Below the pieces are notes generated by a model. The model was not told where the DNA came from. It did not search any database and worked only from the letters and a program-made list of their open reading frames with translations. Shown piece by piece: positions 1-64,000 of a stretch of 64,000 bases of DNA. The translations under genes and the position numbers were made by a program. Location of the stretch: positions 372,001-436,000 of the forward strand of contig NZ_NSKC01000001.1 of the NCBI RefSeq assembly GCF_002286985.1, written 5' to 3'. How positions within the stretch are numbered: the stretch's first letter is position 1; each line of letters starts with the position of its first letter. This stretch comes from Halorubrum salipaludis. GTDB lineage: Archaea; Halobacteriota; Halobacteria; Halobacteriales; Haloferacaceae.

Positions 1-1
1 G

Positions 2-1321
2 GCGATCGACCGGGCGGCGGCGCTCGTCCGAACGGCGGCGTCGGCGCCGCCGGAACGCCGGGGACGGTGTCTGGACCGCGCGCTCGATGCGACGATCGCC
101 GGAACGACCGACCGGCTCGCCGCCTTCGTCGGCGAGGTCCGCGGTCCCGTCTCGGCGCTGTACGCCTTCGGGGTACTGCTTCCGCTCGCGCTCATCGCCC
201 TCCTGCCGGCGGCCGCCGCGGCCGGTGTCCCGATCGGTCCCGGCGTCGTCGCGGCGCTGTACCTCGGGGTGCTCCCGGCGGGGTTGCTCGCGGCGTCGGC
301 GTGGCTGCTCTCCCGCCGTCCGGTCGCGTTCGCGCCGCCGAACATCGACGGAGACCACCCGAATGTTCCGGAGCGGAGAGTTCACGCCGCAGGCGCCGGA
401 CTGGGGACCGGGGCCGTCGCCGCCGCCGTCGCGGCGCGGTTCGTCGCCGGGTGGGCCGCGCCGGTCGCGGGAATCGGAGTCGGCGCCGGCGTCGCGCTGC
501 TCGTCGCCGTCCGACACCGCAGAGCCGTGCTGTCGAACGTCCGCGACGTCGAGCGCACCCTTCCCGATGCGATGACGGTGATCGGCGGCGACGTGGCCGA
601 GGGCGTCGCCGTCGAGACGGCGATCGCGAACGCCGGCGAGCGGCTCGACGGCGCCACCGGGGAGCTGTTCGAACTCGCCGGGCGCCGGAGCGACACGCTC
701 CGCGTCGGCGTCCGCGAGGCGTTCCTCGGGCGTGGCGGGCCGGCGGTTCCGGTGCCGTCGCCGCGGGTGCGAGGCGCCGTCGCGCTGCTCTCCGTCGCCG
801 CGCGAGAGGGGCGGCCGGCGGGCGACGTGCTGCTCGAGCTCGCCGACCAGCTGGAGGACCTCCGCGAGCTCGAGGGCGACGCGCGGCGACAGCTCGCGAC
901 CGTGACGGGGACGCTGACGAACACCGCGGCGGTGTTCGCGCCGCTCGTCGGCGGGGCGACGGTCGCGCTCGCCACCGGCATCGACGCGGTCGACGCCGGG
1001 GGGCTCGGCGCCGGAGCGACCGCCGGTGCGGACGCGCTCGGCGTCGGCGGTGTCGGCGACACCGGCGCTTCCAGCGCCGGGACCGCCGGAACAGCCACGG
1101 AATCGTCATCGGGATCGGCCGGCGGAGCGCTCTCGATACCGGTGCTCGGCCGGATCGTCGGCGCGTACGTGCTGATCCTCGCGGCGCTGCTCACCGCGTT
1201 GGCGACCGGCCTCGAACGCGGGTTCGACCGGACGCTCGTCGCCTATCGGGTCGGGATCGCGCTCCCCACTGCGACCGCGACCTACCTCGTCGCGTTCCTC
1301 GGTGCGGGAGCGCTGCTGTAG
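2..1321 (+). CDS. TadC-like pilus assembly inner-membrane protein (type II secretion F family), 5' end outside window
   Basis: The frame is open from the first bases, so the start lies upstream; 439 residues are visible. Hydrophobic segments lie near the N-terminus of the visible part, after the Pro-Asn-rich linker, and at the C-terminus, with cytoplasmic helical stretches such as VERTLPDAMTVIGGDVAEG and ELADQLEDLRELEGDARRQL. This alternation of paired membrane helices with an amphipathic cytoplasmic domain is typical of GspF/TadC platform proteins, which couple the secretion ATPase to pilin extraction from the membrane. The pilin-like genes that follow support this role. A TadA-type ATPase is expected just upstream of the window (inference). 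A Gly/Ala/Ser-rich low-complexity stretch precedes the last two helices. Confidence 0.75.
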   Translation, partial: AIDRAAALVRTAASAPPERRGRCLDRALDATIAGTTDRLAAFVGEVRGPVSALYAFGVLLPLALIALLPAAAAAGVPIGPGVVAALYLGVLPAGLLAASAWLLSRRPVAFAPPNIDGDHPNVPERRVHAAGAGLGTGAVAAAVAARFVAGWAAPVAGIGVGAGVALLVAVRHRRAVLSNVRDVERTLPDAMTVIGGDVAEGVAVETAIANAGERLDGATGELFELAGRRSDTLRVGVREAFLGRGGPAVPVPSPRVRGAVALLSVAAREGRPAGDVLLELADQLEDLRELEGDARRQLATVTGTLTNTAAVFAPLVGGATVALATGIDAVDAGGLGAGATAGADALGVGGVGDTGASSAGTAGTATESSSGSAGGALSIPVLGRIVGAYVLILAALLTALATGLERGFDRTLVAYRVGIALPTATATYLVAFLGAGALL

Positions 1322-1360
1322 CGAGGCGAGGGGGATCTCCGACCGTCTCTCGGGGCGATC

Positions 1361-1367
1361 CTTTAAG
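1361..1367 (+). promoter_or_regulatory. TATA-like box for the pilin-like gene set
   Basis: CTTTAAG is centred about 28 nt before the GTG at 1392, the usual spacing for a leaderless haloarchaeal transcript. It suggests that the four genes at 1392-6334 can be transcribed separately from tadC. Confidence 0.55.
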
Positions 1368-1391
1368 TGCGAAGCCGCGGCCAGCCGCCCC

Positions 1392-1880
1392 GTGTTCGAG
1401 ACCCACCTCGACGCCACGTACGCGTGGCTCGGCCTGGCGCTGGTGAGCGTCGCGACCGTCGGCGTCGCCGCCGCGCTCCCGGCCTCTCCACCGCCGGACG
1501 CGAGCGGCGTCGCCCACACGATCGACTCGGTCGCCGACGGCGAGCATCCCGCGACGGCGGAGCACGGACTGGCCGCGGACCGCATTCGCCTCACGAGCCG
1601 ATCGGTCGCGCTCGACGGCGGCGGCGGAACCGCGCGGGCGGCGCTCCGAGCGCCGCGGATAACTCCCGTGCCGACCCCTCGGGGCGGGACCGCCGACGCC
1701 GGCGGGCTCCGCCGAGTGCTCGGCGGGGTTCCGGCGGACGCGGCGTTCGACGATCCCGAGACGTTCGAAGCCGCCGCCGAGCGCGCCCGGTCGGGAGACC
1801 GCGAGTGGCGCCCGGCTCCGGATCGGCTGACGGTGAGACGCGTTCACTACGGAGGGGTCCATGTCACGCTCGTCGGGTGA
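1392..1880 (+). CDS. Pilin-like membrane-anchored protein (haloarchaeal DUF7283-type)
   Basis: This 162-residue protein starts with one membrane helix (AWLGLALVSVATVGVAAAL) preceded by a short cytoplasmic segment, followed by an extracytoplasmic Ala/Arg/Gly-rich domain. The GTG at 1392 is chosen because the TATA-like box at 1361-1367 lies 28 nt upstream; longer in-frame extensions would begin before the expected transcription start. The 3' end overlaps the next gene by 20 nt. Position directly after TadC and before three more single-helix proteins indicates a minor pilin or pilus-assembly accessory protein. The DUF number is from memory; the molecular role is unknown. Confidence 0.65.
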   Translation: MFETHLDATYAWLGLALVSVATVGVAAALPASPPPDASGVAHTIDSVADGEHPATAEHGLAADRIRLTSRSVALDGGGGTARAALRAPRITPVPTPRGGTADAGGLRRVLGGVPADAAFDDPETFEAAAERARSGDREWRPAPDRLTVRRVHYGGVHVTLVG

Positions 1881-2295
1881 GGAGTTCCTCCGCGGCGAGG
1901 GGAGCGAGAGCCGCGCGGCGGTCGAGCCGATCGCCGCCCTCGTCGCCGTGCTCGCCGTCGGCGCGGCGCTCGGGCTGTACGCGGCCGCGCTCGACGACGC
2001 GGCGCCGGACCGGGAGCGCCCGATCGCCGAAGCGACGCTCGATCGGGTCGAGCCGGCGGTGACGACGGGCGGCGTCGTCGATCCGGAGCGGCTGGGAAGC
2101 CTCGACGCGCCCCGGTCCGGCGCGACCGTCGCGATCGAGGCCGACGGCGAGCGGTGGGCGGTCCGGTCCGGCGACGGCGCGCCGGAGGCGGCGAGCGCCC
2201 GAGACGCGGTCGCGGTCGCCGAGCGCCCGGTGACGGTCGAGGTCGGGCCGGGACGGAACGTCCGCGGAACGCTTCGGGCGGTGGTGGCCCGGTGA
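1861..2295 (+). CDS. Pilin-like protein (haloarchaeal DUF7285-type)
   Basis: This 144-residue protein has an N-terminal segment RAAVEPIAALVAVLAVGAAL, a charged patch followed by a hydrophobic helix, resembling the N-terminus of type IV pilins and Tad minor pilins. The soluble part is small and acidic. It overlaps the preceding gene by 20 nt and the following GTG by 4 nt (GTGA), so the set is translationally coupled. A structural or scaffold role in a Tad-like pilus is inferred from context; no catalytic motif is visible. Confidence 0.65.
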   Translation: MSRSSGEEFLRGEGSESRAAVEPIAALVAVLAVGAALGLYAAALDDAAPDRERPIAEATLDRVEPAVTTGGVVDPERLGSLDAPRSGATVAIEADGERWAVRSGDGAPEAASARDAVAVAERPVTVEVGPGRNVRGTLRAVVAR

Positions 2296-3020
2296 CTAGC
2301 ACCGTGCTCGACGTGACGGTGCTGCTCCTCTGCGTCTCAGCGAGCGTCGTCGCGCTCGGTGCGGCCGGTGACGACCGCGCGGCGGCGGGAACCGAGGCCG
2401 CCGAGGTCGCCGATCTGGTCGCGACGGAGACGGTGACGGTGACGTACGCGTCGACCGAGGCGCCGAACGGGATCCGGACGGTCCACGCGACCCGCGCCGA
2501 GCTGTTGGGACTGGTAGCGGCCGGAGGCGGACGGGACGGTGAGGGACACGCCGCGAGAGCAGCGTTCGAGTCCGAAACGCTGGCGGCCGTCGAACGCGGT
2601 ATCGGACCGCGGACGCGGATCGACGCGGAGGTCCGGGAGCCGAATCGGGACGCGAATGAGAGCGGCGGCGGAGCGGAGGAACTCCCGTCGGACGCCGCGG
2701 CCGGAGCGCCGCGCCGGAATCCGAACGAATCCGCGCTGCCGGCCGGACCCGGAGCGTGGGAGGTCGGTTCGGACGGAATCGGTCGAGATCCGGCCGGAGC
2801 GGCCGGCACTGGCGTTCCGTGGCGGCTCGATCGGGAGGACGACGGCGACGAGAGCTCCGAAGCGGAGGGGCGGGGGACCGGGGCCGAGCCCCCGGAGCCG
2901 ATCGCCGTCGGGAGCGAGCCGCCGCGGGGCGCCGACGTCACCGTCGCCGTGATCACGCATCCGGGGCCGAACGGCTCGGATTCGACCGGAACGGTCAGGA
3001 TCGTGGTCAGGAGGTGGTGA
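2292..3020 (+). CDS. Pilus-cluster exported protein (haloarchaeal DUF7284-type)
   Basis: The GTG at 2292 overlaps the preceding TGA (GTGA), giving 242 residues. A hydrophobic N-terminal segment (LDVTVLLLCVSASVVALGAA) acts as signal or anchor. The middle (residues about 110-200) is low-complexity and rich in Asn, Glu, Gly and Pro, and the C-terminus returns to beta-type sequence (DVTVAVITHPG, TVRIVVRRW). It belongs to the tightly packed four-gene set after tadC. Function beyond pilus assembly is unknown. Confidence 0.65.
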   Translation: MTSTVLDVTVLLLCVSASVVALGAAGDDRAAAGTEAAEVADLVATETVTVTYASTEAPNGIRTVHATRAELLGLVAAGGGRDGEGHAARAAFESETLAAVERGIGPRTRIDAEVREPNRDANESGGGAEELPSDAAAGAPRRNPNESALPAGPGAWEVGSDGIGRDPAGAAGTGVPWRLDREDDGDESSEAEGRGTGAEPPEPIAVGSEPPRGADVTVAVITHPGPNGSDSTGTVRIVVRRW

Positions 3021-3022
3021 GC

Positions 3023-6000
3023 GTGCGAGACCGGTCGCCGACCGGAGCCGCGCCAGACTGCGGATCGCGGTGTCGATCCTTCACCGTCGACGAGCGCGCT
3101 CGGGTCCCGTTCGCGCTGATCGGCGTGCTCCTGCTGGTGACGAGTTCGACGTACGCCGCGGGGATCGCCGATCAGGGGCTCGTCGGCGAAGACCGGAGCG
3201 TGGAGCGCGCCGTCGAGCGGGTTGACGCCGATTCGACCGCCGCGCTCAGGGCCGCGGCGCGTCGGGCGGCGCACGACGCCGCCGCGGAGCCGGTGACGCG
3301 GGCACCGACCGAGACGGCCAGCGATCCGGGAGGCGGACACGCCGCGACCGCGGTCAGAGACGAGTCCGCCTTCGAAGACGCGTTCCGGATCCGACTCGCC
3401 ATCGCCGGCGCCGAAGCGCTGTCGGCCGTCGACGCCGATGTCGGCGGCGTGACGGCGACGGCGTCGCTCCCGGCGGTGGACGACCCGAGCGAGCTGGCGG
3501 CGGCGCGCGACCGGGTCCGCGTCGAGCCCGCCGCGAACGGAACGGCGACGCGCGTGACGTTCGAGGGGGTGGACACGACCGCGACGCGGAACGGACGCAC
3601 GGTCGTGGAGCGAACGGAGGACCGGACGGTGGTGGTGGCCGTGCCGACGCTCGCGGCGCACGAGCGGACGGAGCGGTTCGAGGACCGGCTCGGTCGGGGA
3701 CCGACCGAGGGACCGGGGCTGGGCCGCCAGCTCACCGCGAGCCTCTACCCGATGACGTGGGCACGGGGGTACGCCCAGTACGCCGGCGCACCGGTCGAGA
3801 ACGTCCTCGCGAACCGCCACGTGGAGCTGTCGACCAACGCGGGGATCGTCCGGACGCAGCGGGACGTGTTCGGCGCGAGCGACCCGAACGCGCGCGGCGG
3901 AGTGGCACGCGCGACGGCGCAGACCGGAGCCACGGACCTGCTCGAACCGACCGGTGTCGACGAGGGGTCGTGGACGAAGGCCGTGCTCGACGCGCCGACG
4001 CCGGGGGAGGCGGACGGCCCGGACGAAAGGGATGGTCCGGACGAAAGAGATAGTCCGGACGAAGGAAACGGTCCGGGCGGCCGAGCGAGCGAGGACGCCG
4101 CGTTCCGAGACGAGGGCCCGACGGAGGAGCAAACGCCGGTCCCGATCGGCCGTGCGGCCGACGAGGGAGCGACGCGCGTCTACGACGATCTGGACGCGAT
4201 CCTCGAGGACGCGTACCGAGTCGAGGCGAGCGTCGAGACCTCGACGACGCGGATCCACGACGGCGGGCGCCCGACGCCCCCGACGCCCGCTCCTTCGGAG
4301 TTCACCACCACCGGCGACTGGGAGCGCGTCGACCTGACGCGGACGGAGCGGTCACCGGTCGTCAGCGGGTCCGGCGTGCCTGAGGGCGTTCCGTCCGGGA
4401 CGGTCGATCCCGGTGAGCGCGTCTCGTTCGGCGGCGCGACACGCGAGGCGACCGTCGAGCGCGTCGCGGTCGCGGAGTGGGAGCGGGTGTTCGTCGAGCG
4501 GGGGCCGAACGGGAGCGTCGTCGACGAACGGGTCCTCCGGACGACCACGCGCGACGCGGTGACCGACCGCTACCGGGTGCGGCTGTCGGTGTCGGGGGAG
4601 CACGCGCCGACCGACGAGGCGCCCGACCGAGCCGCCGCGACGTTCGGCGCGGGCGACGCGGCCGACGGCCCCGACCTGCGCGACGCGCCGCCGGCCGCTC
4701 GGAGCGATCTGGGCGTCGACACCGAGGGCGGCGTCGACCGGATCGCCGCGGACGCGGTCGGCGGCGGCGACGTTCGCGAGTCGACGACCGTCGTGGGGTC
4801 CCGCTCGTCCGGCGATCGAGACGCCGTCGCGGCCGACGTGGCCGCGCTCGCGAGCGACGTGCGCGACATCGAGACCGAGGCGTCGATGGAGGATGCCGCA
4901 GTCGGCGAGGCGGAACCGTACGTCGACCTCGCGGACGCGATCCGCGATCGGCGCGCGGAACTCGTCGACGCACCGCGGACGTACGACGGTGCCGTCGATC
5001 GGGCCGGCACCGCCGCCCGTGCCGCGTACCTCGACGCCGTGATCGACGAACTCGAAGGGGCCGCAGACGACCGTGAGCGCGCGACCGACGGATTCCTCGA
5101 CCGCGTGAACGGCGCGTTCGATGGGCCAGACGTGGGCGACGCGCTCGCCAGTCGCGAGGCCGCTCGCGACTCCGGGACGTACGCGGTCGGCGAGGACGGC
5201 CCCGGCGGCGAAGTGACGTTCGCGCCGAACGGCTCCCCGGGGTACCTCCCGCGGACGACCGTCGACGGCGAGACCGTCGACGGGGTGGACGGAACGACGA
5301 CCCGCCCGCTCGCGGTCCGGAACGTGAACTACGTCACCGTGCCGTACGGCGAGGTGTCCAGCGGCGTCGTCGATCGGATCCTCGGCACCGAAGACACGGT
5401 GCGGGTCGGCACCGCCGGTCGGTCGCTCCTGGTGGCGAACGACGCGCTGGGGGCCGGCGACGATCCGGACCTGCGGGCGGACCGAGACGCGCTCGCCCGA
5501 CAGGTGAGTGGATCGCTGGACGAGGTCGACCGGGAGCTCCGATCGACGCTCCGCGTCCGGACTTCGCTGTCGCGCGACGAGCGACGCAGGGCGCTCGACG
5601 AGGCCGCCGCGAGCTACGGCTCGACCGGCGAACGCGCGGTCGCCGTCGGGAACGGGTCCTATCCCGATCGAGTCGCCGCCGAGGCCGCGGCCGTCGGGTC
5701 GCTGTCGCGGGCGACCGAGGAGGCGCTCGCCGCGAACCTGCGCGTCGCGACCCGGTCGGCGGCCGGGCGGGACGCGGTACGGGTTCCGACCCGGTTCGTC
5801 GACGAGACGACGAGCGGCGCGCGAGTGCTGCTCAGAGACCGGATGGAGAAGGCGATCGAGAGGGAGGCGGCGCGGGCGGGCGAGAAGGCCGCCGGGAGAG
5901 CGAGCGAGAAGGCGGTCGAGGAGCTGGGCGAGAAGTGGTCGCTGAAGCCCGCCCGAACGGTCGGCGCGGGGCTCCCGGTCGCGCCCGTGCCGGGGTACTG

Positions 6001-6334
6001 GGTGACGACGGTGAACGCCTGGCGCGTGCAGGTCCGGGGGGAGTATCCGCGGTTCGCGCTACGGGCCGACATCGGCGCGCCCGGAGAGCGCTTCGCGTAC
6101 GTCCGGAGCGAGGGCGACGTGACCGTCGGCGTCGGCGGGGAGACAGTGCGGCTGGGCGAGACCGAACCGGTGGCGTTCGAGACCGAGACGGTGGTCGCCG
6201 TCGCGGTCCCGGCCGGACCGCCCGGCGTCGGCGACGTGGACGGGACCCGCGACGAGCGGTCCGGCGGCTGGCCGTGCCCCGGTGCGATGGGGGAAGCGAC
6301 CGCGGGCGGCGAGGGCGAGTGTCGAGAATCGTGA
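3023..6334 (+). CDS. Giant exported pilus-cluster protein (haloarchaeal DUF7286-type)
   Basis: This 1103-residue protein is the largest of the pilus set. A Shine-Dalgarno GGAGGTG at 3010-3016 lies 6 nt before the GTG at 3023, which decides the start. One hydrophobic helix follows (PFALIGVLLLVTSSTYAAGI), then an extracytoplasmic body with long Asp/Glu/Arg/Ala-rich helices. Residues about 333-352 contain a three-times repeated PDERDG-like unit (4018-4065). Late helices are Lys/Glu-rich (EKAIEREAARAGEKAAGRAS) and a short hydrophobic VPGYWVTTVNAW segment precedes the C-terminal beta-rich domain. Proteins of this kind accompany haloarchaeal Tad-like systems; whether it is a tip, scaffold or adhesin is not known. 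Confidence 0.65.
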   Translation: MRDRSPTGAAPDCGSRCRSFTVDERARVPFALIGVLLLVTSSTYAAGIADQGLVGEDRSVERAVERVDADSTAALRAAARRAAHDAAAEPVTRAPTETASDPGGGHAATAVRDESAFEDAFRIRLAIAGAEALSAVDADVGGVTATASLPAVDDPSELAAARDRVRVEPAANGTATRVTFEGVDTTATRNGRTVVERTEDRTVVVAVPTLAAHERTERFEDRLGRGPTEGPGLGRQLTASLYPMTWARGYAQYAGAPVENVLANRHVELSTNAGIVRTQRDVFGASDPNARGGVARATAQTGATDLLEPTGVDEGSWTKAVLDAPTPGEADGPDERDGPDERDSPDEGNGPGGRASEDAAFRDEGPTEEQTPVPIGRAADEGATRVYDDLDAILEDAYRVEASVETSTTRIHDGGRPTPPTPAPSEFTTTGDWERVDLTRTERSPVVSGSGVPEGVPSGTVDPGERVSFGGATREATVERVAVAEWERVFVERGPNGSVVDERVLRTTTRDAVTDRYRVRLSVSGEHAPTDEAPDRAAATFGAGDAADGPDLRDAPPAARSDLGVDTEGGVDRIAADAVGGGDVRESTTVVGSRSSGDRDAVAADVAALASDVRDIETEASMEDAAVGEAEPYVDLADAIRDRRAELVDAPRTYDGAVDRAGTAARAAYLDAVIDELEGAADDRERATDGFLDRVNGAFDGPDVGDALASREAARDSGTYAVGEDGPGGEVTFAPNGSPGYLPRTTVDGETVDGVDGTTTRPLAVRNVNYVTVPYGEVSSGVVDRILGTEDTVRVGTAGRSLLVANDALGAGDDPDLRADRDALARQVSGSLDEVDRELRSTLRVRTSLSRDERRRALDEAAASYGSTGERAVAVGNGSYPDRVAAEAAAVGSLSRATEEALAANLRVATRSAAGRDAVRVPTRFVDETTSGARVLLRDRMEKAIEREAARAGEKAAGRASEKAVEELGEKWSLKPARTVGAGLPVAPVPGYWVTTVNAWRVQVRGEYPRFALRADIGAPGERFAYVRSEGDVTVGVGGETVRLGETEPVAFETETVVAVAVPAGPPGVGDVDGTRDERSGGWPCPGAMGEATAGGEGECRES

Positions 6335-6376
6335 CCCGACCGCAGCCGTTTTGAGACGCCGCGACCGAGGGCGACC

Positions 6377-6826
6377 ATGTTTCACGAGGTCGTCGCCGAC
6401 GGCGCGACGGGAGCCGAACGCGACGCGGACGAGGTGACCGCGGCGGCGCTGCTGGCGTCGTTCGACGCGCTGGTGAGCGAGGCGCTCGCCGAGGTCGGAC
6501 GAGATCGGATCACCGAGGAGACCGGGGTCGACGGCGCCGTCCTCGACGCCGTCGCCGACGGCAACGCAGCGGGGATCCGGCTCGAGGACGGGGCCGCGAT
6601 CGTCGCCGTCCCGACCGACCGCGGCGGCGACGCCGTCGTCGCCGAGGTCCGCGACCACCTGCTGATGGGGATGGCGACCGCGGTGCTCGACGTCGACGCG
6701 ATCGCCGCCGCGATCGACGCGGACCTCACGGGACAGGAGGTCCAGCAGGCCCTGGAGGGGCGCGCGCCGATGACGCTCGGCCAGCTCGCGGAGATCATGG
6801 CGGTCATCGAGCGGCGGAAACCATGA
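6377..6826 (+). CDS. Conserved haloarchaeal protein (DUF5791-type)
   Basis: This 149-residue acidic, soluble protein has no signal peptide or membrane segment. Its first residues (MFHEVVADG) and the C-terminal MTLGQLAEIMAVIERRK look like a conserved haloarchaeal family that I recall as DUF5791. A T-rich box (CGTTTTGAG, about 6345-6353) lies roughly 27 nt before the ATG. The stop overlaps the next start by 4 nt (ATGA), so it is co-translated with the SDR-like gene. Function unknown. Confidence 0.7.
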   Translation: MFHEVVADGATGAERDADEVTAAALLASFDALVSEALAEVGRDRITEETGVDGAVLDAVADGNAAGIRLEDGAAIVAVPTDRGGDAVVAEVRDHLLMGMATAVLDVDAIAAAIDADLTGQEVQQALEGRAPMTLGQLAEIMAVIERRKP

Positions 6827-7740
6827 GGGTCGTCGTCGTCGGCTGCGGTTACGTCGGCCTCGAACTCGCCCGCCAGCTCGCCGAGCGCGGCCACGACGTG
6901 ACGGGAGTGCGGCGGTCCGACGCGGGACTGGACGCGATCGAGTCGGTCGGGGAAGGGATCTCTGACGGCAAGGTGGACGCGGTCCGCGCGGACGCGACGG
7001 AGCCGGCGTCGCTCGACGCGCTCCCCGACGCGGACGCGGTCGTGTTCGCGGCCAGCTCCGGCGGCCGCGGCGCCGCGGCCGCCCGCGAGGTGTACGTCGA
7101 CGGGCTCCGGAACGTGATCGAGGCGTACGGCTCGCGGACGGCGACGCCGGACAGGCTCGTCTACACCTCGTCGACGGGCGTGTACGGCGACCACGACGGC
7201 GCGTGGGTCGACGAGGAGACGCCGATCGAGCCCACGACCGAGAAGACCCGCGTCCTCGCCGAGGCGGAGCGGACCGCGCTGGAGACGGCGGCGGAGTTCG
7301 GGATCGACGGGACGGTCGCGCGCTTCGCAGGGCTGTACGGCCCGGATCGCTACCGACTCGACCGCTACCTGGCGGGCCCGGTCACGGCCGGCTATCTCAA
7401 CATGGTCCACCGCGACGACGCCGCCGGGGCGGTGCGGTACCTCCTCGAAGCCGACCGCGCCCGCAGCGAGGCCGTTCTCGTCGTTGACGACGAGCCGGTC
7501 GATAAGCACGCGTTCGCCGACTGGCTGGCCGACGCATGCGGCGTGCCGCGTCCGGAGAAGCGGTCGAAGGCCGACCGGATCGCGGCCGGCGACCTCTCCG
7601 CGGCGGCCGAACGCCGGATCCGGACCAGCAAGCGCTGCTCGAACGACCGCCTGCGGGCGCTCGGCTACGCGTTCGCCTACCCGACCTTTCGCGAGGGGTA
7701 TCGCGACGCAGTGCGGGCGTTTCGGGCGACGAGCGAGTGA
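6823..7740 (+). CDS. NAD(P)-binding extended SDR / epimerase-like protein
   Basis: This 305-residue protein begins with a Rossmann fold nucleotide motif (GCGYVGLELARQLAERG). It has the SDR strand-4 segment with Thr-Ser-Ser (YTSSTGVYGDHDG) and a substrate-binding part with FAGLYGPDRYRLDRYLAG and a C-terminal YAFAYPTFREGYRDAV, as in nucleoside-diphosphate-sugar epimerase-like proteins. The helix that should carry YxxxK reads PTTEKTRVLAEAERTA and lacks the Tyr in the expected place, so it is an atypical SDR. It overlaps the preceding small gene (ATGA). Substrate unknown. Confidence 0.8.
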   Translation: MRVVVVGCGYVGLELARQLAERGHDVTGVRRSDAGLDAIESVGEGISDGKVDAVRADATEPASLDALPDADAVVFAASSGGRGAAAAREVYVDGLRNVIEAYGSRTATPDRLVYTSSTGVYGDHDGAWVDEETPIEPTTEKTRVLAEAERTALETAAEFGIDGTVARFAGLYGPDRYRLDRYLAGPVTAGYLNMVHRDDAAGAVRYLLEADRARSEAVLVVDDEPVDKHAFADWLADACGVPRPEKRSKADRIAAGDLSAAAERRIRTSKRCSNDRLRALGYAFAYPTFREGYRDAVRAFRATSE

Positions 7741-7845
7741 GGTCGCCGCCGATCCGGATCGGTCGGGAGATGTCCGACGCGTCGTTGTCGCCGGGACGGA
7801 ACGGTAACGAACCTTGATGTACCGGGAGCGAGTCGACCGGCACGT

Positions 7846-9021
7846 ATGTGGTCCCTGAGCGTGGCCGACGACCGGCTCTCGCAGGCCGAGGCGCTGGCCC
7901 GGGAGAATCCGGAGCTCGCCGTCGTGGCCGCGATCGTCGCGCTGGTCGCGGCCGTCGGCGCGTACGTGCTGTTCCGCGCGCGCAGGACGCCCGGCGTCAG
8001 GTTCCGACGGCTGCTGGCCGACCGCGACGAGATCGCGGTGTTGATGCACCCGAACCCGGACCCGGACGCGATGTCGGCGGCGCTCGGCGTCGCCTCGCTC
8101 GCGGAGCAGCTCGACGTCGAGGCGACGGTCCAGTACCCGGGGCAGATCCGCCACCAGGAGAACCGGGCGTTCCGCACGGTGCTCGACCTGGAGCTGGACC
8201 CGATCGAACACGTGACGGATCTGGCCGCCGAGTCGGTCGTGCTCGTCGACCACAACGAGCCGCGGGGGTTCGCCGGCGCCGACGGCGTGCTCCCGCTTGC
8301 GGTCATCGACCACCACCCCGGCGACGGCGCCGGGGAGGCGTTCACCGACGTGCGGACCGACTACGGCGCGACCGCCTCGGTGGTCGCGGAGTACTTCCAG
8401 CAGAACGACGCCACGCCGGTCCCACCGGACAAGCACGCGAGCGAGACGGACAGCGACCTCACGCTTCCGACCGACACGGCGACCGGGCTCTTGTACGGGA
8501 TCCTCACCGACACCAAACACCTCACCGTCGGCGCGAGCGAGCCCGACTTCGCGGCCGCGGCGTACGTCTACCCCGGCGTCGACCAGGACCGGCTCGACCG
8601 GATCGCCAACCCCGCGGTCGACGCGGAGGTGTTGGAGGTGAAGGCGCGGGCCATCGCCGGCCGTCGGGTCGAGGGGTCGTTCGCGGTGGCCGACGTGGGC
8701 GGCGTGAACAACGTCGACGCGATCCCCCAAGCGGCCGACGAGCTGATCCAGCTGGAGGGGGTCAGCGCCGTTGTGGTGATCGGGGAGCGCGACGGGACGA
8801 TCCACCTCTCCGGTCGGTCGCGGGACGACCGCGTCCACATGGGCAACGCCATCGACGCCGTCCTCTCCGACCGCGACAACGGCAACGGCGGCGGCCACTC
8901 GCGCATGGGGGGCGGGACGATCGGTCCGACGATCGACCCGACCGGCGAGGAGGGACCGGAGAGCGTGGACCGCGACGCGCTCGCCGACGACCTGTTCAGC
9001 GCGATGGCGGGCGACGTGTGA
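7846..9021 (+). CDS. Membrane-anchored DHH-DHHA1 phosphoesterase
   Basis: This 391-residue protein has one N-terminal membrane helix (residues about 25-46), then a DHH domain with motifs HPNPDPDAM, LVDHNEP and IDHHPGD and the metal-ligand segment GILTDTKH, and a C-terminal DHHA1 domain ending in the substrate-binding GGGHSRMGGG. The family (NrnA/GdpP-type) hydrolyses short oligonucleotides, pAp or cyclic dinucleotides using Mn2+. Membrane anchoring is unlike soluble NrnA and recalls GdpP, so degradation of c-di-AMP, which haloarchaea make with DacZ, is a plausible role; this is inference. No PAS or GGDEF domain is present. The stop lies in a short tandem duplication. Confidence 0.85.
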   Translation: MWSLSVADDRLSQAEALARENPELAVVAAIVALVAAVGAYVLFRARRTPGVRFRRLLADRDEIAVLMHPNPDPDAMSAALGVASLAEQLDVEATVQYPGQIRHQENRAFRTVLDLELDPIEHVTDLAAESVVLVDHNEPRGFAGADGVLPLAVIDHHPGDGAGEAFTDVRTDYGATASVVAEYFQQNDATPVPPDKHASETDSDLTLPTDTATGLLYGILTDTKHLTVGASEPDFAAAAYVYPGVDQDRLDRIANPAVDAEVLEVKARAIAGRRVEGSFAVADVGGVNNVDAIPQAADELIQLEGVSAVVVIGERDGTIHLSGRSRDDRVHMGNAIDAVLSDRDNGNGGGHSRMGGGTIGPTIDPTGEEGPESVDRDALADDLFSAMAGDV

Positions 9022-9041
9022 CCGGCGGGCGACGTGTAACC
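9006..9041 (+). repeat. 18-bp tandem duplication spanning the stop of the DHH gene
   Basis: Two 18-nt units (9006-9023 and 9024-9041) differ at one base. The first contains the TGA stop, the second an in-frame TAA, and a partial third unit follows. Confidence 0.85.
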
Positions 9042-9090
9042 GGCGGGCAGCCGATCGGACAGGAGCGATCCGACGGATCGGCCACCGAAA

Positions 9091-9096
9091 GTTAAG
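9091..9096 (+). promoter_or_regulatory. TATA-like box of the 48-residue membrane protein gene
   Basis: GTTAAG centred about 27 nt before the ATG at 9120, as for leaderless haloarchaeal genes. Confidence 0.5.
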
Positions 9097-9119
9097 TCGA
9101 CGGCGGCGAAGCCACGGGT

Positions 9120-9266
9120 ATGAGCCCCGACATCCCGCTCCGGAACCTACCCACCGACGACGGCTGGCGCGCGCTCGCCGGCGTCGGCGTCGGCTACGCG
9201 ATCGCGACCGGACTGATCTTCGCGCTGCTCTTCGTCGCGCCGTACCTGGTGCTGCGAGCGCTGTAG
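9120..9266 (+). CDS. Small single-helix membrane protein, 48 residues
   Basis: An ORF of 48 codons starts at ATG 9120 and ends with TAG at 9264-9266. The protein has a polar N-terminus with DDGW, then one long hydrophobic segment of about 25 residues (VGYAIATGLIFALLFVAPYL) near the C-terminus. A TATA-like box sits 27 nt upstream and third codon positions are nearly all G or C, both supporting a real gene. It lies alone between the DHH gene and the 3' end of the PAN gene. Function unknown. Confidence 0.65.
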   Translation: MSPDIPLRNLPTDDGWRALAGVGVGYAIATGLIFALLFVAPYLVLRAL

Positions 9267-9356
9267 TGACTGGCGATTAGCGACGAGTTCGAACGACCGG
9301 CGAACGCGCAGAAAATCAAAACCCGGTAACTCGGAGGTCGGGGACGACGGGCCGCG

Positions 9357-10574
9357 TCAGGCGAACGCCAGCGAGTCGTCGGCGCCGGACTCGTCGTCCG
9401 TCTGGAGCTTCTCGTGGGCGCCGAGGAAGTCGTCGAGGGTGACCTCGGTGCGGTCGTCGCGGATCGCGAACATCCCGGCCTCCGTGCAGATGGCCTTGAT
9501 GTCGGCGCCGGAGGCGTCCGGGGTCATCTCGGCGAGCTCGGTGAAGTCGATGTCGCTCGCGAGGTTCATCTTCCGGGTGTGGATCTGGAAGATGATCTCG
9601 CGGCCCTCGGTGTTCGGCTTGGGCACCTCGATGAGGCGGTCGAAGCGGCCCGGGCGGAGGATGGCGGGATCGAGCATGTCGAAGCGGTTGGTCGCGGCGA
9701 TGATCCGGACCTCGCCGCGCTCGTCGAAGCCGTCCATCTCGGAGAGCAGCTGCATCATCGTCCGCTGGACCTCGGCGTCGCCCGAGGTCTTCGAGTCCGT
9801 CCGCTTCGAGGCGATCGCGTCGATCTCGTCGATGAAGAGGACCGCGGGCTGGTTCTCGCGCGCGACCTCGAACAGGTCCCGGACCAGCTTCGCGCCCTCG
9901 CCGATGAACTTGTGGACGAGCTCGGAGCCGGCCATCTTGATGAAGGTGGCGTCCGTCTCGTTGGCGACCGCCTTCGCGAGCATCGTCTTCCCGGTGCCCG
10001 GCGGCCCGTACAGCAGGACGCCGCTCGGCGGCTGGATGCCCACGTCCTCGAACATGTCGGGGTGTTCGAGCGGCATCTCGACGGTCTCGCGAACCTCCTG
10101 CATCTGGTCTTCGAGCCCGCCGATGTCGGCGTACGTGACGTCGGGGGAGTGCTCGACCTGCATCACGCGGGCGCGCACGTCCGTCTCCTTCTCCAGCTTC
10201 TTGACGACGGACAGCGAGTTGTTCACCGCGACCCGGTCGTCCGGGTCGAGCTTCTCGCGCATCTCGGCGGTGATCTCCGTGAGCGCCTCCTGGTTGTTCC
10301 CGTGCTGTTTGATGACGGCGCCGTCGGGCGTGATCTCCTGGACCGTCGCCACGAACAGCGGGGACTGCTTCAGCTTCTTGTTCTCGTGGGTGAGCCGTTC
10401 GAGCTTCTGCTGGTACTTGTTGTTCTCGGCGTTCGCGTCGAGGAGCTTGTCGCGCATCTCCTCGTTTTGGGACTCGAGCTCGTCGAGCTCTTCCTGGAGA
10501 GACTCGATCTTCTCCTGTCTCGACGCCGACCCCTCGTCGTAGGGCAGCTCGACGTCGTCGACGGTGTCTGTCAT
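9357..10574 (-). CDS. pan: Proteasome-activating nucleotidase (PAN), AAA ATPase
   Basis: This 405-residue protein has an N-terminal coiled coil (about residues 14-75) that threads substrates, an OB domain (FVATVQEITPDGAVIKQ), and one AAA module with Walker A GPPGTGKT, Walker B FIDEIDAI, and an Arg-finger region (ILRPGRFDR). PAN hexamers unfold proteins and feed them to the 20S proteasome. The ATG at 10574 is preferred over an upstream in-frame ATG because MTDTVDDVEL matches the usual haloarchaeal PAN start and length. The C-terminus ends SLAFA, so the HbYX gate-opening motif appears as Ala-Phe-Ala with Phe in place of Tyr. The gene is divergent from the winged-helix gene at 10715. Confidence 0.95.
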   Translation of the reverse strand: MTDTVDDVELPYDEGSASRQEKIESLQEELDELESQNEEMRDKLLDANAENNKYQQKLERLTHENKKLKQSPLFVATVQEITPDGAVIKQHGNNQEALTEITAEMREKLDPDDRVAVNNSLSVVKKLEKETDVRARVMQVEHSPDVTYADIGGLEDQMQEVRETVEMPLEHPDMFEDVGIQPPSGVLLYGPPGTGKTMLAKAVANETDATFIKMAGSELVHKFIGEGAKLVRDLFEVARENQPAVLFIDEIDAIASKRTDSKTSGDAEVQRTMMQLLSEMDGFDERGEVRIIAATNRFDMLDPAILRPGRFDRLIEVPKPNTEGREIIFQIHTRKMNLASDIDFTELAEMTPDASGADIKAICTEAGMFAIRDDRTEVTLDDFLGAHEKLQTDDESGADDSLAFA

Positions 10575-10714
10575 TGTGCGTAATAAAGCGTCTCGCGGGT
10601 AAGAGGTTTCGGGTGGGGGAGAGATACCGGGGTGCATGCGTCTACTTGATACCTAGTAGTAATAAAACAGGATAGTAAATATTATCTAACGGCATGAATA
10701 AGGAGGAACCACGC

Positions 10715-10978
10715 ATGAGTGCCACCGACGCCGTCACCGCCGACGAGGACATCACGGATCGCTGGAGCGCCGTCCGAGACCTGCCGCCGAGCGCGAAGCT
10801 CGTCGCGAAGGTCCTCGACTACAACGACACGCTCACGCAGAGCGAGCTGGCCGAGGAGACCCTGCTCCCGCCCCGGACCGTCCGGTACGCGCTCTCGCGG
10901 CTGGAGGAAGAGGACGTCGTCGACTCCCGGTTCTCCTTCGCCGACGCTCGGAAGCGGCTGTACACCCTCTCGGTGTAG
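10715..10978 (+). CDS. Winged-helix (MarR/TrmB-like) DNA-binding protein
   Basis: This 87-residue protein is almost entirely one winged helix-turn-helix: helix 2-turn-helix 3 is LTQSELAEETLLPPRTVRYALSRLE (split here as LTQSELAEETLL and PPRTVRYALSRLE), followed by the wing VVDSRFSFADARKRLYTL. A Shine-Dalgarno AGGAGG at 10701-10706 lies 8 nt before ATG 10715; an earlier in-frame ATG at 10694 would place that SD inside the coding region, so 10715 is chosen. An A/T-rich stretch (about 10660-10685) precedes it and holds the promoter. Small DNA-binding proteins of this type sit next to pan in haloarchaea; target unknown. Confidence 0.8.
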   Translation: MSATDAVTADEDITDRWSAVRDLPPSAKLVAKVLDYNDTLTQSELAEETLLPPRTVRYALSRLEEEDVVDSRFSFADARKRLYTLSV

Positions 10979-11065
10979 ACTCCGGGCCGAAGCCGTCACG
11001 TCCCCCTCGTTTTCTCTCCCTCCGCGGAGCCACCGCTTATCAGCGATAGCGACCCCAGCCCGCCC

Positions 11066-11395
11066 ATGGTCTCGACCGTCGCCGTCAAGCGGGCGCTCTC
11101 CGCGCTGGCGAGCCGCACCGACACCGCGACCCGACCGTCCGTCGCCGTGATCGACGAGGCGGACGCCGCGCGCGCCGACCTCCGGCGGGCCGCGGCGTTC
11201 GTCGACGCCGACGGCCTCGACCGACTGGACGACGCGATCGCCGCCGCCGAGCGCGACGGCGACGAGGCCGTCGCTGAGCGCGGGCGGGAGGCGCGCGCGG
11301 CGTTCCGACGGTTCCGCGAGGCGGCCGCCGACGGCGGCTCGGGCGAGGGTGGCGACGGGCGAGCCGCCGGCGTCGCTGGCGACACCACCGAGTAA
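11066..11395 (+). CDS. Conserved haloarchaeal protein, unknown function
   Basis: This 109-residue Ala/Arg/Asp-rich soluble protein is probably mostly helical (residues about 35-90 form an amphipathic, Arg-rich helix pair). A TATA-like GCTTATCAG (11035-11043) lies 27 nt before the ATG, supporting a leaderless transcript. The C-terminus is a Gly-rich tail. It sits between the winged-helix gene and mre11, and its own promoter argues against an obligate operon with either. I do not recognise a named family. Confidence 0.6.
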   Translation: MVSTVAVKRALSALASRTDTATRPSVAVIDEADAARADLRRAAAFVDADGLDRLDDAIAAAERDGDEAVAERGREARAAFRRFREAAADGGSGEGGDGRAAGVAGDTTE

Positions 11396-11461
11396 CCCGC
11401 CGGACCACTTCCGCCCCGCCCCCGGAACCCCTAAACCCGATACCGGCCAAGACCCGGCCAG

Positions 11462-12796
11462 ATGACACGGGTGATCCACACCGGCGACACCCACGTGGGG
11501 TACGCGCAGTACCACTCGCCGGTCCGACGGCAGGACTTCCTCGACGCGTTCGCGGCCGTGATCGACGACGCGATCGACGGGGAGGTCGACGCGGTGGTCC
11601 ACGCCGGCGACCTCTTCCACGACCGGCGGCCGGAACTCGACGACCTGATGGGAACGATCTCGGTCCTCCGCCGGCTCGACGACGCCGGGATCCCCTTCCT
11701 CGCCGTGGTCGGGAACCACGAGTCGACCCGGGGCGGCCAGTGGCTCGACCTGTTCGAGCGGCTCGGGCTCGCGACGCGGCTCGACGACGAGCCGACCGTC
11801 GTCGGCGACACCTCCTTCTACGGGCTCGATCACGTGCCCGTCTCGCGCCGCGACGACCTCGACTACGCGTTCGCCGAGCACGACGCGGAGTACGCCGCGC
11901 TCGTCGCGCACGGCCTCTTCGAGCCGTTCGGCTACGCGGACTGGGACACGGAGGAGGTGCTCGCGGAGAGCGACGTGGCGTTCGACGCGATGCTCCTCGG
12001 CGACAACCACACCCCGGACTCCGCCGAGGTCGCGGGCACGTGGGTCACGTACCCGGGCTCGACCGAGCGCGCGAGCGCGAGCGAGCGCGAGGGGCGCGGG
12101 TACAACCTCGTCACCTTCGACGCCGACGCCGCCGGCGGCGACGACCGCGTGGAGATCCGGCGACGCGCGCTCGACACCCGCCCGTTCGTCTTCGTTGAGG
12201 CCGACCTCCGCGAGGGCGAGGGCGCGGCGCGGGTGCGCGAGGCGGTCCGCCAGCACGACCTCGACGACGCCGTCGTCCTCGTCGACGTGACCGGCGAGGG
12301 CGATCCCGTCACGCCGGCCGCGATCGAGGAGTTCGCGACCGACCAGGGGGCCCTGATCGCCCGCGTGACCGACCGCCGCGAGGTGGAGACGGACGCCGAG
12401 GTCGACGTGAGCTTCGCGGACCCCGAGGACGCGGTCCGGGAGCGCGTCGAGGAGATGGGGCTCTCGGAGGCCGCGCTCGACGTCGAGGAGGCGGTCCGCG
12501 CCGACACGATCCCCGACACGAACGTCAGGGAGACCGTGAAGCGCCGGATCGAGGAGCGGGTGGACGACCTCGACGACCTCGGCGCGTTTGACCCGGGCGA
12601 GGCCGGAGGCGCGGCCGGCGGCGACGACGCGGGTGACCGGGAAGCCGAGGAGACCGAGTCCGAAGCCGACGACGACAGCGAATCCGGAGGCGCAGACGAC
12701 GAGGTGGCAGACGGCGAAGCGACTGGTGACGGGACCGGCGACGAAACGACCGACGACGAGACCGACGGACAGGTCTCCATGGAGGACTACCTGTGA
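11462..12796 (+). CDS. mre11: DNA double-strand break repair nuclease Mre11
   Basis: This 444-residue protein carries the calcineurin-like phosphoesterase motifs in order: [27 protein letters not shown] and GDNHTP, whose Asp, His and Asn residues bind two Mn2+ ions. Mre11 resects DNA ends together with Rad50. The last 80 residues are an extremely acidic tail (Glu/Asp/Thr/Gly) ending in QVSMEDYL, a common haloarchaeal extension. A TATA-like CTAAACC at 11431-11437 is about 28 nt upstream of the ATG. The stop overlaps the rad50 GTG by 4 nt (GTGA), so the two subunits are translationally coupled. Confidence 0.93.
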
Positions 12797-15486
12797 ACTT
12801 CGACCGCATCCGGCTCACGAACTTCAAGCCGTACGGCGACGCCGACCTCCGACTGACCGAGGGCGTCACGGTCATCCACGGGCTCAACGGCAGCGGGAAG
12901 TCCTCGCTGTTGGAGGCCTGCTTCTTCGCGCTCTACGGGTCGAAGGCGCTCGACGGCACCCTCGGAGACGTGATCACGAACGGCGAGGAGGAGACCGAAG
13001 TCGACCTGTGGTTCACCCACGACGGCGTCTCCTACCACGTCGAGCGACGCCTCAAGGAGTACGACGGGCGGATCGACCACCAGTGCACGCTCGAGGCGAC
13101 GGACGGCAGCGACGTGACCCGCGACGGCGCCCGGGCGGTGCGGGAGTTCGTCACCGAGCTCCTCCGGATGGACGCCGAGGCGTTCGTCAACTGCGCGTAC
13201 GTCCGGCAGGGGGAGGTGAACAAGCTGATCAACGCCACGCCGCGCGAGCGACAGGACACGATCGACGACCTGCTCCAGCTCGGGAAGCTCGAGGAGTACC
13301 GCGAGCGCGCCGGCGACGCGCGGCTCGGCGTCGAGGACGTGCTGGAGAACCGCCGCGGGCGGTTCGACCAGCTCGATGACCAGATCGCGGAGAAGGAGGA
13401 AAAGGACCTCCACGACCGGCTCAACGCGCTGGAAAGCGACCTCTCGGAGGTCGAAGACGAGATCGACCGCTACGAGGCGCAGCGGGAGCAGGCGAAGGAG
13501 ACCCGCCAGGCCGCCGCGGAGACGCTGACGACCCACGCGGAGAAACGCGAGCGGCTGGAGTCGGTCGAGTCGGAGATCGACGAGATCGAGGAAGCGATCC
13601 GCGGGACCGAGCGCGAGCGCGACGACCACCGCGACGCGATCCGGGAGGCCCGCGAGCGGATCGCGGAGATAGAGTCCCGAATCGACGAGCGGCTCGACGA
13701 CGCCGGACTCGACGCGGCGAGCGACGAGGCCATCGCGACCCGGCGCGCCGAGCTTGACGACCGGGAGAGCGAGATCCGCGAGGAGCTCGACGACGAGCGG
13801 GTGAGCGCCGAGGCGTTCCGCAACCAGGCGACGAACCTCGCCGGGAAGGCCGACGACCGGATCGAGCGCGCCGCGGAGGTCGAGGCGGAGGCCGACGATC
13901 TCGCCGACGAGGCCGAGGCGGCCGAAGACGGGGCCGAAGAGCGCGAGTCCTCGATCGAGGAGCTCCGCGAGGAGGCCGAGGGCCTGCGCGAGCGGTTCGC
14001 GGCCGCGGACGCCGATGTCGACCGCGACGGCGCGGCGGACGAGCGAGAGGCGCTCCGCGAGCGGCGCGGCGAGGTCCGCGAGCGGATCGCGGAGCTGTCC
14101 GCGGAGCTGAAGAACGCCCGCGAGCGCGTCGAGGAGGCCGAGGAGCTGCTCGCGGCGGGGAAGTGTCCCGAGTGCGGCCAGCCGGTCGAGGACTCCCCGC
14201 ACGCGAGCGGGATCGAGGAGGACCGCGAGCGCGTCGCCGAGCTGGAGACGGAGCTCTCGGACGCCCGGGAGCGCGAGAGCGACCTCGACGACCGGATCGC
14301 GGAGCTGGACGAGCTCGCGAGCGCGGCGGACCGGCTCGACGAGATCGACGAGCGGATCGAGGCCCTCGAAGAGCGGGCCGAAGAGCAGCGCACGGAGGCG
14401 GAGCGGAAGCGGGAGGCGGCGGCGGAGAAGCGCGAGCGGGCCGCCGATCTCCGCGAGGAGGCCGAGGAGACGCGCGAGGTCGCCGCCCAGAAGCGCGAGG
14501 AGGCCGAGGCGGCCGCAGCGCGCGTGGAGGAGCTGGAAGACGCGCTCGCGGGGGTCGAGGACGCGCGGGAGGCGGTGACCGCGATCGAGGAGCGACTATC
14601 GGCGATCGCGGACGCGGAAGACGATATCGAACGGCGCCGCGAGAAGCGGGAGAATCTGGCGGAGGTGAACGACGAGCGGCGCGACCGGCTGGCCGACAAG
14701 CGCGAGCGGCGCGACGATCTCGCCGACGCCGTCGACGAGGACGCGGTCGAGGAGGCGAGAGCGAAGAAGGAGCGGGCCGAGGAGTATCTCGAGAAAGTCG
14801 AGGACGAGCTCGACCGGCTCGCGGAGCGGCAGACGGAGCTCCAGAACGCGATCGGGGGAGTCAACGGCGAGATCCGGGAGTTAGAGAACCTCCGCGAAGA
14901 GCGAGACGAGCTGGCCGATACGGTCGCGGCGCTCGAAGACCTCCACGAGGAGACGAGCGAGCTGGAGGCGATGTACGGCGATCTCCGGGCGGAGCTCCGC
15001 CAGCGCAACGTCGCCGAGCTGGAGCGCACCCTCAACGAGACGTTCGAGCTCGTCTACGGCAACGATGCCTACTCGCACATCGAGCTCGACGGCGAGTACG
15101 TCCTCACCGTCTACCAGAAGGACGGCGAGCCGCTCGACCCCGAGCAGCTCTCCGGCGGCGAGCGCGCCCTGTTCAACCTCTCGCTGCGGTGTGCGATCTA
15201 CCGGCTGCTCTCCGAGGGGATCGAGGGCGCGGCGCCGACCCCGCCGCTCATCCTCGACGAGCCGACCGTCTTCCTCGACTCGGGCCACGTCTCCCGGCTC
15301 GTCCGGCTCGTCGAGGAGATGCGCGGGTTCGGCGTGCGCCAGATCCTCATCGTCAGCCACGACGACGAGCTGGTGGGCGCGGCCGACGAGCTGGTGACCG
15401 TCGAGAAGGACCCGCGCTCGAACCGGTCGACGGTGCGTCGGGAGGACGCCGCCGCGCTCGACGTCGCTGAACTCGCCGACGACTGA
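12793..15486 (+). CDS. rad50: DNA double-strand break repair ATPase Rad50
   Basis: This 897-residue SMC-like protein has an N-terminal ATPase half with Walker [10 protein letters not shown], a Q-loop region ([13 protein letters not shown]), two long Glu/Arg-rich coiled-coil arms, a zinc hook CPECGQ with Cys458 and Cys461 at the apex, and a C-terminal half with ABC signature [13 protein letters not shown], Walker [13 protein letters not shown] and the H-loop IVSHDDEL. It clamps DNA and regulates Mre11. Length and layout are as usual for archaeal Rad50. It starts at GTG inside the mre11 stop. Confidence 0.95.
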
Positions 15487-15539
15487 TCGGGCGACCGCTT
15501 CACCGGCGCCATTTGTGGACCCGACAGTCCGCGTCGGCG

Positions 15540-15720
15540 CGCCCGCGAGGTCGCCGGCGGCTCTGCCGCCGGCTGCCAGAGAATCTCCGATTCTCGCTGG
15601 AGTCGGTCGCCTGGAGCAACGCGGAAGGCGACCGACGAGGATGGGGAGGCGCGAGGCACACGCTCGGTAGATTGGGGGTGTGAGATGCGAAGGGCCGCGA
15701 AGACTGCGGAGCGCGCTTAC
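15540..15720. repeat. Decayed copy (C) of the dispersed structured repeat
   Basis: The stretch between the convergent ends of rad50 and the next gene shares hairpins and spacer motifs with the two full copies at 26813-27182 and 53645-54044. It has a perfect hairpin at 15553-15573 (9-bp stem, 3-nt loop), a second at 15579-15595 (7-bp stem, 3-nt loop), a third long stem at 15603-15636 flanking GGAGCAACGCGG, and then GAGGATGGGGAGGCGCGAGG (15637-15656). The distal half with the CAAAGGGGC and GGGGCTTTG arms is missing or unrecognisable. Confidence 0.7.
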
Positions 15721-15727
15721 TGCCCAA

Positions 15728-16168
15728 TTACTCGCCGTCTGTAGTCCCGGCACGCAACAGCTCCATCGCGTCGACCGCGACCGGAGTCGCCTCGTAGCCG
15801 CGCCGCCCCGCGACATCGACCTCGTCGATCAGGCCGGCGGCCCGGAACTCGGTGATCGCGCCGTGGATGTCGGACTCGCACATGTCGGTCGCGTCGAGGA
15901 GGTCGATCGCGGCGATCGGCCCCTCGTCGACGACCACGGCGAGGAGGCCGAGCGACCGGTCGTCGCGGACCGCGCCGAGGGTCCGGCGGACCGGCGCCGG
16001 AACCCCCGAGGCCGCGGTCGCGAGCGGCGACTCGCCGTCGACGACCGAGAGCTCCTCGTTGTCGACGTACCGCTCCTCGCCGGTGGCCGGATCGCGCACC
16101 CGACTCGACTCCGCGGAGCGTTTCACGAGGAGGTACGTCTCGCCGGCCGCGTCACGAACCGTCTGCAT
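15728..16168 (-). CDS. Conserved haloarchaeal protein with winged-helix-like C-terminus (DUF7346-type)
   Basis: This 146-residue protein starts MQTVRDAAGETYLLVKRS and has an N-terminal beta-rich part that contains RDPATGEERYV. Residues about 85-140 read as a winged helix (LLAVVVDEGPIAAIDLLDA, then DIHGAITEFRAAGLIDEVD and a short wing). It is encoded convergently with rad50 and follows the membrane protein gene at 16654 by 27 nt, so those two likely form an operon. The family number is recalled, not searched; role unknown, possibly DNA-associated. Confidence 0.65.
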   Translation of the reverse strand: MQTVRDAAGETYLLVKRSAESSRVRDPATGEERYVDNEELSVVDGESPLATAASGVPAPVRRTLGAVRDDRSLGLLAVVVDEGPIAAIDLLDATDMCESDIHGAITEFRAAGLIDEVDVAGRRGYEATPVAVDAMELLRAGTTDGE

Positions 16169-16195
16169 GGATCGGAGAGAGCGGTCGCGGGGCCA

Positions 16196-16654
16196 TTACG
16201 CTTCCGGGGGCTCGGCGTCGGACTCGGGGTCGGCGTCGGACTCAGGGTCGTCGGGTCCGGCTTCGGCGGCGGAGGACGATTCGTCCCCGTCGTCGTCGGA
16301 ATCCGACTCCTCGTCGTCCCGCGATCGCTCCCACGACCGATACGTCTGGTAGGTCCGGACACCCGCGAGGAGGCCGGCGACGAACAGGGCCGGACCGAGT
16401 CGCGACCGGCCTTCGAAGAACCACAGCATCGGGCCGAGCGCGACGAGGAGCACGGCGGCGTTGGCGTAGATGACCGCGACGACGAACGCGCGGAGCGTCC
16501 CCGAGTCGACGTCGCTCGCGCCCTCGAAGTCGCCGTCGTCGTCGAACCGCTTCACCGAGGGCGCCTTCGGGATGTCGGGCGTCATCTCCCGCTCGGCGTC
16601 GGAGCTCTCGCCGACGGAGATCTCGCCCTCGTCGTCCTCGTCGAGGCTGAACAC
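16196..16654 (-). CDS. Two-helix membrane protein with acidic tails (DUF7322-type)
   Basis: This 152-residue protein starts at GTG 16654 (MFSLDEDDEG). An acidic cytoplasmic N-terminus of about 55 residues is followed by two membrane helices (AFVVAVIYANAAVLLVALGP and LGPALFVAGLLAGV) and a strongly acidic Ser/Asp/Glu tail. Longer upstream extensions are Arg-rich and look non-coding. It precedes the DUF7346-type gene on the same strand with a 27-nt gap. Function unknown. Confidence 0.65.
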   Translation of the reverse strand: MFSLDEDDEGEISVGESSDAEREMTPDIPKAPSVKRFDDDGDFEGASDVDSGTLRAFVVAVIYANAAVLLVALGPMLWFFEGRSRLGPALFVAGLLAGVRTYQTYRSWERSRDDEESDSDDDGDESSSAAEAGPDDPESDADPESDAEPPEA

Positions 16655-16755
16655 GCCCGCACGTACGAGGGGGCGGGGCAAAGGGGTTCCGTCCCGCCCG
16701 ATCCGCGAGCGGCGGCTACGGAGCTGCGGGAAACGGAACGGAAGGAACCGCCGCC

Positions 16756-16929
16756 TCAGAGCGCGTCGGCGAGCCGCACCGTTCGGCTCGCCTCGACCCA
16801 CGCGAGGGGGTTCGCGGCGTCGAAAAGCACCACGTTCCCGTCGTCTTCGTACACCTCCACCTCGGCGTCGACCTCGTCGCGATCGGCCGGGCGAGCCACC
16901 TGGGGTTCGGAACGTGGGTCCGAAGGCAT
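16756..16929 (-). CDS. Small conserved haloarchaeal protein (DUF7331-type), 57 residues
   Basis: The sequence MPSDPRSEPQ...VEVYEDDGNVVLFDAANPLAWVEASRTV has the YDAxNPLAWV-like core that I recall from a haloarchaeal small-protein family. ATG 16929 is chosen over an upstream ATG at 16953 because conservation is expected from MPSD onward. It sits in the 376-nt gap between the membrane protein gene and the divergent polB gene. Function unknown. Confidence 0.6.
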   Translation of the reverse strand: MPSDPRSEPQVARPADRDEVDAEVEVYEDDGNVVLFDAANPLAWVEASRTVRLADAL

Positions 16930-17000
16930 GGACCGTGGTAAGTCATCACACATTATATGCCTTTCCGTGGCGGGAGACCTCGCCGCACCCGAAAGCCGAG

Positions 17001-17008
17001 TTTTTTAG
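17001..17008 (+). promoter_or_regulatory. TATA-like box of polB
   Basis: TTTTTTAG is centred about 26 nt before the ATG at 17031, giving a leaderless transcript and supporting that start. Confidence 0.6.
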
Positions 17009-17030
17009 CCGGGTGCGCCGAAGCACTGGT

Positions 17031-19829
17031 ATGACTCAGTCGGGGCTGTCTGACTTCTCGTCGTCCGGAGAGTCGGGCGACGGGGCGGAGGACGGCACGG
17101 AAGCCGAACGGGAGGAGCTGGCCGCACAGGAGGCGGCCGTCGTCGCCGGCGGCGGGCGCGGCCACGTCAGCGACGTGGTCGACGTCGACGAGGCGAAGTT
17201 CCCGGAGTCGACCGGGACCGTCGAGCTGATGATCACCCAGATCGACTACGCCGTCGAGGGGTACGGGAACGACGAGTACCCGGTCGTGCACGTGTTCGGC
17301 CGGCGGCCGGCGGAGAACGCCGAGGGGGCCGACCACGACACCGTCGAACACCTCCGCGTGCTCGGCGTCGAGCCGTACTTCTACGTCCCCACGGCCGACC
17401 TCGACCGCGACCCGGTCGAGGAGTACGACGTGGTGATCGGCACCCGCGAGGAGAACGCCGAGGGCGAGCCGTACGAGAGCATCCGCGGCGAGCCGCTCAC
17501 CCGGATCGTCACCCGAACCCCCCGCGACGTGGGGAGCATCCGCGACGACTTCGCGACGACGTTCGAGGCGGACATCCTGTTCCCGAACCGCTTTCTGATC
17601 GACAACGGGCTCAACGGGGGCATCCGCGTGGAGGAGCGCCGGCTCGACGACGGGGACGGGACGATCCAGGTCCACGAGGGGATGCTCGAACCCGCCGCGG
17701 TCGACGCCGAGATGCGGGTGAACACCTTCGACATCGAGGTCGACGACCGACGCGGCTTCCCCGAGGACGGCGAGGAGCCGATCATCTGTCTCACCAGCCA
17801 CGACTCCTACGACGACGAGTACGTCGTCTGGCTGTACGACGCGCCGGAGGCCGAGATTCCGCCGCCCGAGGACCTCCCGGACTACGAGGGGATCGTCGAC
17901 GAGGGCGCCAATCTCGACTTCGAGGTCCGGACCTTCGACGAGGAGGCCGCGATGCTCGACGCGTTCGTCGCGTACCTCGACGAGACCGACCCGGACCTGC
18001 TGACCGGGTGGAACTTCGAGGACTTCGACGCGCCGTACGTCCTCGACCGGCTGGAGGTGCTCGACGACGGGAGCCAGTACGACCTCTCCGTCGACCGGCT
18101 CTCCCGGATCGGCGAGGTGTGGCGCTCCGGCTGGGGCGGCCCGGACATCAAGGGCCGGGTCGTCTTCGACCTGCTGTACGCCTACAAGCGCACGATGTTC
18201 ACGGAGCTGGAGTCGTACCGGCTCGACGCCGTCGGCGAGCGCGAGCTGGGCGTGGGCAAGGAGCGTTACACGGGCGACATCGGCGACCTCTGGGAGCAAG
18301 ACCCCGAGCGGCTGCTGGAGTACAGCATCCGCGACGTGGAGCTGTGCGTCGAGATCGACCGCGCGCAGGACGTGATCGCCTTCTGGGACGACGCCCGGAA
18401 GATCGTCGGCTGCAAGCTGGAGGACGCGACGACGCCCGGCGACGCGGTCGACATGTACGTGCTCCACATGGCGTACGGCAACTTCGCGCTCCCCTCGAAG
18501 GGCCAGCAAGAGGCCGAGGAGTTCGAGGGCGGCGCGGTGTTCGACCCGATCTCCGGCGTCCGCGAGATGGTGAGCGTGCTCGACCTGAAGAGCCTCTACC
18601 CCATGTCGATGGTGACGATCAACGCCTCGCCGGAGACGAAGGTCGACCCCGAGGAGTACGACGGCGAGACGTACCGGACCCCGACGGGCGTCCACTTCCG
18701 GAAGGAGCCCGACGGGATCATCCGGGAGATGGTGAACGAGCTGCTCGACGAGCGCGAGGAGAAGAAGGCGCTCCGAAACGAGCACGATCCGGGGACGGAA
18801 GCGTACGAACAGTACGACCGGCAGCAGGGAGCTGTCAAGGTTCTGATGAACAGTTTGTACGGCGTGTTCGGGTGGGATCGATTCCGCCTGTACGACCGCG
18901 AAATGAGCGCGGGCGTCACCTCCACCAACCGCGAGGTGATCGCGTTCACCGCGGACGTGACCGACGAACTTGACAGGGAAGTTACATATGGAGATACTGA
19001 CAGCGTCATGCTCTCTCTCGGTGATTTGTCGAAAGAAGAGGCCATCGACACCTCCTTCGAGATAGAGGACCACATCAACGACCGCTACGACGACTTCGCG
19101 CGCGAGGAGCTGAACGCCGAGGATCACCGCTTCCAGATCGAGTTCGAGAAGCTCTACCGGCGCTTCTTCCAGGCGGGCAAGAAGAAGCGGTACGCGGGCC
19201 ACATCGTCTGGAAAGAGGGGAAAGACGTCGACGACATCGACATCACCGGGTTCGAGTACAAGCGGTCGGACATCGCCGGGATCACCAAGGAGGTCCAGCA
19301 GAACGTCATCGAGACGATCGTCACGGGCGACGACATCGACGAGGACCTCGAGGAGGTGAAGTCGTACCTGGTGGACGTGATCGCGCGGGTGCTCGACGGC
19401 GACGTGGACGTCGAGGAGATCGGCATTCCCGGCGGGATCGGCAAGAAGCTCGACGCCTACGAGACGCCGACCGCACAGGTGCGCGGCGCGAAGTACGCCA
19501 ACCTCATGCTCGGGACCAACTTCGGCAGCGGGTCGAAGCCGAAGCGGCTCTACATCGAGAAGGTCCACCCCGACTTCTGGGCGCGGATGGAAGCGGAGGA
19601 GGGGCTCGACCCGCAGCGCGACCACCTGTACGGGGAGTTCAAACGCGATCCGGACGTGATCTGCTTCGAGTACGCCGATCAGGTCCCCGACGAGTTCGAG
19701 GTCGACTGGGAGAAGATGTTGGACAAGACGCTTCAGGGACCGATCGAGCGCGTCATCGAGGCGCTCGGGATGTCGTGGGAGGAAGTGAAGACGGGCCAAG
19801 AGCAGACCGGGCTCGGATCGTTCATGTGA
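17031..19829 (+). CDS. polB: DNA polymerase family B (PolB), intein-free
   Basis: This 932-residue enzyme has a 3'-5' exonuclease domain with Exo I FDIEVDD (Asp234, Glu236), Exo II GWNFEDFDAPYVLDRL and Exo III YSIRDVELC, and a polymerase domain with motif A DLKSLYPMS (Asp518), motif B KVLMNSLYGVFG and motif C YGDTDS (Asp655, Asp657). It is one of the two replicative-type polymerases of haloarchaea. ATG 17031 is set by the TATA box 26 nt upstream; the open frame continues upstream but reads as non-coding. Haloarchaeal polB genes often carry inteins at motifs A, B and C; here none is present, but codon use is atypical exactly at the motif B and motif C sites. Confidence 0.95.
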   Translation: MTQSGLSDFSSSGESGDGAEDGTEAEREELAAQEAAVVAGGGRGHVSDVVDVDEAKFPESTGTVELMITQIDYAVEGYGNDEYPVVHVFGRRPAENAEGADHDTVEHLRVLGVEPYFYVPTADLDRDPVEEYDVVIGTREENAEGEPYESIRGEPLTRIVTRTPRDVGSIRDDFATTFEADILFPNRFLIDNGLNGGIRVEERRLDDGDGTIQVHEGMLEPAAVDAEMRVNTFDIEVDDRRGFPEDGEEPIICLTSHDSYDDEYVVWLYDAPEAEIPPPEDLPDYEGIVDEGANLDFEVRTFDEEAAMLDAFVAYLDETDPDLLTGWNFEDFDAPYVLDRLEVLDDGSQYDLSVDRLSRIGEVWRSGWGGPDIKGRVVFDLLYAYKRTMFTELESYRLDAVGERELGVGKERYTGDIGDLWEQDPERLLEYSIRDVELCVEIDRAQDVIAFWDDARKIVGCKLEDATTPGDAVDMYVLHMAYGNFALPSKGQQEAEEFEGGAVFDPISGVREMVSVLDLKSLYPMSMVTINASPETKVDPEEYDGETYRTPTGVHFRKEPDGIIREMVNELLDEREEKKALRNEHDPGTEAYEQYDRQQGAVKVLMNSLYGVFGWDRFRLYDREMSAGVTSTNREVIAFTADVTDELDREVTYGDTDSVMLSLGDLSKEEAIDTSFEIEDHINDRYDDFAREELNAEDHRFQIEFEKLYRRFFQAGKKKRYAGHIVWKEGKDVDDIDITGFEYKRSDIAGITKEVQQNVIETIVTGDDIDEDLEEVKSYLVDVIARVLDGDVDVEEIGIPGGIGKKLDAYETPTAQVRGAKYANLMLGTNFGSGSKPKRLYIEKVHPDFWARMEAEEGLDPQRDHLYGEFKRDPDVICFEYADQVPDEFEVDWEKMLDKTLQGPIERVIEALGMSWEEVKTGQEQTGLGSFM
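18795..18881 (+). other. Atypical-codon patch at the pol-b intein site of polB
   Basis: Around LMN/SLYG (junction 18851/18852) the gene uses codons rare elsewhere in the window: GAT, GAA, GGA, GCT, GTT, AGT, TTG, GAT, CGA. Codons on both sides revert to C/G-ending forms. The patch is centred near the known pol-b intein insertion point (after Asn607). Confidence 0.6.
18966..19037 (+). other. Atypical-codon patch at the pol-c intein site of polB
   Basis: About 72 nt centred on YGDT/DS (junction 18998/18999) use GAA, CTT, AGG, GAA, GTT, ACA, TAT, GGA, GAT, ACT and then TCT, GGT, GAT, TTG, AAA, GAA, while flanking codons are C/G-ending. The encoded protein is the normal motif C. Confidence 0.65.
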
Positions 19830-19975
19830 GCCGGAACGGCGGCGGGCCCGAGTTCTTGAAACCGCTTTTCGATCGTTGAGAAAATTTCTTTTCGATTTCG
19901 GGATATTCTACGGGAGATGCGTAACCATTAACCCGCCGAGAGACCAGTGTACGGACACGAGGCACGAGAATACAT

Positions 19976-20899
19976 ATGGCAACTCTCGAAATCAACGATC
20001 TCCACGCGCGGGTAGCTGAAGAGGACGGCGAACGCATTCTTCGCGGGGTCGACCTGACCGTCGAGTCCGGAGAGATCCACGCGCTGATGGGTCCGAACGG
20101 CTCCGGGAAGTCGACGCTCGCGAAGGTCATCGCCGGCCACCCCGCCTACGAGGTCACCGGCGGCGAGGTCCTCCTGCACCTGGACGAAGAGGACGTCGCC
20201 GACATCGACGCCGAGCTCGACGACGAGGACTACCACTGGGAGCTGTTGGAGCTCGAACCCAACGAGCGCGCCGCGCTCGGGATCTTCCTCGGGTTCCAGT
20301 ACCCGGCGGAGATCGAGGGTGTCACCATGACGAACTTCCTCCGACAGGCGCTCAACGCCAAGGCGGACGAGCGCGAGGAGCTGTTCGAGGAGGAGGACGA
20401 AGACGAGGAGGCTGAGGCCGACGCGGACGACGAAGGCTACGAGACCTCCCCGATGGAGGGTCCCGCGGACGACGGCGAGATCGGCGTCGCCGAGTTCCAG
20501 GAGATCCTCTCGGAGAAGATGGAGCTGCTCGACATGGACGAGAAGTTCATGCAGCGATACCTCAACGCCGGCTTCTCCGGCGGCGAAAAGAAGCAGAACG
20601 AGGTCCTGCAGGCGGCGATGCTCGAGCCCGGGATCGCGGTGCTCGACGAGATCGACTCCGGGCTGGACATCGACCGGCTCCAGGACGTCTCGAAGGGGAT
20701 CAACGCGCTCCGCGACGAGCAGGGCACGGGCGTCCTCCAGATCACCCACTACCAGCGGATTCTCGACTACGTCGAGCCCGACCACGTCCACGTCATGCTA
20801 GACGGCGAGGTCGTCAAAAGCGGCGGCGCGGAGCTCGCCGAGAAGCTCGAGGACAAGGGGTACGACTGGGTCCGCGAGGACGCATTCGAGACCGCGTAA
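19976..20899 (+). CDS. sufC: Fe-S cluster assembly ATPase SufC
   Basis: This 307-residue ABC ATPase has Walker [10 protein letters not shown], the Q-loop [10 protein letters not shown], a signature region [13 protein letters not shown] and Walker [13 protein letters not shown], all in the SufC form. SufC powers the SufBCD scaffold that builds Fe-S clusters in the cytoplasm. Residues about 137-165 are an acidic Glu/Asp insertion typical of halophilic SufC. It is the first gene of sufC-sufB-sufD, 52 nt before sufB. No iron box is visible upstream. Confidence 0.95.
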
Positions 20900-20951
20900 C
20901 CGAATCCGGGCACGCGATACACGTAAACACGAGAATCCGTAACAAGATACT

Positions 20952-22382
20952 ATGAGCTCACAACAGGACGAACTGAAGGAGACAGACACCGAGGCCCGCT
21001 TCGAGTTCAAGAAGGAGGAGAAGTCCGCCTTCCAGACCGACAAGGGCCTCACCGAGGAGACGGTCCGCGTCATCTCGGAGGACAAGGACGAACCGGAGTG
21101 GATGCTGGAGCGGCGCCTGCGCGCGCTCGAGCAGTTCCAGGAGATGCCGATGCCGACCGACTGGCCCGGACAGCCGGACCTGAGCGAGGTCGACGTCGAC
21201 GAGATCATCCCGTACATCCGGCCGGACGTGGACGTCCGCGCCGGCGTGGACGACTGGACCGAACTCCCGGACGAGATCAAAGACACCTTCGACAAGCTGG
21301 GCATCCCGGAGGCCGAGAAGAACGCGCTCTCCGGTGTCGGCGCGCAGTACGAGTCGGAGGTCGTCTACCAGAACATGCAGGAGCGCTGGGAGGAGAAGGG
21401 CGTCATCTTCTGTAACATGGACGAGGCCGTCCAGGAGCACGAGGAACTCGTCCGCGAGCACTTCATGACGAAGTGCGTCCCCCCGAGCGACAACAAGTTC
21501 GCGGCGCTCCACGGCGCCATCTGGTCCGGCGGCTCGTTCGTCTACGTGCCGGAGAACACCACCGTCGACATGCCGGTGCAGGCGTACTTCCGGATGAACA
21601 GCGAGGGGATGGGCCAGTTCGAGCACACGCTCATCATCGCCGAGGAGGGCTCCGAGGTCCACTATATCGAGGGGTGTTCCGCCCCGAAGTACTCGGCGTT
21701 TAACCTCCACTCCGGCGGCGTCGAAGTGTTCGTCGGCGAGGACGCCCACGTCCAGTACTCCACGGTGCAGAACTGGTCGAAGAACACCTACAACCTGAAC
21801 ACGAAGCGCGCCATCGCCGAGAAGGGCGGGCGCATGGAGTGGATCTCCGGGTCGATGGGGTCGAAGGCGACGATGCTGTACCCCTCGACGATCCTGAAGG
21901 GGCGCGGCGCCTCCGACAACCACATCACCATCGCCTTCGCGGGCGAGGGGCAGGACATCGACACCGGCGCGAAGGTGTACCACAACGCGCCCGAGACCAA
22001 GTCGACCATCGAGTCGAAGTCGATCTCGAAGGACGGCGGCCGCACGAACTACCGCGGGCTCGTCCACATCGCCGACGGCGCCGAGAACTCCTCGACCGCC
22101 GTCGAGTGCGACGCGCTGATGTTCGACAACGAGTCGACCTCCGACACCATGCCGTACATGGAAATCAACGAGTCGAAGGTCGACGTCGCCCACGAGGCGA
22201 CCGTCGGGAAGATCGGCGACGAGGACATCTTCTACCTGCAGTCGCGCGGCCTCGACGACGACGACGCCAAGCAGATGATCGTTTCGGGCTTCATCGAGCC
22301 CATCACGGAGGAGCTGCCCATCGAGTACGCCGTCGAGCTCAACCGGCTCGTCGAGCTCGAGATGGAGGGCTCGCTCGGATAA
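20952..22382 (+). CDS. sufB: Fe-S cluster assembly scaffold SufB
   Basis: This 476-residue protein has the SufB core beta-helix with conserved segments such as TKCVPPSDNKFAALHGAIWS, YFRMNSEGMGQFEHTLII, EGCSAPKYS and the C-terminal AENSSTAVECDALMFDN region. SufB is the subunit on which Fe-S clusters form, acting with SufC and SufD. It begins at ATG 20952 and ends 1 nt before sufD, so the two are tightly coupled. Length is normal for archaeal SufB. Confidence 0.95.
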   Translation: MSSQQDELKETDTEARFEFKKEEKSAFQTDKGLTEETVRVISEDKDEPEWMLERRLRALEQFQEMPMPTDWPGQPDLSEVDVDEIIPYIRPDVDVRAGVDDWTELPDEIKDTFDKLGIPEAEKNALSGVGAQYESEVVYQNMQERWEEKGVIFCNMDEAVQEHEELVREHFMTKCVPPSDNKFAALHGAIWSGGSFVYVPENTTVDMPVQAYFRMNSEGMGQFEHTLIIAEEGSEVHYIEGCSAPKYSAFNLHSGGVEVFVGEDAHVQYSTVQNWSKNTYNLNTKRAIAEKGGRMEWISGSMGSKATMLYPSTILKGRGASDNHITIAFAGEGQDIDTGAKVYHNAPETKSTIESKSISKDGGRTNYRGLVHIADGAENSSTAVECDALMFDNESTSDTMPYMEINESKVDVAHEATVGKIGDEDIFYLQSRGLDDDDAKQMIVSGFIEPITEELPIEYAVELNRLVELEMEGSLG

Positions 22383-22383
22383 C

Positions 22384-23598
22384 ATGAGCACGCAAGCAAT
22401 CGAGAGCCTCTCTGAGGACACGGTACGACGCATCGCCGACGAACGCGACGAGCCCGAGTGGCTCCTCGAGACCCGTCTGAACGCGCTGTCGGCGCTGGAG
22501 ACGGCCGACCTCCCCGACGTGATCCAGACGCCCGGGCGTCGCTGGACCGACCTGGAAGCGCTCGACTTCGAGTCGCTGGTCGATCCGCTGAACCAGTCGG
22601 ACGCCACGGAACGGTCGGTCGGCGACGACGAGGTCGTCGTCCTCCCCTTCACCGAGGCGTTCGAGGAGTACGGCGACGTCATCGAGACGAACTTCGGCTC
22701 GGTACTCGACCCCGAAGAGAACTACCTCACCGCGCTGTCGGTCGCGCTGTTCACGACCGGCACGTTCGTCTACGTCCCCGAGGGCGTCGACGTCGAGGAC
22801 GTGACGGTGCGCGCGGAGATGAACTCCCGTTCGCTGTTCAGCCAGACGCTCGTCGTCGCCGAGGAGTCGTCGTCGGTGACGATCCTCGAGTCGATCGAGT
22901 CGGGTGGCAGCGAGGCCGGCGACGACCGGTACTTCTCGAACCTCGTCGAGATCGCGGCGGGCGAGAACGCGAGCGTCCAGTTCGGCTCGCTCCAGAACCT
23001 CGACGACGACACGTACACCTACTCGCTGAAGCGCGCCGACGTGGGCACCTACGGCACCGTCGACTGGATCGAGAGCAACTTCGGGTCGAAGCTGACGCGC
23101 TCTGACGTCGAGTCGGAGCTGAACGGCGACGGCGCCGAGAGCCAGATCGTCGGGACGTTCTTCGGAACCGACGACCAGCACTTCGACATCAACGCCCGCG
23201 TCTGGCACCAGGCCGAGCACACGACCGCCGACCTGGTCACGCGCGGCGTGCTCGACGACGTGGCCCGCTCCGTCTACGAGGGGGTTCAGGACGTCGGCAA
23301 CGACGCGTGGAACACCTCCAGCTACCAGCGCGAGAACACGCTGATGCTGTCGGACGACGCCGAGGCGGACGCGTCGCCGAAGCTGATCATCCACAACCAC
23401 GACACCGAGGCGTCGCACTCCGCGACGGTCGGGCAGGTCGACGCCGAGGACCTGTTCTACCTCGAAAGCCGCTCGATCGACTCCCGCACGGCGCGGAACA
23501 TGCTCGTCGAGGGCTTCTTCGTGCCCGTCCTCGAAGAGATCGCCGTCGACGAGTTCCGCGACGACGTCGAGGAGCTCGTCTTCGAGCGCCTGCAGTAA
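22384..23598 (+). CDS. sufD: Fe-S cluster assembly protein SufD
   Basis: This 404-residue paralogue of SufB shares its N-terminal region (ESLSEDTVRRIADERDEPEW) and C-terminal core (ENTLMLSDDAEADASPKLI, HSATVGQVDAEDLFYLESR). It forms the heterodimer with SufB that receives sulfur and iron. It is the last gene of the sufCBD operon; a T6 run follows 20 nt after the stop. Confidence 0.93.
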   Translation: MSTQAIESLSEDTVRRIADERDEPEWLLETRLNALSALETADLPDVIQTPGRRWTDLEALDFESLVDPLNQSDATERSVGDDEVVVLPFTEAFEEYGDVIETNFGSVLDPEENYLTALSVALFTTGTFVYVPEGVDVEDVTVRAEMNSRSLFSQTLVVAEESSSVTILESIESGGSEAGDDRYFSNLVEIAAGENASVQFGSLQNLDDDTYTYSLKRADVGTYGTVDWIESNFGSKLTRSDVESELNGDGAESQIVGTFFGTDDQHFDINARVWHQAEHTTADLVTRGVLDDVARSVYEGVQDVGNDAWNTSSYQRENTLMLSDDAEADASPKLIIHNHDTEASHSATVGQVDAEDLFYLESRSIDSRTARNMLVEGFFVPVLEEIAVDEFRDDVEELVFERLQ

Positions 23599-23617
23599 CG
23601 GCCGCGTTCGGTTCCCG

Positions 23618-23623
23618 TTTTTT
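23618..23623 (+). terminator. T-run terminator after sufD
   Basis: TTTTTT directly downstream of the sufD stop, the usual archaeal T-rich termination signal. Confidence 0.5.
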
Positions 23624-23732
23624 GACGCAGCGCAACCGGGAGCGCCGGCTGCGGCTACAGACGAGTCTCCGACGGCTCGTCGATCAGTGAGGGTTCGAAG
23701 AAAAGGGCCCGTCCGGCGGCTACGGGGAAGGG

Positions 23733-24167
23733 TTACGCGTCGGCGTCTTCGTCGTCAGCGTCTTCCTCTTCGTCGTCATCGTCAGCCCCCTCGTCCTCGT
23801 CGTCTGCGTCCGCATCGGACGCGACGTCGCTCACGGCGTCACCGAGGTCGTCGAGCTCGCCGTCGAGGTAGGCGCTGATCTGCTCGTGGATCTGACTGAC
23901 GTGATCGGGCGCCTGATCCGGCAGGGCGGACGGCGGGCCGCGGTCGCCGGACGCCTCGCTGGCTGCGCCGTCGTCGTCCTCGGCGTCGTCGTCCTCGTCG
24001 CCGTCGGCCGCGTCGTCCACGGGCGCGTCGGACGGAGCGTTCTCGTCGGCCGCCGTCGCGTTGTCGTTCGCCTGTGCGTCTGCGGGGGCGGCGGCGCCGA
24101 CCGCCGCCACGCCACCGATCAGGACGGTCACGGCGAGCGCGACCGTCGCGAGTGTTTTCGCGTTCAT
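23733..24167 (-). CDS. Exported acidic protein
   Basis: This 144-residue protein has a Sec-type signal peptide (MNAKTLATVALAVTVLIGGVA, cleavage probably near AAAPADA). The mature part is extremely rich in Asp, Glu and Ala, with one predicted helical segment in the middle (DQAPDHVSQIHEQISAYLDG) between acidic low-complexity stretches. A TATA-like CTTATTT on the minus strand (24192-24198) is about 27 nt upstream of the ATG. It is convergent with sufD. I do not recognise a function; a surface or periplasm-facing polyanion is possible. Confidence 0.7.
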   Translation of the reverse strand: MNAKTLATVALAVTVLIGGVAAVGAAAPADAQANDNATAADENAPSDAPVDDAADGDEDDDAEDDDGAASEASGDRGPPSALPDQAPDHVSQIHEQISAYLDGELDDLGDAVSDVASDADADDEDEGADDDDEEEDADDEDADA

Positions 24168-24223
24168 CGCGTCTTCCCGTATCGACCGCCGGGAAATAAG
24201 GGGTGGAAGCGCTCAACCCGATT

Positions 24224-24287
24224 TTATCCGAATTCGTCGGCGTCGTTCCGCGTTTATTCCGATTTAACGCGGGATAATTCGGGATAA
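24224..24287 (-). promoter_or_regulatory. Cluster of related A/T-rich motifs upstream of the acidic exported protein gene
   Basis: Three copies of a TTAT(T/C)CC(G)A(A/T)TT-like motif lie at 24224-24234 (plus), 24254-24265 (plus) and 24275-24287 (minus), together with a CCGCGTT/AACGCGG inverted repeat. They lie just upstream of the TATA-like box for the minus-strand gene. Confidence 0.35.
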
Positions 24288-24389
24288 CGGGTCTCTCGGC
24301 CGCGAACCGATCCGGACGGCGGGTTCGGTGCGCCGACCGCCCACTGCCCCCGCCAGCGCGCGGAGACGGACCGAACCGTGAGAGGGAAC

Positions 24390-24397
24390 ACCTTAAG
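24390..24397 (+). promoter_or_regulatory. TATA-like box of the ferritin-like/DtxR operon
   Basis: The A/T-rich CCTTAAGT predicts transcription from about 24420, which places the GTG codons at 24459/24465 on the transcript and excludes the earlier GTG at 24378. Confidence 0.45.
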
Positions 24398-24458
24398 TCG
24401 GAGAGGCTCGGAACTGTTGACGTATGCGACGCGTATCGGTCCGTCTCGGGTGGTCGTC

Positions 24459-24944
24459 GTGAGCGTGAGCCAGCGGGTCGCCTCGGACGACCAGCTCGCG
24501 CGGCTGCTCCAGATCGGAATCGTGCTCGAAGAGGTCGTCGAGGCGCGGACCCACCGGCACTACCAGCAGCTGGACGCCGAGCTCGACGAGGAGGTCGAAC
24601 AGCTGCTCGCGGACGCCGCCGAGGAATCGGCGGCCCACCGCGAACGGTTAGAGACGCTGATCGAGGACCTCGGCGTCGACAGCGTCCCGTTCGGCGAGAT
24701 CGAGTCGCTCGTCGACGCCCGGTACGGTCGGACCCGGCCGGAGGACTTCGACGACGTGCTGTACGACCAGCTGTGTAACGAGGAGACGGCCTACAAGTTC
24801 TACGACGACCTCATCGGGGCGATCGAGGACTCGGACGTCGAGTTCTCGATCGACCGCGAGGAACTGGTCGCGACCTTGACGGCGATCCGCGACGAGGAGG
24901 CCGAGGGGGTGCGCGAAGTGACCGAGGTCATGGAACGACGATGA
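24459..24944 (+). CDS. Ferritin-like (rubrerythrin-related) protein
   Basis: This protein of about 161 residues is all-helical with ferritin-like metal-ligand spacing: EEVVEARTHRHYQQL in the first long helix and AAEESAAHRERLETLI in the second, and a second helix pair later (NEETAYKFYDDLIGAIE and DEEAEGVREVTEVME). It may bind a di-iron centre; catalysis or storage is not established. GTG 24459 or 24465 is the likely start from the promoter position. It is followed 43 nt later by a DtxR-type metal regulator, suggesting a shared role in iron or manganese homeostasis. Confidence 0.65.
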   Translation: MSVSQRVASDDQLARLLQIGIVLEEVVEARTHRHYQQLDAELDEEVEQLLADAAEESAAHRERLETLIEDLGVDSVPFGEIESLVDARYGRTRPEDFDDVLYDQLCNEETAYKFYDDLIGAIEDSDVEFSIDREELVATLTAIRDEEAEGVREVTEVMERR

Positions 24945-24987
24945 ACCGAACTGAGGAGCAGCCGACGAGTCCCGACGGAGGGGAGCC

Positions 24988-25428
24988 GTGAACACCGCAG
25001 ACCAGTACCTCAAGACGATATACGTCGTACAGGACCAGGAGGACGGCCCCGCCTCGACCGGATCGATAGCCGACGCCCTCGGCGTCAGCCCGGCGAGCGC
25101 GAACGAAATGATCGGGAAGCTCGAGGAGCGCGGGCTCGCGGAACACGAGAAGTACAAGGGCGTCACGCTCACGGACGACGGGATCGTGCGTGCGCGAGAC
25201 GCGCTCCAGACCTACTGTATCATCGAGCGCTTCCTCGCGAACGTGCTCGCCGTCGAGGACTTCCAAGCGGAGGCCCGCGAGCTGGAGGCGGTCATCGACG
25301 ACACCGTCGCCGAGCGGCTCGACACGATCATCGACCGGGAGCCGGAGTGTCCGGACTGTTTCGACCCAGAGACCGACGCCTGTTCGTGTCTGGAGATCGC
25401 GGCGGCACCGGTCGAACCGGAGCAGTAG
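24988..25428 (+). CDS. DtxR/SirR-family metal-dependent transcriptional regulator
   Basis: This 146-residue protein has the DtxR winged helix (TADQYLKTIYVVQDQ, SIADALGVSPASANEMIGKL) and a dimerisation/metal-binding domain (CIIERFLANVL, with Glu and Cys candidates for metal ligands). The C-terminus carries a Cys cluster CPDCFDPETDACSC, common in the haloarchaeal SirR/TroR form. It has no SH3-like third domain. Such regulators bind inverted TTAGG...CCTAA boxes when loaded with Fe2+ or Mn2+; three such boxes occur in this window at 32.6, 33.8 and 35.1 kb, but which paralogue uses them is unknown. It starts at GTG 24988. Confidence 0.88.
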   Translation: MNTADQYLKTIYVVQDQEDGPASTGSIADALGVSPASANEMIGKLEERGLAEHEKYKGVTLTDDGIVRARDALQTYCIIERFLANVLAVEDFQAEARELEAVIDDTVAERLDTIIDREPECPDCFDPETDACSCLEIAAAPVEPEQ

Positions 25429-25441
25429 AACCGGAGCAGTA
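25414..25441 (+). repeat. 14-bp tandem duplication spanning the stop of the DtxR gene
   Basis: Two identical 14-nt units, 25414-25427 and 25428-25441, each ending in the TAG context of the stop codon. Confidence 0.85.
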
Positions 25442-25468
25442 GCGGAAATACGCCCGTAGAAGCCGTTT

Positions 25469-26719
25469 CTAGACGCCCGTCGAGTACCGTAGAATGCCGG
25501 CGATACCGCCGAACGCGTCGAGCAGCTGCTCGCCCTTCTCGAAGTCGGTGGAGATGAACTTGGTGTCGGTGCCGCGCTGCTCGGCGATCGCCATCAGGTG
25601 TTCGATCACGTCCTCGCGCTCGTCGACTTCCGCCTCCTCGCCGCACTCCGAGCACTCGTGGTCCGGGGTCGAGTGTCGCGAGTCGATCACCTCGTACTCC
25701 TCGTGGCCGTTCGGACACTCGTAGACGACCACGTCGGAGCGGAGGTCCTCGGAGATGAGCAGGCGGTCGACCGAGCCCATGATGAGGTTCCGGCGGGTCT
25801 GATCGAAGCCGTAGGTGGCCTCGTCGCCGGTGTTGAGGTTCTCGAAGAACGTCTCCATGTGGCGTTTGTCCTCGACGATCTCCTGGTCGGCGAGCGCCTC
25901 GCTGGCGTTGTCGACCAGATCCTTCAGTCCGGACTCGTCGGTGTACGCCACGTCGAACTTCCCGAGCACCTTATCCTGCAGCTCGTGGTGCAGGTAGTCG
26001 CCGTCGAGGAACTCGTCTTTGGTCGGGGAGGGGCCGCCGACGAGGATGCCGTCGAGCTCGTGGCGCTTGTCGACGAACAGGTCGTTGGCCATCCCCGCGA
26101 CCTCCTGGTAGAAGTTGTCGATCGCTTCCAGCCGCAGGCGGGCGAACCGCTGTGCGGACTGACCCCCCTTCCGCTGTTTGCCGGGGACGAGCGAGGAGGC
26201 GGACTTGACGGCCTCGACCCGCTTGCCCTTCAGCCAGCCGACGTTCGCCTCGCGGCGGTCGAGGACGATGAGCCCGAACAGTCCGGAATCCTCCAGCATG
26301 TGTTCGAGCGGCTCGGTGAGGAACTCGGAGTCGCAGTGGTACCGGAACGACTCGACGGGCTGGGGCGGCGACTCCAGCGTCCGGGTGACCATGTCGGTCT
26401 GGCCGCCGCCGGCGTCGATCGCCCCCGAGAAGATCACCATCCCGTTCTCCGGCGGGAAGGTGTCGTAGTAGCGGAGGCGGTCCTTGATCGAGGTGAGCGC
26501 GTCCTGAACGGCTGTCCGCGTCTGCTTGGACTTGATGTTGGACGCCTCGCTGTGTTCCTGCGTGACGTGGGCGACCACGTCGGAGATCTGCCGATCCTCG
26601 GGGATGTAGATGGTGACGAGCTGCGTGCCGGAGCCCTCGAAGTCGCGGAGCTCCTCGATGACCTTGCGGAACTCGTACTTCCGCCGGTCCTTGCTCGTCT
26701 CTTGGGCGTCGCTACTCAT
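25469..26719 (-). CDS. prf1: Peptide chain release factor aRF1
   Basis: This 416-residue protein has the codon-recognition motif SNIKSKQTR, the peptidyl-tRNA hydrolysis motif GKQRKGGQSAQRFARLR containing GGQ, and a C-terminal zinc-ribbon-like part with CPNGHEEYEV and CSECGEEA. aRF1 recognises all three stop codons in the ribosomal A site. ATG 26719 is chosen because the TATA-like GCTTACTTA lies about 27 nt upstream and MSSDAQETSKDRRKYEF fits the family. The 509-nt gap upstream is filled by structured repeat A. Confidence 0.95.
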   Translation of the reverse strand: MSSDAQETSKDRRKYEFRKVIEELRDFEGSGTQLVTIYIPEDRQISDVVAHVTQEHSEASNIKSKQTRTAVQDALTSIKDRLRYYDTFPPENGMVIFSGAIDAGGGQTDMVTRTLESPPQPVESFRYHCDSEFLTEPLEHMLEDSGLFGLIVLDRREANVGWLKGKRVEAVKSASSLVPGKQRKGGQSAQRFARLRLEAIDNFYQEVAGMANDLFVDKRHELDGILVGGPSPTKDEFLDGDYLHHELQDKVLGKFDVAYTDESGLKDLVDNASEALADQEIVEDKRHMETFFENLNTGDEATYGFDQTRRNLIMGSVDRLLISEDLRSDVVVYECPNGHEEYEVIDSRHSTPDHECSECGEEAEVDEREDVIEHLMAIAEQRGTDTKFISTDFEKGEQLLDAFGGIAGILRYSTGV

Positions 26720-26812
26720 TACCCAAACTACGGCGGCGTGCGTGTAAGTAAGCTTTGACCTTCCCGCCGGCGCGGCGGTACCGCGTCGCATGGACCGTCG
26801 ATCGCGGGATCT

Positions 26813-27182
26813 TTTATAAATGATCTGCGGTGGCGCGCGCCCGTGAGCGGGCCTTCGGCCCGCGAGCGGCGACGCGCGAGGGAGTCGGTCGTCCGGAGCA
26901 ACGCGGAGGGCGACCGACGAGGCTGGGGAGGCGTGAGGTGTGGTGCGGTGCCGTGCGGGTGGGTGGGACCCAAAGGGGCAGCCGGCGAGGCGGGCACAGG
27001 CGACGCAAGCACTGGAAGGAGCGCACCGCGAGCGACTGAAGCGCGTGGTTCGAGAGAGCGAAGCTCTCTCGTCATCACGAAAGGGGCGGAGCGCCTTTCG
27101 AACGACAGCGAGCGTGTGCCCGCCTCGCCGGCTGGGGCTTTGGAAGTGGTCACCGCTGATCTGTCAGAAATGCTTATAAGTG
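26813..27182. repeat. Structured dispersed repeat, copy A (candidate non-coding RNA)
   Basis: The whole gap between the prf1 start and the argS stop is one structured element. It is bounded by TTTATAAA (26813-26820) and CTTATAAG (27173-27180). Inside are hairpins at about 26827-26880, a long stem 26884-26917, the motif GAGGCTGGGGAGGCGTGAGG (26919-26938), and a long-range stem with 29-nt arms at 26970-26998 and 27115-27143 (CCAAAG/CTTTGG, a G-rich 4x4 internal loop, then 19 perfect pairs). Between the arms lie AAGGAGCGCACCGCGAGCGA and two local hairpins (about 27050-27070 and 27078-27101). Short reading frames here are not credible genes. Confidence 0.8.
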
Positions 27183-27228
27183 AGTCGACGACCCCTCAAC
27201 CGGAAAGAAACGAGTTGCCGCCTCGATC

Positions 27229-29010
27229 CTACATCGACTCCGGCGCCTCGACCCCGAGCACGTCGAGGGCGTTCGCCATCGTGTGCTTCGCGGCCGCGAC
27301 GACCGCGACGCGGGCGGCCCGCAGCTCCGCGTTCTCGGCGGACACCACCGGACACTCCCGGTAGAAGGCGTTGTAGGCGTCGGCGAACTCGCGGGTGAAC
27401 GTGGCGATTGTGTGCGGCTCCAGGTCGTCGGCTGCCGACTCGATCGCGGCCGGGAACCGGGCGACCTCGCGGAGGAGGTCGCGGGCCTCCGCGGTCTCCA
27501 GCGCCGAGGCGTCGACGTCGAGCGGGTCGCCCGGTTCGGGAACCGCGATCCCGGCGTCGGCCGCCTCGTCTAAGATCCCGCAACAGCGCGCGTGGACGTA
27601 CTGGACGAACGGGGCGGACTGCCCCTCGAAGTCGAGCGCGTCCTCCCACTCGAAGGTGATCGCTTTCGCGGGCTGTTTCGAGACGATGTCGTACCGGACC
27701 GCGCCGATCCCGACCTGATGGGCGATGCGCTCGACGTCGTCCTCGGTGAGGTCGTCGTCGCGGATCCGGTCGTCCATCCGGCTTTCGACGGCCTCGCGGG
27801 CGCGGTCGATCGCCTCGTCGAGCAAGTCGTCGAGCATCACGCCGGTCCCCCGCCGCGTGGACATCTTCCCCTCGGGGAGATTCACGTACGAGTAGATGAC
27901 GTGACCGAGCCGGTCGGTGTCGTTGCCGAGGAGTTCGAGGGTCGCGTCGAGCTGGTCGGCCTGCAGCTTGTGGTCCTCGCCGAGCACGGTGACGGCGCGG
28001 TCGTAGTTGTCGAACTTCCACTCGTGGTGTGCCAGGTCGCGGGTGGTGTAGAGGCTCGTGTCGTCGGAGCGGAGGAAGACGAGGTTCTTGTCGATCCCCC
28101 AGTCGTCGAGCTCCAGCTGCCAGGCGTCCTCCTCGTAGACGGCGTGGTCGGTCTCCTTCAGGCGGGCCGCGATCTCGTCGGTCGAGCCGTCGCGCATGAA
28201 CCGCGTCTCCTTGACGAACTCGTCGAACTCCGCGGGCAGGCGGGCGAGACAGTCTTTCATCCCGCCGAGCACCGTATCGACGACCTCGCCGACGCGCTCG
28301 TACGTCTCCTCGTCGCCCGCTTCGAGGCCCTGGAGGATCGCGGCGATTTCGTCTTCCGCGGCCTCGACCGCGTCGGGGTCGGCCTCCTCCAAGAAGGCGT
28401 TCCCCTTGCGGTAGTAGCGCACGAGGTCGTACTCGGCGCGGTCGCGGGCAGGCTCGGCGTCGAGGTCAGACTCGTCGAACCGCTCGTACGCCCACGTGAA
28501 CACCGCCATCTGGCGGCCGGCGTCGTTGACGTAGTAGTGGCGGTCGACGTCGTAGCCGGCGTATTCCATGAGGTTCGCGACCGCGTCGCCGACGATCGGG
28601 TTGCGCGCGCGGCCGACGTGGACCGGACCGGTCGGGTTCGCGCTCGTGTGCTCGACGACGACGGAGGTGTCCCGGTCGGGGAGCGCCCCGTAGTCAGCGT
28701 CGGGGGCGGCCGCGTCGAGCGTGTCGGCGAGGTATCGGTCGTTCGCGTGGAAGTTGACGTACGGGCCCGCGGTGTCGACATCGGCGACGTAGGCCGTGTC
28801 CGTCACGTCGACCGCCTCGGCGACATCCGCCGCGACGTTCGGGGGCGCGTCGCCGACCTCGCCCGCGAGCCGGAAGGCGACGCTGGAGGCGAGCGTCGCG
28901 TCCATGTCGTCGGGCGGGCGTTCGATGCCGAGGTCGTCGGTCGGGAGGTCCAGGGCGTCGAGCGCGTCGCCGAGCGCGGCCTCGACCTCCGACCGGAACT
29001 GCCGGAACAT
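27229..29010 (-). CDS. argS: Arginyl-tRNA synthetase
   Basis: This 593-residue class I synthetase has an N-terminal ArgRS-specific domain, the catalytic Rossmann domain with the HIGH-type motif [14 protein letters not shown], the KMSKS-type motif GKMSTRRG, and an all-helical anticodon-binding domain ([20 protein letters not shown]). It charges tRNA-Arg in the cytoplasm. A TATA-like CCTTTTAGG about 26 nt upstream of ATG 29010 suggests a leaderless transcript. Length is normal. Confidence 0.96.
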
Positions 29011-29087
29011 ACCGTCCGTTCGTGGGTCGGCCTAAAAGGCCCTTCCGAAGCGGCGCCGGGGCGAAACGGTTTCTCCGAGACAGCGGG

Positions 29088-31403
29088 TCACCGGTCCGCG
29101 CTCGCCTCGGCGTCCGTCTCGAAGGCGACCCACTCGGCGTGAGCGTCGGGGTCGTCGGGGAGGTACGTCCCCTCGGTGCCACACTCGGTGACCAGTCGGC
29201 AGACGGAGCGCTCCGGCGGCCAGACGACCTCGACGCCCGCGCCGTCTCCGATCTCCGCGTCGCCGTCGCCGCCGGCTCCCGCGGCTCGGATCGTCGCCTC
29301 CTGCCGATAGGTGAACGTCGAGCCGGTCGGGTCGACGAGCGTCACCGTCACGATCGCCTCGTCGCCCGCGGGGTCGAACGGGACGGTCGCGTTCGGCGCG
29401 CCCGCCAGCCGGACGCCGTCGGGACCGATCGACCAGTCAACCGAGAGCGAGCCCGCCGGATCGTCGACGACGTAGCGCGCGAAGTCGTCTCCCGTAGTCG
29501 ACCCGCCGGTCCCCGTACTCTCCCCGTCAGCGCCGCGCACGGTCTCAACCCGGACGTGTGCGGTCTCGACCCGGTCGGGGACGCCGACGGTGGTCGTCGC
29601 CTCGATACGCGCCCCCTCGCGAACGTCGAGCGGTTCGAGCTTCGGGGCGACGTGGCGGGTCGGATCCGGCGTCCATTCTCCCTGATACGCGTACCGGTAG
29701 AGGTCGCGGTCGGGATACGCGTCGATCACCGCGAAGTCCTCGGCCGGGTCGCGGTCGAGCGCGTACACCACCTCGCCGTCGAGGCCGGGATCGTTCCGGA
29801 GCGACTGGAACGGGTGGTTCTGCCACTCGCCGTACGGCGTCGGAATGAAGACGAGGTCCTCGTCGAACTCGGTCGCCTCGATCGGCTCGTAGGCCGTCTC
29901 GTACTTGTCGGCGAGCGGCGCGTTCCGCTCGATCGGCGTCGAGACGGCCGCGGCGCCCGCGACGCCGGCAGTGACCAGTGCGAGGGCGACCGCGACCGCG
30001 ACGACCGCGCGAGCGGACCGCGGCGAGAGCGCGTCGGCGAGCCGCCGGCGGACCGCGGGGAGCGCCCGCCACGCGGCCGCGACCGCGACGCCGCCGAACA
30101 CCGACAGCGGGACGAGCAGGTCGAAGTGGTAGAACGGGCCGAACTGCGAGACGAACCCGTCGGTCGGGTCGGAGAGCGTCGCGAGCGCGTTGTGCGTCCC
30201 CCAGAAGAACAGGTTCCCGACGGCGACGGAGACCGCGACGCCGCCGACGAGGAGCCCGGCGGTGCGCTCGAACCGGGGATCACCGGGCGCCGCCGAGTCG
30301 ACCGCGTCGCTCCCACCGGCGCCCCGGACGCCGCCGACCGCGCGCCGTCCCGACAGCCAGCGCCGCGCGGCTAGCGCGCCCCCCGCGAGCGCGAGCGCGG
30401 ACCCGATCGGACCGCCCGCCACCCACCGCGTCAGGAGGAACCACAGCGCGTAGCCGTTCGAGCGCGCCGCGAGCTCGGGGGTGTAGTCGGCCGAATGGCC
30501 GAGGAGCCGACGCTCGCCGAAGCCGGGGCCGTCCATCGGCGCGAACGCCTCGTACGGGAACGTGAGGGGCGACCCGGTCATCCGGAGGTTGTACGCGAGC
30601 GTGACCCCGACGAACAGGGTTCCGAGCAGCGCCGTGAGCCCGTGACGGCGCACGGCGCCGGGGAGCGGAAGTGGCAGAACGCCGGCGTCTCGGACCGCGA
30701 CACCGACCCGGACCAGCGCGTGGCAGATGAACGGCGCGGCAAACAGCACCGCCGTGAACGGCCGCGCAAAGAACGCCACTCCGATCGCGGTCCCGGCGAC
30801 GCCGGCCGCCGCGATCGACTCGTCCCGCACGCTCCGGAGGTACGCGACCGCGAAACAGAGGTTGAAGAACGTCGTGGGCGCGTACGGGAGGAAGACCGCG
30901 GAGGAGGCCACCGCCATCGGCGAGGCCGCGAACAGGACGGCGGCCGCGAGGCCGACGCGGCGGTCGAAAACCGTCGCGCCGAGCAGGTACACGAGCGCCG
31001 CGTTGCCGGCGGCGACCGCCGCGAGCGTCACCCGCGGCTCGCCGAACAGCGCCATCGAGACCGCGTACATCGCCGCGGGAACGGGGCTGTACTTCGGGTA
31101 GAGCCGGCCGCCGTCCTCGACGAAGAACCACGGGTGGAAGGCGTCCGCGAGCGCGCCGGCGTGCAGCTCCAGCTGCCCGGAGCGCAGCATCGCGGCCTGC
31201 ATGAGGTACACCCCCTCGTCGTGGTTGGTCGAGTGGTACGCGAAGACGGTCGCGGCGACGGCGAAGACGAGGACGCCGGACGCCGCGGCGACGACGCCGG
31301 CCACGAGCGTGAGACGGTCCGCGCGGGCGACCCGAGCGCGGCCGCGGCTCGCGAGTCGGCGCGCGAGCGAGCGCGGAGAAGAGGGGTCCGGACGGGGCGA
31401 CAC
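29088..31403 (-). CDS. Membrane glycosyltransferase, GT39/ArnT-like
   Basis: This 771-residue protein starts at GTG 31403. It has an N-terminal membrane helix, then the GT39-like first loop STNHDEGVYLMQAAML with acidic Asp-Glu and a second loop (HPWFFVEDGGRLYPKYSPVP), about ten further membrane helices, and a C-terminal extracytoplasmic beta-rich domain of roughly 270 residues. Family members transfer sugars from polyprenyl-phosphate carriers to proteins or lipids outside the membrane. It starts 21 nt after the binding-lipoprotein gene on the same strand and is probably co-transcribed, hence under the iron box at 32585. Substrate unknown. Confidence 0.75.
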   Translation of the reverse strand: MSPRPDPSSPRSLARRLASRGRARVARADRLTLVAGVVAAASGVLVFAVAATVFAYHSTNHDEGVYLMQAAMLRSGQLELHAGALADAFHPWFFVEDGGRLYPKYSPVPAAMYAVSMALFGEPRVTLAAVAAGNAALVYLLGATVFDRRVGLAAAVLFAASPMAVASSAVFLPYAPTTFFNLCFAVAYLRSVRDESIAAAGVAGTAIGVAFFARPFTAVLFAAPFICHALVRVGVAVRDAGVLPLPLPGAVRRHGLTALLGTLFVGVTLAYNLRMTGSPLTFPYEAFAPMDGPGFGERRLLGHSADYTPELAARSNGYALWFLLTRWVAGGPIGSALALAGGALAARRWLSGRRAVGGVRGAGGSDAVDSAAPGDPRFERTAGLLVGGVAVSVAVGNLFFWGTHNALATLSDPTDGFVSQFGPFYHFDLLVPLSVFGGVAVAAAWRALPAVRRRLADALSPRSARAVVAVAVALALVTAGVAGAAAVSTPIERNAPLADKYETAYEPIEATEFDEDLVFIPTPYGEWQNHPFQSLRNDPGLDGEVVYALDRDPAEDFAVIDAYPDRDLYRYAYQGEWTPDPTRHVAPKLEPLDVREGARIEATTTVGVPDRVETAHVRVETVRGADGESTGTGGSTTGDDFARYVVDDPAGSLSVDWSIGPDGVRLAGAPNATVPFDPAGDEAIVTVTLVDPTGSTFTYRQEATIRAAGAGGDGDAEIGDGAGVEVVWPPERSVCRLVTECGTEGTYLPDDPDAHAEWVAFETDAEASADR

Positions 31404-31424
31404 GGGAGTCGGTGAGAGGTGGCC

Positions 31425-32579
31425 TCAGACCTCGACGCCGGCGTCGCGCATGAGGTCGATCGTCGTTTCGAGGTCGGACAGCTCCGCCAGGTCGATGTCG
31501 GGGACGTCGAGCTCGTCGATCGTCGGCAGGTCGCCGACCGGCTCGACGCCGGGGATGAGCGGGTACTCGAACGTCGACCGAGCGAAGTAGTCCTGCGCCT
31601 CGGCCGACAGGAGGTGGCGGACGAAGTTCCCGGCGAGCGTCGCGTCGCTCGCGGTGTCGACGACCGCGGCGCCGGCGACGTTGAACACCGCGCCGGCGTC
31701 GCCGCTGGTGAACGCGGTGCCGATCGACGCGTCGGGGTTGCCGTCGAGGACGCGCTGGATGTAGTAGTGGTTCGTGAACGCCGCGTCGATCTCGCCGTCG
31801 GCGATCCCCTGACAGGCGGCGAACTCGTTGTTGTACGGGGTGATGCCCGACTCGACGACGGCCTCGAGCCACTCGCGGGTGGCCTCCTCGCCCTCGATGA
31901 GCCGCATCGCGGTGACGAACGCCTGACAGGATCCGTAGGAGGGCGCCCAGCCGAGGTCGCCGTCGAACTCCTCGGGGTACGCCATGATGTCGTCGGGGAG
32001 CTCGTCGTCGCCGAACGCCTCCGTGTTGTACGGAACGGTGCGTGCGCGCCCCGAGGTGCCGATCCACTGGTCCGTCCGGAACTCCTCGCGGACCAGCTCG
32101 GCGACGTCGTCGGGGACCGCCTGCGTGCGTCCCTCGTCGGCGAGCGCGCCCAGCGCGCCGGCGTTGACGGAGTAGAACACATCGGCGGGCGACCCCTCGC
32201 CCTCGTTGGCGATCTGGTTCACGAGGTCGGTGGCGCCGCCGTACCGGACCGTGAGGTCGAAGTCGTCGTACTGGTCCTCGATGTACCCGACGAGCTCGCC
32301 GACGAGGAACTCGCCGCGACCGGAGTAGACGGTGAGTTCGCCCTCCAGGTCGGGCATCTCGGCCATCGGGGTGCCGCCGGGGGCGTCGCGCCCCTCGCGT
32401 CCGGAGCCGATCTGTCCAACCGACTCGCCGTCTTCCCCGTCGCCGTCTTCGCCGTCTTCCCCGTCGCCGCCGTCCTCCTCGTCGTCGCCCATACACCCGG
32501 CGAGGCCGACGACGCCGACGCCGCCGGCCGCGGCGAGGAACCGTCGTCGGTCGACGCCGTCTCGTGCGTGTCTCGTCAT
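31425..32579 (-). CDS. Iron(III)-type ABC transporter substrate-binding lipoprotein
   Basis: This 384-residue protein has a twin-arginine lipoprotein signal (DRRRFLAAAGGVGVVGLAGC) and an acidic linker (residues about 33-65), then a periplasmic-binding-protein fold of the FbpA/Fut class (LEGELTVYSGRGEFLVGELV, DVFYSVNAGALGALADEGR, FTNHYYIQRVL with adjacent Tyr residues as in ferric-binding proteins). It would bind Fe3+ outside the membrane. The ATG is 5 nt from a DtxR-type iron box lying between the TATA-like CTAAAAGC and the start. No permease or ATPase gene is adjacent, so the transporter partner is elsewhere or this protein acts alone. Confidence 0.85.
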   Translation of the reverse strand: MTRHARDGVDRRRFLAAAGGVGVVGLAGCMGDDEEDGGDGEDGEDGDGEDGESVGQIGSGREGRDAPGGTPMAEMPDLEGELTVYSGRGEFLVGELVGYIEDQYDDFDLTVRYGGATDLVNQIANEGEGSPADVFYSVNAGALGALADEGRTQAVPDDVAELVREEFRTDQWIGTSGRARTVPYNTEAFGDDELPDDIMAYPEEFDGDLGWAPSYGSCQAFVTAMRLIEGEEATREWLEAVVESGITPYNNEFAACQGIADGEIDAAFTNHYYIQRVLDGNPDASIGTAFTSGDAGAVFNVAGAAVVDTASDATLAGNFVRHLLSAEAQDYFARSTFEYPLIPGVEPVGDLPTIDELDVPDIDLAELSDLETTIDLMRDAGVEV

Positions 32580-32584
32580 GTGTT

Positions 32585-32598
32585 TTAGGCTAACCTAA
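32585..32598 (-). promoter_or_regulatory. DtxR-type iron box upstream of the iron-binding lipoprotein gene
   Basis: TTAGGCTAACCTAA, an imperfect inverted repeat that is the exact reverse complement of the box at 35074-35087. It lies between the TATA-like sequence (32602-32609) and the start codon, so a bound repressor would block transcription. Confidence 0.75.
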
Positions 32599-32618
32599 AT
32601 GCTTTTAGTCGTGTCGGT

Positions 32619-33800
32619 TCAGTCGTCCGCGACCGCCGGCGTCCGGGCGAGCGCGTCGAGGCAGTCGAGCCAGTCGCGCATGTACTCGCCGCAGTGGTTG
32701 AGGAACGCGCCGTTGTTCCACTCGTCGAAGTCGCCCTCGGCGAGCGCGTCGGCCATCGCCGCGAACACCGCCTCGAAGGAGTCCGCGTCCTCGCCCGCAC
32801 CGTCGACGACCTCCCAGACGTGTTCGTTCAGCTCCAGCCCCGCCACCTCGTTCGCGAGGTCGTCGAACGTCGAGCGCGGCGCCTTGTTGTGCTCGCACAG
32901 CGGGCCGCCGTTGTAGATCCGCTTTCCCAGCACGTCGGCGGCGCGTTTTAAGAACAGCCCCGACCAGATGTCGTCGAACCGGCCCACGTCCCACTCGTTG
33001 TCGTCCATCGGGAGCTGGTAGAACGCCGGGATCACCTCGCGGCGGAACGCGAGGTTCATCGAGCAGACGGTGAGGTAGTTGCCGCGCGCGGCGACGAAGT
33101 CCTCGCCGAAGTCGTCGGCGGTCGTCCGCGTCTGCGCCTGCCCCTCTAAGTCGCCGTCCATCAGGATCCGGACCGCGTCGAGGTCGGGCACGTTCGTCCA
33201 CAGGCCCTGCGAGGCGACGACCTCGCCGGACGCGACGTCGACCGCGTCGGTCTCGACGGTCTCGTCCATCGCCGAGTACGGGTAGCCCCGCGGGTAGAGC
33301 CCGTGCTCGTCGGCGTTCTGGTAGAGGACGTTGACCCAGTCCTCGTCGGAGCTGACGCGCTCGATCTCGCCGCCGAACGCGAGGTTCTCCATGTGACGGC
33401 CGAAGTAGTCCGCGTCGTCGTGCGGGAGCGTGTCGTCGTCGATGAAGATCCCGTACTCGAAGGCGTCGTCGGCCCACATGTAGAGGAGCCCGAAGCTCGT
33501 CTCGGCGTGGCTCGCGGCCGGGACGACGTGTCCGTACTCCGCGACCCCGTTGGCCTCGTACCACTCCTCACGGCGGCTGCCGTCGAACACCTCGCCCGAC
33601 ACGTCGAGGTCGTCGAGCATGGCGCGCATCTCGTCGACGTCACAGAAGTCCTCGGTGACCAGGACGAAGTGGAGCCGGGAGACGTCGAACCCGTGTTCCC
33701 GGGCGTTCGCGACGTACTCGCGGAGACACTCGTACTCGCGGATCGTAGGGACGATAACGCATATGTCCCCGCTCGCGGCGGCTGAGCGGCGTTCTTCCAT
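32619..33800 (-). CDS. GT75-like glycosyltransferase / reversibly glycosylated protein family
   Basis: This 393-residue soluble protein has a DDDTLP metal/nucleotide motif after GIFIDDD, then YPRGYPYSAM and GLWTNVPDLDA, which correspond to the diagnostic RGYPFS and GLWLNIPDYDAP segments of plant reversibly glycosylated polypeptides and UDP-arabinopyranose mutases. A later NEWDVGRFDDIWSGLFLKR matches the acceptor-side region. It may transfer or isomerise a nucleotide sugar; the sugar is unknown. A DtxR-type box overlaps its promoter. It lies between the flippase-like and iron-binding lipoprotein genes. Confidence 0.7.
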   Translation of the reverse strand: MEERRSAAASGDICVIVPTIREYECLREYVANAREHGFDVSRLHFVLVTEDFCDVDEMRAMLDDLDVSGEVFDGSRREEWYEANGVAEYGHVVPAASHAETSFGLLYMWADDAFEYGIFIDDDTLPHDDADYFGRHMENLAFGGEIERVSSDEDWVNVLYQNADEHGLYPRGYPYSAMDETVETDAVDVASGEVVASQGLWTNVPDLDAVRILMDGDLEGQAQTRTTADDFGEDFVAARGNYLTVCSMNLAFRREVIPAFYQLPMDDNEWDVGRFDDIWSGLFLKRAADVLGKRIYNGGPLCEHNKAPRSTFDDLANEVAGLELNEHVWEVVDGAGEDADSFEAVFAAMADALAEGDFDEWNNGAFLNHCGEYMRDWLDCLDALARTPAVADD

Positions 33801-33812
33801 ACCCAGAAGTTT

Positions 33813-33826
33813 TTAGGCTTGCCTAA
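33813..33826 (-). promoter_or_regulatory. DtxR-type iron box upstream of the GT75-like gene
   Basis: TTAGGCTTGCCTAA, 12 nt from the GT75-like start and overlapping both its TATA-like ACTTTTAG and the stop codon (33823-33825) of the upstream flippase-like gene. Confidence 0.72.
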
Positions 33827-35028
33827 AAGTTTGACGGTCCGGAATTCGACGGCTCCCGCTCGCCGTCGGCGCCCTCCGACGAGGCCGCCGACGAATCGTC
33901 GACGACGCTCCCCCCGTCCGTCTGCACCGACGGGGCCGGCTCCCCGTCTGCCGCGGGACCCTCCGTCGGCGAGAGGCCGAGCGCGAGCGCCGCGACGCCG
34001 CCCCCGGCGAGGGTGACGGCGTTCTTCAGGGCGTGGTCGAGGATCGCGGCCGCGAGCGCCGTCTCGACCGGCATCCCCGTCGCGCTCACGACGAGCCCGG
34101 TGAACGCCGCCTCGTACAGCCCGATTCCCCCCTGCGAGAGCGGGAGCACCTTCGCGAGGTTGCCGACGCTGACCGCGAGCGTCCCGACGACGAGCAGCGT
34201 CGGCGTCGGGACGAGCCCGCCGACGCCGCCCGTGAGCGCTTCGAGCACGAGGACGGCCGTGAGAACGTCCAGCGCCCAGACGACGAGGCTCCAGAGGAAC
34301 ACCCCGCCGAGACGCCGGGGATCGGCGGCGACGACCCGAACCGAGGCGCCGAACCGAACGACCGCGTCGACGAGCCGGGAGAGGCGCGGCCGCGCGACCC
34401 GAGCGCGGAGCGCGGGCCCAAATCGGCGGTCGCTCCGGGCGACCGCAACGGCCGCGATCGAGAGGGCCACGGCGACGGCGGCGAGGCCGGCCGCGGCCGC
34501 GAGGGCGGTCGACGGCGCGACGGCGCCGACCGACTCGCCGGATCCGGGCGATCGACCGGTCAAGAGTAGAACGCCGAGCGCGGCGCCGCCGAGGACGCCG
34601 ATGGCCACGAGGTCGAACGCGCGCTCGACCGCGAGCGACGCGACCCCGGTCGGGTACGGAACGTCCCGGCGCTCCTTGAGCAGGTACGCGCGGACCCCGT
34701 CGCCGGCCCGCGCCGGAACGATCAGGTTCGCGGTCTGGCTCGCGAACACCGCCGCCGTGAGGAAGCCGACCCGACAGCGCCGCCCCATCGCCGCGAGCAC
34801 GTCGGCGTACCGGCGCCCGCGGACCGGCCACGAGAGGGCGTAGACGGCGAGGGCGGCGCCGAGGAGCGCCGGGTCCGCCGCCGTCACCGCGCCGACGACC
34901 GCGTCGGCGTCGAGGGTGCGGACCGTGACGGCGACGCCGACTGCGAGGACGAGCACCGTCCCGAGGACCGTGAGTCGCTCCCGCGAGAGGTGCCCCCGGA
35001 GCCGGTCTCGAACGCGGCCGTCAGTCAT
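33823..35028 (-). CDS. Flippase-like membrane protein (LPG synthase TM / AglD-like)
   Basis: This 401-residue integral membrane protein has about eight helices with the family pattern NLIVPARAGDGVRAYLLKE near the N-terminus and the central GNLAKVLPLSQGGIGLYEAAF. This family (UPF0104, lysylphosphatidylglycerol synthase transmembrane domain) includes the C-terminal part of AglD and presumed polyprenyl-lipid handling proteins. Its C-terminal 60 residues are a polar Ser/Asp/Gly-rich tail whose stop lies in the next iron box. A box at 35074-35087 lies 46 nt upstream of its ATG, so it appears to be iron-controlled with the genes behind it. Confidence 0.75.
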   Translation of the reverse strand: MTDGRVRDRLRGHLSRERLTVLGTVLVLAVGVAVTVRTLDADAVVGAVTAADPALLGAALAVYALSWPVRGRRYADVLAAMGRRCRVGFLTAAVFASQTANLIVPARAGDGVRAYLLKERRDVPYPTGVASLAVERAFDLVAIGVLGGAALGVLLLTGRSPGSGESVGAVAPSTALAAAAGLAAVAVALSIAAVAVARSDRRFGPALRARVARPRLSRLVDAVVRFGASVRVVAADPRRLGGVFLWSLVVWALDVLTAVLVLEALTGGVGGLVPTPTLLVVGTLAVSVGNLAKVLPLSQGGIGLYEAAFTGLVVSATGMPVETALAAAILDHALKNAVTLAGGGVAALALGLSPTEGPAADGEPAPSVQTDGGSVVDDSSAASSEGADGEREPSNSGPSNF

Positions 35029-35073
35029 CGGTTCGGCGGCGTTCGAGGGGTCGTTCGGCGCGCATACGTTGAT

Positions 35074-35087
35074 TTAGGTTAGCCTAA
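35074..35087. promoter_or_regulatory. DtxR-type iron box in a divergent promoter region
   Basis: TTAGGTTAGCCTAA lies between the flippase-like gene (minus) and the small gene at 35174 (plus). It directly abuts a TATA-like ATTACTTAAC (35087-35096) for plus-strand transcription. Confidence 0.75.
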
Positions 35088-35173
35088 ATTACTTAACGCT
35101 GACGGTCCTGCCCGCCTCGGGCGCCCCCCGGCACCGCCGGAACTCGTTTGTGCGTGGCGGCCGGAAGCGGCAC

Positions 35174-35470
35174 GTGACCGACGCCGATATCGACGCCGAC
35201 GGCGAGCGCGTCCGGATGTGGCTCGTCGAGCGCACCTACTCCGACGACGAGCAGAACATGGTGATCCTCACGTACGCGACGCCGGACGGCGAACGGTACT
35301 TCCGCAAGGAGCGGGCGCTCACCTCCTTCACCGACGTGCGCGACACGACCGCCGCCGTCGACGCCGACCCCGAGAACGTCGGCGCGGTCGACGACCCGGC
35401 CGACCGGGAGCGATACGCGGCCGAGGCCGAGCGGATGGCCCGGGCCCACGACCCCGACGACGTGATCTGA
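35174..35470 (+). CDS. Conserved small haloarchaeal protein, unknown function
   Basis: This 98-residue acidic soluble protein has a beta-rich core (RVRMWLVERTYSDDEQNMVI, YATPDGERYFRKERAL) and a helical acidic C-terminus. GTG 35174 is preferred to GTG 35150 because the stretch between them is basic and unlike the rest. Its promoter would lie beside the iron box at 35074, so iron control is possible. The stop is inside a 22-bp tandem duplication. No family recognised. Confidence 0.6.
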   Translation: MTDADIDADGERVRMWLVERTYSDDEQNMVILTYATPDGERYFRKERALTSFTDVRDTTAAVDADPENVGAVDDPADRERYAAEAERMARAHDPDDVI

Positions 35471-35495
35471 CCGCCCCGACGACGTGATCTGACCG
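35452..35495 (+). repeat. 22-bp tandem duplication spanning a stop codon
   Basis: Two identical 22-nt units (35452-35473 and 35474-35495) each contain the TGA context that ends the gene at 35470. Confidence 0.85.
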
Positions 35496-35558
35496 CCCCG
35501 CCGGCGTGGCCGACCGCCGCGGTCGGGTTTAACCCGCTTCGGCCCGAACGCCACCGCG

Positions 35559-36119
35559 ATGCGCGCCACGCTCGAAACTCTCGCGGTCGCCCTCCTCATC
35601 GGCCTCGCGCAGCTCGGGTTGAGCGTCGTCGGCCTCGCGGGGATCTTCGCGCTGTCGACGCCGCTGTCCGTCGCGCCGTGGACCGTCGTCACCAGCGTGT
35701 ACGCGCACGGGTCGATCGGCCACCTGCTGGCGAACGCGCTCGCGCTGCTCCTCGTCGGCCCACTCGTCGAGCGCCGGACTACCCGGCTCCGGTTCCACGC
35801 GTTCGTGGTCGGGACGGGCGCGCTCGCCGGCGTCGCACAGGTGACGCTCGGCGGACTGCTCGGCCCCTCGGCCGCCGTGTTGGGACTGAGCGGCGCCGTC
35901 TTCGCGCTCGGCAGCTACCTGCTGGCGGGCAACGTCGCGAGCGCGACGCTGTTCGATCGCCTGCGGCTCTCCTCGCGGACGCAAATCCTCCTGTTCGGGG
36001 TCGTCGCCGTCGTCCTCACCGCGACGACGGCGGCGCCCGGCGTCGCGCTGATCGCCCACGCGATCGGCGCGTTCTGCGGGCTCGTCGCCGGGCGGACGCG
36101 GCTGCTCGACGTGCGGTGA
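35559..36119 (+). CDS. Rhomboid-family intramembrane protease
   Basis: This 186-residue protein has about six membrane helices. It has the rhomboid active-site features: the HGSIGHLLANALAL helix, the nucleophile motif GLSGAVFAL (Ser in GxSG), and a catalytic His in the last helix (LIAHAIGAFCGL). Rhomboids cleave membrane-anchored proteins within the bilayer. A TATA-like GTTTAACC about 29 nt before the ATG indicates a leaderless single-gene transcript. The substrate is unknown. Its stop is in a 30-bp tandem duplication. Confidence 0.82.
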   Translation: MRATLETLAVALLIGLAQLGLSVVGLAGIFALSTPLSVAPWTVVTSVYAHGSIGHLLANALALLLVGPLVERRTTRLRFHAFVVGTGALAGVAQVTLGGLLGPSAAVLGLSGAVFALGSYLLAGNVASATLFDRLRLSSRTQILLFGVVAVVLTATTAAPGVALIAHAIGAFCGLVAGRTRLLDVR

Positions 36120-36151
36120 CGACGGGCGCGGCTGCTCGACGTGCGGTGACG
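36098..36151 (+). repeat. Period-30 tandem duplication spanning the rhomboid stop codon
   Basis: A 24-nt identical core occurs at 36098-36121 and 36128-36151. The first copy holds the real TGA stop and the second an in-frame TGA. Confidence 0.85.
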
Positions 36152-36234
36152 GCACGCGGACGGGCGGCGAACGGACGGCGTCGCCGCTGGGCGCGTCGAA
36201 AAACGAAAGGGGTGAAAGAGAAACGCCCTAGCGC

Positions 36235-36543
36235 TCAGTCTTCGAGAACGATCTCGATGCTGACGTCGTTCGGCACTTGGACGCGCATGAGCTGGCGGAG
36301 CGCGCGTTCGTCGGCGTCGATGTCGATCAGACGCTTGTGGACGCGCATCTCCCAGTGCTCCCACGTCGCCGTCCCCTCACCGTCCGGGGACTTGCGCGAC
36401 GGGATCTCGAGCGTCTTCGTCGGCAGCGGGATCGGGCCCGACAGGGCGACCCCCGTCGAGTCCGCGATCTCGCGGACGTCGTCGCAGATGTCGTCGAGGT
36501 CCTCGGGGCTCGTGCCGGCGAGGCGGACGCGTGCCTGCTGCAT
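36235..36543 (-). CDS. rps10: 30S ribosomal protein S10
   Basis: This 102-residue protein has the S10 signature [20 protein letters not shown] and [21 protein letters not shown]. It is part of the small subunit head. It begins 3 nt after the aEF-1alpha stop, the classical archaeal tef1a-rps10 pair. Confidence 0.96.
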
Positions 36544-36546
36544 CGA

Positions 36547-37812
36547 TTATCGCTCGTTGACGTCGAGCACCTTGCCGGCCGCGATGGTCTGACCCATGTC
36601 GCGGATGGCGAAGCTGCCGAGTTCCGGGATCTCGCCGGACGGCTCGATGCTGAGCGGTTTCTGCGGGCGCACGGTGACGACCGCGGCGTCGCCGGACTTG
36701 ATGAAGTCCGGGTTCTCCTCGGCGACCTCACCGGACGAGGGGTCGATCTTCTGATCGATGGACTCGATCGTACAGGCGACCTGCGCCGTGTGGGCGTGGA
36801 AGACGGGCGTGTACCCGGCCGTGATGACCGACGGGTGCTGCATGACGACGATCTGCGCCTGGAACGTCTCGGCGACGCTCGGCGGGTCGTCCGCGGGGCC
36901 ACAGACGTCGCCGCGGCGGATGTCGTCCTTGCCGATGCCGCGGACGTTGAACCCGACGTTGTCACCGGGCTCGGCCTTGGGCACTTCCTCGTGGTGCATC
37001 TCGACCGTCTTCACTTCGCCGCCCACGTCGGACGGCTGGAAGGAGACGTTGTCGCCGGTGTTGAGGATCCCGGTCTCGACGCGTCCCACGGGGACGGTCC
37101 CGATGCCGGAGATGGTGTAAACGTCCTGGATCGGGAGGCGCAGCGGCGCGTCCGTCGGCGGCTCCGTCTCGGGCAGGTCGTTGAGGGCCTCCAGCAGGGT
37201 CGGCCCGTCGTACCAAGGCGTGTTCTCGGACTCGTCAGCGACGTTGTCGCCGTCGAACGCGGAGATCGGGATGAACTTCGCGTTGTCCGTCTGGAAGCGG
37301 ACCTGCTTGAGGAGGTCCTTGACCTCGTCGACGACCTGGTTGAACTTGGACTCGTCGTGGTCGACGACGTCCATCTTGTTGACCGCGATGATGAGCTCGT
37401 CGATACCCAGCGTGCGGGCCAAGAAGACGTGCTCTCGGGTCTGGGGCGCGACGCCGTCGTCGGCCGCGACGACGAGCACCGCGTTGTCGGCCTGCGAGGC
37501 GCCCGTGATCATGTTCTTCACGAAGTCACGGTGGCCCGGACAGTCGACGATGGTGAAGTAGTACTCGTCGGTGTCGAACTCCTGGTGGGCGATGTCGATC
37601 GTGACGCCGCGCTCGCGCTCCTCGGCGAGGTTGTCCATCACGTAGGCGAACTCGAAGCCGCCCTTGCCCTTCTCTTCGGCTTCCTCGCGGTGCTGCTCGA
37701 TTACGTGCTCGGGGACGCTCCCCGTCTCGAAGAGGAGGCGACCCACGAGCGTACTCTTGCCGTGGTCGACGTGGCCGATAATGGCCAGGTTCTGGTGCGG
37801 TTTGTCACTCAT
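36547..37812 (-). CDS. tef1a: Translation elongation factor aEF-1alpha (aEF-Tu)
   Basis: This 421-residue GTPase has the G1 motif [10 protein letters not shown]3 DCPGHRDF and G4 NKMD, then the two beta-barrel domains that bind aminoacyl-tRNA. It delivers charged tRNA to the ribosome. ATG 37812 (MSDKPHQNL) is the usual archaeal start; the frame upstream is open but not coding. It is co-transcribed with rps10. Confidence 0.97.
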
Positions 37813-37996
37813 GGGGTAATCACGCGCTAAGGCGCTCTGTGAGTAAGTTTCGGTAGATTCCACTAAAACGGTTTCGATACGGCCCACAGACGATCGCGAC
37901 GCGGTCGGGCGATTCTCGACAACGCGGGGCACGCCAGCGCGTCGCACGACCCGGGTCGCGTCCCGTGCTCCGGTGGTGCGGTTCGAGACGACTGAC

Positions 37997-38983
37997 CTAC
38001 TCCAGCCGGCCCACGTCCCCGAGCACCGCGCTCGCGGTCTCGGGGCCGCCGGCGCCCCGCCCCGAGATGTTGAGCCGACCGGCGTGGGTGGTCTCGATCT
38101 GGACGATGTTCTGGGTCCCGGAGACCGCGAGCGTCCCGTTCTCGGGGACGAGCCGCGGCGCGACCCGGACCGTCTCGCCCGTCGCCTCGCCGATGAGCCG
38201 GACCGTCCGGCCGTCCTCCGCGGCGAGCCGGAGCGCCGAGCCGGGTACGTCGCGGATCCCGGAGACGTCGGCATCGTCGAGGGTGAACTCCCGGGCGTCG
38301 GCCGGGTCGTCGGCCGCGCCGAAGGAGAGCACGTTCGCGAGGATGACGCACTTGAGCGCCGCGTCGGTGCCGTCCACGTCGAAGGAGGGGTCGGCCTCGG
38401 CGACGCCGAGGTCCTGCGCCTCCGCGAGCACGTGCTCGTAGTCGAGCCCCTCGGCGGCCATCCGCGTGAGGATGAAGTTCGCCGTCCCGTTGAGCACGCC
38501 CCGGACCGCGGTGACGTGTCCCGGCTCGATGTCCTCCACCGTCGACACCGCGGGGATCGCGCCGCCGACCGTGGCCTCGAACCTGATCTCGCCGTCGCTG
38601 TCGTTCACGAGCGCCCGCAGGTCGCCGAACCGCTCCGCGACCGGCCCCTTGTTCGCCAGGACGGCGTGGCGGTCGCGCTCCAGCGCGGTCCGGACGTGCG
38701 AGAACCCGGGCTCGGCGTCGCCAAGCGTCGTGGGCGTCGCCTCCACCAGCGCGTCGTAGTCGGCCGCCAGCGCGTCCGCGGGGTCGCCGTCGCCGACGAT
38801 CCCCCGCTCGGCCTTGCGGGCCACCACCGCGTCCGGGTCGACGCCGGCGTCCCGGCCGTCGGTCCCGTCCGCGACGACCGCGCTCGACGAGTCCGCGACC
38901 GCGACGACCTCGTGGCCGTACTCGCCCGCGAGGTCGACGACCGAGCGCCCGACCGCGCCAGCGCCGACGACGGCGAGTCTCAC
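37997..38983 (-). CDS. hom: Homoserine dehydrogenase
   Basis: This 328-residue enzyme starts at GTG 38983, overlapping the ACT gene stop by 4 nt (GTGA). The N-terminal Rossmann motif is [11 protein letters not shown]. The catalytic domain has the conserved [25 protein letters not shown] and [14 protein letters not shown], then [20 protein letters not shown] with the catalytic Lys/Asp region. It reduces aspartate semialdehyde to homoserine for threonine and methionine. It lacks a C-terminal ACT domain, which is supplied as the separate upstream protein. Confidence 0.95.
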
Positions 38984-39573
38984 GCCTCCACCCCCGTGAG
39001 CGGCTCGACCAGACGCAGGTCCTTCTCGGCCGCCAGCTCGCGGACCGCGGTCAGCGCCGCCTCCGTCTCGCCGGCGCGCGCCTCCAGGCGAAGCCGCGCG
39101 CTCGACACCTCCTCGGTCCCCTGCGGCGCCGCCAGGGACACGTCGGCGACCGAGGCGGACTCGCACGCCTCGATCTGCGAGAGCGTGTCGGAGAGGTCGG
39201 TGTCGATGAGGTGACCGAAGAGGAGGATGGTCACCTCCTCGGCGTACCGCTCCGTGCCCGCCTGCATCACGTTCACGCCCTCGCTCCGGAGCGCCTCGAC
39301 GATCCCCTCGAATCGCTCCTGTGTCGCCTCGAAGTCGACCTCGACCGGGATCCGACCGCGGGGCGTCTTGTTCCCGCGCTCGTGGTAGATCGAGAGGAGG
39401 TTCCCCCCGTTCTCGGCGATCGGATGGAGCGCGGCGAGCAGCTGCCCGGGCTCGTCGACGAGTTCGAGCCGCACCGTGTGCGTCGAGGGCGTGGTCGCGG
39501 CGTGCCCGCCGTCGGCGGTCGCGTCCTCGCCGTCCGCCGTCTCCTCGGGGACGCCGTCGCGGCCGTCGCTCAC
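38980..39573 (-). CDS. ACT-domain amino-acid-binding protein paired with hom
   Basis: This 197-residue protein starts at GTG 39573. After an acidic linker there is an ACT domain (TVRLELVDEPGQLLAALHPI, NLLSIYHERG) and a C-terminal segment of similar strand-helix pattern (SARLRLEARAGETEAALTAV). It overlaps hom by 4 nt and overlaps the stop of the short ORF upstream by 4 nt. It probably senses threonine or another end product and regulates homoserine dehydrogenase; this is inference from fusion of ACT domains to hom in bacteria. Confidence 0.85.
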   Translation of the reverse strand: MSDGRDGVPEETADGEDATADGGHAATTPSTHTVRLELVDEPGQLLAALHPIAENGGNLLSIYHERGNKTPRGRIPVEVDFEATQERFEGIVEALRSEGVNVMQAGTERYAEEVTILLFGHLIDTDLSDTLSQIEACESASVADVSLAAPQGTEEVSSARLRLEARAGETEAALTAVRELAAEKDLRLVEPLTGVEA

Positions 39574-39749
39574 GCCGCCACCCCCGCGTCGAAGAGTTCC
39601 GGCTCCTCGGATACGGTCGCCGTCGCGGCGAGCGACGGTTTGCCGGATCCCGTCGGCGACGCGGTCCGGCACGGTCCTGTCGGCGGCGCGGAGCGGTCGC
39701 TTGCTGGCTCCGTCGCGGTGCGCCGAGCGGGAGTCGTGCCCGTCTGCAT
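39570..39749 (-). CDS. Candidate leader ORF of the ACT-hom operon, 59 residues, Thr-rich
   Basis: ATG 39749 is about 27 nt downstream of a TATA-like TTATAC (39774-39779) and is therefore the first codon of a leaderless transcript. The ORF begins MQTGTTPARRTATEPAS, with 5 Thr in 13 residues and 10 Thr in all, is Pro/Ala-rich, and ends in a TGA that overlaps the ACT GTG by 4 nt (GTGA). About 49 of 59 codons end in G or C. It has no membrane segment or known domain. The promoter position and start-stop overlap support translation and coupling; a regulatory leader role is inference. Confidence 0.5.
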   Translation of the reverse strand: MQTGTTPARRTATEPASDRSAPPTGPCRTASPTGSGKPSLAATATVSEEPELFDAGVAA

Positions 39750-39773
39750 ACCCGAAAGGTGTCGGGGGATCCG

Positions 39774-39780
39774 GTATAAG
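39774..39780 (-). promoter_or_regulatory. TATA-like box of the ACT-hom transcript
   Basis: CTTATAC on the minus strand, about 27 nt before ATG 39749. Confidence 0.55.
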
Positions 39781-39945
39781 CCTTCGGCGATGGCAGGCGT
39801 TGCCTCGCTTCCGACCGTGTGAACTCGGTGCACGGAAGGGCAGATCACGGACGCCGGAGACGGAACTCGGCGAAGACCTCGGCGACGAACGGAGAGAAAA
39901 ACGGAGGGCGTCAATCCGCAGCGGATCGCGGACCGCGTCGTCGAC

Positions 39946-42135
39946 TTAGAAGTAGTCGATCGACTGCGGCAGTTCCAGCTTCATGCCCTTGCGCTCGCGG
40001 ATCTCCATGATCTTCTCGCGCTGGAGGTTGTCGACGAGCACGCGGAAGCCCGCGTTCTCGGTGTTCCACGAGGCGCGGCCCTCGGTGGCCGAGCGGATGT
40101 CGGAGGAGAACCCGATCATCTCCTCGACGGGCGCGATGCCCTCGACGACCATGAGGTCGCCCTCCTGGTACATGTCGTCGACGCGACCGCGGCGACCCTG
40201 GATCTCGCCGGAGGCGGCGCCCATGTGCTCCGAGGGCACGTCGATCCGGACGTCCTGGATCGGCTCAAGCAGGCGGACCTCGCCGTCGATCAGCGAGCGG
40301 TGGACCGCGTCGCGGACCGCGGGGATGACCTGCGCGGGACCGCGGTGGATGGTGTCCTCGTGGAGCTTCGCGTCGTGGAGCCGGAACAGCGACCCCTGGA
40401 CCGGCTCGGCGGCGAGCGGCCCGTCGTCGAGCGCCTCTTGGAGCCCCTCCAAGACGAGTTCCATCGTCTCGTTGAGGTGCTGGATCCCCTTCGTGTCGTC
40501 GATGAGGATGTTGGTCCGGTGGATGTGCTCGACGTTCTGGGAGGTGTCCTTGTCCATGCCGGCCTCCTGGAGCGCCTCGCGGCGCTCGAGCTCGGGCATG
40601 TCCATCGAGACCTCGCCGAGCTGGATGGCGTCGACGATCTCTTGGTCCATCGGCTCGACGGTGATGTAGAACTTGTTGTGGCGGTTCGGCGACTGCCCCT
40701 CGACCTCGCGGGAGGACTCCTGGGGCTGCTCGCGGAAGACCACGATCGGCTCGCCGGTGATGACCGGGATGCCCTGGTTGTCGCGGATCCGCTGGGTGAT
40801 CACTTCGAGGTGGAGCTCGCCCTGCCCGCTGATGAGGTGCTCGCCCGTGTCCTCGTTGATCTCGATCTGGATCGTCGGGTCCTCCTTGGCGACCTGCTGG
40901 AGCGTCTCGATGAGCTTCGGCAGGTCGTCCATGTTCTGCGCCTCGACGGACTTCGTGATGACCGGCTCGGAGATGTGCTCGATCGACTCGAACGGCGTCA
41001 TCTCCACGGAGGAGACGGTGGAGCCGGCGATGGCGTCACGCAGGCCGGTGACCGACGCGATGTTCCCCGCCGGGACGCGATCCACTTCCTCGCGCTCGGA
41101 CCCCATGAAGAGCCCGACGCTCTGGATGCGGTTCTTGCCCGCGGTGCCGGAGACGTACAGCTCCTGGCCCTTCTCCAGCGTGCCGGAGAAGACGCGACCC
41201 GTCGCGATCTCGCCCGCGTGCGGGTCCATGGAGATGTCGGTGACCATGAAGACGACCTCGCCGTCCTCGTCGACGAGCTGCATCCCCTCGGCCAGCTCGG
41301 AGTCCGCGTCGCCGCGCCAGATGCGCGGGACACGGCGGGGCTGGGCGTCGACCGGGTTCGGGAAGTGCTCGCAGACCATGTCGAGCACGACGTCCGAGAG
41401 CGGCGTCCGCTCGTGGAGCTCCTCGCGCTTGTCGTTCTGTTCGAGCTCCATGATGTCGCCGAAGTCCATCCCGGTCCGCTGCATCGAGGGCATCGAGACG
41501 CCCCACTTGTACAGCGCGGACCCGAACCCGACGGTGCCGTCCTCGACGGAGACCGTCCAGTCCTCGGGGATGTCGTCCATGTTCTCGGCCATCCCGCGGA
41601 TGAGCTCGTTGACGTCGGCGATGACCGACATCAGTCGCTCCTGCATCTCCTGGGGCCCCTCCTGGAGCTCGGAGATGAGGCGGTCGACCTTGTTGATGAA
41701 CAGCGCCGGCTTCACGCCCTCGCGGAGCGCCTGCCGGAGCACCGTCTCCGTCTGCGGCATCGCGCCCTCGACGGCGTCGACGACCACCAGCGCGCCGTCG
41801 ACCGCGCGCATCGCGCGGGTGACGTCGCCCCCGAAGTCCACGTGGCCCGGGGTGTCGATGAGGTTGATGAGGTGGTTGGTGTCCTCGTACTCGTGGGTCA
41901 TCGAGACGTTTGCCGCATCGATGGTGATCCCCCGCTCCTGCTCGTCCTCCTTCGTGTCCATCGCGAGCTGCTCGCCCGCGGTGTCCTGGGAGATCATGCC
42001 GGCACCGGCCAGCAGGTTGTCGGAGAGCGTCGTCTTGCCGTGGTCGACGTGGGCGGCGATGGCGATGTTCCGGATGTTCTCCGGGCTGTCCATCAGCCGC
42101 TCGCACTCTTGAACGATCTTCTTGCGTCGGCCCAT
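39946..42135 (-). CDS. fusA: Translation elongation factor aEF-2
   Basis: This 729-residue GTPase has G1 [12 protein letters not shown]3 [12 protein letters not shown] and G4 NKVD, followed by the EF-2 domains II-V. The C-terminal part contains [15 protein letters not shown] with the His that is modified to diphthamide. It drives translocation on the ribosome. ATG 42135 ([12 protein letters not shown]) is the standard archaeal start. A TATA-like CCTTTTGA lies about 30 nt upstream. Confidence 0.97.
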
Positions 42136-42337
42136 TATACCGCTTGTTACCGAAAGCAGGGTCAAAAGGGTAGTGTTTCGTCTCGGCCGTTTCGACCGGA
42201 TCGACCCGCGATCGCCGCCGTTTTCGTGTCGATCGGTCGCACGATCGGAGGCCGAACGGCGGAGCGTAACCGGTCGTACCCGACGACGCTCGTCGGCATC
42301 CGCGCGTATTTAGGTGGTCGCTCGGAAACGGGTGCGT

Positions 42338-42982
42338 ATGAACGAGACGCTCTCGCGGATCGTCGACAGCGGCGTCGTCGCGGTGTTGCGCGGAGTACCG
42401 GCCGACCAGCTCATCGAGATCGCGGACGCACTCCGCGAGGGCGGCGTCACCGCCGTCGAGATCACGGCCGACACGCCCGACGTGGCCGAGAAGATCGGCG
42501 AGGTTGCCGGCGCCTTCGACGACGAGGTCGTCGTCGGCACGGGGACGGTCCTCGACAGCGAGACCGCCCGGACGACGCTGATGGCCGGCGCGGAGTTCGT
42601 CGTCTCGCCGAGCCTCCACGAGGACGTGATCGAGACGTGCAACCGCTACGGCGCCGTCAGCGCGCCCGGCGTGATGACGCCGACCGAGGCGGTCCGCGGC
42701 TACGAGGCCGGCGCCGACTTCGTGAAGGTGTTCCCCGCGAAGACCGTCGGTCCGGACCACCTCGGCGCCATGAAGGGGCCGCTCGGGCAGATCCCGATGA
42801 TGCCGACCGGCGGCGTCGGCCCCGACAACGCCGCGGACTACATCGACGCCGGCGCGTTCGCGGTCGGCGCGGGCGGCGCCCTCGTCGACTACGACGCGGC
42901 CGAGCGCGGCGACTACGAGGCCATCACCGAGACGGCCCGCGAGTTCACGCGGGTCGTCGAGGCGGCGCGCGCGGACGACTGA
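42338..42982 (+). CDS. KDPG/KHG aldolase (Eda-type)
   Basis: This 214-residue class I aldolase has the eda signature: Glu in VEITADTPDVAEKI, GTGTVLDSETA, and the Schiff-base Lys in GADFVKVFPAKTVG, with the phosphate-binding MMPTGGVGPDNAADYI. It cleaves 2-keto-3-deoxy-6-phosphogluconate to pyruvate and glyceraldehyde-3-phosphate in the semi-phosphorylative Entner-Doudoroff pathway, or a related 2-keto acid. A TATA-like TATTTAGG about 28 nt upstream of ATG 42338 sets the start. It is monocistronic. Confidence 0.9.
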   Translation: MNETLSRIVDSGVVAVLRGVPADQLIEIADALREGGVTAVEITADTPDVAEKIGEVAGAFDDEVVVGTGTVLDSETARTTLMAGAEFVVSPSLHEDVIETCNRYGAVSAPGVMTPTEAVRGYEAGADFVKVFPAKTVGPDHLGAMKGPLGQIPMMPTGGVGPDNAADYIDAGAFAVGAGGALVDYDAAERGDYEAITETAREFTRVVEAARADD

Positions 42983-43039
42983 GTCGGACAGAGAGAAATT
43001 CGTCCGGAGAGAGGCGCGGAATGGACGCCGTCGCCGATC

Positions 43040-46000
43040 TCACATGAAGTCCGCGATGCCGGACTGCTTGTTGGTGTCGTCCTCGAAGATCGACTCCAGC
43101 GACTGGTCTAACACCTTCAGGCGCTGTTTCGTGTAGGGTCGGCAGCCGAACCGGTCGGCGACCTCGATCGCCGTGTCGACGTACTTGTTGACGGAGCCCT
43201 CGTGGACGGTGAGGTTCACCCGCCCGCCGCACTCGCGGCAGTCGCCCGAGAGGGGCATCCGCCGGTACTTCTCGCCGCAGTCGAGACAGCGCGTCTCCTG
43301 CCGCGAGAACGCCCGGAGGTTCCCGATGATGTCCGGCAGGAAGTGGTACTCGATCACGCGCTCGGCCACGTCCGTCTCGTCGACGGCGCGCAGTTTCCGG
43401 GCCAGCTCCAGCTGGGCGTCCATCTTCTCCATCATGTCGCCGAGCGTCTTGTACGCCGAGAGATCCGGCCCCATCGCGATGTCCGTCGTGTCGTGGGTGT
43501 GGCCGAACCCGTGGTACTCCTCGTCCGTCCCGAGCGTGTCCTCGCCGATCTGGATCAGGTCCTCGACCGACTCCGGATCGGCCATCTCCAGCGTCGCGTC
43601 GTAGAACTCGCGGGGGTACTCCCGCGCGATGTCGACGTTGTGCGCCTCGTCGTCGATCTCCGACGGATCGATCCGCGAGGACATCACGAGGGGCGCGTCC
43701 ATGCGGCCGCCCCGTTGGTCCGGCAAGAAAGTTTTCGAGAAGTTGAGAAGACCGTCCATGAGAAGCATGACACAGTCCTCGTCACCGTCGCACTGACCGG
43801 AATACACGTCGTTCGCGACGAGCGTGTTCGTTTCATCGACAGTCAGGCAGTACGTGTGATCGACGTCGGACTGGACCGTCTCAACGGAGACGACTTCGTC
43901 GACCCAGACGTCACCACCGTCACCGAGGAGTCGCTGTGTTCGAGTGTCGATACGGTCCAGCACGTCAGTAAGTGTCTCGTCCTTGCGGCCGAGATGGAAG
44001 CCAATTCGGTCGGCGAACCGTACGGCGTTCTGTGACGTGACCTTGAGAACCCAGGAATCGAACGAGCGCTCATCGTCGTAGAACTCGGCCACTGCACCCG
44101 TCTGCGGGGTACGTTCCTCGCGATATACTTTCGTAGCGATGCCGAACCGCTTGAGCGCTGCGACGAGGTCAGACTGTAGGTCGTCGCTTACGGTGGTTGC
44201 CCGGATCTCGACGCGTTCGCTGGACGTGCTTCCGTCGCCGGAGAAGTACGCCGCGAGGAACGTTCGGAGAACCGGATCCGGTGCGGAAAGCACACAGTCC
44301 GGGATGCGTTTCGTCTCCGCACGACTCCCGGCATCGAGAACGTCCGAGAACAACGTCGCGACGAGGCGACTGGAGACCGTGACCTTCCACTCGTTCTCCT
44401 CGAACGCCTCGACATCGAGCACGTCGTCGAAGACATCGATGATTTCGTCGCGCGGCACGTCGTCCGGGGTACAGATTGTCGTCTGATAGAACGAGCCCGC
44501 TTCCCGCCGCGTGAATCCTTCCGCAGCGTAATATCCGAGCATCGTGCCGACGGCCTCGTCGACCTCGAACTGGCGCGAAACCGAGGCCCCGTCGCGACGG
44601 ATTCCGAGGGTCACGTCTGTGGGAACGCGTTCGACGACGGTGTCGTAGTCGTACAGTTCGAGGAGGACTCCGGCCGGGATGCTGTCGCGGGACACCCAGT
44701 TGTACACCGTCGACTGACTGGCGTCGAGGCGTTCCGCAACGGGCTTTAGATAGCTCTCGGCGTCTGTCGCGTCGTCGAGGAGTCGCTTGAGCTCGGATTC
44801 ACCGAGTCCTCGGATCATCAGGTCGTCGTTCGGAACGGCGTCCGCGTCGAGGAATTCCGCGAGCAGGTCGAACGTCGCTGTTTCCCCGTCAACCGGTATC
44901 TGTTTCGGCGCCGGGAGCGCGTCTTCCGTAGTTAGTTCTCGGGCCGAGACGCGGTCGACTCCATCGCCGGTCCACCGACGCATCGAGTGGTCAGGTGTCA
45001 CCGTTAGCTCCTGCCCACTCTTCGTTTTGATGCGGACGAGGTGATCGGGCGACGGATGCTTCGAGACCGCTTCGACTCGTTGGAGCGTTTCCTCGCCACT
45101 TTCAGTTACGGACGGCACGTACACGTCACCGTCGAGTCTCTGGACGAGCGTCCCGAAGTCGTCCTCGTCAGCCGTTTCGGCGTTAAGGCGGTCCTCGACG
45201 AGCGTCTCGATGGGGTCGTAGTGCCACTTCCCGGCTTCGTCTTCGAACCACACGTTCGTCTCCGGGTGGAAGCAGTTCCGCCGTTTCGCGGCGTGAAAGT
45301 ACGGATGAGCGTATCCGACGGCCGCCGAGGTGAATCCTACCACTCTCCCGACAGTTGCGGCGCTCGTGTGGGGGGCCATCCCGAAGACGAGCTCCCCGAC
45401 GAGGTCGTCGCGCTCGTTGACCTCGTAGAAGCGGGGGAGGTCGTAGTACTGCTCTAAGAGGTCGTCGACGAAGTCCGCGGTCTTGAGCATGTGCTCGGCG
45501 GCGCCGTCGGAGAGGACGATGTCCTGCACGCGGAGCTCCACGAGCTGGTCGTCGTGGCGTAGCGGCTCGCCGTCGATGTCCGTCTCGTAGCCGATCTCCC
45601 GGAGGTGGTCGGCGGTGACGTCGAGCTCCTCGGGGCGGACCGACGTGACGGGGAGGTCGGTCATGTCGTACCTGACGGTGCCGTCCTTGAACGACGTGAC
45701 GCCGTTCTTCGCGCGCAAGATGCCCTTCTCGATCGGCTCGGGGGTCTTGTTCCGCGAGGTGAGCCCCTGGACCCCCTTCAGGATCTCGAAGGCGGACTCC
45801 CGCTCGCCGACGTTCTCCAGCGCGGAGCGGTACGCGTCGTTGAGGTCGACCTCTTGGTAGGTCGCCGCGGTCACCTCCCACTCGCAGCGCGGGCACTCGA
45901 CGCGGCCGGCCTCGTCGGGCTCGCAGACGGTGCCGCAGTCGCCGCACTCGTAGTGGAGGTCCGTGTGGACCTCGCAGTCCGGGCACTGCGCCCGGTACGT

Positions 46001-48109
46001 GTGCTCGCCGCACTCGGGACAGACGCGGTCGGAGACCTCCAGCTCCAGCCGCCCCCGGTGGCCCGAGTCGTCCATGACGCTGGCGGCCTCCGCCACGTCG
46101 CGCTGGGGGCCGCCGGCCTCGTTGATCGGGAAGAGGGTGTGGACCGCGGGCGAGAGGTCGCGGCTCTCCGACTTCTCCGGGCGGCCCATCCGGTTGCCGA
46201 TCCGCGTGGGGGCGCGCTCCCGTATCTCGAAAGGGGCGACCTCGTTGACCGCCTTCAGCGCGTTCCCGCCGTCGTCCCACTCGCGGGCCGCCGGCGAGAG
46301 GTCGCCCGCGTCCCACGTCTTCCGGAGCCCGTCGTCGACCCCGAGCGACCGCGCGAGCGGGCGCCACGTGGGGATCCGGAGGGCGTCGGGCGTCGCGACG
46401 TGCTCGACCAACAGCGACTCCAGCGCGTCTTGCGTCGCCTCGGTGCGTTCGATCGCGAGGACGCCCTCGACCACGTCGCCGGCGGCGACCGCGTCGGCGA
46501 GCGCCTCGAAGGCGTCGACGGACACGTCGTGCCAGAGGTAGGTGTACTCCGGGTGGAGCGGGCAGTCGTACTCGCGCGCCCACGCGAGCGCCTCGTCGAC
46601 TTCGGGGTGTTCCAAGTCGACGTGCGGGTCGTCCCGCATGGCCTGCACGTCGGCGCCAGCCGCCTCGAACTCCTGGACCCACCACTCGTAGACGTACGAG
46701 GCGGGCGCGAGCGGGTGGTTGTTCTCGACGAACTCGCCGTAGTTGACGAGGTACTCGCCCAGATCGAGCACCTTCTCGACGCCGTTCCGGATCTCTTTGG
46801 CCTCCTCCGGGTCGTCGATCCGCCGGACCTCGCCGTTCGCGAGCCGGACCGTCGGCCCCTCGATGGAGTCGACGGGGACGACGCCGTGGGCCTTCCCGGG
46901 CCGCTCCGTCTTGATCTGGGTCCCCGCCGCGAGGAAGTCGTCGACGAGGTGCATCGTCGCCGGGTGGACGCCGCCGGTCGCGAACCCGTGGTTGCGCGCG
47001 CGCCCGTACCGGAGCCGGAACCCGCCCGCCTCGCTCGGGTGGGTGAAGACGGGCCGGCCCGCGATCAGGTCGCGGAGGAACTTCTGGGAGGGCTTCGCGC
47101 GGAGGGGGCCGTCGGGTTCGGTGGCGTCCGAGTCCGGGGCGGCCCCGTCGTCCGCGTCGTCCTCTCCGTCTTCGTCGCCCTCGGTGCTCTCGCCCTCCGA
47201 GTCGCCGTCGCCGCCGTCCTCCGCGTCATCACCCTCGGCGTCCTCGTCGCTCGCGCCGCCCCCGTCCTTCCCGATCGTCCCGTCGATCAGGTCCTGGAGC
47301 CACGGCCAGTCGACCTCGTCGAGGTCGCGGGTGTACCGCTGGATCTTCGGGGCCTTCAGTGCGATCCCCTCGGCGGCGACGAGACACATCCCGCCGCGCG
47401 CGGAGTTGGTGTCGACGCGTTCCAGGTCGCGGAACCCGGAGACCTCCTCGTCGCCCGTCGCCTCCCCGTCGAGCATGACGGGCATGTGCTGGGCGATGAA
47501 CTTCGACTCCTTGTCCTTCGGCGTGTACTGGAGCCCCGTCTCCTTGTCGTAGAGGGCGATCTCCTCGGCGTAGCGCTCGACCTCCACGTCTCGCGGCTTG
47601 TACTCGTCGATGTCGAGCAGCGACCGGGCGTAGTCGGCGACGAGCACGGACAGCGCCTGCGCGGTCCCGCCCGCCGACCGGATCGGGCCGGCGTAGTAGA
47701 CGTTGACGAACTCGGTACCGTCGTCGTTCTCCAACAGCTCCACGCGGTCGATCCCCTCGATCGGCGCGGCGACGACCCCCTCGGTGAGGAGCGCGACCGC
47801 GGTCCGGACCGCGCCCTCGACCTTGCCGGCGCGGGAGTCGTAGTCGCCGACGGTCCCCTCGACGAAGTCGGTGACGAGCTCTAAGGCCGCCTCCTCGCGG
47901 GACATCTCGCCTTCCAGCTCGCGGACGCGCTCCGCGACCCCGTCGATCCCGAGGATGTTCTCGACGCGGTCGGCCATGTCGCGGGCGATCGGGATCTCGA
48001 TCTCGGGTTTCGGGTCGTGGCCCTGCTGCTTGGCGGCCTCGGCCACGTCCCACGCCTCGTCCAGCCGGTCCTCGATCCGCGCGAAGTAGCGCTCGTCGTC
48101 GGGCCTCAT
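43040..48109 (-). CDS. polC: DNA polymerase D large catalytic subunit (DP2), intein-containing precursor
   Basis: This 1689-residue reading frame encodes DP2 with one intein of 494 residues. Without it the polymerase is 1195 residues. The N-extein shows NVYYAGPIRSAGGTAQALS, the two zinc-ribbon stretches CPECGEHTYRAQCPDC and CGDCGTVC, and the conserved AVGYAHPYFHAAKRRN. The C-extein begins CDGDEDCVMLLMDGLLNFSK, the catalytic double-psi-beta-barrel site, and ends with a CLDCGEKYRR zinc site. DP2 is the replicative polymerase of euryarchaea. A 50-residue acidic low-complexity insertion lies near residues 280-335. It is co-oriented with a PPC-domain gene 13 nt upstream. Confidence 0.95.
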   Translation of the reverse strand: MRPDDERYFARIEDRLDEAWDVAEAAKQQGHDPKPEIEIPIARDMADRVENILGIDGVAERVRELEGEMSREEAALELVTDFVEGTVGDYDSRAGKVEGAVRTAVALLTEGVVAAPIEGIDRVELLENDDGTEFVNVYYAGPIRSAGGTAQALSVLVADYARSLLDIDEYKPRDVEVERYAEEIALYDKETGLQYTPKDKESKFIAQHMPVMLDGEATGDEEVSGFRDLERVDTNSARGGMCLVAAEGIALKAPKIQRYTRDLDEVDWPWLQDLIDGTIGKDGGGASDEDAEGDDAEDGGDGDSEGESTEGDEDGEDDADDGAAPDSDATEPDGPLRAKPSQKFLRDLIAGRPVFTHPSEAGGFRLRYGRARNHGFATGGVHPATMHLVDDFLAAGTQIKTERPGKAHGVVPVDSIEGPTVRLANGEVRRIDDPEEAKEIRNGVEKVLDLGEYLVNYGEFVENNHPLAPASYVYEWWVQEFEAAGADVQAMRDDPHVDLEHPEVDEALAWAREYDCPLHPEYTYLWHDVSVDAFEALADAVAAGDVVEGVLAIERTEATQDALESLLVEHVATPDALRIPTWRPLARSLGVDDGLRKTWDAGDLSPAAREWDDGGNALKAVNEVAPFEIRERAPTRIGNRMGRPEKSESRDLSPAVHTLFPINEAGGPQRDVAEAASVMDDSGHRGRLELEVSDRVCPECGEHTYRAQCPDCEVHTDLHYECGDCGTVCEPDEAGRVECPRCEWEVTAATYQEVDLNDAYRSALENVGERESAFEILKGVQGLTSRNKTPEPIEKGILRAKNGVTSFKDGTVRYDMTDLPVTSVRPEELDVTADHLREIGYETDIDGEPLRHDDQLVELRVQDIVLSDGAAEHMLKTADFVDDLLEQYYDLPRFYEVNERDDLVGELVFGMAPHTSAATVGRVVGFTSAAVGYAHPYFHAAKRRNCFHPETNVWFEDEAGKWHYDPIETLVEDRLNAETADEDDFGTLVQRLDGDVYVPSVTESGEETLQRVEAVSKHPSPDHLVRIKTKSGQELTVTPDHSMRRWTGDGVDRVSARELTTEDALPAPKQIPVDGETATFDLLAEFLDADAVPNDDLMIRGLGESELKRLLDDATDAESYLKPVAERLDASQSTVYNWVSRDSIPAGVLLELYDYDTVVERVPTDVTLGIRRDGASVSRQFEVDEAVGTMLGYYAAEGFTRREAGSFYQTTICTPDDVPRDEIIDVFDDVLDVEAFEENEWKVTVSSRLVATLFSDVLDAGSRAETKRIPDCVLSAPDPVLRTFLAAYFSGDGSTSSERVEIRATTVSDDLQSDLVAALKRFGIATKVYREERTPQTGAVAEFYDDERSFDSWVLKVTSQNAVRFADRIGFHLGRKDETLTDVLDRIDTRTQRLLGDGGDVWVDEVVSVETVQSDVDHTYCLTVDETNTLVANDVYSGQCDGDEDCVMLLMDGLLNFSKTFLPDQRGGRMDAPLVMSSRIDPSEIDDEAHNVDIAREYPREFYDATLEMADPESVEDLIQIGEDTLGTDEEYHGFGHTHDTTDIAMGPDLSAYKTLGDMMEKMDAQLELARKLRAVDETDVAERVIEYHFLPDIIGNLRAFSRQETRCLDCGEKYRRMPLSGDCRECGGRVNLTVHEGSVNKYVDTAIEVADRFGCRPYTKQRLKVLDQSLESIFEDDTNKQSGIADFM
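43793..45274 (-). mobile_element. DP2 intein with LAGLIDADG homing endonuclease
   Basis: The intein runs from Cys1 (codon 45274-45272) to Gln494 (43795-43793); the +1 residue is Cys. N-terminal block A is CFHPETNVWFEDEAG, block B is TVTPDHSM with TxxH, and block F/G is HTYCLTVDETNTLVAND then VYSGQ/C. The last two intein residues are Gly-Gln instead of His-Asn. An endonuclease has two dodecapeptides, VGTMLGYYAAEG (residues 242-253) and RTFLAAYFSGDG (337-348), with acidic Glu and Asp in place. A helix-turn-helix-like SQSTVYNWVSRDSIP lies at 187-201. Codons are visibly richer in A/T than in the exteins. Confidence 0.93.
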
Positions 48110-48122
48110 CGCCCGCTCCGAC

Positions 48123-48542
48123 TCAGAGCCATAGGTCGAGGTCGGTGGCCTCGTCGTGGGAGCGTTCGAGCGGCTCCGCGAACGCCCGCAGGTGGCACTC
48201 GCCGGCCCAGACGGTCGCGGAGTCGAGGTGTCCCGCGAGCGCCTGCCCGCTCGGCCGCGACAGCACGACGTGCGTGTGCGCGAACACGTTGCCGTCGAGC
48301 AGCGAGACGTTGCCGACGCAGGCCGCGACCTCCAGCGGCTCGTCGAAGGTCACCGAGCGGTACTCGGTGTCGTCCTGGTCGTAGAACCACACCTCCGCGT
48401 CCTGTACGGCCCCGAGCGCCGTGAACCAGCCCGCCTCGACGTCCTCCGCGCGGGCGAGGTCCTCGATCTCCTCGCGCCAGTCGGCGCCCGTCTCGAACCG
48501 CGCGACGTACTCCGCCGTGGGCTCGACTTCCCGATGGTGCAT
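48123..48542 (-). CDS. PPC-domain (DUF296) DNA-binding-like protein
   Basis: This 139-residue protein has the PPC/PCC fold: GADWREEIEDLARAEDVEAG, WFTALGAVQDAEVWFYD, VAACVGNVSLLDGNVFAHTH with the conserved His cluster, and the GHLDSATVWAGECHLRAF end. ATG 48542 (MHHREVEPTAEYV) is chosen; earlier in-frame codons belong to the A/T-rich upstream region. It is 13 nt upstream of the DP2 gene on the same strand, likely one transcript. PPC domains trimerise; the ligand is unknown. Confidence 0.83.
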   Translation of the reverse strand: MHHREVEPTAEYVARFETGADWREEIEDLARAEDVEAGWFTALGAVQDAEVWFYDQDDTEYRSVTFDEPLEVAACVGNVSLLDGNVFAHTHVVLSRPSGQALAGHLDSATVWAGECHLRAFAEPLERSHDEATDLDLWL

Positions 48543-48762
48543 AGGAACCGTCCACGGCCGCCGGGGGCAAAAAGGCTTCAGTCGCGCCGCGAAGTCGAAT
48601 TGATATAGCGTTATTTGATTTAATCGCAGATCGAGCCGATCAGACACACAATCAGAGAATCAGCGAGAGACGTACTGTACTCAGAGATTCCGAGCGAATC
48701 GCTATCGGAACGGAAAGAACGAAAGAACGGAACCGCGATCTCGGGAGAACCGAGCGAACCGC

Positions 48763-49140
48763 TCAGAACGGGGCCTGCGGGCCTTCGTCGTCGCCGCCGT
48801 CGTCGGTCGTCTCGCCGGGGAAGGAGGGGGACATGCCGCCGCTGCTGGTGCCGCCGAGGTCGCCGTCGGCGCCGGCGTCCATGCCCGTGTCGGCGTGGAC
48901 CGTCTCGATCTCGGGGATCTCCTTGACCATCCGGGACTTGATCGCCTGGATCGTCATCGGAGAGATACCGCAGCCGGAGCAGGCGCCGCCGAGCTGGATC
49001 GTGACCTCGCCGTTCTCGCGGTCGAGGTGGCTGATGGCGGCGCTCCCGCCGTGCATCTGGATCTGCGGGAAGTTGCGCCGCAGGAAGTTCGTGATCCGCT
49101 CGCGGAGGTCGTTGTCCGCGTCAGTCGTTTCCGTGCTCAT
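48763..49140 (-). CDS. NifU C-terminal-type Fe-S scaffold (Nfu)
   Basis: This 125-residue protein has an Nfu domain (FPQIQMHGGSAAISHLDREN, EVTIQLGGACSGCGISPMTI) with the CxxC that holds a [4Fe-4S] cluster between two subunits, and an acidic Gly/Ser-rich tail. It transfers clusters made by SufBCD to target proteins. It is separated from its neighbours by A/T-rich gaps and appears monocistronic. Confidence 0.88.
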   Translation of the reverse strand: MSTETTDADNDLRERITNFLRRNFPQIQMHGGSAAISHLDRENGEVTIQLGGACSGCGISPMTIQAIKSRMVKEIPEIETVHADTGMDAGADGDLGGTSSGGMSPSFPGETTDDGGDDEGPQAPF

Positions 49141-49242
49141 GCACGCGAATTGGCGTCCGGGCGGCTTATGCCTTTGGTTCGGCGGGACGCGTGCCGGGAG
49201 AACGGGCGTGTCAGCGGGGCAAGCGGACCGAACGCCGGTTAT

Positions 49243-49572
49243 TCACTCCGGCCGGTCGACGCCGAGCGTCCGGTACAGTTCCGTCTCGATCCGGTCGACG
49301 TACTCGTCGAGCGTCTCCTCGAACGTCTCGTCGTCGACGGGGACGACGCCGCGGATGCGCTCTCGGGGGTTCTCGGGGAGCTCGACGCGGAACTCGCCGT
49401 CCTCGTAGAACGGCTCGGACTCGTTGAGCACCGCCTGGTCGATCCCGTGGATCAGCTCCGAGTCGTACCGGTCGTTCATCTGGTTGAACGCGTTCTTGTA
49501 CGCCCGCTGGAGCTCGTTGAAGTAGTTCGCGTACTTGTCCTCGAACTTCTCGGGGTCGAACTCGTCGGCCAT
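49243..49572 (-). CDS. Conserved haloarchaeal protein (DUF5783-type)
   Basis: This 109-residue, acidic, soluble protein begins MADEFDPEKFEDKYANYFNE and is mostly helical with aromatic residues (NELQRAYKNAFNQM). I recall this N-terminus from a haloarchaeal family (DUF5783), without known function. It is transcribed away from the Tat lipoprotein gene, and the 230-nt gap between them contains an A/T-rich stretch (49683-49714) suited to promoters. Confidence 0.7.
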   Translation of the reverse strand: MADEFDPEKFEDKYANYFNELQRAYKNAFNQMNDRYDSELIHGIDQAVLNESEPFYEDGEFRVELPENPRERIRGVVPVDDETFEETLDEYVDRIETELYRTLGVDRPE

Positions 49573-49802
49573 ACCCGATCCGACGGCGCGGCGGGGAAAA
49601 AGCCGGTCGATCGCGGCTCAGGAGACCGAAACCGACGGGCGAAGCGGTCGTCGCCGTCGACCCGTAGGTGCAGCCGAGCCATGAGTATAAACTAAATATC
49701 GCTATATTAAATGTGTTCCCGGCAGGCGAGCGCGCTCTCCCAGAGCCGCCTACGAGCCATCGGCCCACAAGACCCTTCACGCGCTGGCGGACTGGACGAG
49801 AC

Positions 49803-50717
49803 ATGCGCCGACGCTCCCTCCTCGTTGGCCTGTCGGCCGGTCTCGGGGTGCTCGGCGGCTGCAACACCACGGACGGATCGACCGGCCCCGGGTCGTCCGA
49901 GCCGGAGGAAGACCCGGAGGGAGAGCCGAAACCGACGATCGACTCGGCGTTCGACGGCGTCTCGGTTCCGGAACTGCCGGGCGAGGGCGGGGTCACGTGG
50001 TACCACGAGGCCGACGAATCGGCTCGGGGATTCGTCCGTCCGAGCGCCGAGACGGCGGAGCTACCCGCTCGCGTCGAGTTCACGTACCACAACCGCTCGG
50101 AGGAATCGACCAGCTGCGGCCACTGGAACCTCTACAAGCTACACGACGATCGATGGTTCCACGTCGGGCCGGGCGCCCACGACGGCATCTGTTACAACCT
50201 CTCGGCGGGCGAGAGCGAGACGTGGACGATGGCAGCCGCGACCAGCGAGGTGGACGACGGAGACGAAGACGGAGACGTGGATCGCTACCCGTACCTCGGT
50301 GGCGGCCGCTACGCGGCCGTCGCGGGATACGGATACGCGACCTCGGACAGCGCCGCCCTCGTGGAGTTCGACGCGCCACCGGTCGCCGTCGAGCCGACCG
50401 ACGACGCGACGAGCGAGACGGACGGGATCTCGGTGACCGTCACCGCGGACGGGTGGCGGACCGCCGACGACGACGGAGAGCGAGCCACCCTCACACTGGA
50501 GCGAGCACAGACGGCCGAGAGGCCGATCATCACCGAACAGGTGATGCGATATCGGAACCGTGGCTACCGAAATCTGCTCGCGTTCGTAGAGGAAGGCGTC
50601 GATAGGGTAGTTCTCCGGACGGACGAGCGAACGGCCGACTGGATCGTCGACGACGGCGAGACGGCCCGGATCCGGTACGACGGTCAGGCGTATCGCGTGA
50701 CGAAGGGCAAACCATGA
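49803..50717 (+). CDS. Tat-exported lipoprotein, unknown function
   Basis: This 304-residue protein starts MRRRSLLVGLSAGLGVLGGC, a twin-arginine signal with a lipobox Cys, followed by a Pro/Glu/Ser-rich linker. The folded part is beta-rich with three Cys (TSCGHWNLY, DGICYN) that could form a disulfide or bind a ligand, and an Ig-like WYHEADESARGFVRPS region. No catalytic motif recognised. ATG 49803 fits the signal peptide. The stop is in an imperfect 17-bp tandem duplication. Confidence 0.72.
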   Translation: MRRRSLLVGLSAGLGVLGGCNTTDGSTGPGSSEPEEDPEGEPKPTIDSAFDGVSVPELPGEGGVTWYHEADESARGFVRPSAETAELPARVEFTYHNRSEESTSCGHWNLYKLHDDRWFHVGPGAHDGICYNLSAGESETWTMAAATSEVDDGDEDGDVDRYPYLGGGRYAAVAGYGYATSDSAALVEFDAPPVAVEPTDDATSETDGISVTVTADGWRTADDDGERATLTLERAQTAERPIITEQVMRYRNRGYRNLLAFVEEGVDRVVLRTDERTADWIVDDGETARIRYDGQAYRVTKGKP

Positions 50718-50745
50718 GAGAAAGCGAGCCGTGAGAGAACACGAA
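50712..50745 (+). repeat. Imperfect 17-bp tandem duplication spanning a stop codon
   Basis: Units 50712-50728 and 50729-50745 match at 13 of 17 positions; the first contains the TGA stop of the lipoprotein gene. Confidence 0.6.
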
Positions 50746-50770
50746 CTGCGACCGGAGCCCGCCGCCTCGC

Positions 50771-53509
50771 TCACCGCAGCCGACCGAGCAGCCGGTAGTC
50801 GCGGTCGGGGTCGTACCGGCGGAACAGCAGGCTGTTGGTGAGCACGCTCACGCTGGACAGCGCCATCGCCCCCGCGGCCAGCGCGGGCTGGAGCAGCCCG
50901 AGCGACGCGAGCGGGATCATCAGCGTGTTGTAGCCGAGCGCCCACACGAGGTTCTGTTTGATCTTCTGGAGCGTCGCGTCCGAGACCCGGATCGCCTTCG
51001 CCACGTCGAGCGGGTCGTCGCGCATCAGCGTCACGTCCGCGGCCTCGATGGCCACGTCCGTGCCGCTCCCGATGGCGGTGCCGACGTACGCGACCGCGAG
51101 CGCGGGCGCGTCATTGACCCCGTCGCCGACCATCATCGCCTGCCGGCCGTCGGCCTGGATCGACTCGACGGCCGCCGACTTGTCCTCGGGGAGGACCTCG
51201 GCCCTGACGTTCGCGGGGTCGATACCGACCCGCTCGGCGACCGCGCGGGCGGTGCGCTCGTTGTCGCCCGTGATCAGCATCACGTCGATGCCGCGGTCCT
51301 TGAGGGCCGCCACGGCGTCCGCCGCGCTCGGCTTCACGGTGTCCGCGTCGGCGACGATCCCGACGAGCCGGCCCTCGTTCGCGCCGGCGGGCACGCGGGC
51401 GACGAGCATCGCCGTCTTCCCCTCGCTCTCCAAGCGTTCCATCTCTTCGGCGGCGGGAGACGGATCGATCCCGTTGTCGCGCAGCAGCTTCCGGTTGCCG
51501 ACCAGCACCTCGCTGCCGCCGTCGGGCCCGTCCGACCCGACGGTCGCGCGGACCCCGTGGCCGGGGACGTTCTCGAAGCCGTCCGGCTCGGGGATCTCCA
51601 GTCCGCGCTCGCGCGCCCCGTCGACGATGGCGCGGGCGAGGGGGTGTTCGCTCCCGCGCTCGGCGGCCGCGGCGAGCCGGAGCACCTCCGTCTCCGGGTC
51701 GCGGTCGGGACCCGAGCCGGCTTCGGGGGCGATGAGGCCGTCGTCGCCCTCCCGCCGCTGCGCCGTGCCCCCGTCCGGGGCCGGGTCGTCGTCCGGGATC
51801 ACGTTGCCGTCGCGGTCGAAGGCGACCACGTCGGTCAGCTCCATCTCGCCCTCGGTGAGGGTCCCGGTCTTGTCGAAGACGACGGTGTCGACGTCCTTGG
51901 CGCGTTCGAGCACGTCGCCGCCCTTGAACAGGATCCCGTGTCCGGCGCCGATCGTCGTCCCGACCATCGTCGCGGCGGGCGTCGCCAGCCCGAGCGCGCA
52001 GGGACAGGCGATGAGCACCGCGGAGGCGAACACGACGACCGCGAACTCGGAGACCGAGACCGCCCCGCCGGCGACCGCGGGACCGCCGGCGACGAGGTCC
52101 CACAGCGGGAGCGCGTTCACGAACCCGGCGAGCGCCTCCGGGAAGAGGAACCAGACGGTCCCCCACAGCAGGGCGTTGGCGATGACCGCCGGGACGAAGT
52201 ACGCCGAGATGCGGTCGGCGAGGTTCTGGATGTCGGGCTGGCGCGACTGCGCCTCCTTCACGGTGCGGACGATCTGCTGGAGCGCGGTGTCGGCGCCGAC
52301 CTTCGTCGCCTCGACCACGAGCACCCCGTTCTCGTTCACCGTCGCCCCGACGACCTCGTCGCCCTCGCCCTTCTCGACGGGGACCGACTCGCCGGTCACC
52401 ATCGACTCGTCGACCGCGCTCTGGCCGTCGACGACGACCCCGTCGGTCGGGACCTTCTCGCCCGGGCGGACCTTCATCCGGTCGCCGACTTCGACCTCGT
52501 CGACGGGCACCTCGCGCTCCGTCCCGTCCTCCTCGACGAGGGTGGCCCGGTCCGCCTCCATCTCCAGCAGCTTCCGGAGCGCCTCGCCGGCCCGGCCCTT
52601 CGAGCGGGCCTCCAGGTAGTTGCCGAGCGTGATGAACACGAGGATGAACGCGGCCGTGTCGAAGTAGAGGCTCCCGGCGATCGCGCCCGACAGCGCCGCG
52701 ACCGAGTAGACGTACGCGGTCGTGGAGCCGAGCGCGATCAGCACGTCCATGTTGGCGCGCCCGTTCGTCACGAGCGCCTTGTAGGAGTTCCTGTAGAACG
52801 GGCGCCCGAGGACGACCTGCACGGGCGTCGCGAGCAGGAACTGGACCAACCCGATCCGGACGCCGAAGACGGTCTCGGGGAACACCTCGCCGCCGAACAG
52901 CAGGTGATCCGTCATAAACGCCAGCAGCGGCAGCGAGAGGACCGCGCCGAACAGGGTCAGTCGGAGCTGTCTGCGGATCTCCTCCTCGCGGGCGGCGTCG
53001 CGGGCGTCCTGCCCGGCGTCGCCCGTCCCGCTCGCTCCGGCGCCGTCCCCGGATCCCTCTCCGTCCCCCTCACCGCCGCTCCCGCTCCCCTCCCGAACCG
53101 GCGAGTAGCCCGCCGACTCGATCGCGTCGTAGAGGTCGCCGAGCGAGGCGTCCGCGGGGTTATACTGGACCTGCGCCTCGTCGGTCGCGTAGTTCACCGT
53201 CGCCTCGATCACGCCGGGCGTCGACTCCAGGGCCTCCGCGTTGGTCTCCGCGCAGTTCGCACAGGACATGTCCGTGATCGCGACCGTGACGCTCTCGCTC
53301 ACGGCGCCGTAGCCCGCCGACTCGATCGCCGCGTAGATCTCGCCGAGCGACACCTCCGCGGGGTCGTACTCGACGGAGCCCTCGTCGGTGGCGTAGTTGG
53401 CGTTCGCCGAGACCACCCCGTCGAGGCCGTCGAGGGCGTCCTCGATCGTCGCCGAGCAGTTGGCGCAGGACATCCCCGTGACGTTCAGATGGGCTGTTCT
53501 CGTTGGCAT
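50771..53509 (-). CDS. copA: Copper-exporting P1B-type ATPase CopA
   Basis: This 912-residue protein has two N-terminal heavy-metal-binding domains (GMSCANC with Cys15/Cys18; DMSCANC with Cys83/Cys86), a Gly/Ser-rich linker, eight membrane helices with the ion-site CPC in [13 protein letters not shown], the actuator TGES, the phosphorylation site DKTGT, the SEHPLA nucleotide motif and [10 protein letters not shown]. It pumps Cu+ out of the cell. The promoter region shares two motifs with the copper-chaperone gene at 54838. ATG 53509 fits the first HMA domain. Confidence 0.95.
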
Positions 53510-53539
53510 GTGTACTACTACGGGTTCCCCCCTTAGGCG

Positions 53540-53594
53540 GTTTTCTGCTTCGCGATCGGGGGTTCGATCGGGTCGAAATCTTGGATTCGAAAGT
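53540..53594 (-). promoter_or_regulatory. Candidate copper-responsive promoter of copA
   Basis: GGATTCGAAAGT (53583-53594) lies 30 nt upstream of CGAAGCAGAAAAC (minus strand, 53552-53540), which itself is 30 nt before the copA ATG. Both elements recur in the same order before the chaperone gene at 54838. Confidence 0.55.
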
Positions 53595-53644
53595 AATGGA
53601 CACGGTCGGAAGAGAGTGAGGCGAAATCGGGATTATCGACGACA

Positions 53645-54044
53645 TTACTTAAAAGGGTCATGCGGTGGCGCGTGCCTCCGAGCGCCCTGATAAGGGCGCG
53701 AGGAGCACGCGCGAGGTCGCCGGCGCTACGCGCCGGCTGCCAGAGGGACCTTCGGTCCCTCGCTGGACGCGGTGAGCGCTCGCAGAGCGCGAACCGCGAG
53801 GCTGGGGAGGCGTGAGGCTGGGTGGTTGCGGGGTGGGACTCAAAGGGGCAGTCGCGAAGCGGGCGCAGACGACGGAAGTAGCGAGGGACCGAAGGTCCCT
53901 CTGACAGCCGGCGGCTTCGCCGCCGGCAAGACCGCAAGGAGCGAGCACCGCGAGCGACTGAGGACCGCACCGAGTGTGCGCCCGCTTCGCGACTGGGGCT
54001 TTGGAGGCGTTCGTCGACGATCCGCGATCGACTATTTATAAGCG
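53645..54044. repeat. Structured dispersed repeat, copy B (candidate non-coding RNA)
   Basis: The element is bounded by ACTTAAAAG (53647-53655) and TTTATAAG (54034-54041). It holds, in order, a long hairpin 53665-53712, two cassette hairpins (53719-53737 and 53743-53761), a stem 53768-53798, GAGGCTGGGGAGGCGTGAGG (53798-53817), the long-range stem arms 53841-53867 and 53977-54003 with CAAAG/CTTTG and a G-rich internal loop, and between the arms two more cassette hairpins (53883-53901, 53907-53927) and AAGGAGCGAGCACCGCGAGC. Shared core and spacing with copy A identify it. Confidence 0.8.
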
Positions 54045-54106
54045 AGCGGCTGAGGTTTGCCAGTAGTCACCGACAAAATCCGCTTATAAACAACTGGCCC
54101 GTCAGA

Positions 54107-54706
54107 TTATACCCCTTCCTCCAACCGCTGGTACCGCTCTCGAAACCGCGACAGGCAGGAGGAACAGCAGAAGTGGTACACCTCGCCGTCGATCCGCGCC
54201 GTCTCGCCCTCGCTGTCGACGGTGTTGGAACACTCCGCGCAGGTCAACGCGAACTCCACGCCCTCGATCGAGGGCGTCCACTCGAACTCGTCGACCAGGG
54301 TGACCGCGTAGTCGTCGACGGCGACCCCCTCGAACAATCCCTGCACCCACTCCCTCGCGTTCCGACCCTCCACGCGGGCGTACACCCGGAGGTCGCCCTC
54401 GGCCGTGACGAACACGTGCTCGACCGCGTCGGCGTCCCGGACCCGATCCCGCGCCGCGTCGAGCGCCTCGGGGCGGTTCGGCGGCAGCGCCACGTCGATC
54501 AGCACCGGCACCCCGGCGCGCAGCTTCGTCCGGTCGACATCGACCGTGAACCCCTCGATGATGCCGGCCTCCTGTAGCCGCGTGACGCGGTCCGAGACCG
54601 CGGGCCCGGAGAGCCCCACCCGTTCGCCGATCTCGCTGAACGCCCGGCGGGCGTCGTCGGCCAGCAGCGACAGGATCTGCAAGTCCGTCTCGTCGAGGTC
54701 GCGCAT
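54107..54706 (-). CDS. Lrp/AsnC-family regulator with TRASH metal-binding domain (copper regulator)
   Basis: This 199-residue protein has an AsnC-type helix-turn-helix (ETDLQILSLLADDARRAF, VGLSGPAVSDRVTRLQEAG), a ligand-binding-like middle, and a C-terminal TRASH zinc-finger-like domain with CAECSNT and CCSSC. The same architecture regulates copper export in Halobacterium (established for its homologue). ATG 54706 is 26 nt from TTATATAT (54726-54733), so the gene is leaderless. It is divergent from the copper chaperone gene and near copA. Confidence 0.88.
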   Translation of the reverse strand: MRDLDETDLQILSLLADDARRAFSEIGERVGLSGPAVSDRVTRLQEAGIIEGFTVDVDRTKLRAGVPVLIDVALPPNRPEALDAARDRVRDADAVEHVFVTAEGDLRVYARVEGRNAREWVQGLFEGVAVDDYAVTLVDEFEWTPSIEGVEFALTCAECSNTVDSEGETARIDGEVYHFCCSSCLSRFRERYQRLEEGV

Positions 54707-54754
54707 GGCTCGCGGTACGCACCGGATATATAAGACGGTTGGGCGTGACGCTTC

Positions 54755-54804
54755 GGATTCCAAAGTCAAGGCGGTCGTCGAGCCGCAGTCCCGAAGCAGA
54801 AAAC
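54755..54804 (+). promoter_or_regulatory. Candidate copper-responsive site shared by chaperone and regulator promoters
   Basis: GGATTCCAAAGT (54755-54766) lies 25 nt before CGAAGCAGAAAAC (54792-54804), which is 33 nt before the chaperone ATG. The first motif is also just upstream of the regulator TATA box at 54726-54733 on the other strand. Confidence 0.55.
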
Positions 54805-54837
54805 GACAAACATCTACCCGCCGTATCGGTACGTGTC

Positions 54838-55035
54838 ATGAGCCGGACGATCACGGTCGAGGGAATGTCGTGTGGACACTGCGAACAGAGCGTCACGGAG
54901 GCGCTGGAGGGCGTCGACGGCGTCGAGAGCGCGACCGCGGACCGCGAGAGCGACTCGGCGACCGTCGAGGGCGACGCCGACCCGGACGCCTTGGTGAGCG
55001 CGGTGAGCGAGGCGGGCTACGACGCGTCGGCGTAA
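54838..55035 (+). CDS. Copper chaperone, single HMA domain
   Basis: This 65-residue protein is one heavy-metal-associated domain with MSCGHC in the first loop and the usual beta-alpha-beta pattern. It carries Cu+ to CopA. ATG 54838 follows the shared promoter motif. Together with copA and the TRASH regulator it forms a copper-resistance module, here split by repeat B. The stop lies in a diverged tandem duplication. Confidence 0.9.
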   Translation: MSRTITVEGMSCGHCEQSVTEALEGVDGVESATADRESDSATVEGDADPDALVSAVSEAGYDASA

Positions 55036-55092
55036 ACGGTCCGGCGCGTCGACCTAGACGGCCAGCGCGTCGGCTAAAGGGTCCGGCGCGTC
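55024..55092 (+). repeat. Diverged tandem duplication spanning the chaperone stop codon
   Basis: A 27-nt segment containing the TAA stop (55024-55050) recurs with two changes at 55067-55092, period about 43 nt. Confidence 0.75.
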
Positions 55093-55162
55093 TGTTTCTG
55101 GGGTGACCACCGGATTCTCCTTCGAGTGTCGGGTCCGAATCGAGCGCGACCGACGCGACTCG

Positions 55163-55369
55163 CTATCGGTACCGGAGAGCCAGGACGCCGACGACCGCCG
55201 ACAGACCAACGACGGTCAGCACTTCCCCCCACAGTCCGGGCTCTCCCACCGTGGCGATCCCGATCGCGGTCATCGCGAGACCCACGAGCAGCGTCAGGGC
55301 GCCCAAGACGACGTTCGGGACGAACCCGAGGACGGCGTCGGCGATCAGGTCGAAAACCTCGTCGAACAC
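55163..55369 (-). CDS. Small two-helix membrane protein, 68 residues
   Basis: MFDEVFDLIADAVLGFVPNV begins an amphipathic start, followed by two membrane helices (GALTLLVGLAMTAIGIATVG and GEVLTVVGLSAVVGVLALRY). It lies alone between the chaperone gene and the 3' end of the dihydrolipoyl dehydrogenase gene. No family recognised. Confidence 0.55.
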   Translation of the reverse strand: MFDEVFDLIADAVLGFVPNVVLGALTLLVGLAMTAIGIATVGEPGLWGEVLTVVGLSAVVGVLALRYR

Positions 55370-55460
55370 GATCAGTGACAGCGTGTCCGTACCGGCGTCA
55401 CAAAGTTCCGGCGGGCGGAGACTGAACCGACGGACCCTCGGACAGAGACCGGTCCCCGCC

Positions 55461-56888
55461 TTACCGGTTCAGCGTGTGAATCGCCTGTCCGCGGGCGTTC
55501 TCCGCGGCCTCCATCACCGCCTCCGCGAGCGTCGGGTGGGTGTGGACCGTCGCCGCCACGTCCTCCAGCGTCGCGCCCATCTCGATCGCGAGCGCGACCT
55601 CGGCGATCAGCTCCGAAGCCTCCGGGCCGACGATCTGCGCGCCGAGCACGAAGCCGGTCTCGTCGTCGGCGACGATCCGGACGAACCCCTCGGTGTGGCC
55701 GGTCGTCATCGCGCGGCCGGAGGCGTTGAAGGGCATCTCGCCGACCGCGGGCTCGAACCCCTCCGCTTCCGCCGCTTCCTCGGTCAGCCCCACCGTCCCG
55801 ATCTCGGGGTCGGTGAAGACGGCCGCGGGGATCGCCTGCTGGTCCATCGCGGCCGGCTCGCCCGCGATCACCTCGGCGGCGACGATCCCCTCCGTCGAGG
55901 CCGCGTGCGCGAGCATCGGGTCGCCGGCCACGTCGCCGACGGCGTGAATATGGTCGACCGCGGTGCGGGTGCGGTCGTCCGTCTCGACGAACCCGCGGTC
56001 GTCCGTCTCGATCCCGGCGTTCCCTAAGTCGAGCCCGTCCGTGACCGGCTGACGCCCGACCGCGACGAGGATCTTGTCGACGCCGTATGTCGACTCCTCT
56101 CCCTCCTCCGTCTCCGTGTGGAGGAGATAGCCGCCGTCGGCGCCCTCGGACCACTCGCTCGCGCCCTCGCCGAAGTGGAACTCGACGCCCAGCTCCTCGG
56201 CGCGCTTGCGGACGATCCGCTTCACGTCGTCCTCGTAGGGGTCGAGGATGTCGTCGAGCATCTCGACGACCGTCACGTCGGCGCCGAGCTTCGCGTACGT
56301 GGTCGCCAGCTCCATGCCGATGTACCCGCCGCCGACGATCCCGAGCCGGTCCGGGACCGTGTCGGCGTCGAGCGCCTCGGCGGAGCTCCAGACGTGGTCC
56401 GCGGCGAACTCGAAGCCGGGGATCTGGATCGGGCGCGACCCGGTCGCGACGATCGCGTGCTCGAACTCGATCGACTCGGACCCTTGCCCCTCGCCGCCGT
56501 GCGCGACGCGGGCGGTGTGCTCGTCGACGAACGACGCCTCGCCCTCGATCAGGTTGACGCCGTTGGCCTTACAGAGCTTCTCGACGCCGCCGGTGAGCCG
56601 GTCGACGACCCCGTCCTTCCACTCGACCATCTTCCCCATGTCGACGGCGGGGTCCGCGTGGATCCCCATCGACTCGGCGTTGCCGGCCTCGTGGGCGAGC
56701 CCAGACCCCGTGATCAGCGCCTTCGAGGGGATACAGCCGCGGTTGAGACAGACCCCTCCGTAGGCGTCCTTCTCGACGAGGGTCGTGTCGAGCCCCTCCT
56801 GTGCGGCGCGGATGGCGGCGACGTAGCCGCCCGGTCCCGCGCCGATCACCAGTACCTCCGTTCCGGTTGTGACGTCTCCGACGACCAT
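55461..56888 (-). CDS. lpdA: Dihydrolipoyl dehydrogenase (E3)
   Basis: This 475-residue flavoprotein has the FAD motif GAGPGGYVAAIRAAQEG, the redox disulfide in GGVCLNRGCIPSKAL, the NAD motif GGGYIGMELA, and the C-terminal dimerisation domain with HTHPTLAEAVMEAA carrying the catalytic His-Glu pair. It reoxidises dihydrolipoyl groups of E2. ATG 56888 shares one base with the E2 stop, so it is the last gene of a coupled operon. Confidence 0.96.
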   Translation of the reverse strand: MVVGDVTTGTEVLVIGAGPGGYVAAIRAAQEGLDTTLVEKDAYGGVCLNRGCIPSKALITGSGLAHEAGNAESMGIHADPAVDMGKMVEWKDGVVDRLTGGVEKLCKANGVNLIEGEASFVDEHTARVAHGGEGQGSESIEFEHAIVATGSRPIQIPGFEFAADHVWSSAEALDADTVPDRLGIVGGGYIGMELATTYAKLGADVTVVEMLDDILDPYEDDVKRIVRKRAEELGVEFHFGEGASEWSEGADGGYLLHTETEEGEESTYGVDKILVAVGRQPVTDGLDLGNAGIETDDRGFVETDDRTRTAVDHIHAVGDVAGDPMLAHAASTEGIVAAEVIAGEPAAMDQQAIPAAVFTDPEIGTVGLTEEAAEAEGFEPAVGEMPFNASGRAMTTGHTEGFVRIVADDETGFVLGAQIVGPEASELIAEVALAIEMGATLEDVAATVHTHPTLAEAVMEAAENARGQAIHTLNR

Positions 56889-58561
56889 TATTGAGTCAAC
56901 AGTAGCAGCGGGTGTTCAAGGTGTTCCATCACGGTGTTCGCGAACTCGGCCGCGACCGCGCCGTCGATCACGCGGTGGTCGATCGACAGCGACAGCGGCA
57001 GGGTCGGCGCCGCGACGACCGCGCCGTCGCGGGCGACGGGGCGCTCCTCGATGGCGCCCAGCCCCAAGATCGCGGTCTCTGGGTAGTTGATGATCGGCGT
57101 GGCGTACTCCCCGCCGATGGCGCCGAAGTTGGTGATCGAGAACGTGCCGCCCTTCATCTCCGCCGGCTTGAGCTTGCGCTCGCGGGCGCGGGCGGCGAGG
57201 TCGCTGACCTCCGCGGCCAGCTCGAAGAGCCCCTTCTCGTCGACGTCCTCGACGACCGGCACCATCAGCCCGGCGTCGGTCGCGACGGCGATCCCGAGGT
57301 TGTACTCCTTTTTCAACACGATCTCCTCGTCGTCCTCGCGGAGCTCGCTGTTGAGGTACGGGTACTCCTTCAGCCCCGCGACGATCGCCTTCATCACGAA
57401 CGGCATGTAGGTGAGCCGCACGCCCGCCTCCTCCGCCCGGGGCTTCAGCTCCTCGCGAGCTTCCACGAGAGCATCGACCTCGGCTGTGTCGTGGTGGGTG
57501 ACGTGCGGGGCGGTGAACTTTGAGCGCTCCATCTGCTTCCCGATGGTGCGCCGCACCCCGCGGTAGGGGACGGTCTCGTCAGCCGAACCGGTCGTCGCAT
57601 CGGCGTCGGTCACACCGGTGCCGGTCGTCGCACCGGCGCCTGCCGTCGCGGAGCCCGCGGCGGCACCGCCGGCGTCGACGTCGACCGGTTCGGGTTCGGT
57701 GGCCGAGTCGGCCGCCGTCCCCGACTCCAGCGCCTCGGCGTACGCGCGAACGTCCTCGCCGGTGACGAACGCCTCGCCGTCCCGGGTCTCGTCGGTCGGC
57801 ACGTCGTCGATGTCGACGCCGAGCTCGCGGACGACCTTCCGAGTCGCGGGCGTCGCGAGCGTCGTCTCGCGGCCGGCTGGTTCGGGTGCTCCGGCAGACG
57901 GCGCTGCAGTCGACGCGGAGCCCGCGGAGCCGTCCTCGCCGCGCTTTTTCACGGCGGATTTCCGGCCGCCGGATCCCACGTCGGTCGGGGTCGGCGCCGG
58001 CGCCTCGTCGGAGCCGGAATCGCCCGCGTCGTCGCCTCCGCCGCCCTCGGCGTGCGCCCGCACGTCGGCCTCGCTGATCCGGCCGCCGGGGCCGCTCCCG
58101 TCGACCGCCGCGATGTCGACGCCGAGTTCGCGTGCGAGCCGGCGGGCGGAGGGCGGCGCGAAGGTTCGGCCGGACGAGGTGGCCGGTTCGGAGTCACCGT
58201 CGGCGGCGTCGGGGTCGGCGTCAGCCGCGCCCGGTTCCGACCCTTCCGCCTCGCCCCTCGGCTCGTCGCCCGGAGCCGCGTCGGCGCCGTCAGCCTCCCC
58301 TCCGGCGTCTCCGTCGTCCTCCCCGACGCGGAACGAGATGATCACGTCGCCGACGGGGACGACGTCCCCCTCCTCGACGAACAGCTCCTCGACGGTCCCG
58401 TCGTAGCTCGACGGGACCTCGACGAGCGCCTTGTCGGTCTCGACCTCGGCGACCGGCTGGTCCTCCTCGACGCGGTCGCCGGGCGCGACGAGCCACGAGA
58501 CGAGCTCGCCCTCGGCGACGCCTTCGCCCACGTCGGGCAGTTTGAACTCTTTGACCGGCAT
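56888..58561 (-). CDS. 2-oxoacid dehydrogenase E2 (dihydrolipoyl acyltransferase)
   Basis: This 557-residue protein starts at ATG 58561 with one lipoyl domain (lipoyl Lys44 in ETDKALVEV). It has two peripheral-subunit-binding domains (about residues 136-172 and 239-278, each with ARELGVDI or VRELGVDI), joined by Ala/Gly/Glu-rich linkers, and the catalytic domain ending in DHRVIDG (His529, Asp533). It transfers the acyl group to CoA. Two binding domains are more than most E2 proteins carry. Haloarchaeal complexes of this type have poorly defined substrates (pyruvate or branched-chain). Confidence 0.93.
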   Translation of the reverse strand: MPVKEFKLPDVGEGVAEGELVSWLVAPGDRVEEDQPVAEVETDKALVEVPSSYDGTVEELFVEEGDVVPVGDVIISFRVGEDDGDAGGEADGADAAPGDEPRGEAEGSEPGAADADPDAADGDSEPATSSGRTFAPPSARRLARELGVDIAAVDGSGPGGRISEADVRAHAEGGGGDDAGDSGSDEAPAPTPTDVGSGGRKSAVKKRGEDGSAGSASTAAPSAGAPEPAGRETTLATPATRKVVRELGVDIDDVPTDETRDGEAFVTGEDVRAYAEALESGTAADSATEPEPVDVDAGGAAAGSATAGAGATTGTGVTDADATTGSADETVPYRGVRRTIGKQMERSKFTAPHVTHHDTAEVDALVEAREELKPRAEEAGVRLTYMPFVMKAIVAGLKEYPYLNSELREDDEEIVLKKEYNLGIAVATDAGLMVPVVEDVDEKGLFELAAEVSDLAARARERKLKPAEMKGGTFSITNFGAIGGEYATPIINYPETAILGLGAIEERPVARDGAVVAAPTLPLSLSIDHRVIDGAVAAEFANTVMEHLEHPLLLLTQ

Positions 58562-58563
58562 GG

Positions 58564-59550
58564 TCAGAACTCCACCGCCTCCCTGATACCCTCCTCGATC
58601 CGGGTCGCGGACGGGAGGTAATAGTCCTCTAAGGCGTACAGCGGGTAGGGCGCGTCGAAGCCGGTGACGCGCTTCACCGGCGCCTCCTGGTACAACAGCG
58701 CCTCCTCCTGGATGATCGCCGTGATCTCCCCGGCGAGCCCGCCGGTCTTCGGGGCCTCGTGGACGACGACGGCGCGCCCGGTGGCCTCGAACGCCTCGAC
58801 GATCGCCTCGCGGTCGAGCGGCGAGACGGTGCGGAGGTCGACGACCTCGCACTCGATCCCCTCCTCGGCGAGCGTCTCGGCCGCCTCCAGCGTCGGGCGC
58901 GTCATGGCGCCGTAGGTGAACACCGCCACGTCGCCACCCTCGCGGCGGGTGGCCGCCTCGCCGATGGGGACGGTGTACGGCTCCTCGGGCACCTCGTCGC
59001 GGAACGCCCGGTAGATGAGCTTCGGTTCGAGGAAGATCACCGGGTCGGGGTCGCGGATCGACGCCGCCAACAGCCCCTTCGCGTCGTACGGGGTAGAGGG
59101 AATGACGACCTTCAGCCCGGCCTCGTGGGCGTAAAACGCCTCCTTCGACTCGGAGTGGTGCTCCGGCGCCCGGATCCCGCCGCCGTAGGGGGCACGGAGG
59201 GTCATCGGGAGGTTGAACCGCCCCCGGCTTCGGGTCCGGAACCGGGCCATGTGGGAGACGATCTGGTCGAAGCCGGGGTACATGAACCCGGAGAACTGGA
59301 TCTCGGGGACGGGCTTGAGGCCCATCGCGGCCATGCCGACCGCACAGCCGACGATCCCCGACTCCGCGAGCGGGGTGTCGACGACGCGGTCGCCGCCGAA
59401 CTCGTCGAACAGCCCTTCGGTCGCGCGGAAGACGCCGCCGTTCTTCCCCACGTCCTGTCCCATCACGAGGACGTCGTCGTCCTCGCGCATCTCGGTGTAC
59501 AATCCGTCTCGGACCGCCTGTACCACGGTGAGGTTCTGTGTCTCGCTCAT
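58564..59550 (-). CDS. 2-oxoacid dehydrogenase E1 beta subunit
   Basis: This 328-residue protein has the E1-beta signatures TPLAESGIVGCAVGMAAMGL, VPEIQFSGFMYPGFDQI, the GGGIRAPEHHSES loop and a transketolase C-terminal domain (VVDLRTVSPLDREAI, VVVHEAPKTGG). With E1 alpha it decarboxylates the 2-oxo acid using thiamine diphosphate. It is immediately downstream of E1 alpha with no gap and 2 nt upstream of E2. Confidence 0.94.
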   Translation of the reverse strand: MSETQNLTVVQAVRDGLYTEMREDDDVLVMGQDVGKNGGVFRATEGLFDEFGGDRVVDTPLAESGIVGCAVGMAAMGLKPVPEIQFSGFMYPGFDQIVSHMARFRTRSRGRFNLPMTLRAPYGGGIRAPEHHSESKEAFYAHEAGLKVVIPSTPYDAKGLLAASIRDPDPVIFLEPKLIYRAFRDEVPEEPYTVPIGEAATRREGGDVAVFTYGAMTRPTLEAAETLAEEGIECEVVDLRTVSPLDREAIVEAFEATGRAVVVHEAPKTGGLAGEITAIIQEEALLYQEAPVKRVTGFDAPYPLYALEDYYLPSATRIEEGIREAVEF

Positions 59551-60678
59551 TTACTCCTCCAGGAACGCCTCGTCGCCGTGCGCTTCGCGGAACGCCGCGA
59601 ACTCCTCGTACTGCCGCTCCAGCTCCGGCGGGAGCTCCGCGTACGCGTGCTTGAACATCTCTTCCGGCTTCGGGCGCGCCTCCGACTCGGCCGCTTCGAT
59701 GGCCTCCGCCACCCGGGTCTCGACGAGCGTCTCGATCTCGGCGACGCGCTCGTCGTCGAGGATACCCTCCGATCGGAGATACGCCTCCAGTCGGGGGATC
59801 GGGTCCTTCCGCTTCCACCGCTCGACCTCGTCGTCGTCGCGGTAGACGGTCGGGTCGTCGGCGGTCGTGTGTGCGCCGAACCGATACTGGACCGCCTCAA
59901 TCAGCGTCGGCCGCGGGCGGTCCGCGTCGGGGTCGCGCGCCTTCTCGACGGCCGCCCGCGTGACGCTGTACACCGCCAGCGGGTCCATCCCGTCTACCTG
60001 GACGCCGTCGATCCCGTACGCCTCCGCCTTCTGGGCCAGCGTCGCGCTCCGGGTCTGCCGCTCGCGCGGCACGGAGATGGCCCACTGGTTGTTGTTACAG
60101 AAGAACACCGTCGGGGTGTCGAACACGCCCGCGAAGTTGACCCCCTCGTGGAAGTCGCCCTCGCTGGTCGCGCCGTCGCCGAAGTAACAGAGGAACGCGT
60201 CGTTCTCGCCGCGGAGCTTCGACGCCCACGCCGCGCCGGTCGCGTGCGGGACCTGCGAGGCGATGGGGACCGCGACCGGGAACACGTTGACGTCCTCCGG
60301 CGTCGCGTTGCCCGCCTCGTGGCCCATCCAGTAGAGCAGGGTCTGTTTCAGGGGGAGCCCGCGGACCAGGGCGGCGCCGTGCTCGCGGTACGAGGGGACC
60401 ATCCAGTCGCCCTCGTCGAGCGCGGTCGCGGAGCCGATCTGTGCGCCCTCCTGCCCGGACAGCGGCGGGTAGGTCCCCATTCGCCCCTGCCGCTGGAGGC
60501 TCACGGCGCGCCCGTCGAAGTGCCGCGCCAGCCGCATGTGCCGGTAGATCCCGACGAGCTCCTCGTCGGCGAGGTCGGGCACATCGCCGACGACCTCGCC
60601 GTCCTCGTCGAGTACACGGACCGGATCGTCGTACGCCCTGTCAAACACGCTCACGGTCGAGCCCACCTCTTCATACAC
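59551..60678 (-). CDS. 2-oxoacid dehydrogenase E1 alpha subunit
   Basis: This 375-residue protein has the thiamine-diphosphate motif GDGATSEGDFHEGVNFAGVF ending in NNN (CNNNQW), the RQGRMGTYPPLSGQEGAQ N-terminal region and the YRFGAHTTADDPTVYR loop. GTG 60678 is close to the predicted transcription start (TATA-like near 60697-60706), so either it is leaderless or the GTG at 60654, which has a GAGGTGG 9 nt before it, is used. It is the first gene of E1alpha-E1beta-E2-E3. Confidence 0.93.
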   Translation of the reverse strand: MYEEVGSTVSVFDRAYDDPVRVLDEDGEVVGDVPDLADEELVGIYRHMRLARHFDGRAVSLQRQGRMGTYPPLSGQEGAQIGSATALDEGDWMVPSYREHGAALVRGLPLKQTLLYWMGHEAGNATPEDVNVFPVAVPIASQVPHATGAAWASKLRGENDAFLCYFGDGATSEGDFHEGVNFAGVFDTPTVFFCNNNQWAISVPRERQTRSATLAQKAEAYGIDGVQVDGMDPLAVYSVTRAAVEKARDPDADRPRPTLIEAVQYRFGAHTTADDPTVYRDDDEVERWKRKDPIPRLEAYLRSEGILDDERVAEIETLVETRVAEAIEAAESEARPKPEEMFKHAYAELPPELERQYEEFAAFREAHGDEAFLEE

Positions 60679-60953
60679 GAACGGTTCGCCGCCCGGGTAT
60701 TATGGTTTTCGTAAATAGTTTATTATAGTCAGAAATCGATGGGAGGCGTGAGAAACCGTCCATCAGAACCGGATAGAATCGGACGTTTTTGAACAAACAA
60801 GCCCACGACCGGCAATATTTTCGCCAATATCGGCGTTTCGCGGAACAGTACCGAACGATCGAGTAGGTTTCTCGGCGATCGGCGGCGCGGCTGGCGGGGA
60901 AAAGGGACTGCGGGAGGAGAGGGAGAGAAAGGAGCGGAGCGACGCGCCGTCGA
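60679..60953. promoter_or_regulatory. A/T-rich intergenic region holding the 2-oxoacid dehydrogenase promoter
   Basis: This 275-nt gap is clearly richer in A/T than its surroundings. It contains a TATA-like stretch near 60697-60706 (minus), a pair of CAATAT direct repeats (about 60813-60832) and TACC-N8-GAGTA (60849-60865), one base off the haloarchaeal TrmB motif TACT-N7/8-GAGTA. No gene is seen. Confidence 0.4.
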
Positions 60954-61358
60954 CTATCCGAGTCGGAAGGAGGGTTCGTCGGGCTCGCCGTCGAGGTCCT
61001 CGAGCTGGATCACCTCTTCGTCGCCGTCCTCCAACTGCTCGCGGAGATAGTTGACGTAGCGTTTGTGCTCTTCGAGCTGCTCGCGGAGGTGATCGGCTTC
61101 GAGCTCCAGCCGCTCGTGTTCGCGGACGAAGCTTTTCGGGACCTCGATCTTCGGGGGGAACGACTCGCCGCTCTCACCCATGCTGTCGAGCTCCGCCTCC
61201 GGAACGACCCGGACCTGACCGTCGTGGGCAACGAGCGTATCCACGTAGTCCCGGAAGACCGCCGACAGCGAGATGTCTCGCTCCTCGGCGATGTCGCGGA
61301 GCGTCTCGAACGCGTCCTCGTTGACGCGGAACGAGATCGTCTTGTTCTTGTTGCCCAT
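60954..61358 (-). CDS. Ribbon-helix-helix protein with coiled-coil tail
   Basis: This 134-residue protein starts at ATG 61358 (MGNKNKTISFRV). The first 45 residues form a ribbon-helix-helix DNA-binding domain (KTISFRVNEDAFETLRDIAE, SLSAVFRDYVDTLV). Residues about 78-118 are a coiled coil (REHERLELEADHLREQL, RYVNYLREQLED) that could mediate oligomerisation. The target is unknown; it lies divergent from the histidine kinase gene. Confidence 0.8.
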   Translation of the reverse strand: MGNKNKTISFRVNEDAFETLRDIAEERDISLSAVFRDYVDTLVAHDGQVRVVPEAELDSMGESGESFPPKIEVPKSFVREHERLELEADHLREQLEEHKRYVNYLREQLEDGDEEVIQLEDLDGEPDEPSFRLG

Positions 61359-61516
61359 TATCGGACCGTTCGTTTCCCGGACCACTTAAGCGTTTGTCAG
61401 ACGGTGCCGTACCGTCAGGGGTCGTACCGTACTGATCGCCGCGTTCGCGCCTCGTTGCGCCCGCGTACGGCCCCTTTATGTACGAGCGGAGCGCTGGTAG
61501 AGGCAAGTGTTCTGAA

Positions 61517-63349
61517 GTGAGCTGGCAGGCCACCGTCCTCGCGACACCGATGCTGTTCGCCGCGGTCGTCGCCTTCGCGCTCGCCGGGTACGCGGCGGCG
61601 ACGTTCCGCGGCGGTCGACGCGACCCGACGGTGGCGCTCCTGTTCTGGATCGCGTTCGCCGCCGCGGGGTGGACGGGGCTGTCGGCGTTGAAGCTGTTAC
61701 ACGTCGACCCGGCGACGAAGCTGCTGTTCTACCGCGCGCTCCACGTTCCGGCGGCGGTGTTGCCGGCGCTGATGTTCCTGTTCATCGCGGCGTACACCGA
61801 CCGAACGCGGTGGCTGTCCCTCCGGGCCGTCGCCGGTGTCCTGTTCGTCCCGGCCGTCTTCGTCGCCCTCGTCGTCACCGATCCGGGCGGCGCGGTCGTC
61901 GCGGGCGTACGGGTGATCGAAGGCGATCCGGTCGTGTTGCGGGTCGAGGACGGGCCGGGGTTCGCCCTCTTCATGCTGTACAGCCTCGGGTTCGTGCTCG
62001 CGGGGCTCGGGACCGCGGTGTGGGAGGTGCGCCGGGTCGGCCGGCCGTACTACCCGCAGGTGGCGCTCATCAGCGTGGCGCTCCTGGCCCCGCTCGTCGC
62101 GGCGGCGGGGACGGCCGCCGAGGTCCCGCCGTTCGTGGACGACCGGATGAACCTCGTCCCGACCGCGGGCGCGGTCTCGACCGTCGCGATCGCCGCGCTG
62201 CTCGGCCGGTACCGGCTCTTCGACCTGCCGCCGCTGGCGTACGTGACCGCGATGAAGTACTCGCCGGACCCTCTCCTCGTCCTCGACGACGACGGGGCGA
62301 TCGTCCACGCGAACGAGCGCGGCGGGGCGTTCCTCGACCGCCTCGGCGCGTCGCCCGGGAGCGACGTGCGGCTGTCGGCGCTGCTCGACGGGTTCTCGCT
62401 CGACGACGCCGCGCGGATCGAGACGCAGTCCGGCGACGACTCGACCGACGCGGGGGAAAGCGGCGGCCGGAACGGCACGGGAGGGAGCTGTGACCCCCTC
62501 GCGGTGCCCGGGCCCGCGGGAGAGCCGGCGTACTACCGCCCGTTCGTCGAGCCGCTCGTCAGGGGCGGCCGCCGCGCCGGCTGGGTGGTCGTCCTCCGGG
62601 ACGAGACCGTCCAAGAGCGGCGCCGTCGCGAGCTCGAACGGCAGAACGAGCGGATGGAGGCGTTTTCCGCGACCGTCTCGCACGACCTCCGGAACCCCCT
62701 CGGCGTCGCGCAGGGCTACCTCGAGCTGGCCGAGACGGGGGACGGGCCGCCGGACGCGCTCGAGAAGGTTCGAGCGGCTCACGACCGGATGGAGACGATC
62801 ATCACGCAGCTGCTGTTGCTCGCGCGAGAGGGGCGACCGATCGGCGACCTGCAGTCTGTCGACCTGGGCGCGCTGGCCCGGACGGCGTGGTCGCACGTGG
62901 AGACGGGCGACGCGACGCTGACGGTGACCGTCGAGGGAGCGATCCGGGCCGATCCGGGGACGCTCCAGCACGTCTTCGAGAACCTGTTCCGCAACGCGAT
63001 CGAGCACGGCGGCGACGAGGTGAGCGCGGTCGCGGTGAGCCCGATCGACGGCGGGTTCGCCGTCAGCGACGACGGCGTGGGGGTAGACGTGAGCGAGGCG
63101 GAAGCGCTCGACGGCGACGGCGACGGGTCCGACGGTGACGAATCGGGGCGCGACGGCACCGGAATCGGACTGACGATCGTCCGCACGGTCGTCGAGGCCC
63201 ACGGCTGGGCGTTCCGGATGACGAACGGCCCCGACGGCGGCGCGCGCGCCGAGATAACTGGCGTCGAGGCCGTCGGCGGCGGAGCCGACGCTGGGGACGA
63301 AACCGGCTCGGACGGCTCGGAAAAATCGGCCGCGGGAGACCGTCGCTGA
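61517..63349 (+). CDS. Membrane sensor histidine kinase (7TM-PAS-HisKA-HATPase)
   Basis: This 610-residue protein has seven N-terminal membrane helices of the haloarchaeal 7TM sensor type, a PAS-like domain (residues about 245-345) with a polar insert, a HisKA domain with the phospho-acceptor His in SATVSHDLRNPLGVA, and a HATPase domain with N-box FENLFRNAIEHGG, DDGVGV and GTGIGLTIV. GTG 61517 is chosen because the TATA-like TTTATG at 61474-61479 predicts transcription from about 61502, after the ATG at 61478. No response regulator is adjacent, so it is an orphan kinase. Confidence 0.85.
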   Translation: MSWQATVLATPMLFAAVVAFALAGYAAATFRGGRRDPTVALLFWIAFAAAGWTGLSALKLLHVDPATKLLFYRALHVPAAVLPALMFLFIAAYTDRTRWLSLRAVAGVLFVPAVFVALVVTDPGGAVVAGVRVIEGDPVVLRVEDGPGFALFMLYSLGFVLAGLGTAVWEVRRVGRPYYPQVALISVALLAPLVAAAGTAAEVPPFVDDRMNLVPTAGAVSTVAIAALLGRYRLFDLPPLAYVTAMKYSPDPLLVLDDDGAIVHANERGGAFLDRLGASPGSDVRLSALLDGFSLDDAARIETQSGDDSTDAGESGGRNGTGGSCDPLAVPGPAGEPAYYRPFVEPLVRGGRRAGWVVVLRDETVQERRRRELERQNERMEAFSATVSHDLRNPLGVAQGYLELAETGDGPPDALEKVRAAHDRMETIITQLLLLAREGRPIGDLQSVDLGALARTAWSHVETGDATLTVTVEGAIRADPGTLQHVFENLFRNAIEHGGDEVSAVAVSPIDGGFAVSDDGVGVDVSEAEALDGDGDGSDGDESGRDGTGIGLTIVRTVVEAHGWAFRMTNGPDGGARAEITGVEAVGGGADAGDETGSDGSEKSAAGDRR

Positions 63350-63364
63350 CCGGGACGGATTCGC

Positions 63365-64000
63365 TCAGATTCCGGCGGGGGAGTCGGTCGGCGAGTCCGC
63401 CGGGTCGGCGGCGAGCTCGTCGCCGTCGCCCTCGTCGAGGTCCTCGAGGGCCGACAGCGCGGCGTCCTTGTACGTCTCGGGGTCGAGGTCGTACTCCTCG
63501 CGGGCCATCCGCGCGTACTCGTTGCCCTCGTCGTCGAACGCGGCGACGCGTTCGATCGTTCGCGTGGCCGTCTCGGCGACCCAGCGGTCGCGGGTGACGG
63601 CGTCGACCTCGGTGATCGACTCGGGGCGGACGGAGACCCGGACGGTGCCGTCGTCGGTCTCGTACGTCCGGGGCTTCCCCACGACTGCGACGTAAGCGGG
63701 CGGCTCCAGGTCGCGGAGCTTGGAGGCGGCCTCGGGCTGGTACTGGCCGGCGTACACGAAGAACGTGCCCGTCGGGTCGACGATGCGGCCGCGCCAGTAC
63801 TCGGCGTCCTCGCCGACGTCCTCCTTCTCCGTGAGGGTGCCGACGAAGAACACGCGGTTCGAGGACTCGCCCGTCGGTAACAGCGCGTAGACGGGGGCGC
63901 GCTCGTCGTCGGACTCGGTGAACGTGTAGCCGGCGTCGTTGAACTCGCTCGCGAACACGCGCCGGGCGACCTCTCGGCTGGGGGTAGACTGGTTCTGACT
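63365..64000 (-). CDS. RPA-associated protein, start outside window
   Basis: The frame is open to the end of the window; 211 residues are visible, beginning SQNQSTPSREVARRVFASEF. It contains the OB-fold-like SNRVFFVGTLTEKEDVG, YWRGRIVDPTGTFFVYAGQY and PAYVAVVGKP segments of the haloarchaeal RPA-associated protein (COG3390 type). Its partner RPA gene is expected upstream, beyond the window. It acts with single-stranded-DNA-binding protein in replication and repair. The GTG at 63958 is an internal codon. Confidence 0.85.
   Translation of the reverse strand, partial: SQNQSTPSREVARRVFASEFNDAGYTFTESDDERAPVYALLPTGESSNRVFFVGTLTEKEDVGEDAEYWRGRIVDPTGTFFVYAGQYQPEAASKLRDLEPPAYVAVVGKPRTYETDDGTVRVSVRPESITEVDAVTRDRWVAETATRTIERVAAFDDEGNEYARMAREEYDLDPETYKDAALSALEDLDEGDGDELAADPADSPTDSPAGI

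Follow-up and report, generated by a model that had tools for sequence, protein, structure and literature searches.

In integrons, attC sites consist of two short helices around an unpaired spacer and a variable terminal stem, and one folded DNA strand is recognised with little constraint on its sequence. REPs are 21-65 nt long, have GTAG or GTGG 0-2 nt 5' of a hairpin (PMC6006769), and are read as single-stranded DNA (ssDNA) by an HUH enzyme (PMC6006769, PMC3116915). Among the haloarchaea, Haloquadratum walsbyi contains palindrome-associated transposable elements (PATEs), the palindromes of which resemble the ends of IS605-type transposons (PMC3119063). In the mitochondrial RHEs of sponges, the stems are mostly conserved and the loops vary (PMC2800124).

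The locus analysed here carries a multicopy element with very strong paired changes, found in roughly three of every four haloarchaeal genomes searched, for which I found neither an Rfam entry nor a description in the literature searched. Like REPs, BIMEs and REPINs with their RAYT (TnpA-REP), it is intergenic, high-copy, folded and vertically persistent (PMC6006769, PMC3116915), and inverted doublets occur as well, in the form of head-to-head pairs of its stem-loop unit, P3. However, the foot of P3 is preceded by ACT or variants thereof, with GTGG 4 nt away, the unit measures 115-130 nt, and PF01797 (TnpA-REP) is absent from four element-rich genomes (G001, G019, G028 and G044, with 45-88 exact feet each). 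With the PATEs it shares the character of a transposase-free, high-copy haloarchaeal repeat that has near-terminal palindromes, is without inverted terminal repeats, and is prone to repeat-mediated deletion of its core and to insertion of other small elements. It differs in being an order-wide unit with one covarying stem-loop, whereas PATEs are a set of families described in one species, and in showing no relation to IS605-type ends: none of 42 IS200/IS605 tnpA/tnpB loci in Halorubrum species had an end of the element. As PF01797 does not track the element either, a derivation from IS200/IS605 ends was rejected. Mitochondrial RHEs and DHEs are likewise putatively mobile GC-rich hairpins that occur between genes, in tandem and as double hairpins (PMC2800124), but in the present element it is the stems that vary, by paired changes, and the loops and linkers that are conserved. 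The resemblance to attC concerns the layout only, and no cassette array was seen at the element. The best reading is that of an interspersed REP/PATE-like element kept as a folded ssDNA substrate; that it is a haloarchaea-wide family of non-autonomous intergenic repeats, the selected form of which is the plus strand folded as ssDNA, I judge to be about evenly balanced.

The window, i.e. the whole 64-kb stretch of DNA that was analysed, is haloarchaeal and contains two copies. Copy A sits between an eRF1-family release factor gene and an arginyl-tRNA synthetase gene, and copy B adjoins a heavy-metal P-type ATPase gene. Each has three hairpin regions, P1 to P3, and the bit scores below come from two covariance models for P3, R1 and R2.

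26814..26819, no strand: copy A, left boundary motif TTATAA, inside TTTTATAA (window sequence; limit of conservation in the family)
26829..26835, plus strand: copy A, GGTGGCG block, where the structured part begins (92-99% conserved per position in 214 copies)
26833..26877, plus strand: copy A, P1 hairpin; like the family at large, it has the tandem G.A/A.G mismatch (123 distinct P1 hairpins counted)
26884..26918, plus strand: copy A, P2 hairpin, a variable module swapped wholesale between orthologues (orthologous locus in other species)
26919..26938, plus strand: copy A, conserved linker GAGGCTGGGGAGGCGTGAGG (exact 13-mer counts genome-wide: 115, reversed control 2)
26961..27146, plus strand: copy A, P3 unit with GGGTGGG, CAAAG/CTTTG, GGG/GGG loop, variable stem and apical domain (R1 73.5 bits, R2 63.8 bits)
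26971..26981, plus strand: copy A, foot of the P3 5' arm, CAAAGGGGCAG (exact counts genome-wide, pairing)
27045..27106, plus strand: copy A, foreign module of two hairpins inside the P3 loop (blastn)
27132..27143, plus strand: copy A, foot of the P3 3' arm, CTGGGGCTTTGG (exact counts)
27174..27179, no strand: copy A, right boundary motif TTATAA (window sequence; copy survey)
53649..53654, no strand: copy B, left boundary, a degenerate TTAAAA (window sequence)
53668..53712, plus strand: copy B, P1 hairpin (sequence; P1 pairing counts)
53713..53797, plus strand: copy B, P2 region of several hairpin modules (window sequence)
53798..53810, plus strand: copy B, conserved linker GAGGCTGGGGAGG (exact counts)
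53831..54007, plus strand: copy B, P3 unit (R1 79.6 bits, R2 67.3 bits)
54036..54041, no strand: copy B, right boundary motif TTATAA (window sequence; copy survey)

A sequence-only reading of the window had proposed one long-range stem in each copy, and the arms do pair in this way (26971-26998 with 27115-27142 in copy A, 53841-53867 with 53977-54003 in copy B). The paired changes that it had named between the copies, C-G to T-A, G-C to A-T and A-T to G-C, as well as the one G-C pair missing from both arms, are present in the sequence. Its conserved G-rich internal loop also stands, though as a symmetric GGG/GGG between CAAAG/CTTTG and CAG/CTG and not as GGGC opposite GGGG, and the TATA-like boxes that it had placed at both ends are there but vary between copies. 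The repeat is far more than a pair of copies: the genome contains about 110, A and B among them, and the family is found throughout the haloarchaea. The 11-mer foot CAAAGGGGCAG occurs exactly 109 times in the genome against 4 times for its reversed control, the linker GAGGCTGGGGAGG 115 times against 2, and the 3' foot CTGGGGCTTTGG 121 times against once. Among the 100 foot matches listed, the only contigs are C1, C8, C9, C12, C21-C23, C26 and C27; C3 (at least 111 kb) and C4 (at least 69 kb) have no foot among them, and plasmid-like contigs may thus lack the element.

From 80 stretches of the genome, 87 copies were obtained. On the plus strand, the order is TTTATAA, about 10 nt, GGTGGCG, P1, GAGGGA, P2, GAGGCTGGGGAGGYRTGAGG, a G-rich stretch, P3, about 29-32 nt and TTATAA. 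Of the 111 copies with a left TTATAA, 87 have the box 15-17 nt before GGTGGCG, and exact TTATAA is absent from this position in 103 of 214 copies; the right one follows CTTTG after 29 or 32 nt in most copies that have it. P1 is a hairpin of 8 bp, a bulge, 3 bp, a tandem G.A/A.G mismatch and an inner stem, and over 123 distinct P1 hairpins its helix shows 93% Watson-Crick pairs and the tandem G.A is found in about 90%. P3 begins with GGGNGGGACT (more generally GGGNGGG), followed by the 5-bp basal helix CAAAG/CTTTG, the symmetric GGG/GGG loop, the variable stem and an apical domain in which 2-bp helices alternate with tandem G.A mismatches (GA/GA) up to a GNA loop at the tip. The three positions of the GGG/GGG loop are G.G in 86/86, 84/86 and 86/86 copies of the genome. 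In a minimal P3 of 33 bp (CAAAGGGGCAGCCGCCTCGCGGCTGGGGCTTTG, at position 4694 of the reversed locus L016) the inner stem and loop are lost and GGG/GGG is kept. L021, L032 and L065 stand apart from all the rest in that the interior of their P3 loop is flipped, as though the two arms had recombined. P3 loops sometimes hold nested hairpin modules (GTGGTTCGAGA..TCTCGTCATC..GACATCACGA..), namely at 27045-27106 of the window and at L011, L025, L029, L036 and L044; the one in copy A is 80-95% identical by blastn to plasmids of Natrarchaeobaculum, Natrinema, Natribaculum, Haladaptatus and others. The modules match repeats on plasmids of Natrinema, Natribaculum, Haladaptatus and others, and look like an independent family of palindromic repeats.

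In order to measure the covariation, an alignment of 61 diverse copies (arm identity below 90%) was folded, which gave 31 pairs, 20 of them with changes on both sides. Paired cells make up 98.4% as compared to 83.2% after shuffling, and both-side changes amount to 246 cells against 64.4 in the shuffled and 4-43 in the slid controls, counts in which related copies are not pooled. The covariation score amounts to 0.428 against 0.144 (shuffled) and 0.018-0.075 (slid; the structure was derived from the same alignment, which favours it over these controls), and none of 500 shuffles reached it. Across genera, which share this bias to a lesser degree, 461 such changes stand against 141.5. The basal helix varies there, to GAAAG/CTTTC or GGAAG/CTTCC (basal pair G-C in 33, C-G in 23), so that a helix invariant within the genome covaries between genera. 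The alignment of many copies, proposed as a check by the sequence-only reading, thus bears out its suggestion that structure and not sequence is under selection. A folded DNA strand would give the same conserved, covarying secondary structure as an RNA, and covariation, usually taken as proof of RNA, may here report selection on folded DNA.

The wobble pairs are strongly one-sided, and the plus strand is therefore the folded one: G.T exceeds A.C by 58:20 in P3, 38:6 in outer P1, 58:11 across genera, and 17:0 in a set made up mostly of distant families. At single sites, T.G is common and C.A rare (19:0 at columns 50/100 of alignment A3, 28:2 at P3 pair 11). Mutation bias as the source of this asymmetry is not supported at unpaired sites, where C>T amounts to 2.8% and G>A to 4.1%, without an excess of C-to-T. 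With DNA parameters, the plus strand is also the better-folding one in 109 of 117 units, and with RNA parameters in 113. Because this strand is folded, the promoter and start proposed earlier for the minus strand are disfavoured.

Which molecule is folded may be read from the loops. Three-nucleotide loops occur in 114 of 201 distinct element hairpins, 109 of the 114 being closed by C-G and 62 being GNA or TNC, whereas control hairpins have no preferred loop length, no preferred closure (CG 59, GC 65) and GNA/TNC in 29 of 137. At the tip of P3, GNA accounts for 34 of the 44 triloops in the first set, for 28 of the 31 tips in the cross-genus set and for 17 of 19 in the last, and all 14 apical loops of 4 nt are GNNA, at most about four of which fit the GNRA rule of RNA. 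RNA equivalents of GNA/GNNA DNA mini-hairpins are less stable. As DNA, GNA and GNNA loops on G-C stems form exceptionally stable mini-hairpins (PMC4686876). In these statistics, drawn from partly related hairpins, the apical loops fit the rule for DNA mini-hairpins (GNA/GNNA, closed by C-G) better than the GNRA rule of RNA. With its loop rules and wobble asymmetry, the family is a natural data set for telling folded DNA from RNA.

The main rival to the ssDNA reading, which I hold to be unlikely, is a structured RNA, with P3 or P1-P2-P3 acting in read-through transcripts or as a multicopy family of non-coding RNAs. All the wobble ratios given above, including those at single sites, agree with it, as G.T tolerance is predicted equally by RNA folding, a point against the ssDNA reading; so do the internal-loop sequences conserved across the order and the TATA-like boxes at both ends in Halorubrum. 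However, the loops follow the DNA rule, G.T makes up only about 2% of the P3 pairs, and the element is absent from many complete genomes. In archaea, transcription usually starts about 25-27 nt downstream of the centre of the TATA box. The left TTATAA starts 16 nt before GGTGGCG, and with this spacing the transcript would begin inside P1 and cut off its 5' arm, for which reason an RNA with its own promoter was rejected; in other families, a TATA box was not evident upstream of stand-alone P3 units either (a dozen loci, by eye). A non-coding RNA with its own promoter is thus unlikely, and of the earlier proposal of a non-coding RNA or RNA-like element, the selection on structure is supported and the transcript from its own promoter, against which the TATA spacing argues, is not. 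Between tandem genes, as assigned by a simple gene caller, the element lies sense in 32 cases and antisense in 36, and this random orientation argues against structured RNA in general and led me to reject a sense-oriented 3'-UTR element in particular.

The distribution was examined by an exact 12-mer search first, and then with R1 and R2. The 12-mer search suggested a family restricted to Halorubrum, and contig matches to the element are all from Halorubrum or uncultured relatives, but the covariance models show that only the basal pair is specific to the genus. R1 finds P3 in 111 of 148 genomes of the taxonomic family, with at least 89, 59, 46 and 33 matches in single genomes of other genera. 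With R2, matches come from 287 of 392 haloarchaeal genomes, which represent 74 of 95 genera (E <= 1e-6, these E-values being rough), reach up to 140 bits outside the family and are absent from 105 of the 392 genomes of the order; because no more than 8 candidates were scored per genome, the copy numbers are minimum values. R2 is specific, in that copies B and A score 67 and 64 bits in the 64-kb window and the next match 15, and the weakest structured match in 184 kb of Halorubrum scores 42 bits and the best of the rest 17. P1, P2 and the G-rich linker precede P3 in Halorubrum and some other genera; elsewhere P3 occurs alone or in inverted pairs, and head-to-head doublets about 20-30 nt apart, found in several families, are not the rule in Halorubrum. 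P3 is also present on plasmids of Halobaculum, Halorussus, Haloarcula, Natrinema, Halobacterium and others, and among the annotated plasmid records listed, no feature is annotated at P3. Rfam (4227 families) gave no match in the 64-kb window or in 7 loci of other genera, the best sub-threshold matches lying far below the gathering scores, in line with the earlier suggestion of an undescribed element. A viral or phage element was rejected, as viral contigs and phage records gave no match.

Sequences such as AAGCAC and GCRCAGCGAG recur in all genera, and as such conservation would not be required of a purely selfish repeat, it counts against the main reading. It is a tentative possibility that the family represents an archaeal system of great age, spread over the whole order, in which a conserved enzyme would read one strand of the scattered intergenic sites as folded ssDNA, as an independently arisen counterpart of REP/RAYT or attC that uses the rules of DNA mini-hairpins (GNA) and G tracts. 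In the favoured reading, a putative protein would recognise the folded plus strand when it is exposed, e.g. on the lagging-strand template, and might occasionally copy or move the element, with slow spread. If it exists, such a reader protein would represent a new system of ssDNA recognition in Archaea.

Among the nearest Halorubrum species examined, most have the element at the locus of copy A, where its linkers are conserved but its hairpins entirely different; the remaining species have no element or remnants of it. Twelve further loci are mostly occupied in the 6 relatives examined, with several exceptions. The persistence of the element at its sites while the stems turn over suggests gene conversion or module exchange together with selection for pairing, and gene conversion among copies may swap whole hairpins. 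As element loci are conserved across several species, turnover of the element itself is slow. A MITE-like element with inverted repeats encloses about 40 copies; the other copies lack these repeats, and in them conservation begins at TTTATAA and is absent outside. The inverted repeats (TTGATCGATRGCGGGAGTGAG..) were seen at L012, L014, L022, L030, L033, L047, L055, L244 and others, and some MITE-like copies (L030, L075) extend outward to GGCTCTGTTGAA-like ends, reminiscent of IS6-family termini. One MITE-like copy, L244, exists without the element, and thus the MITE is the host and not the element. It has one TTATAAA where filled ones have two, and likewise an empty orthologous site has one and the filled site two (L334 and L020, respectively). 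These empty sites fit insertion at TTATAA and loss by recombination between direct repeats equally well. For a target-site duplication of the MITE, no consistent register or longer duplication was found. An autonomous version with an open reading frame was rejected: only in L069 are linker and P3 far apart (750 bp), and this copy seems to harbour an IS insertion.

In the Halorubrum genome, 45 of 85 copies lie between convergent genes and 12 between divergent genes (simple gene caller), which fits avoidance of promoters. As the family fills more than 100 intergenic sites in a genome like this, it is relevant to haloarchaeal annotation. The four G3 tracts, formed by GGGNGGG and the GGG/GGG loop, are almost invariant in 56 units of several genera and could form a quadruplex in the potassium-rich cytoplasm. 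Both observations would suit a DNA element at the level of the chromosome, i.e. a hairpin or G-quadruplex for nucleoid organisation, replication pausing or intergenic termination of transcription. I consider this quite improbable, as the element is missing from about a quarter of the genomes and convergent and divergent locations are equal in other genera (12:11). Very doubtful, and already weakened, is the reading that the fold is not selected at all and that template switching or snap-back synthesis with gene conversion keeps the arms complementary, with covariation as a mutational by-product: the wholesale replacement of hairpin modules at orthologous loci, the tight C-G-closed triloops that fit snap-back turns and the inverted P3 interiors of L021, L032 and L065 agree with it, but if the arms corrected each other, mismatches ought to disappear, whereas nearly all copies keep GGG/GGG, about 90% of P1 hairpins keep the tandem G.A and the asymmetric apical loop persists across the order; nor does this reading predict a strand-specific wobble tolerance.

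Two further repeat arrangements were observed. The reversed control 12-mer GACGGGGAAACT occurs 32 times in the Halorubrum genome G017 and thus points to another repeat family there. The 3' tail of the present element is found in tandem arrays, with units of about 55-75 bp that contain CGGCTGGGGCTTTGG and TTTATAA, at L013, L015, L017, L021, L028, L034 and L067.
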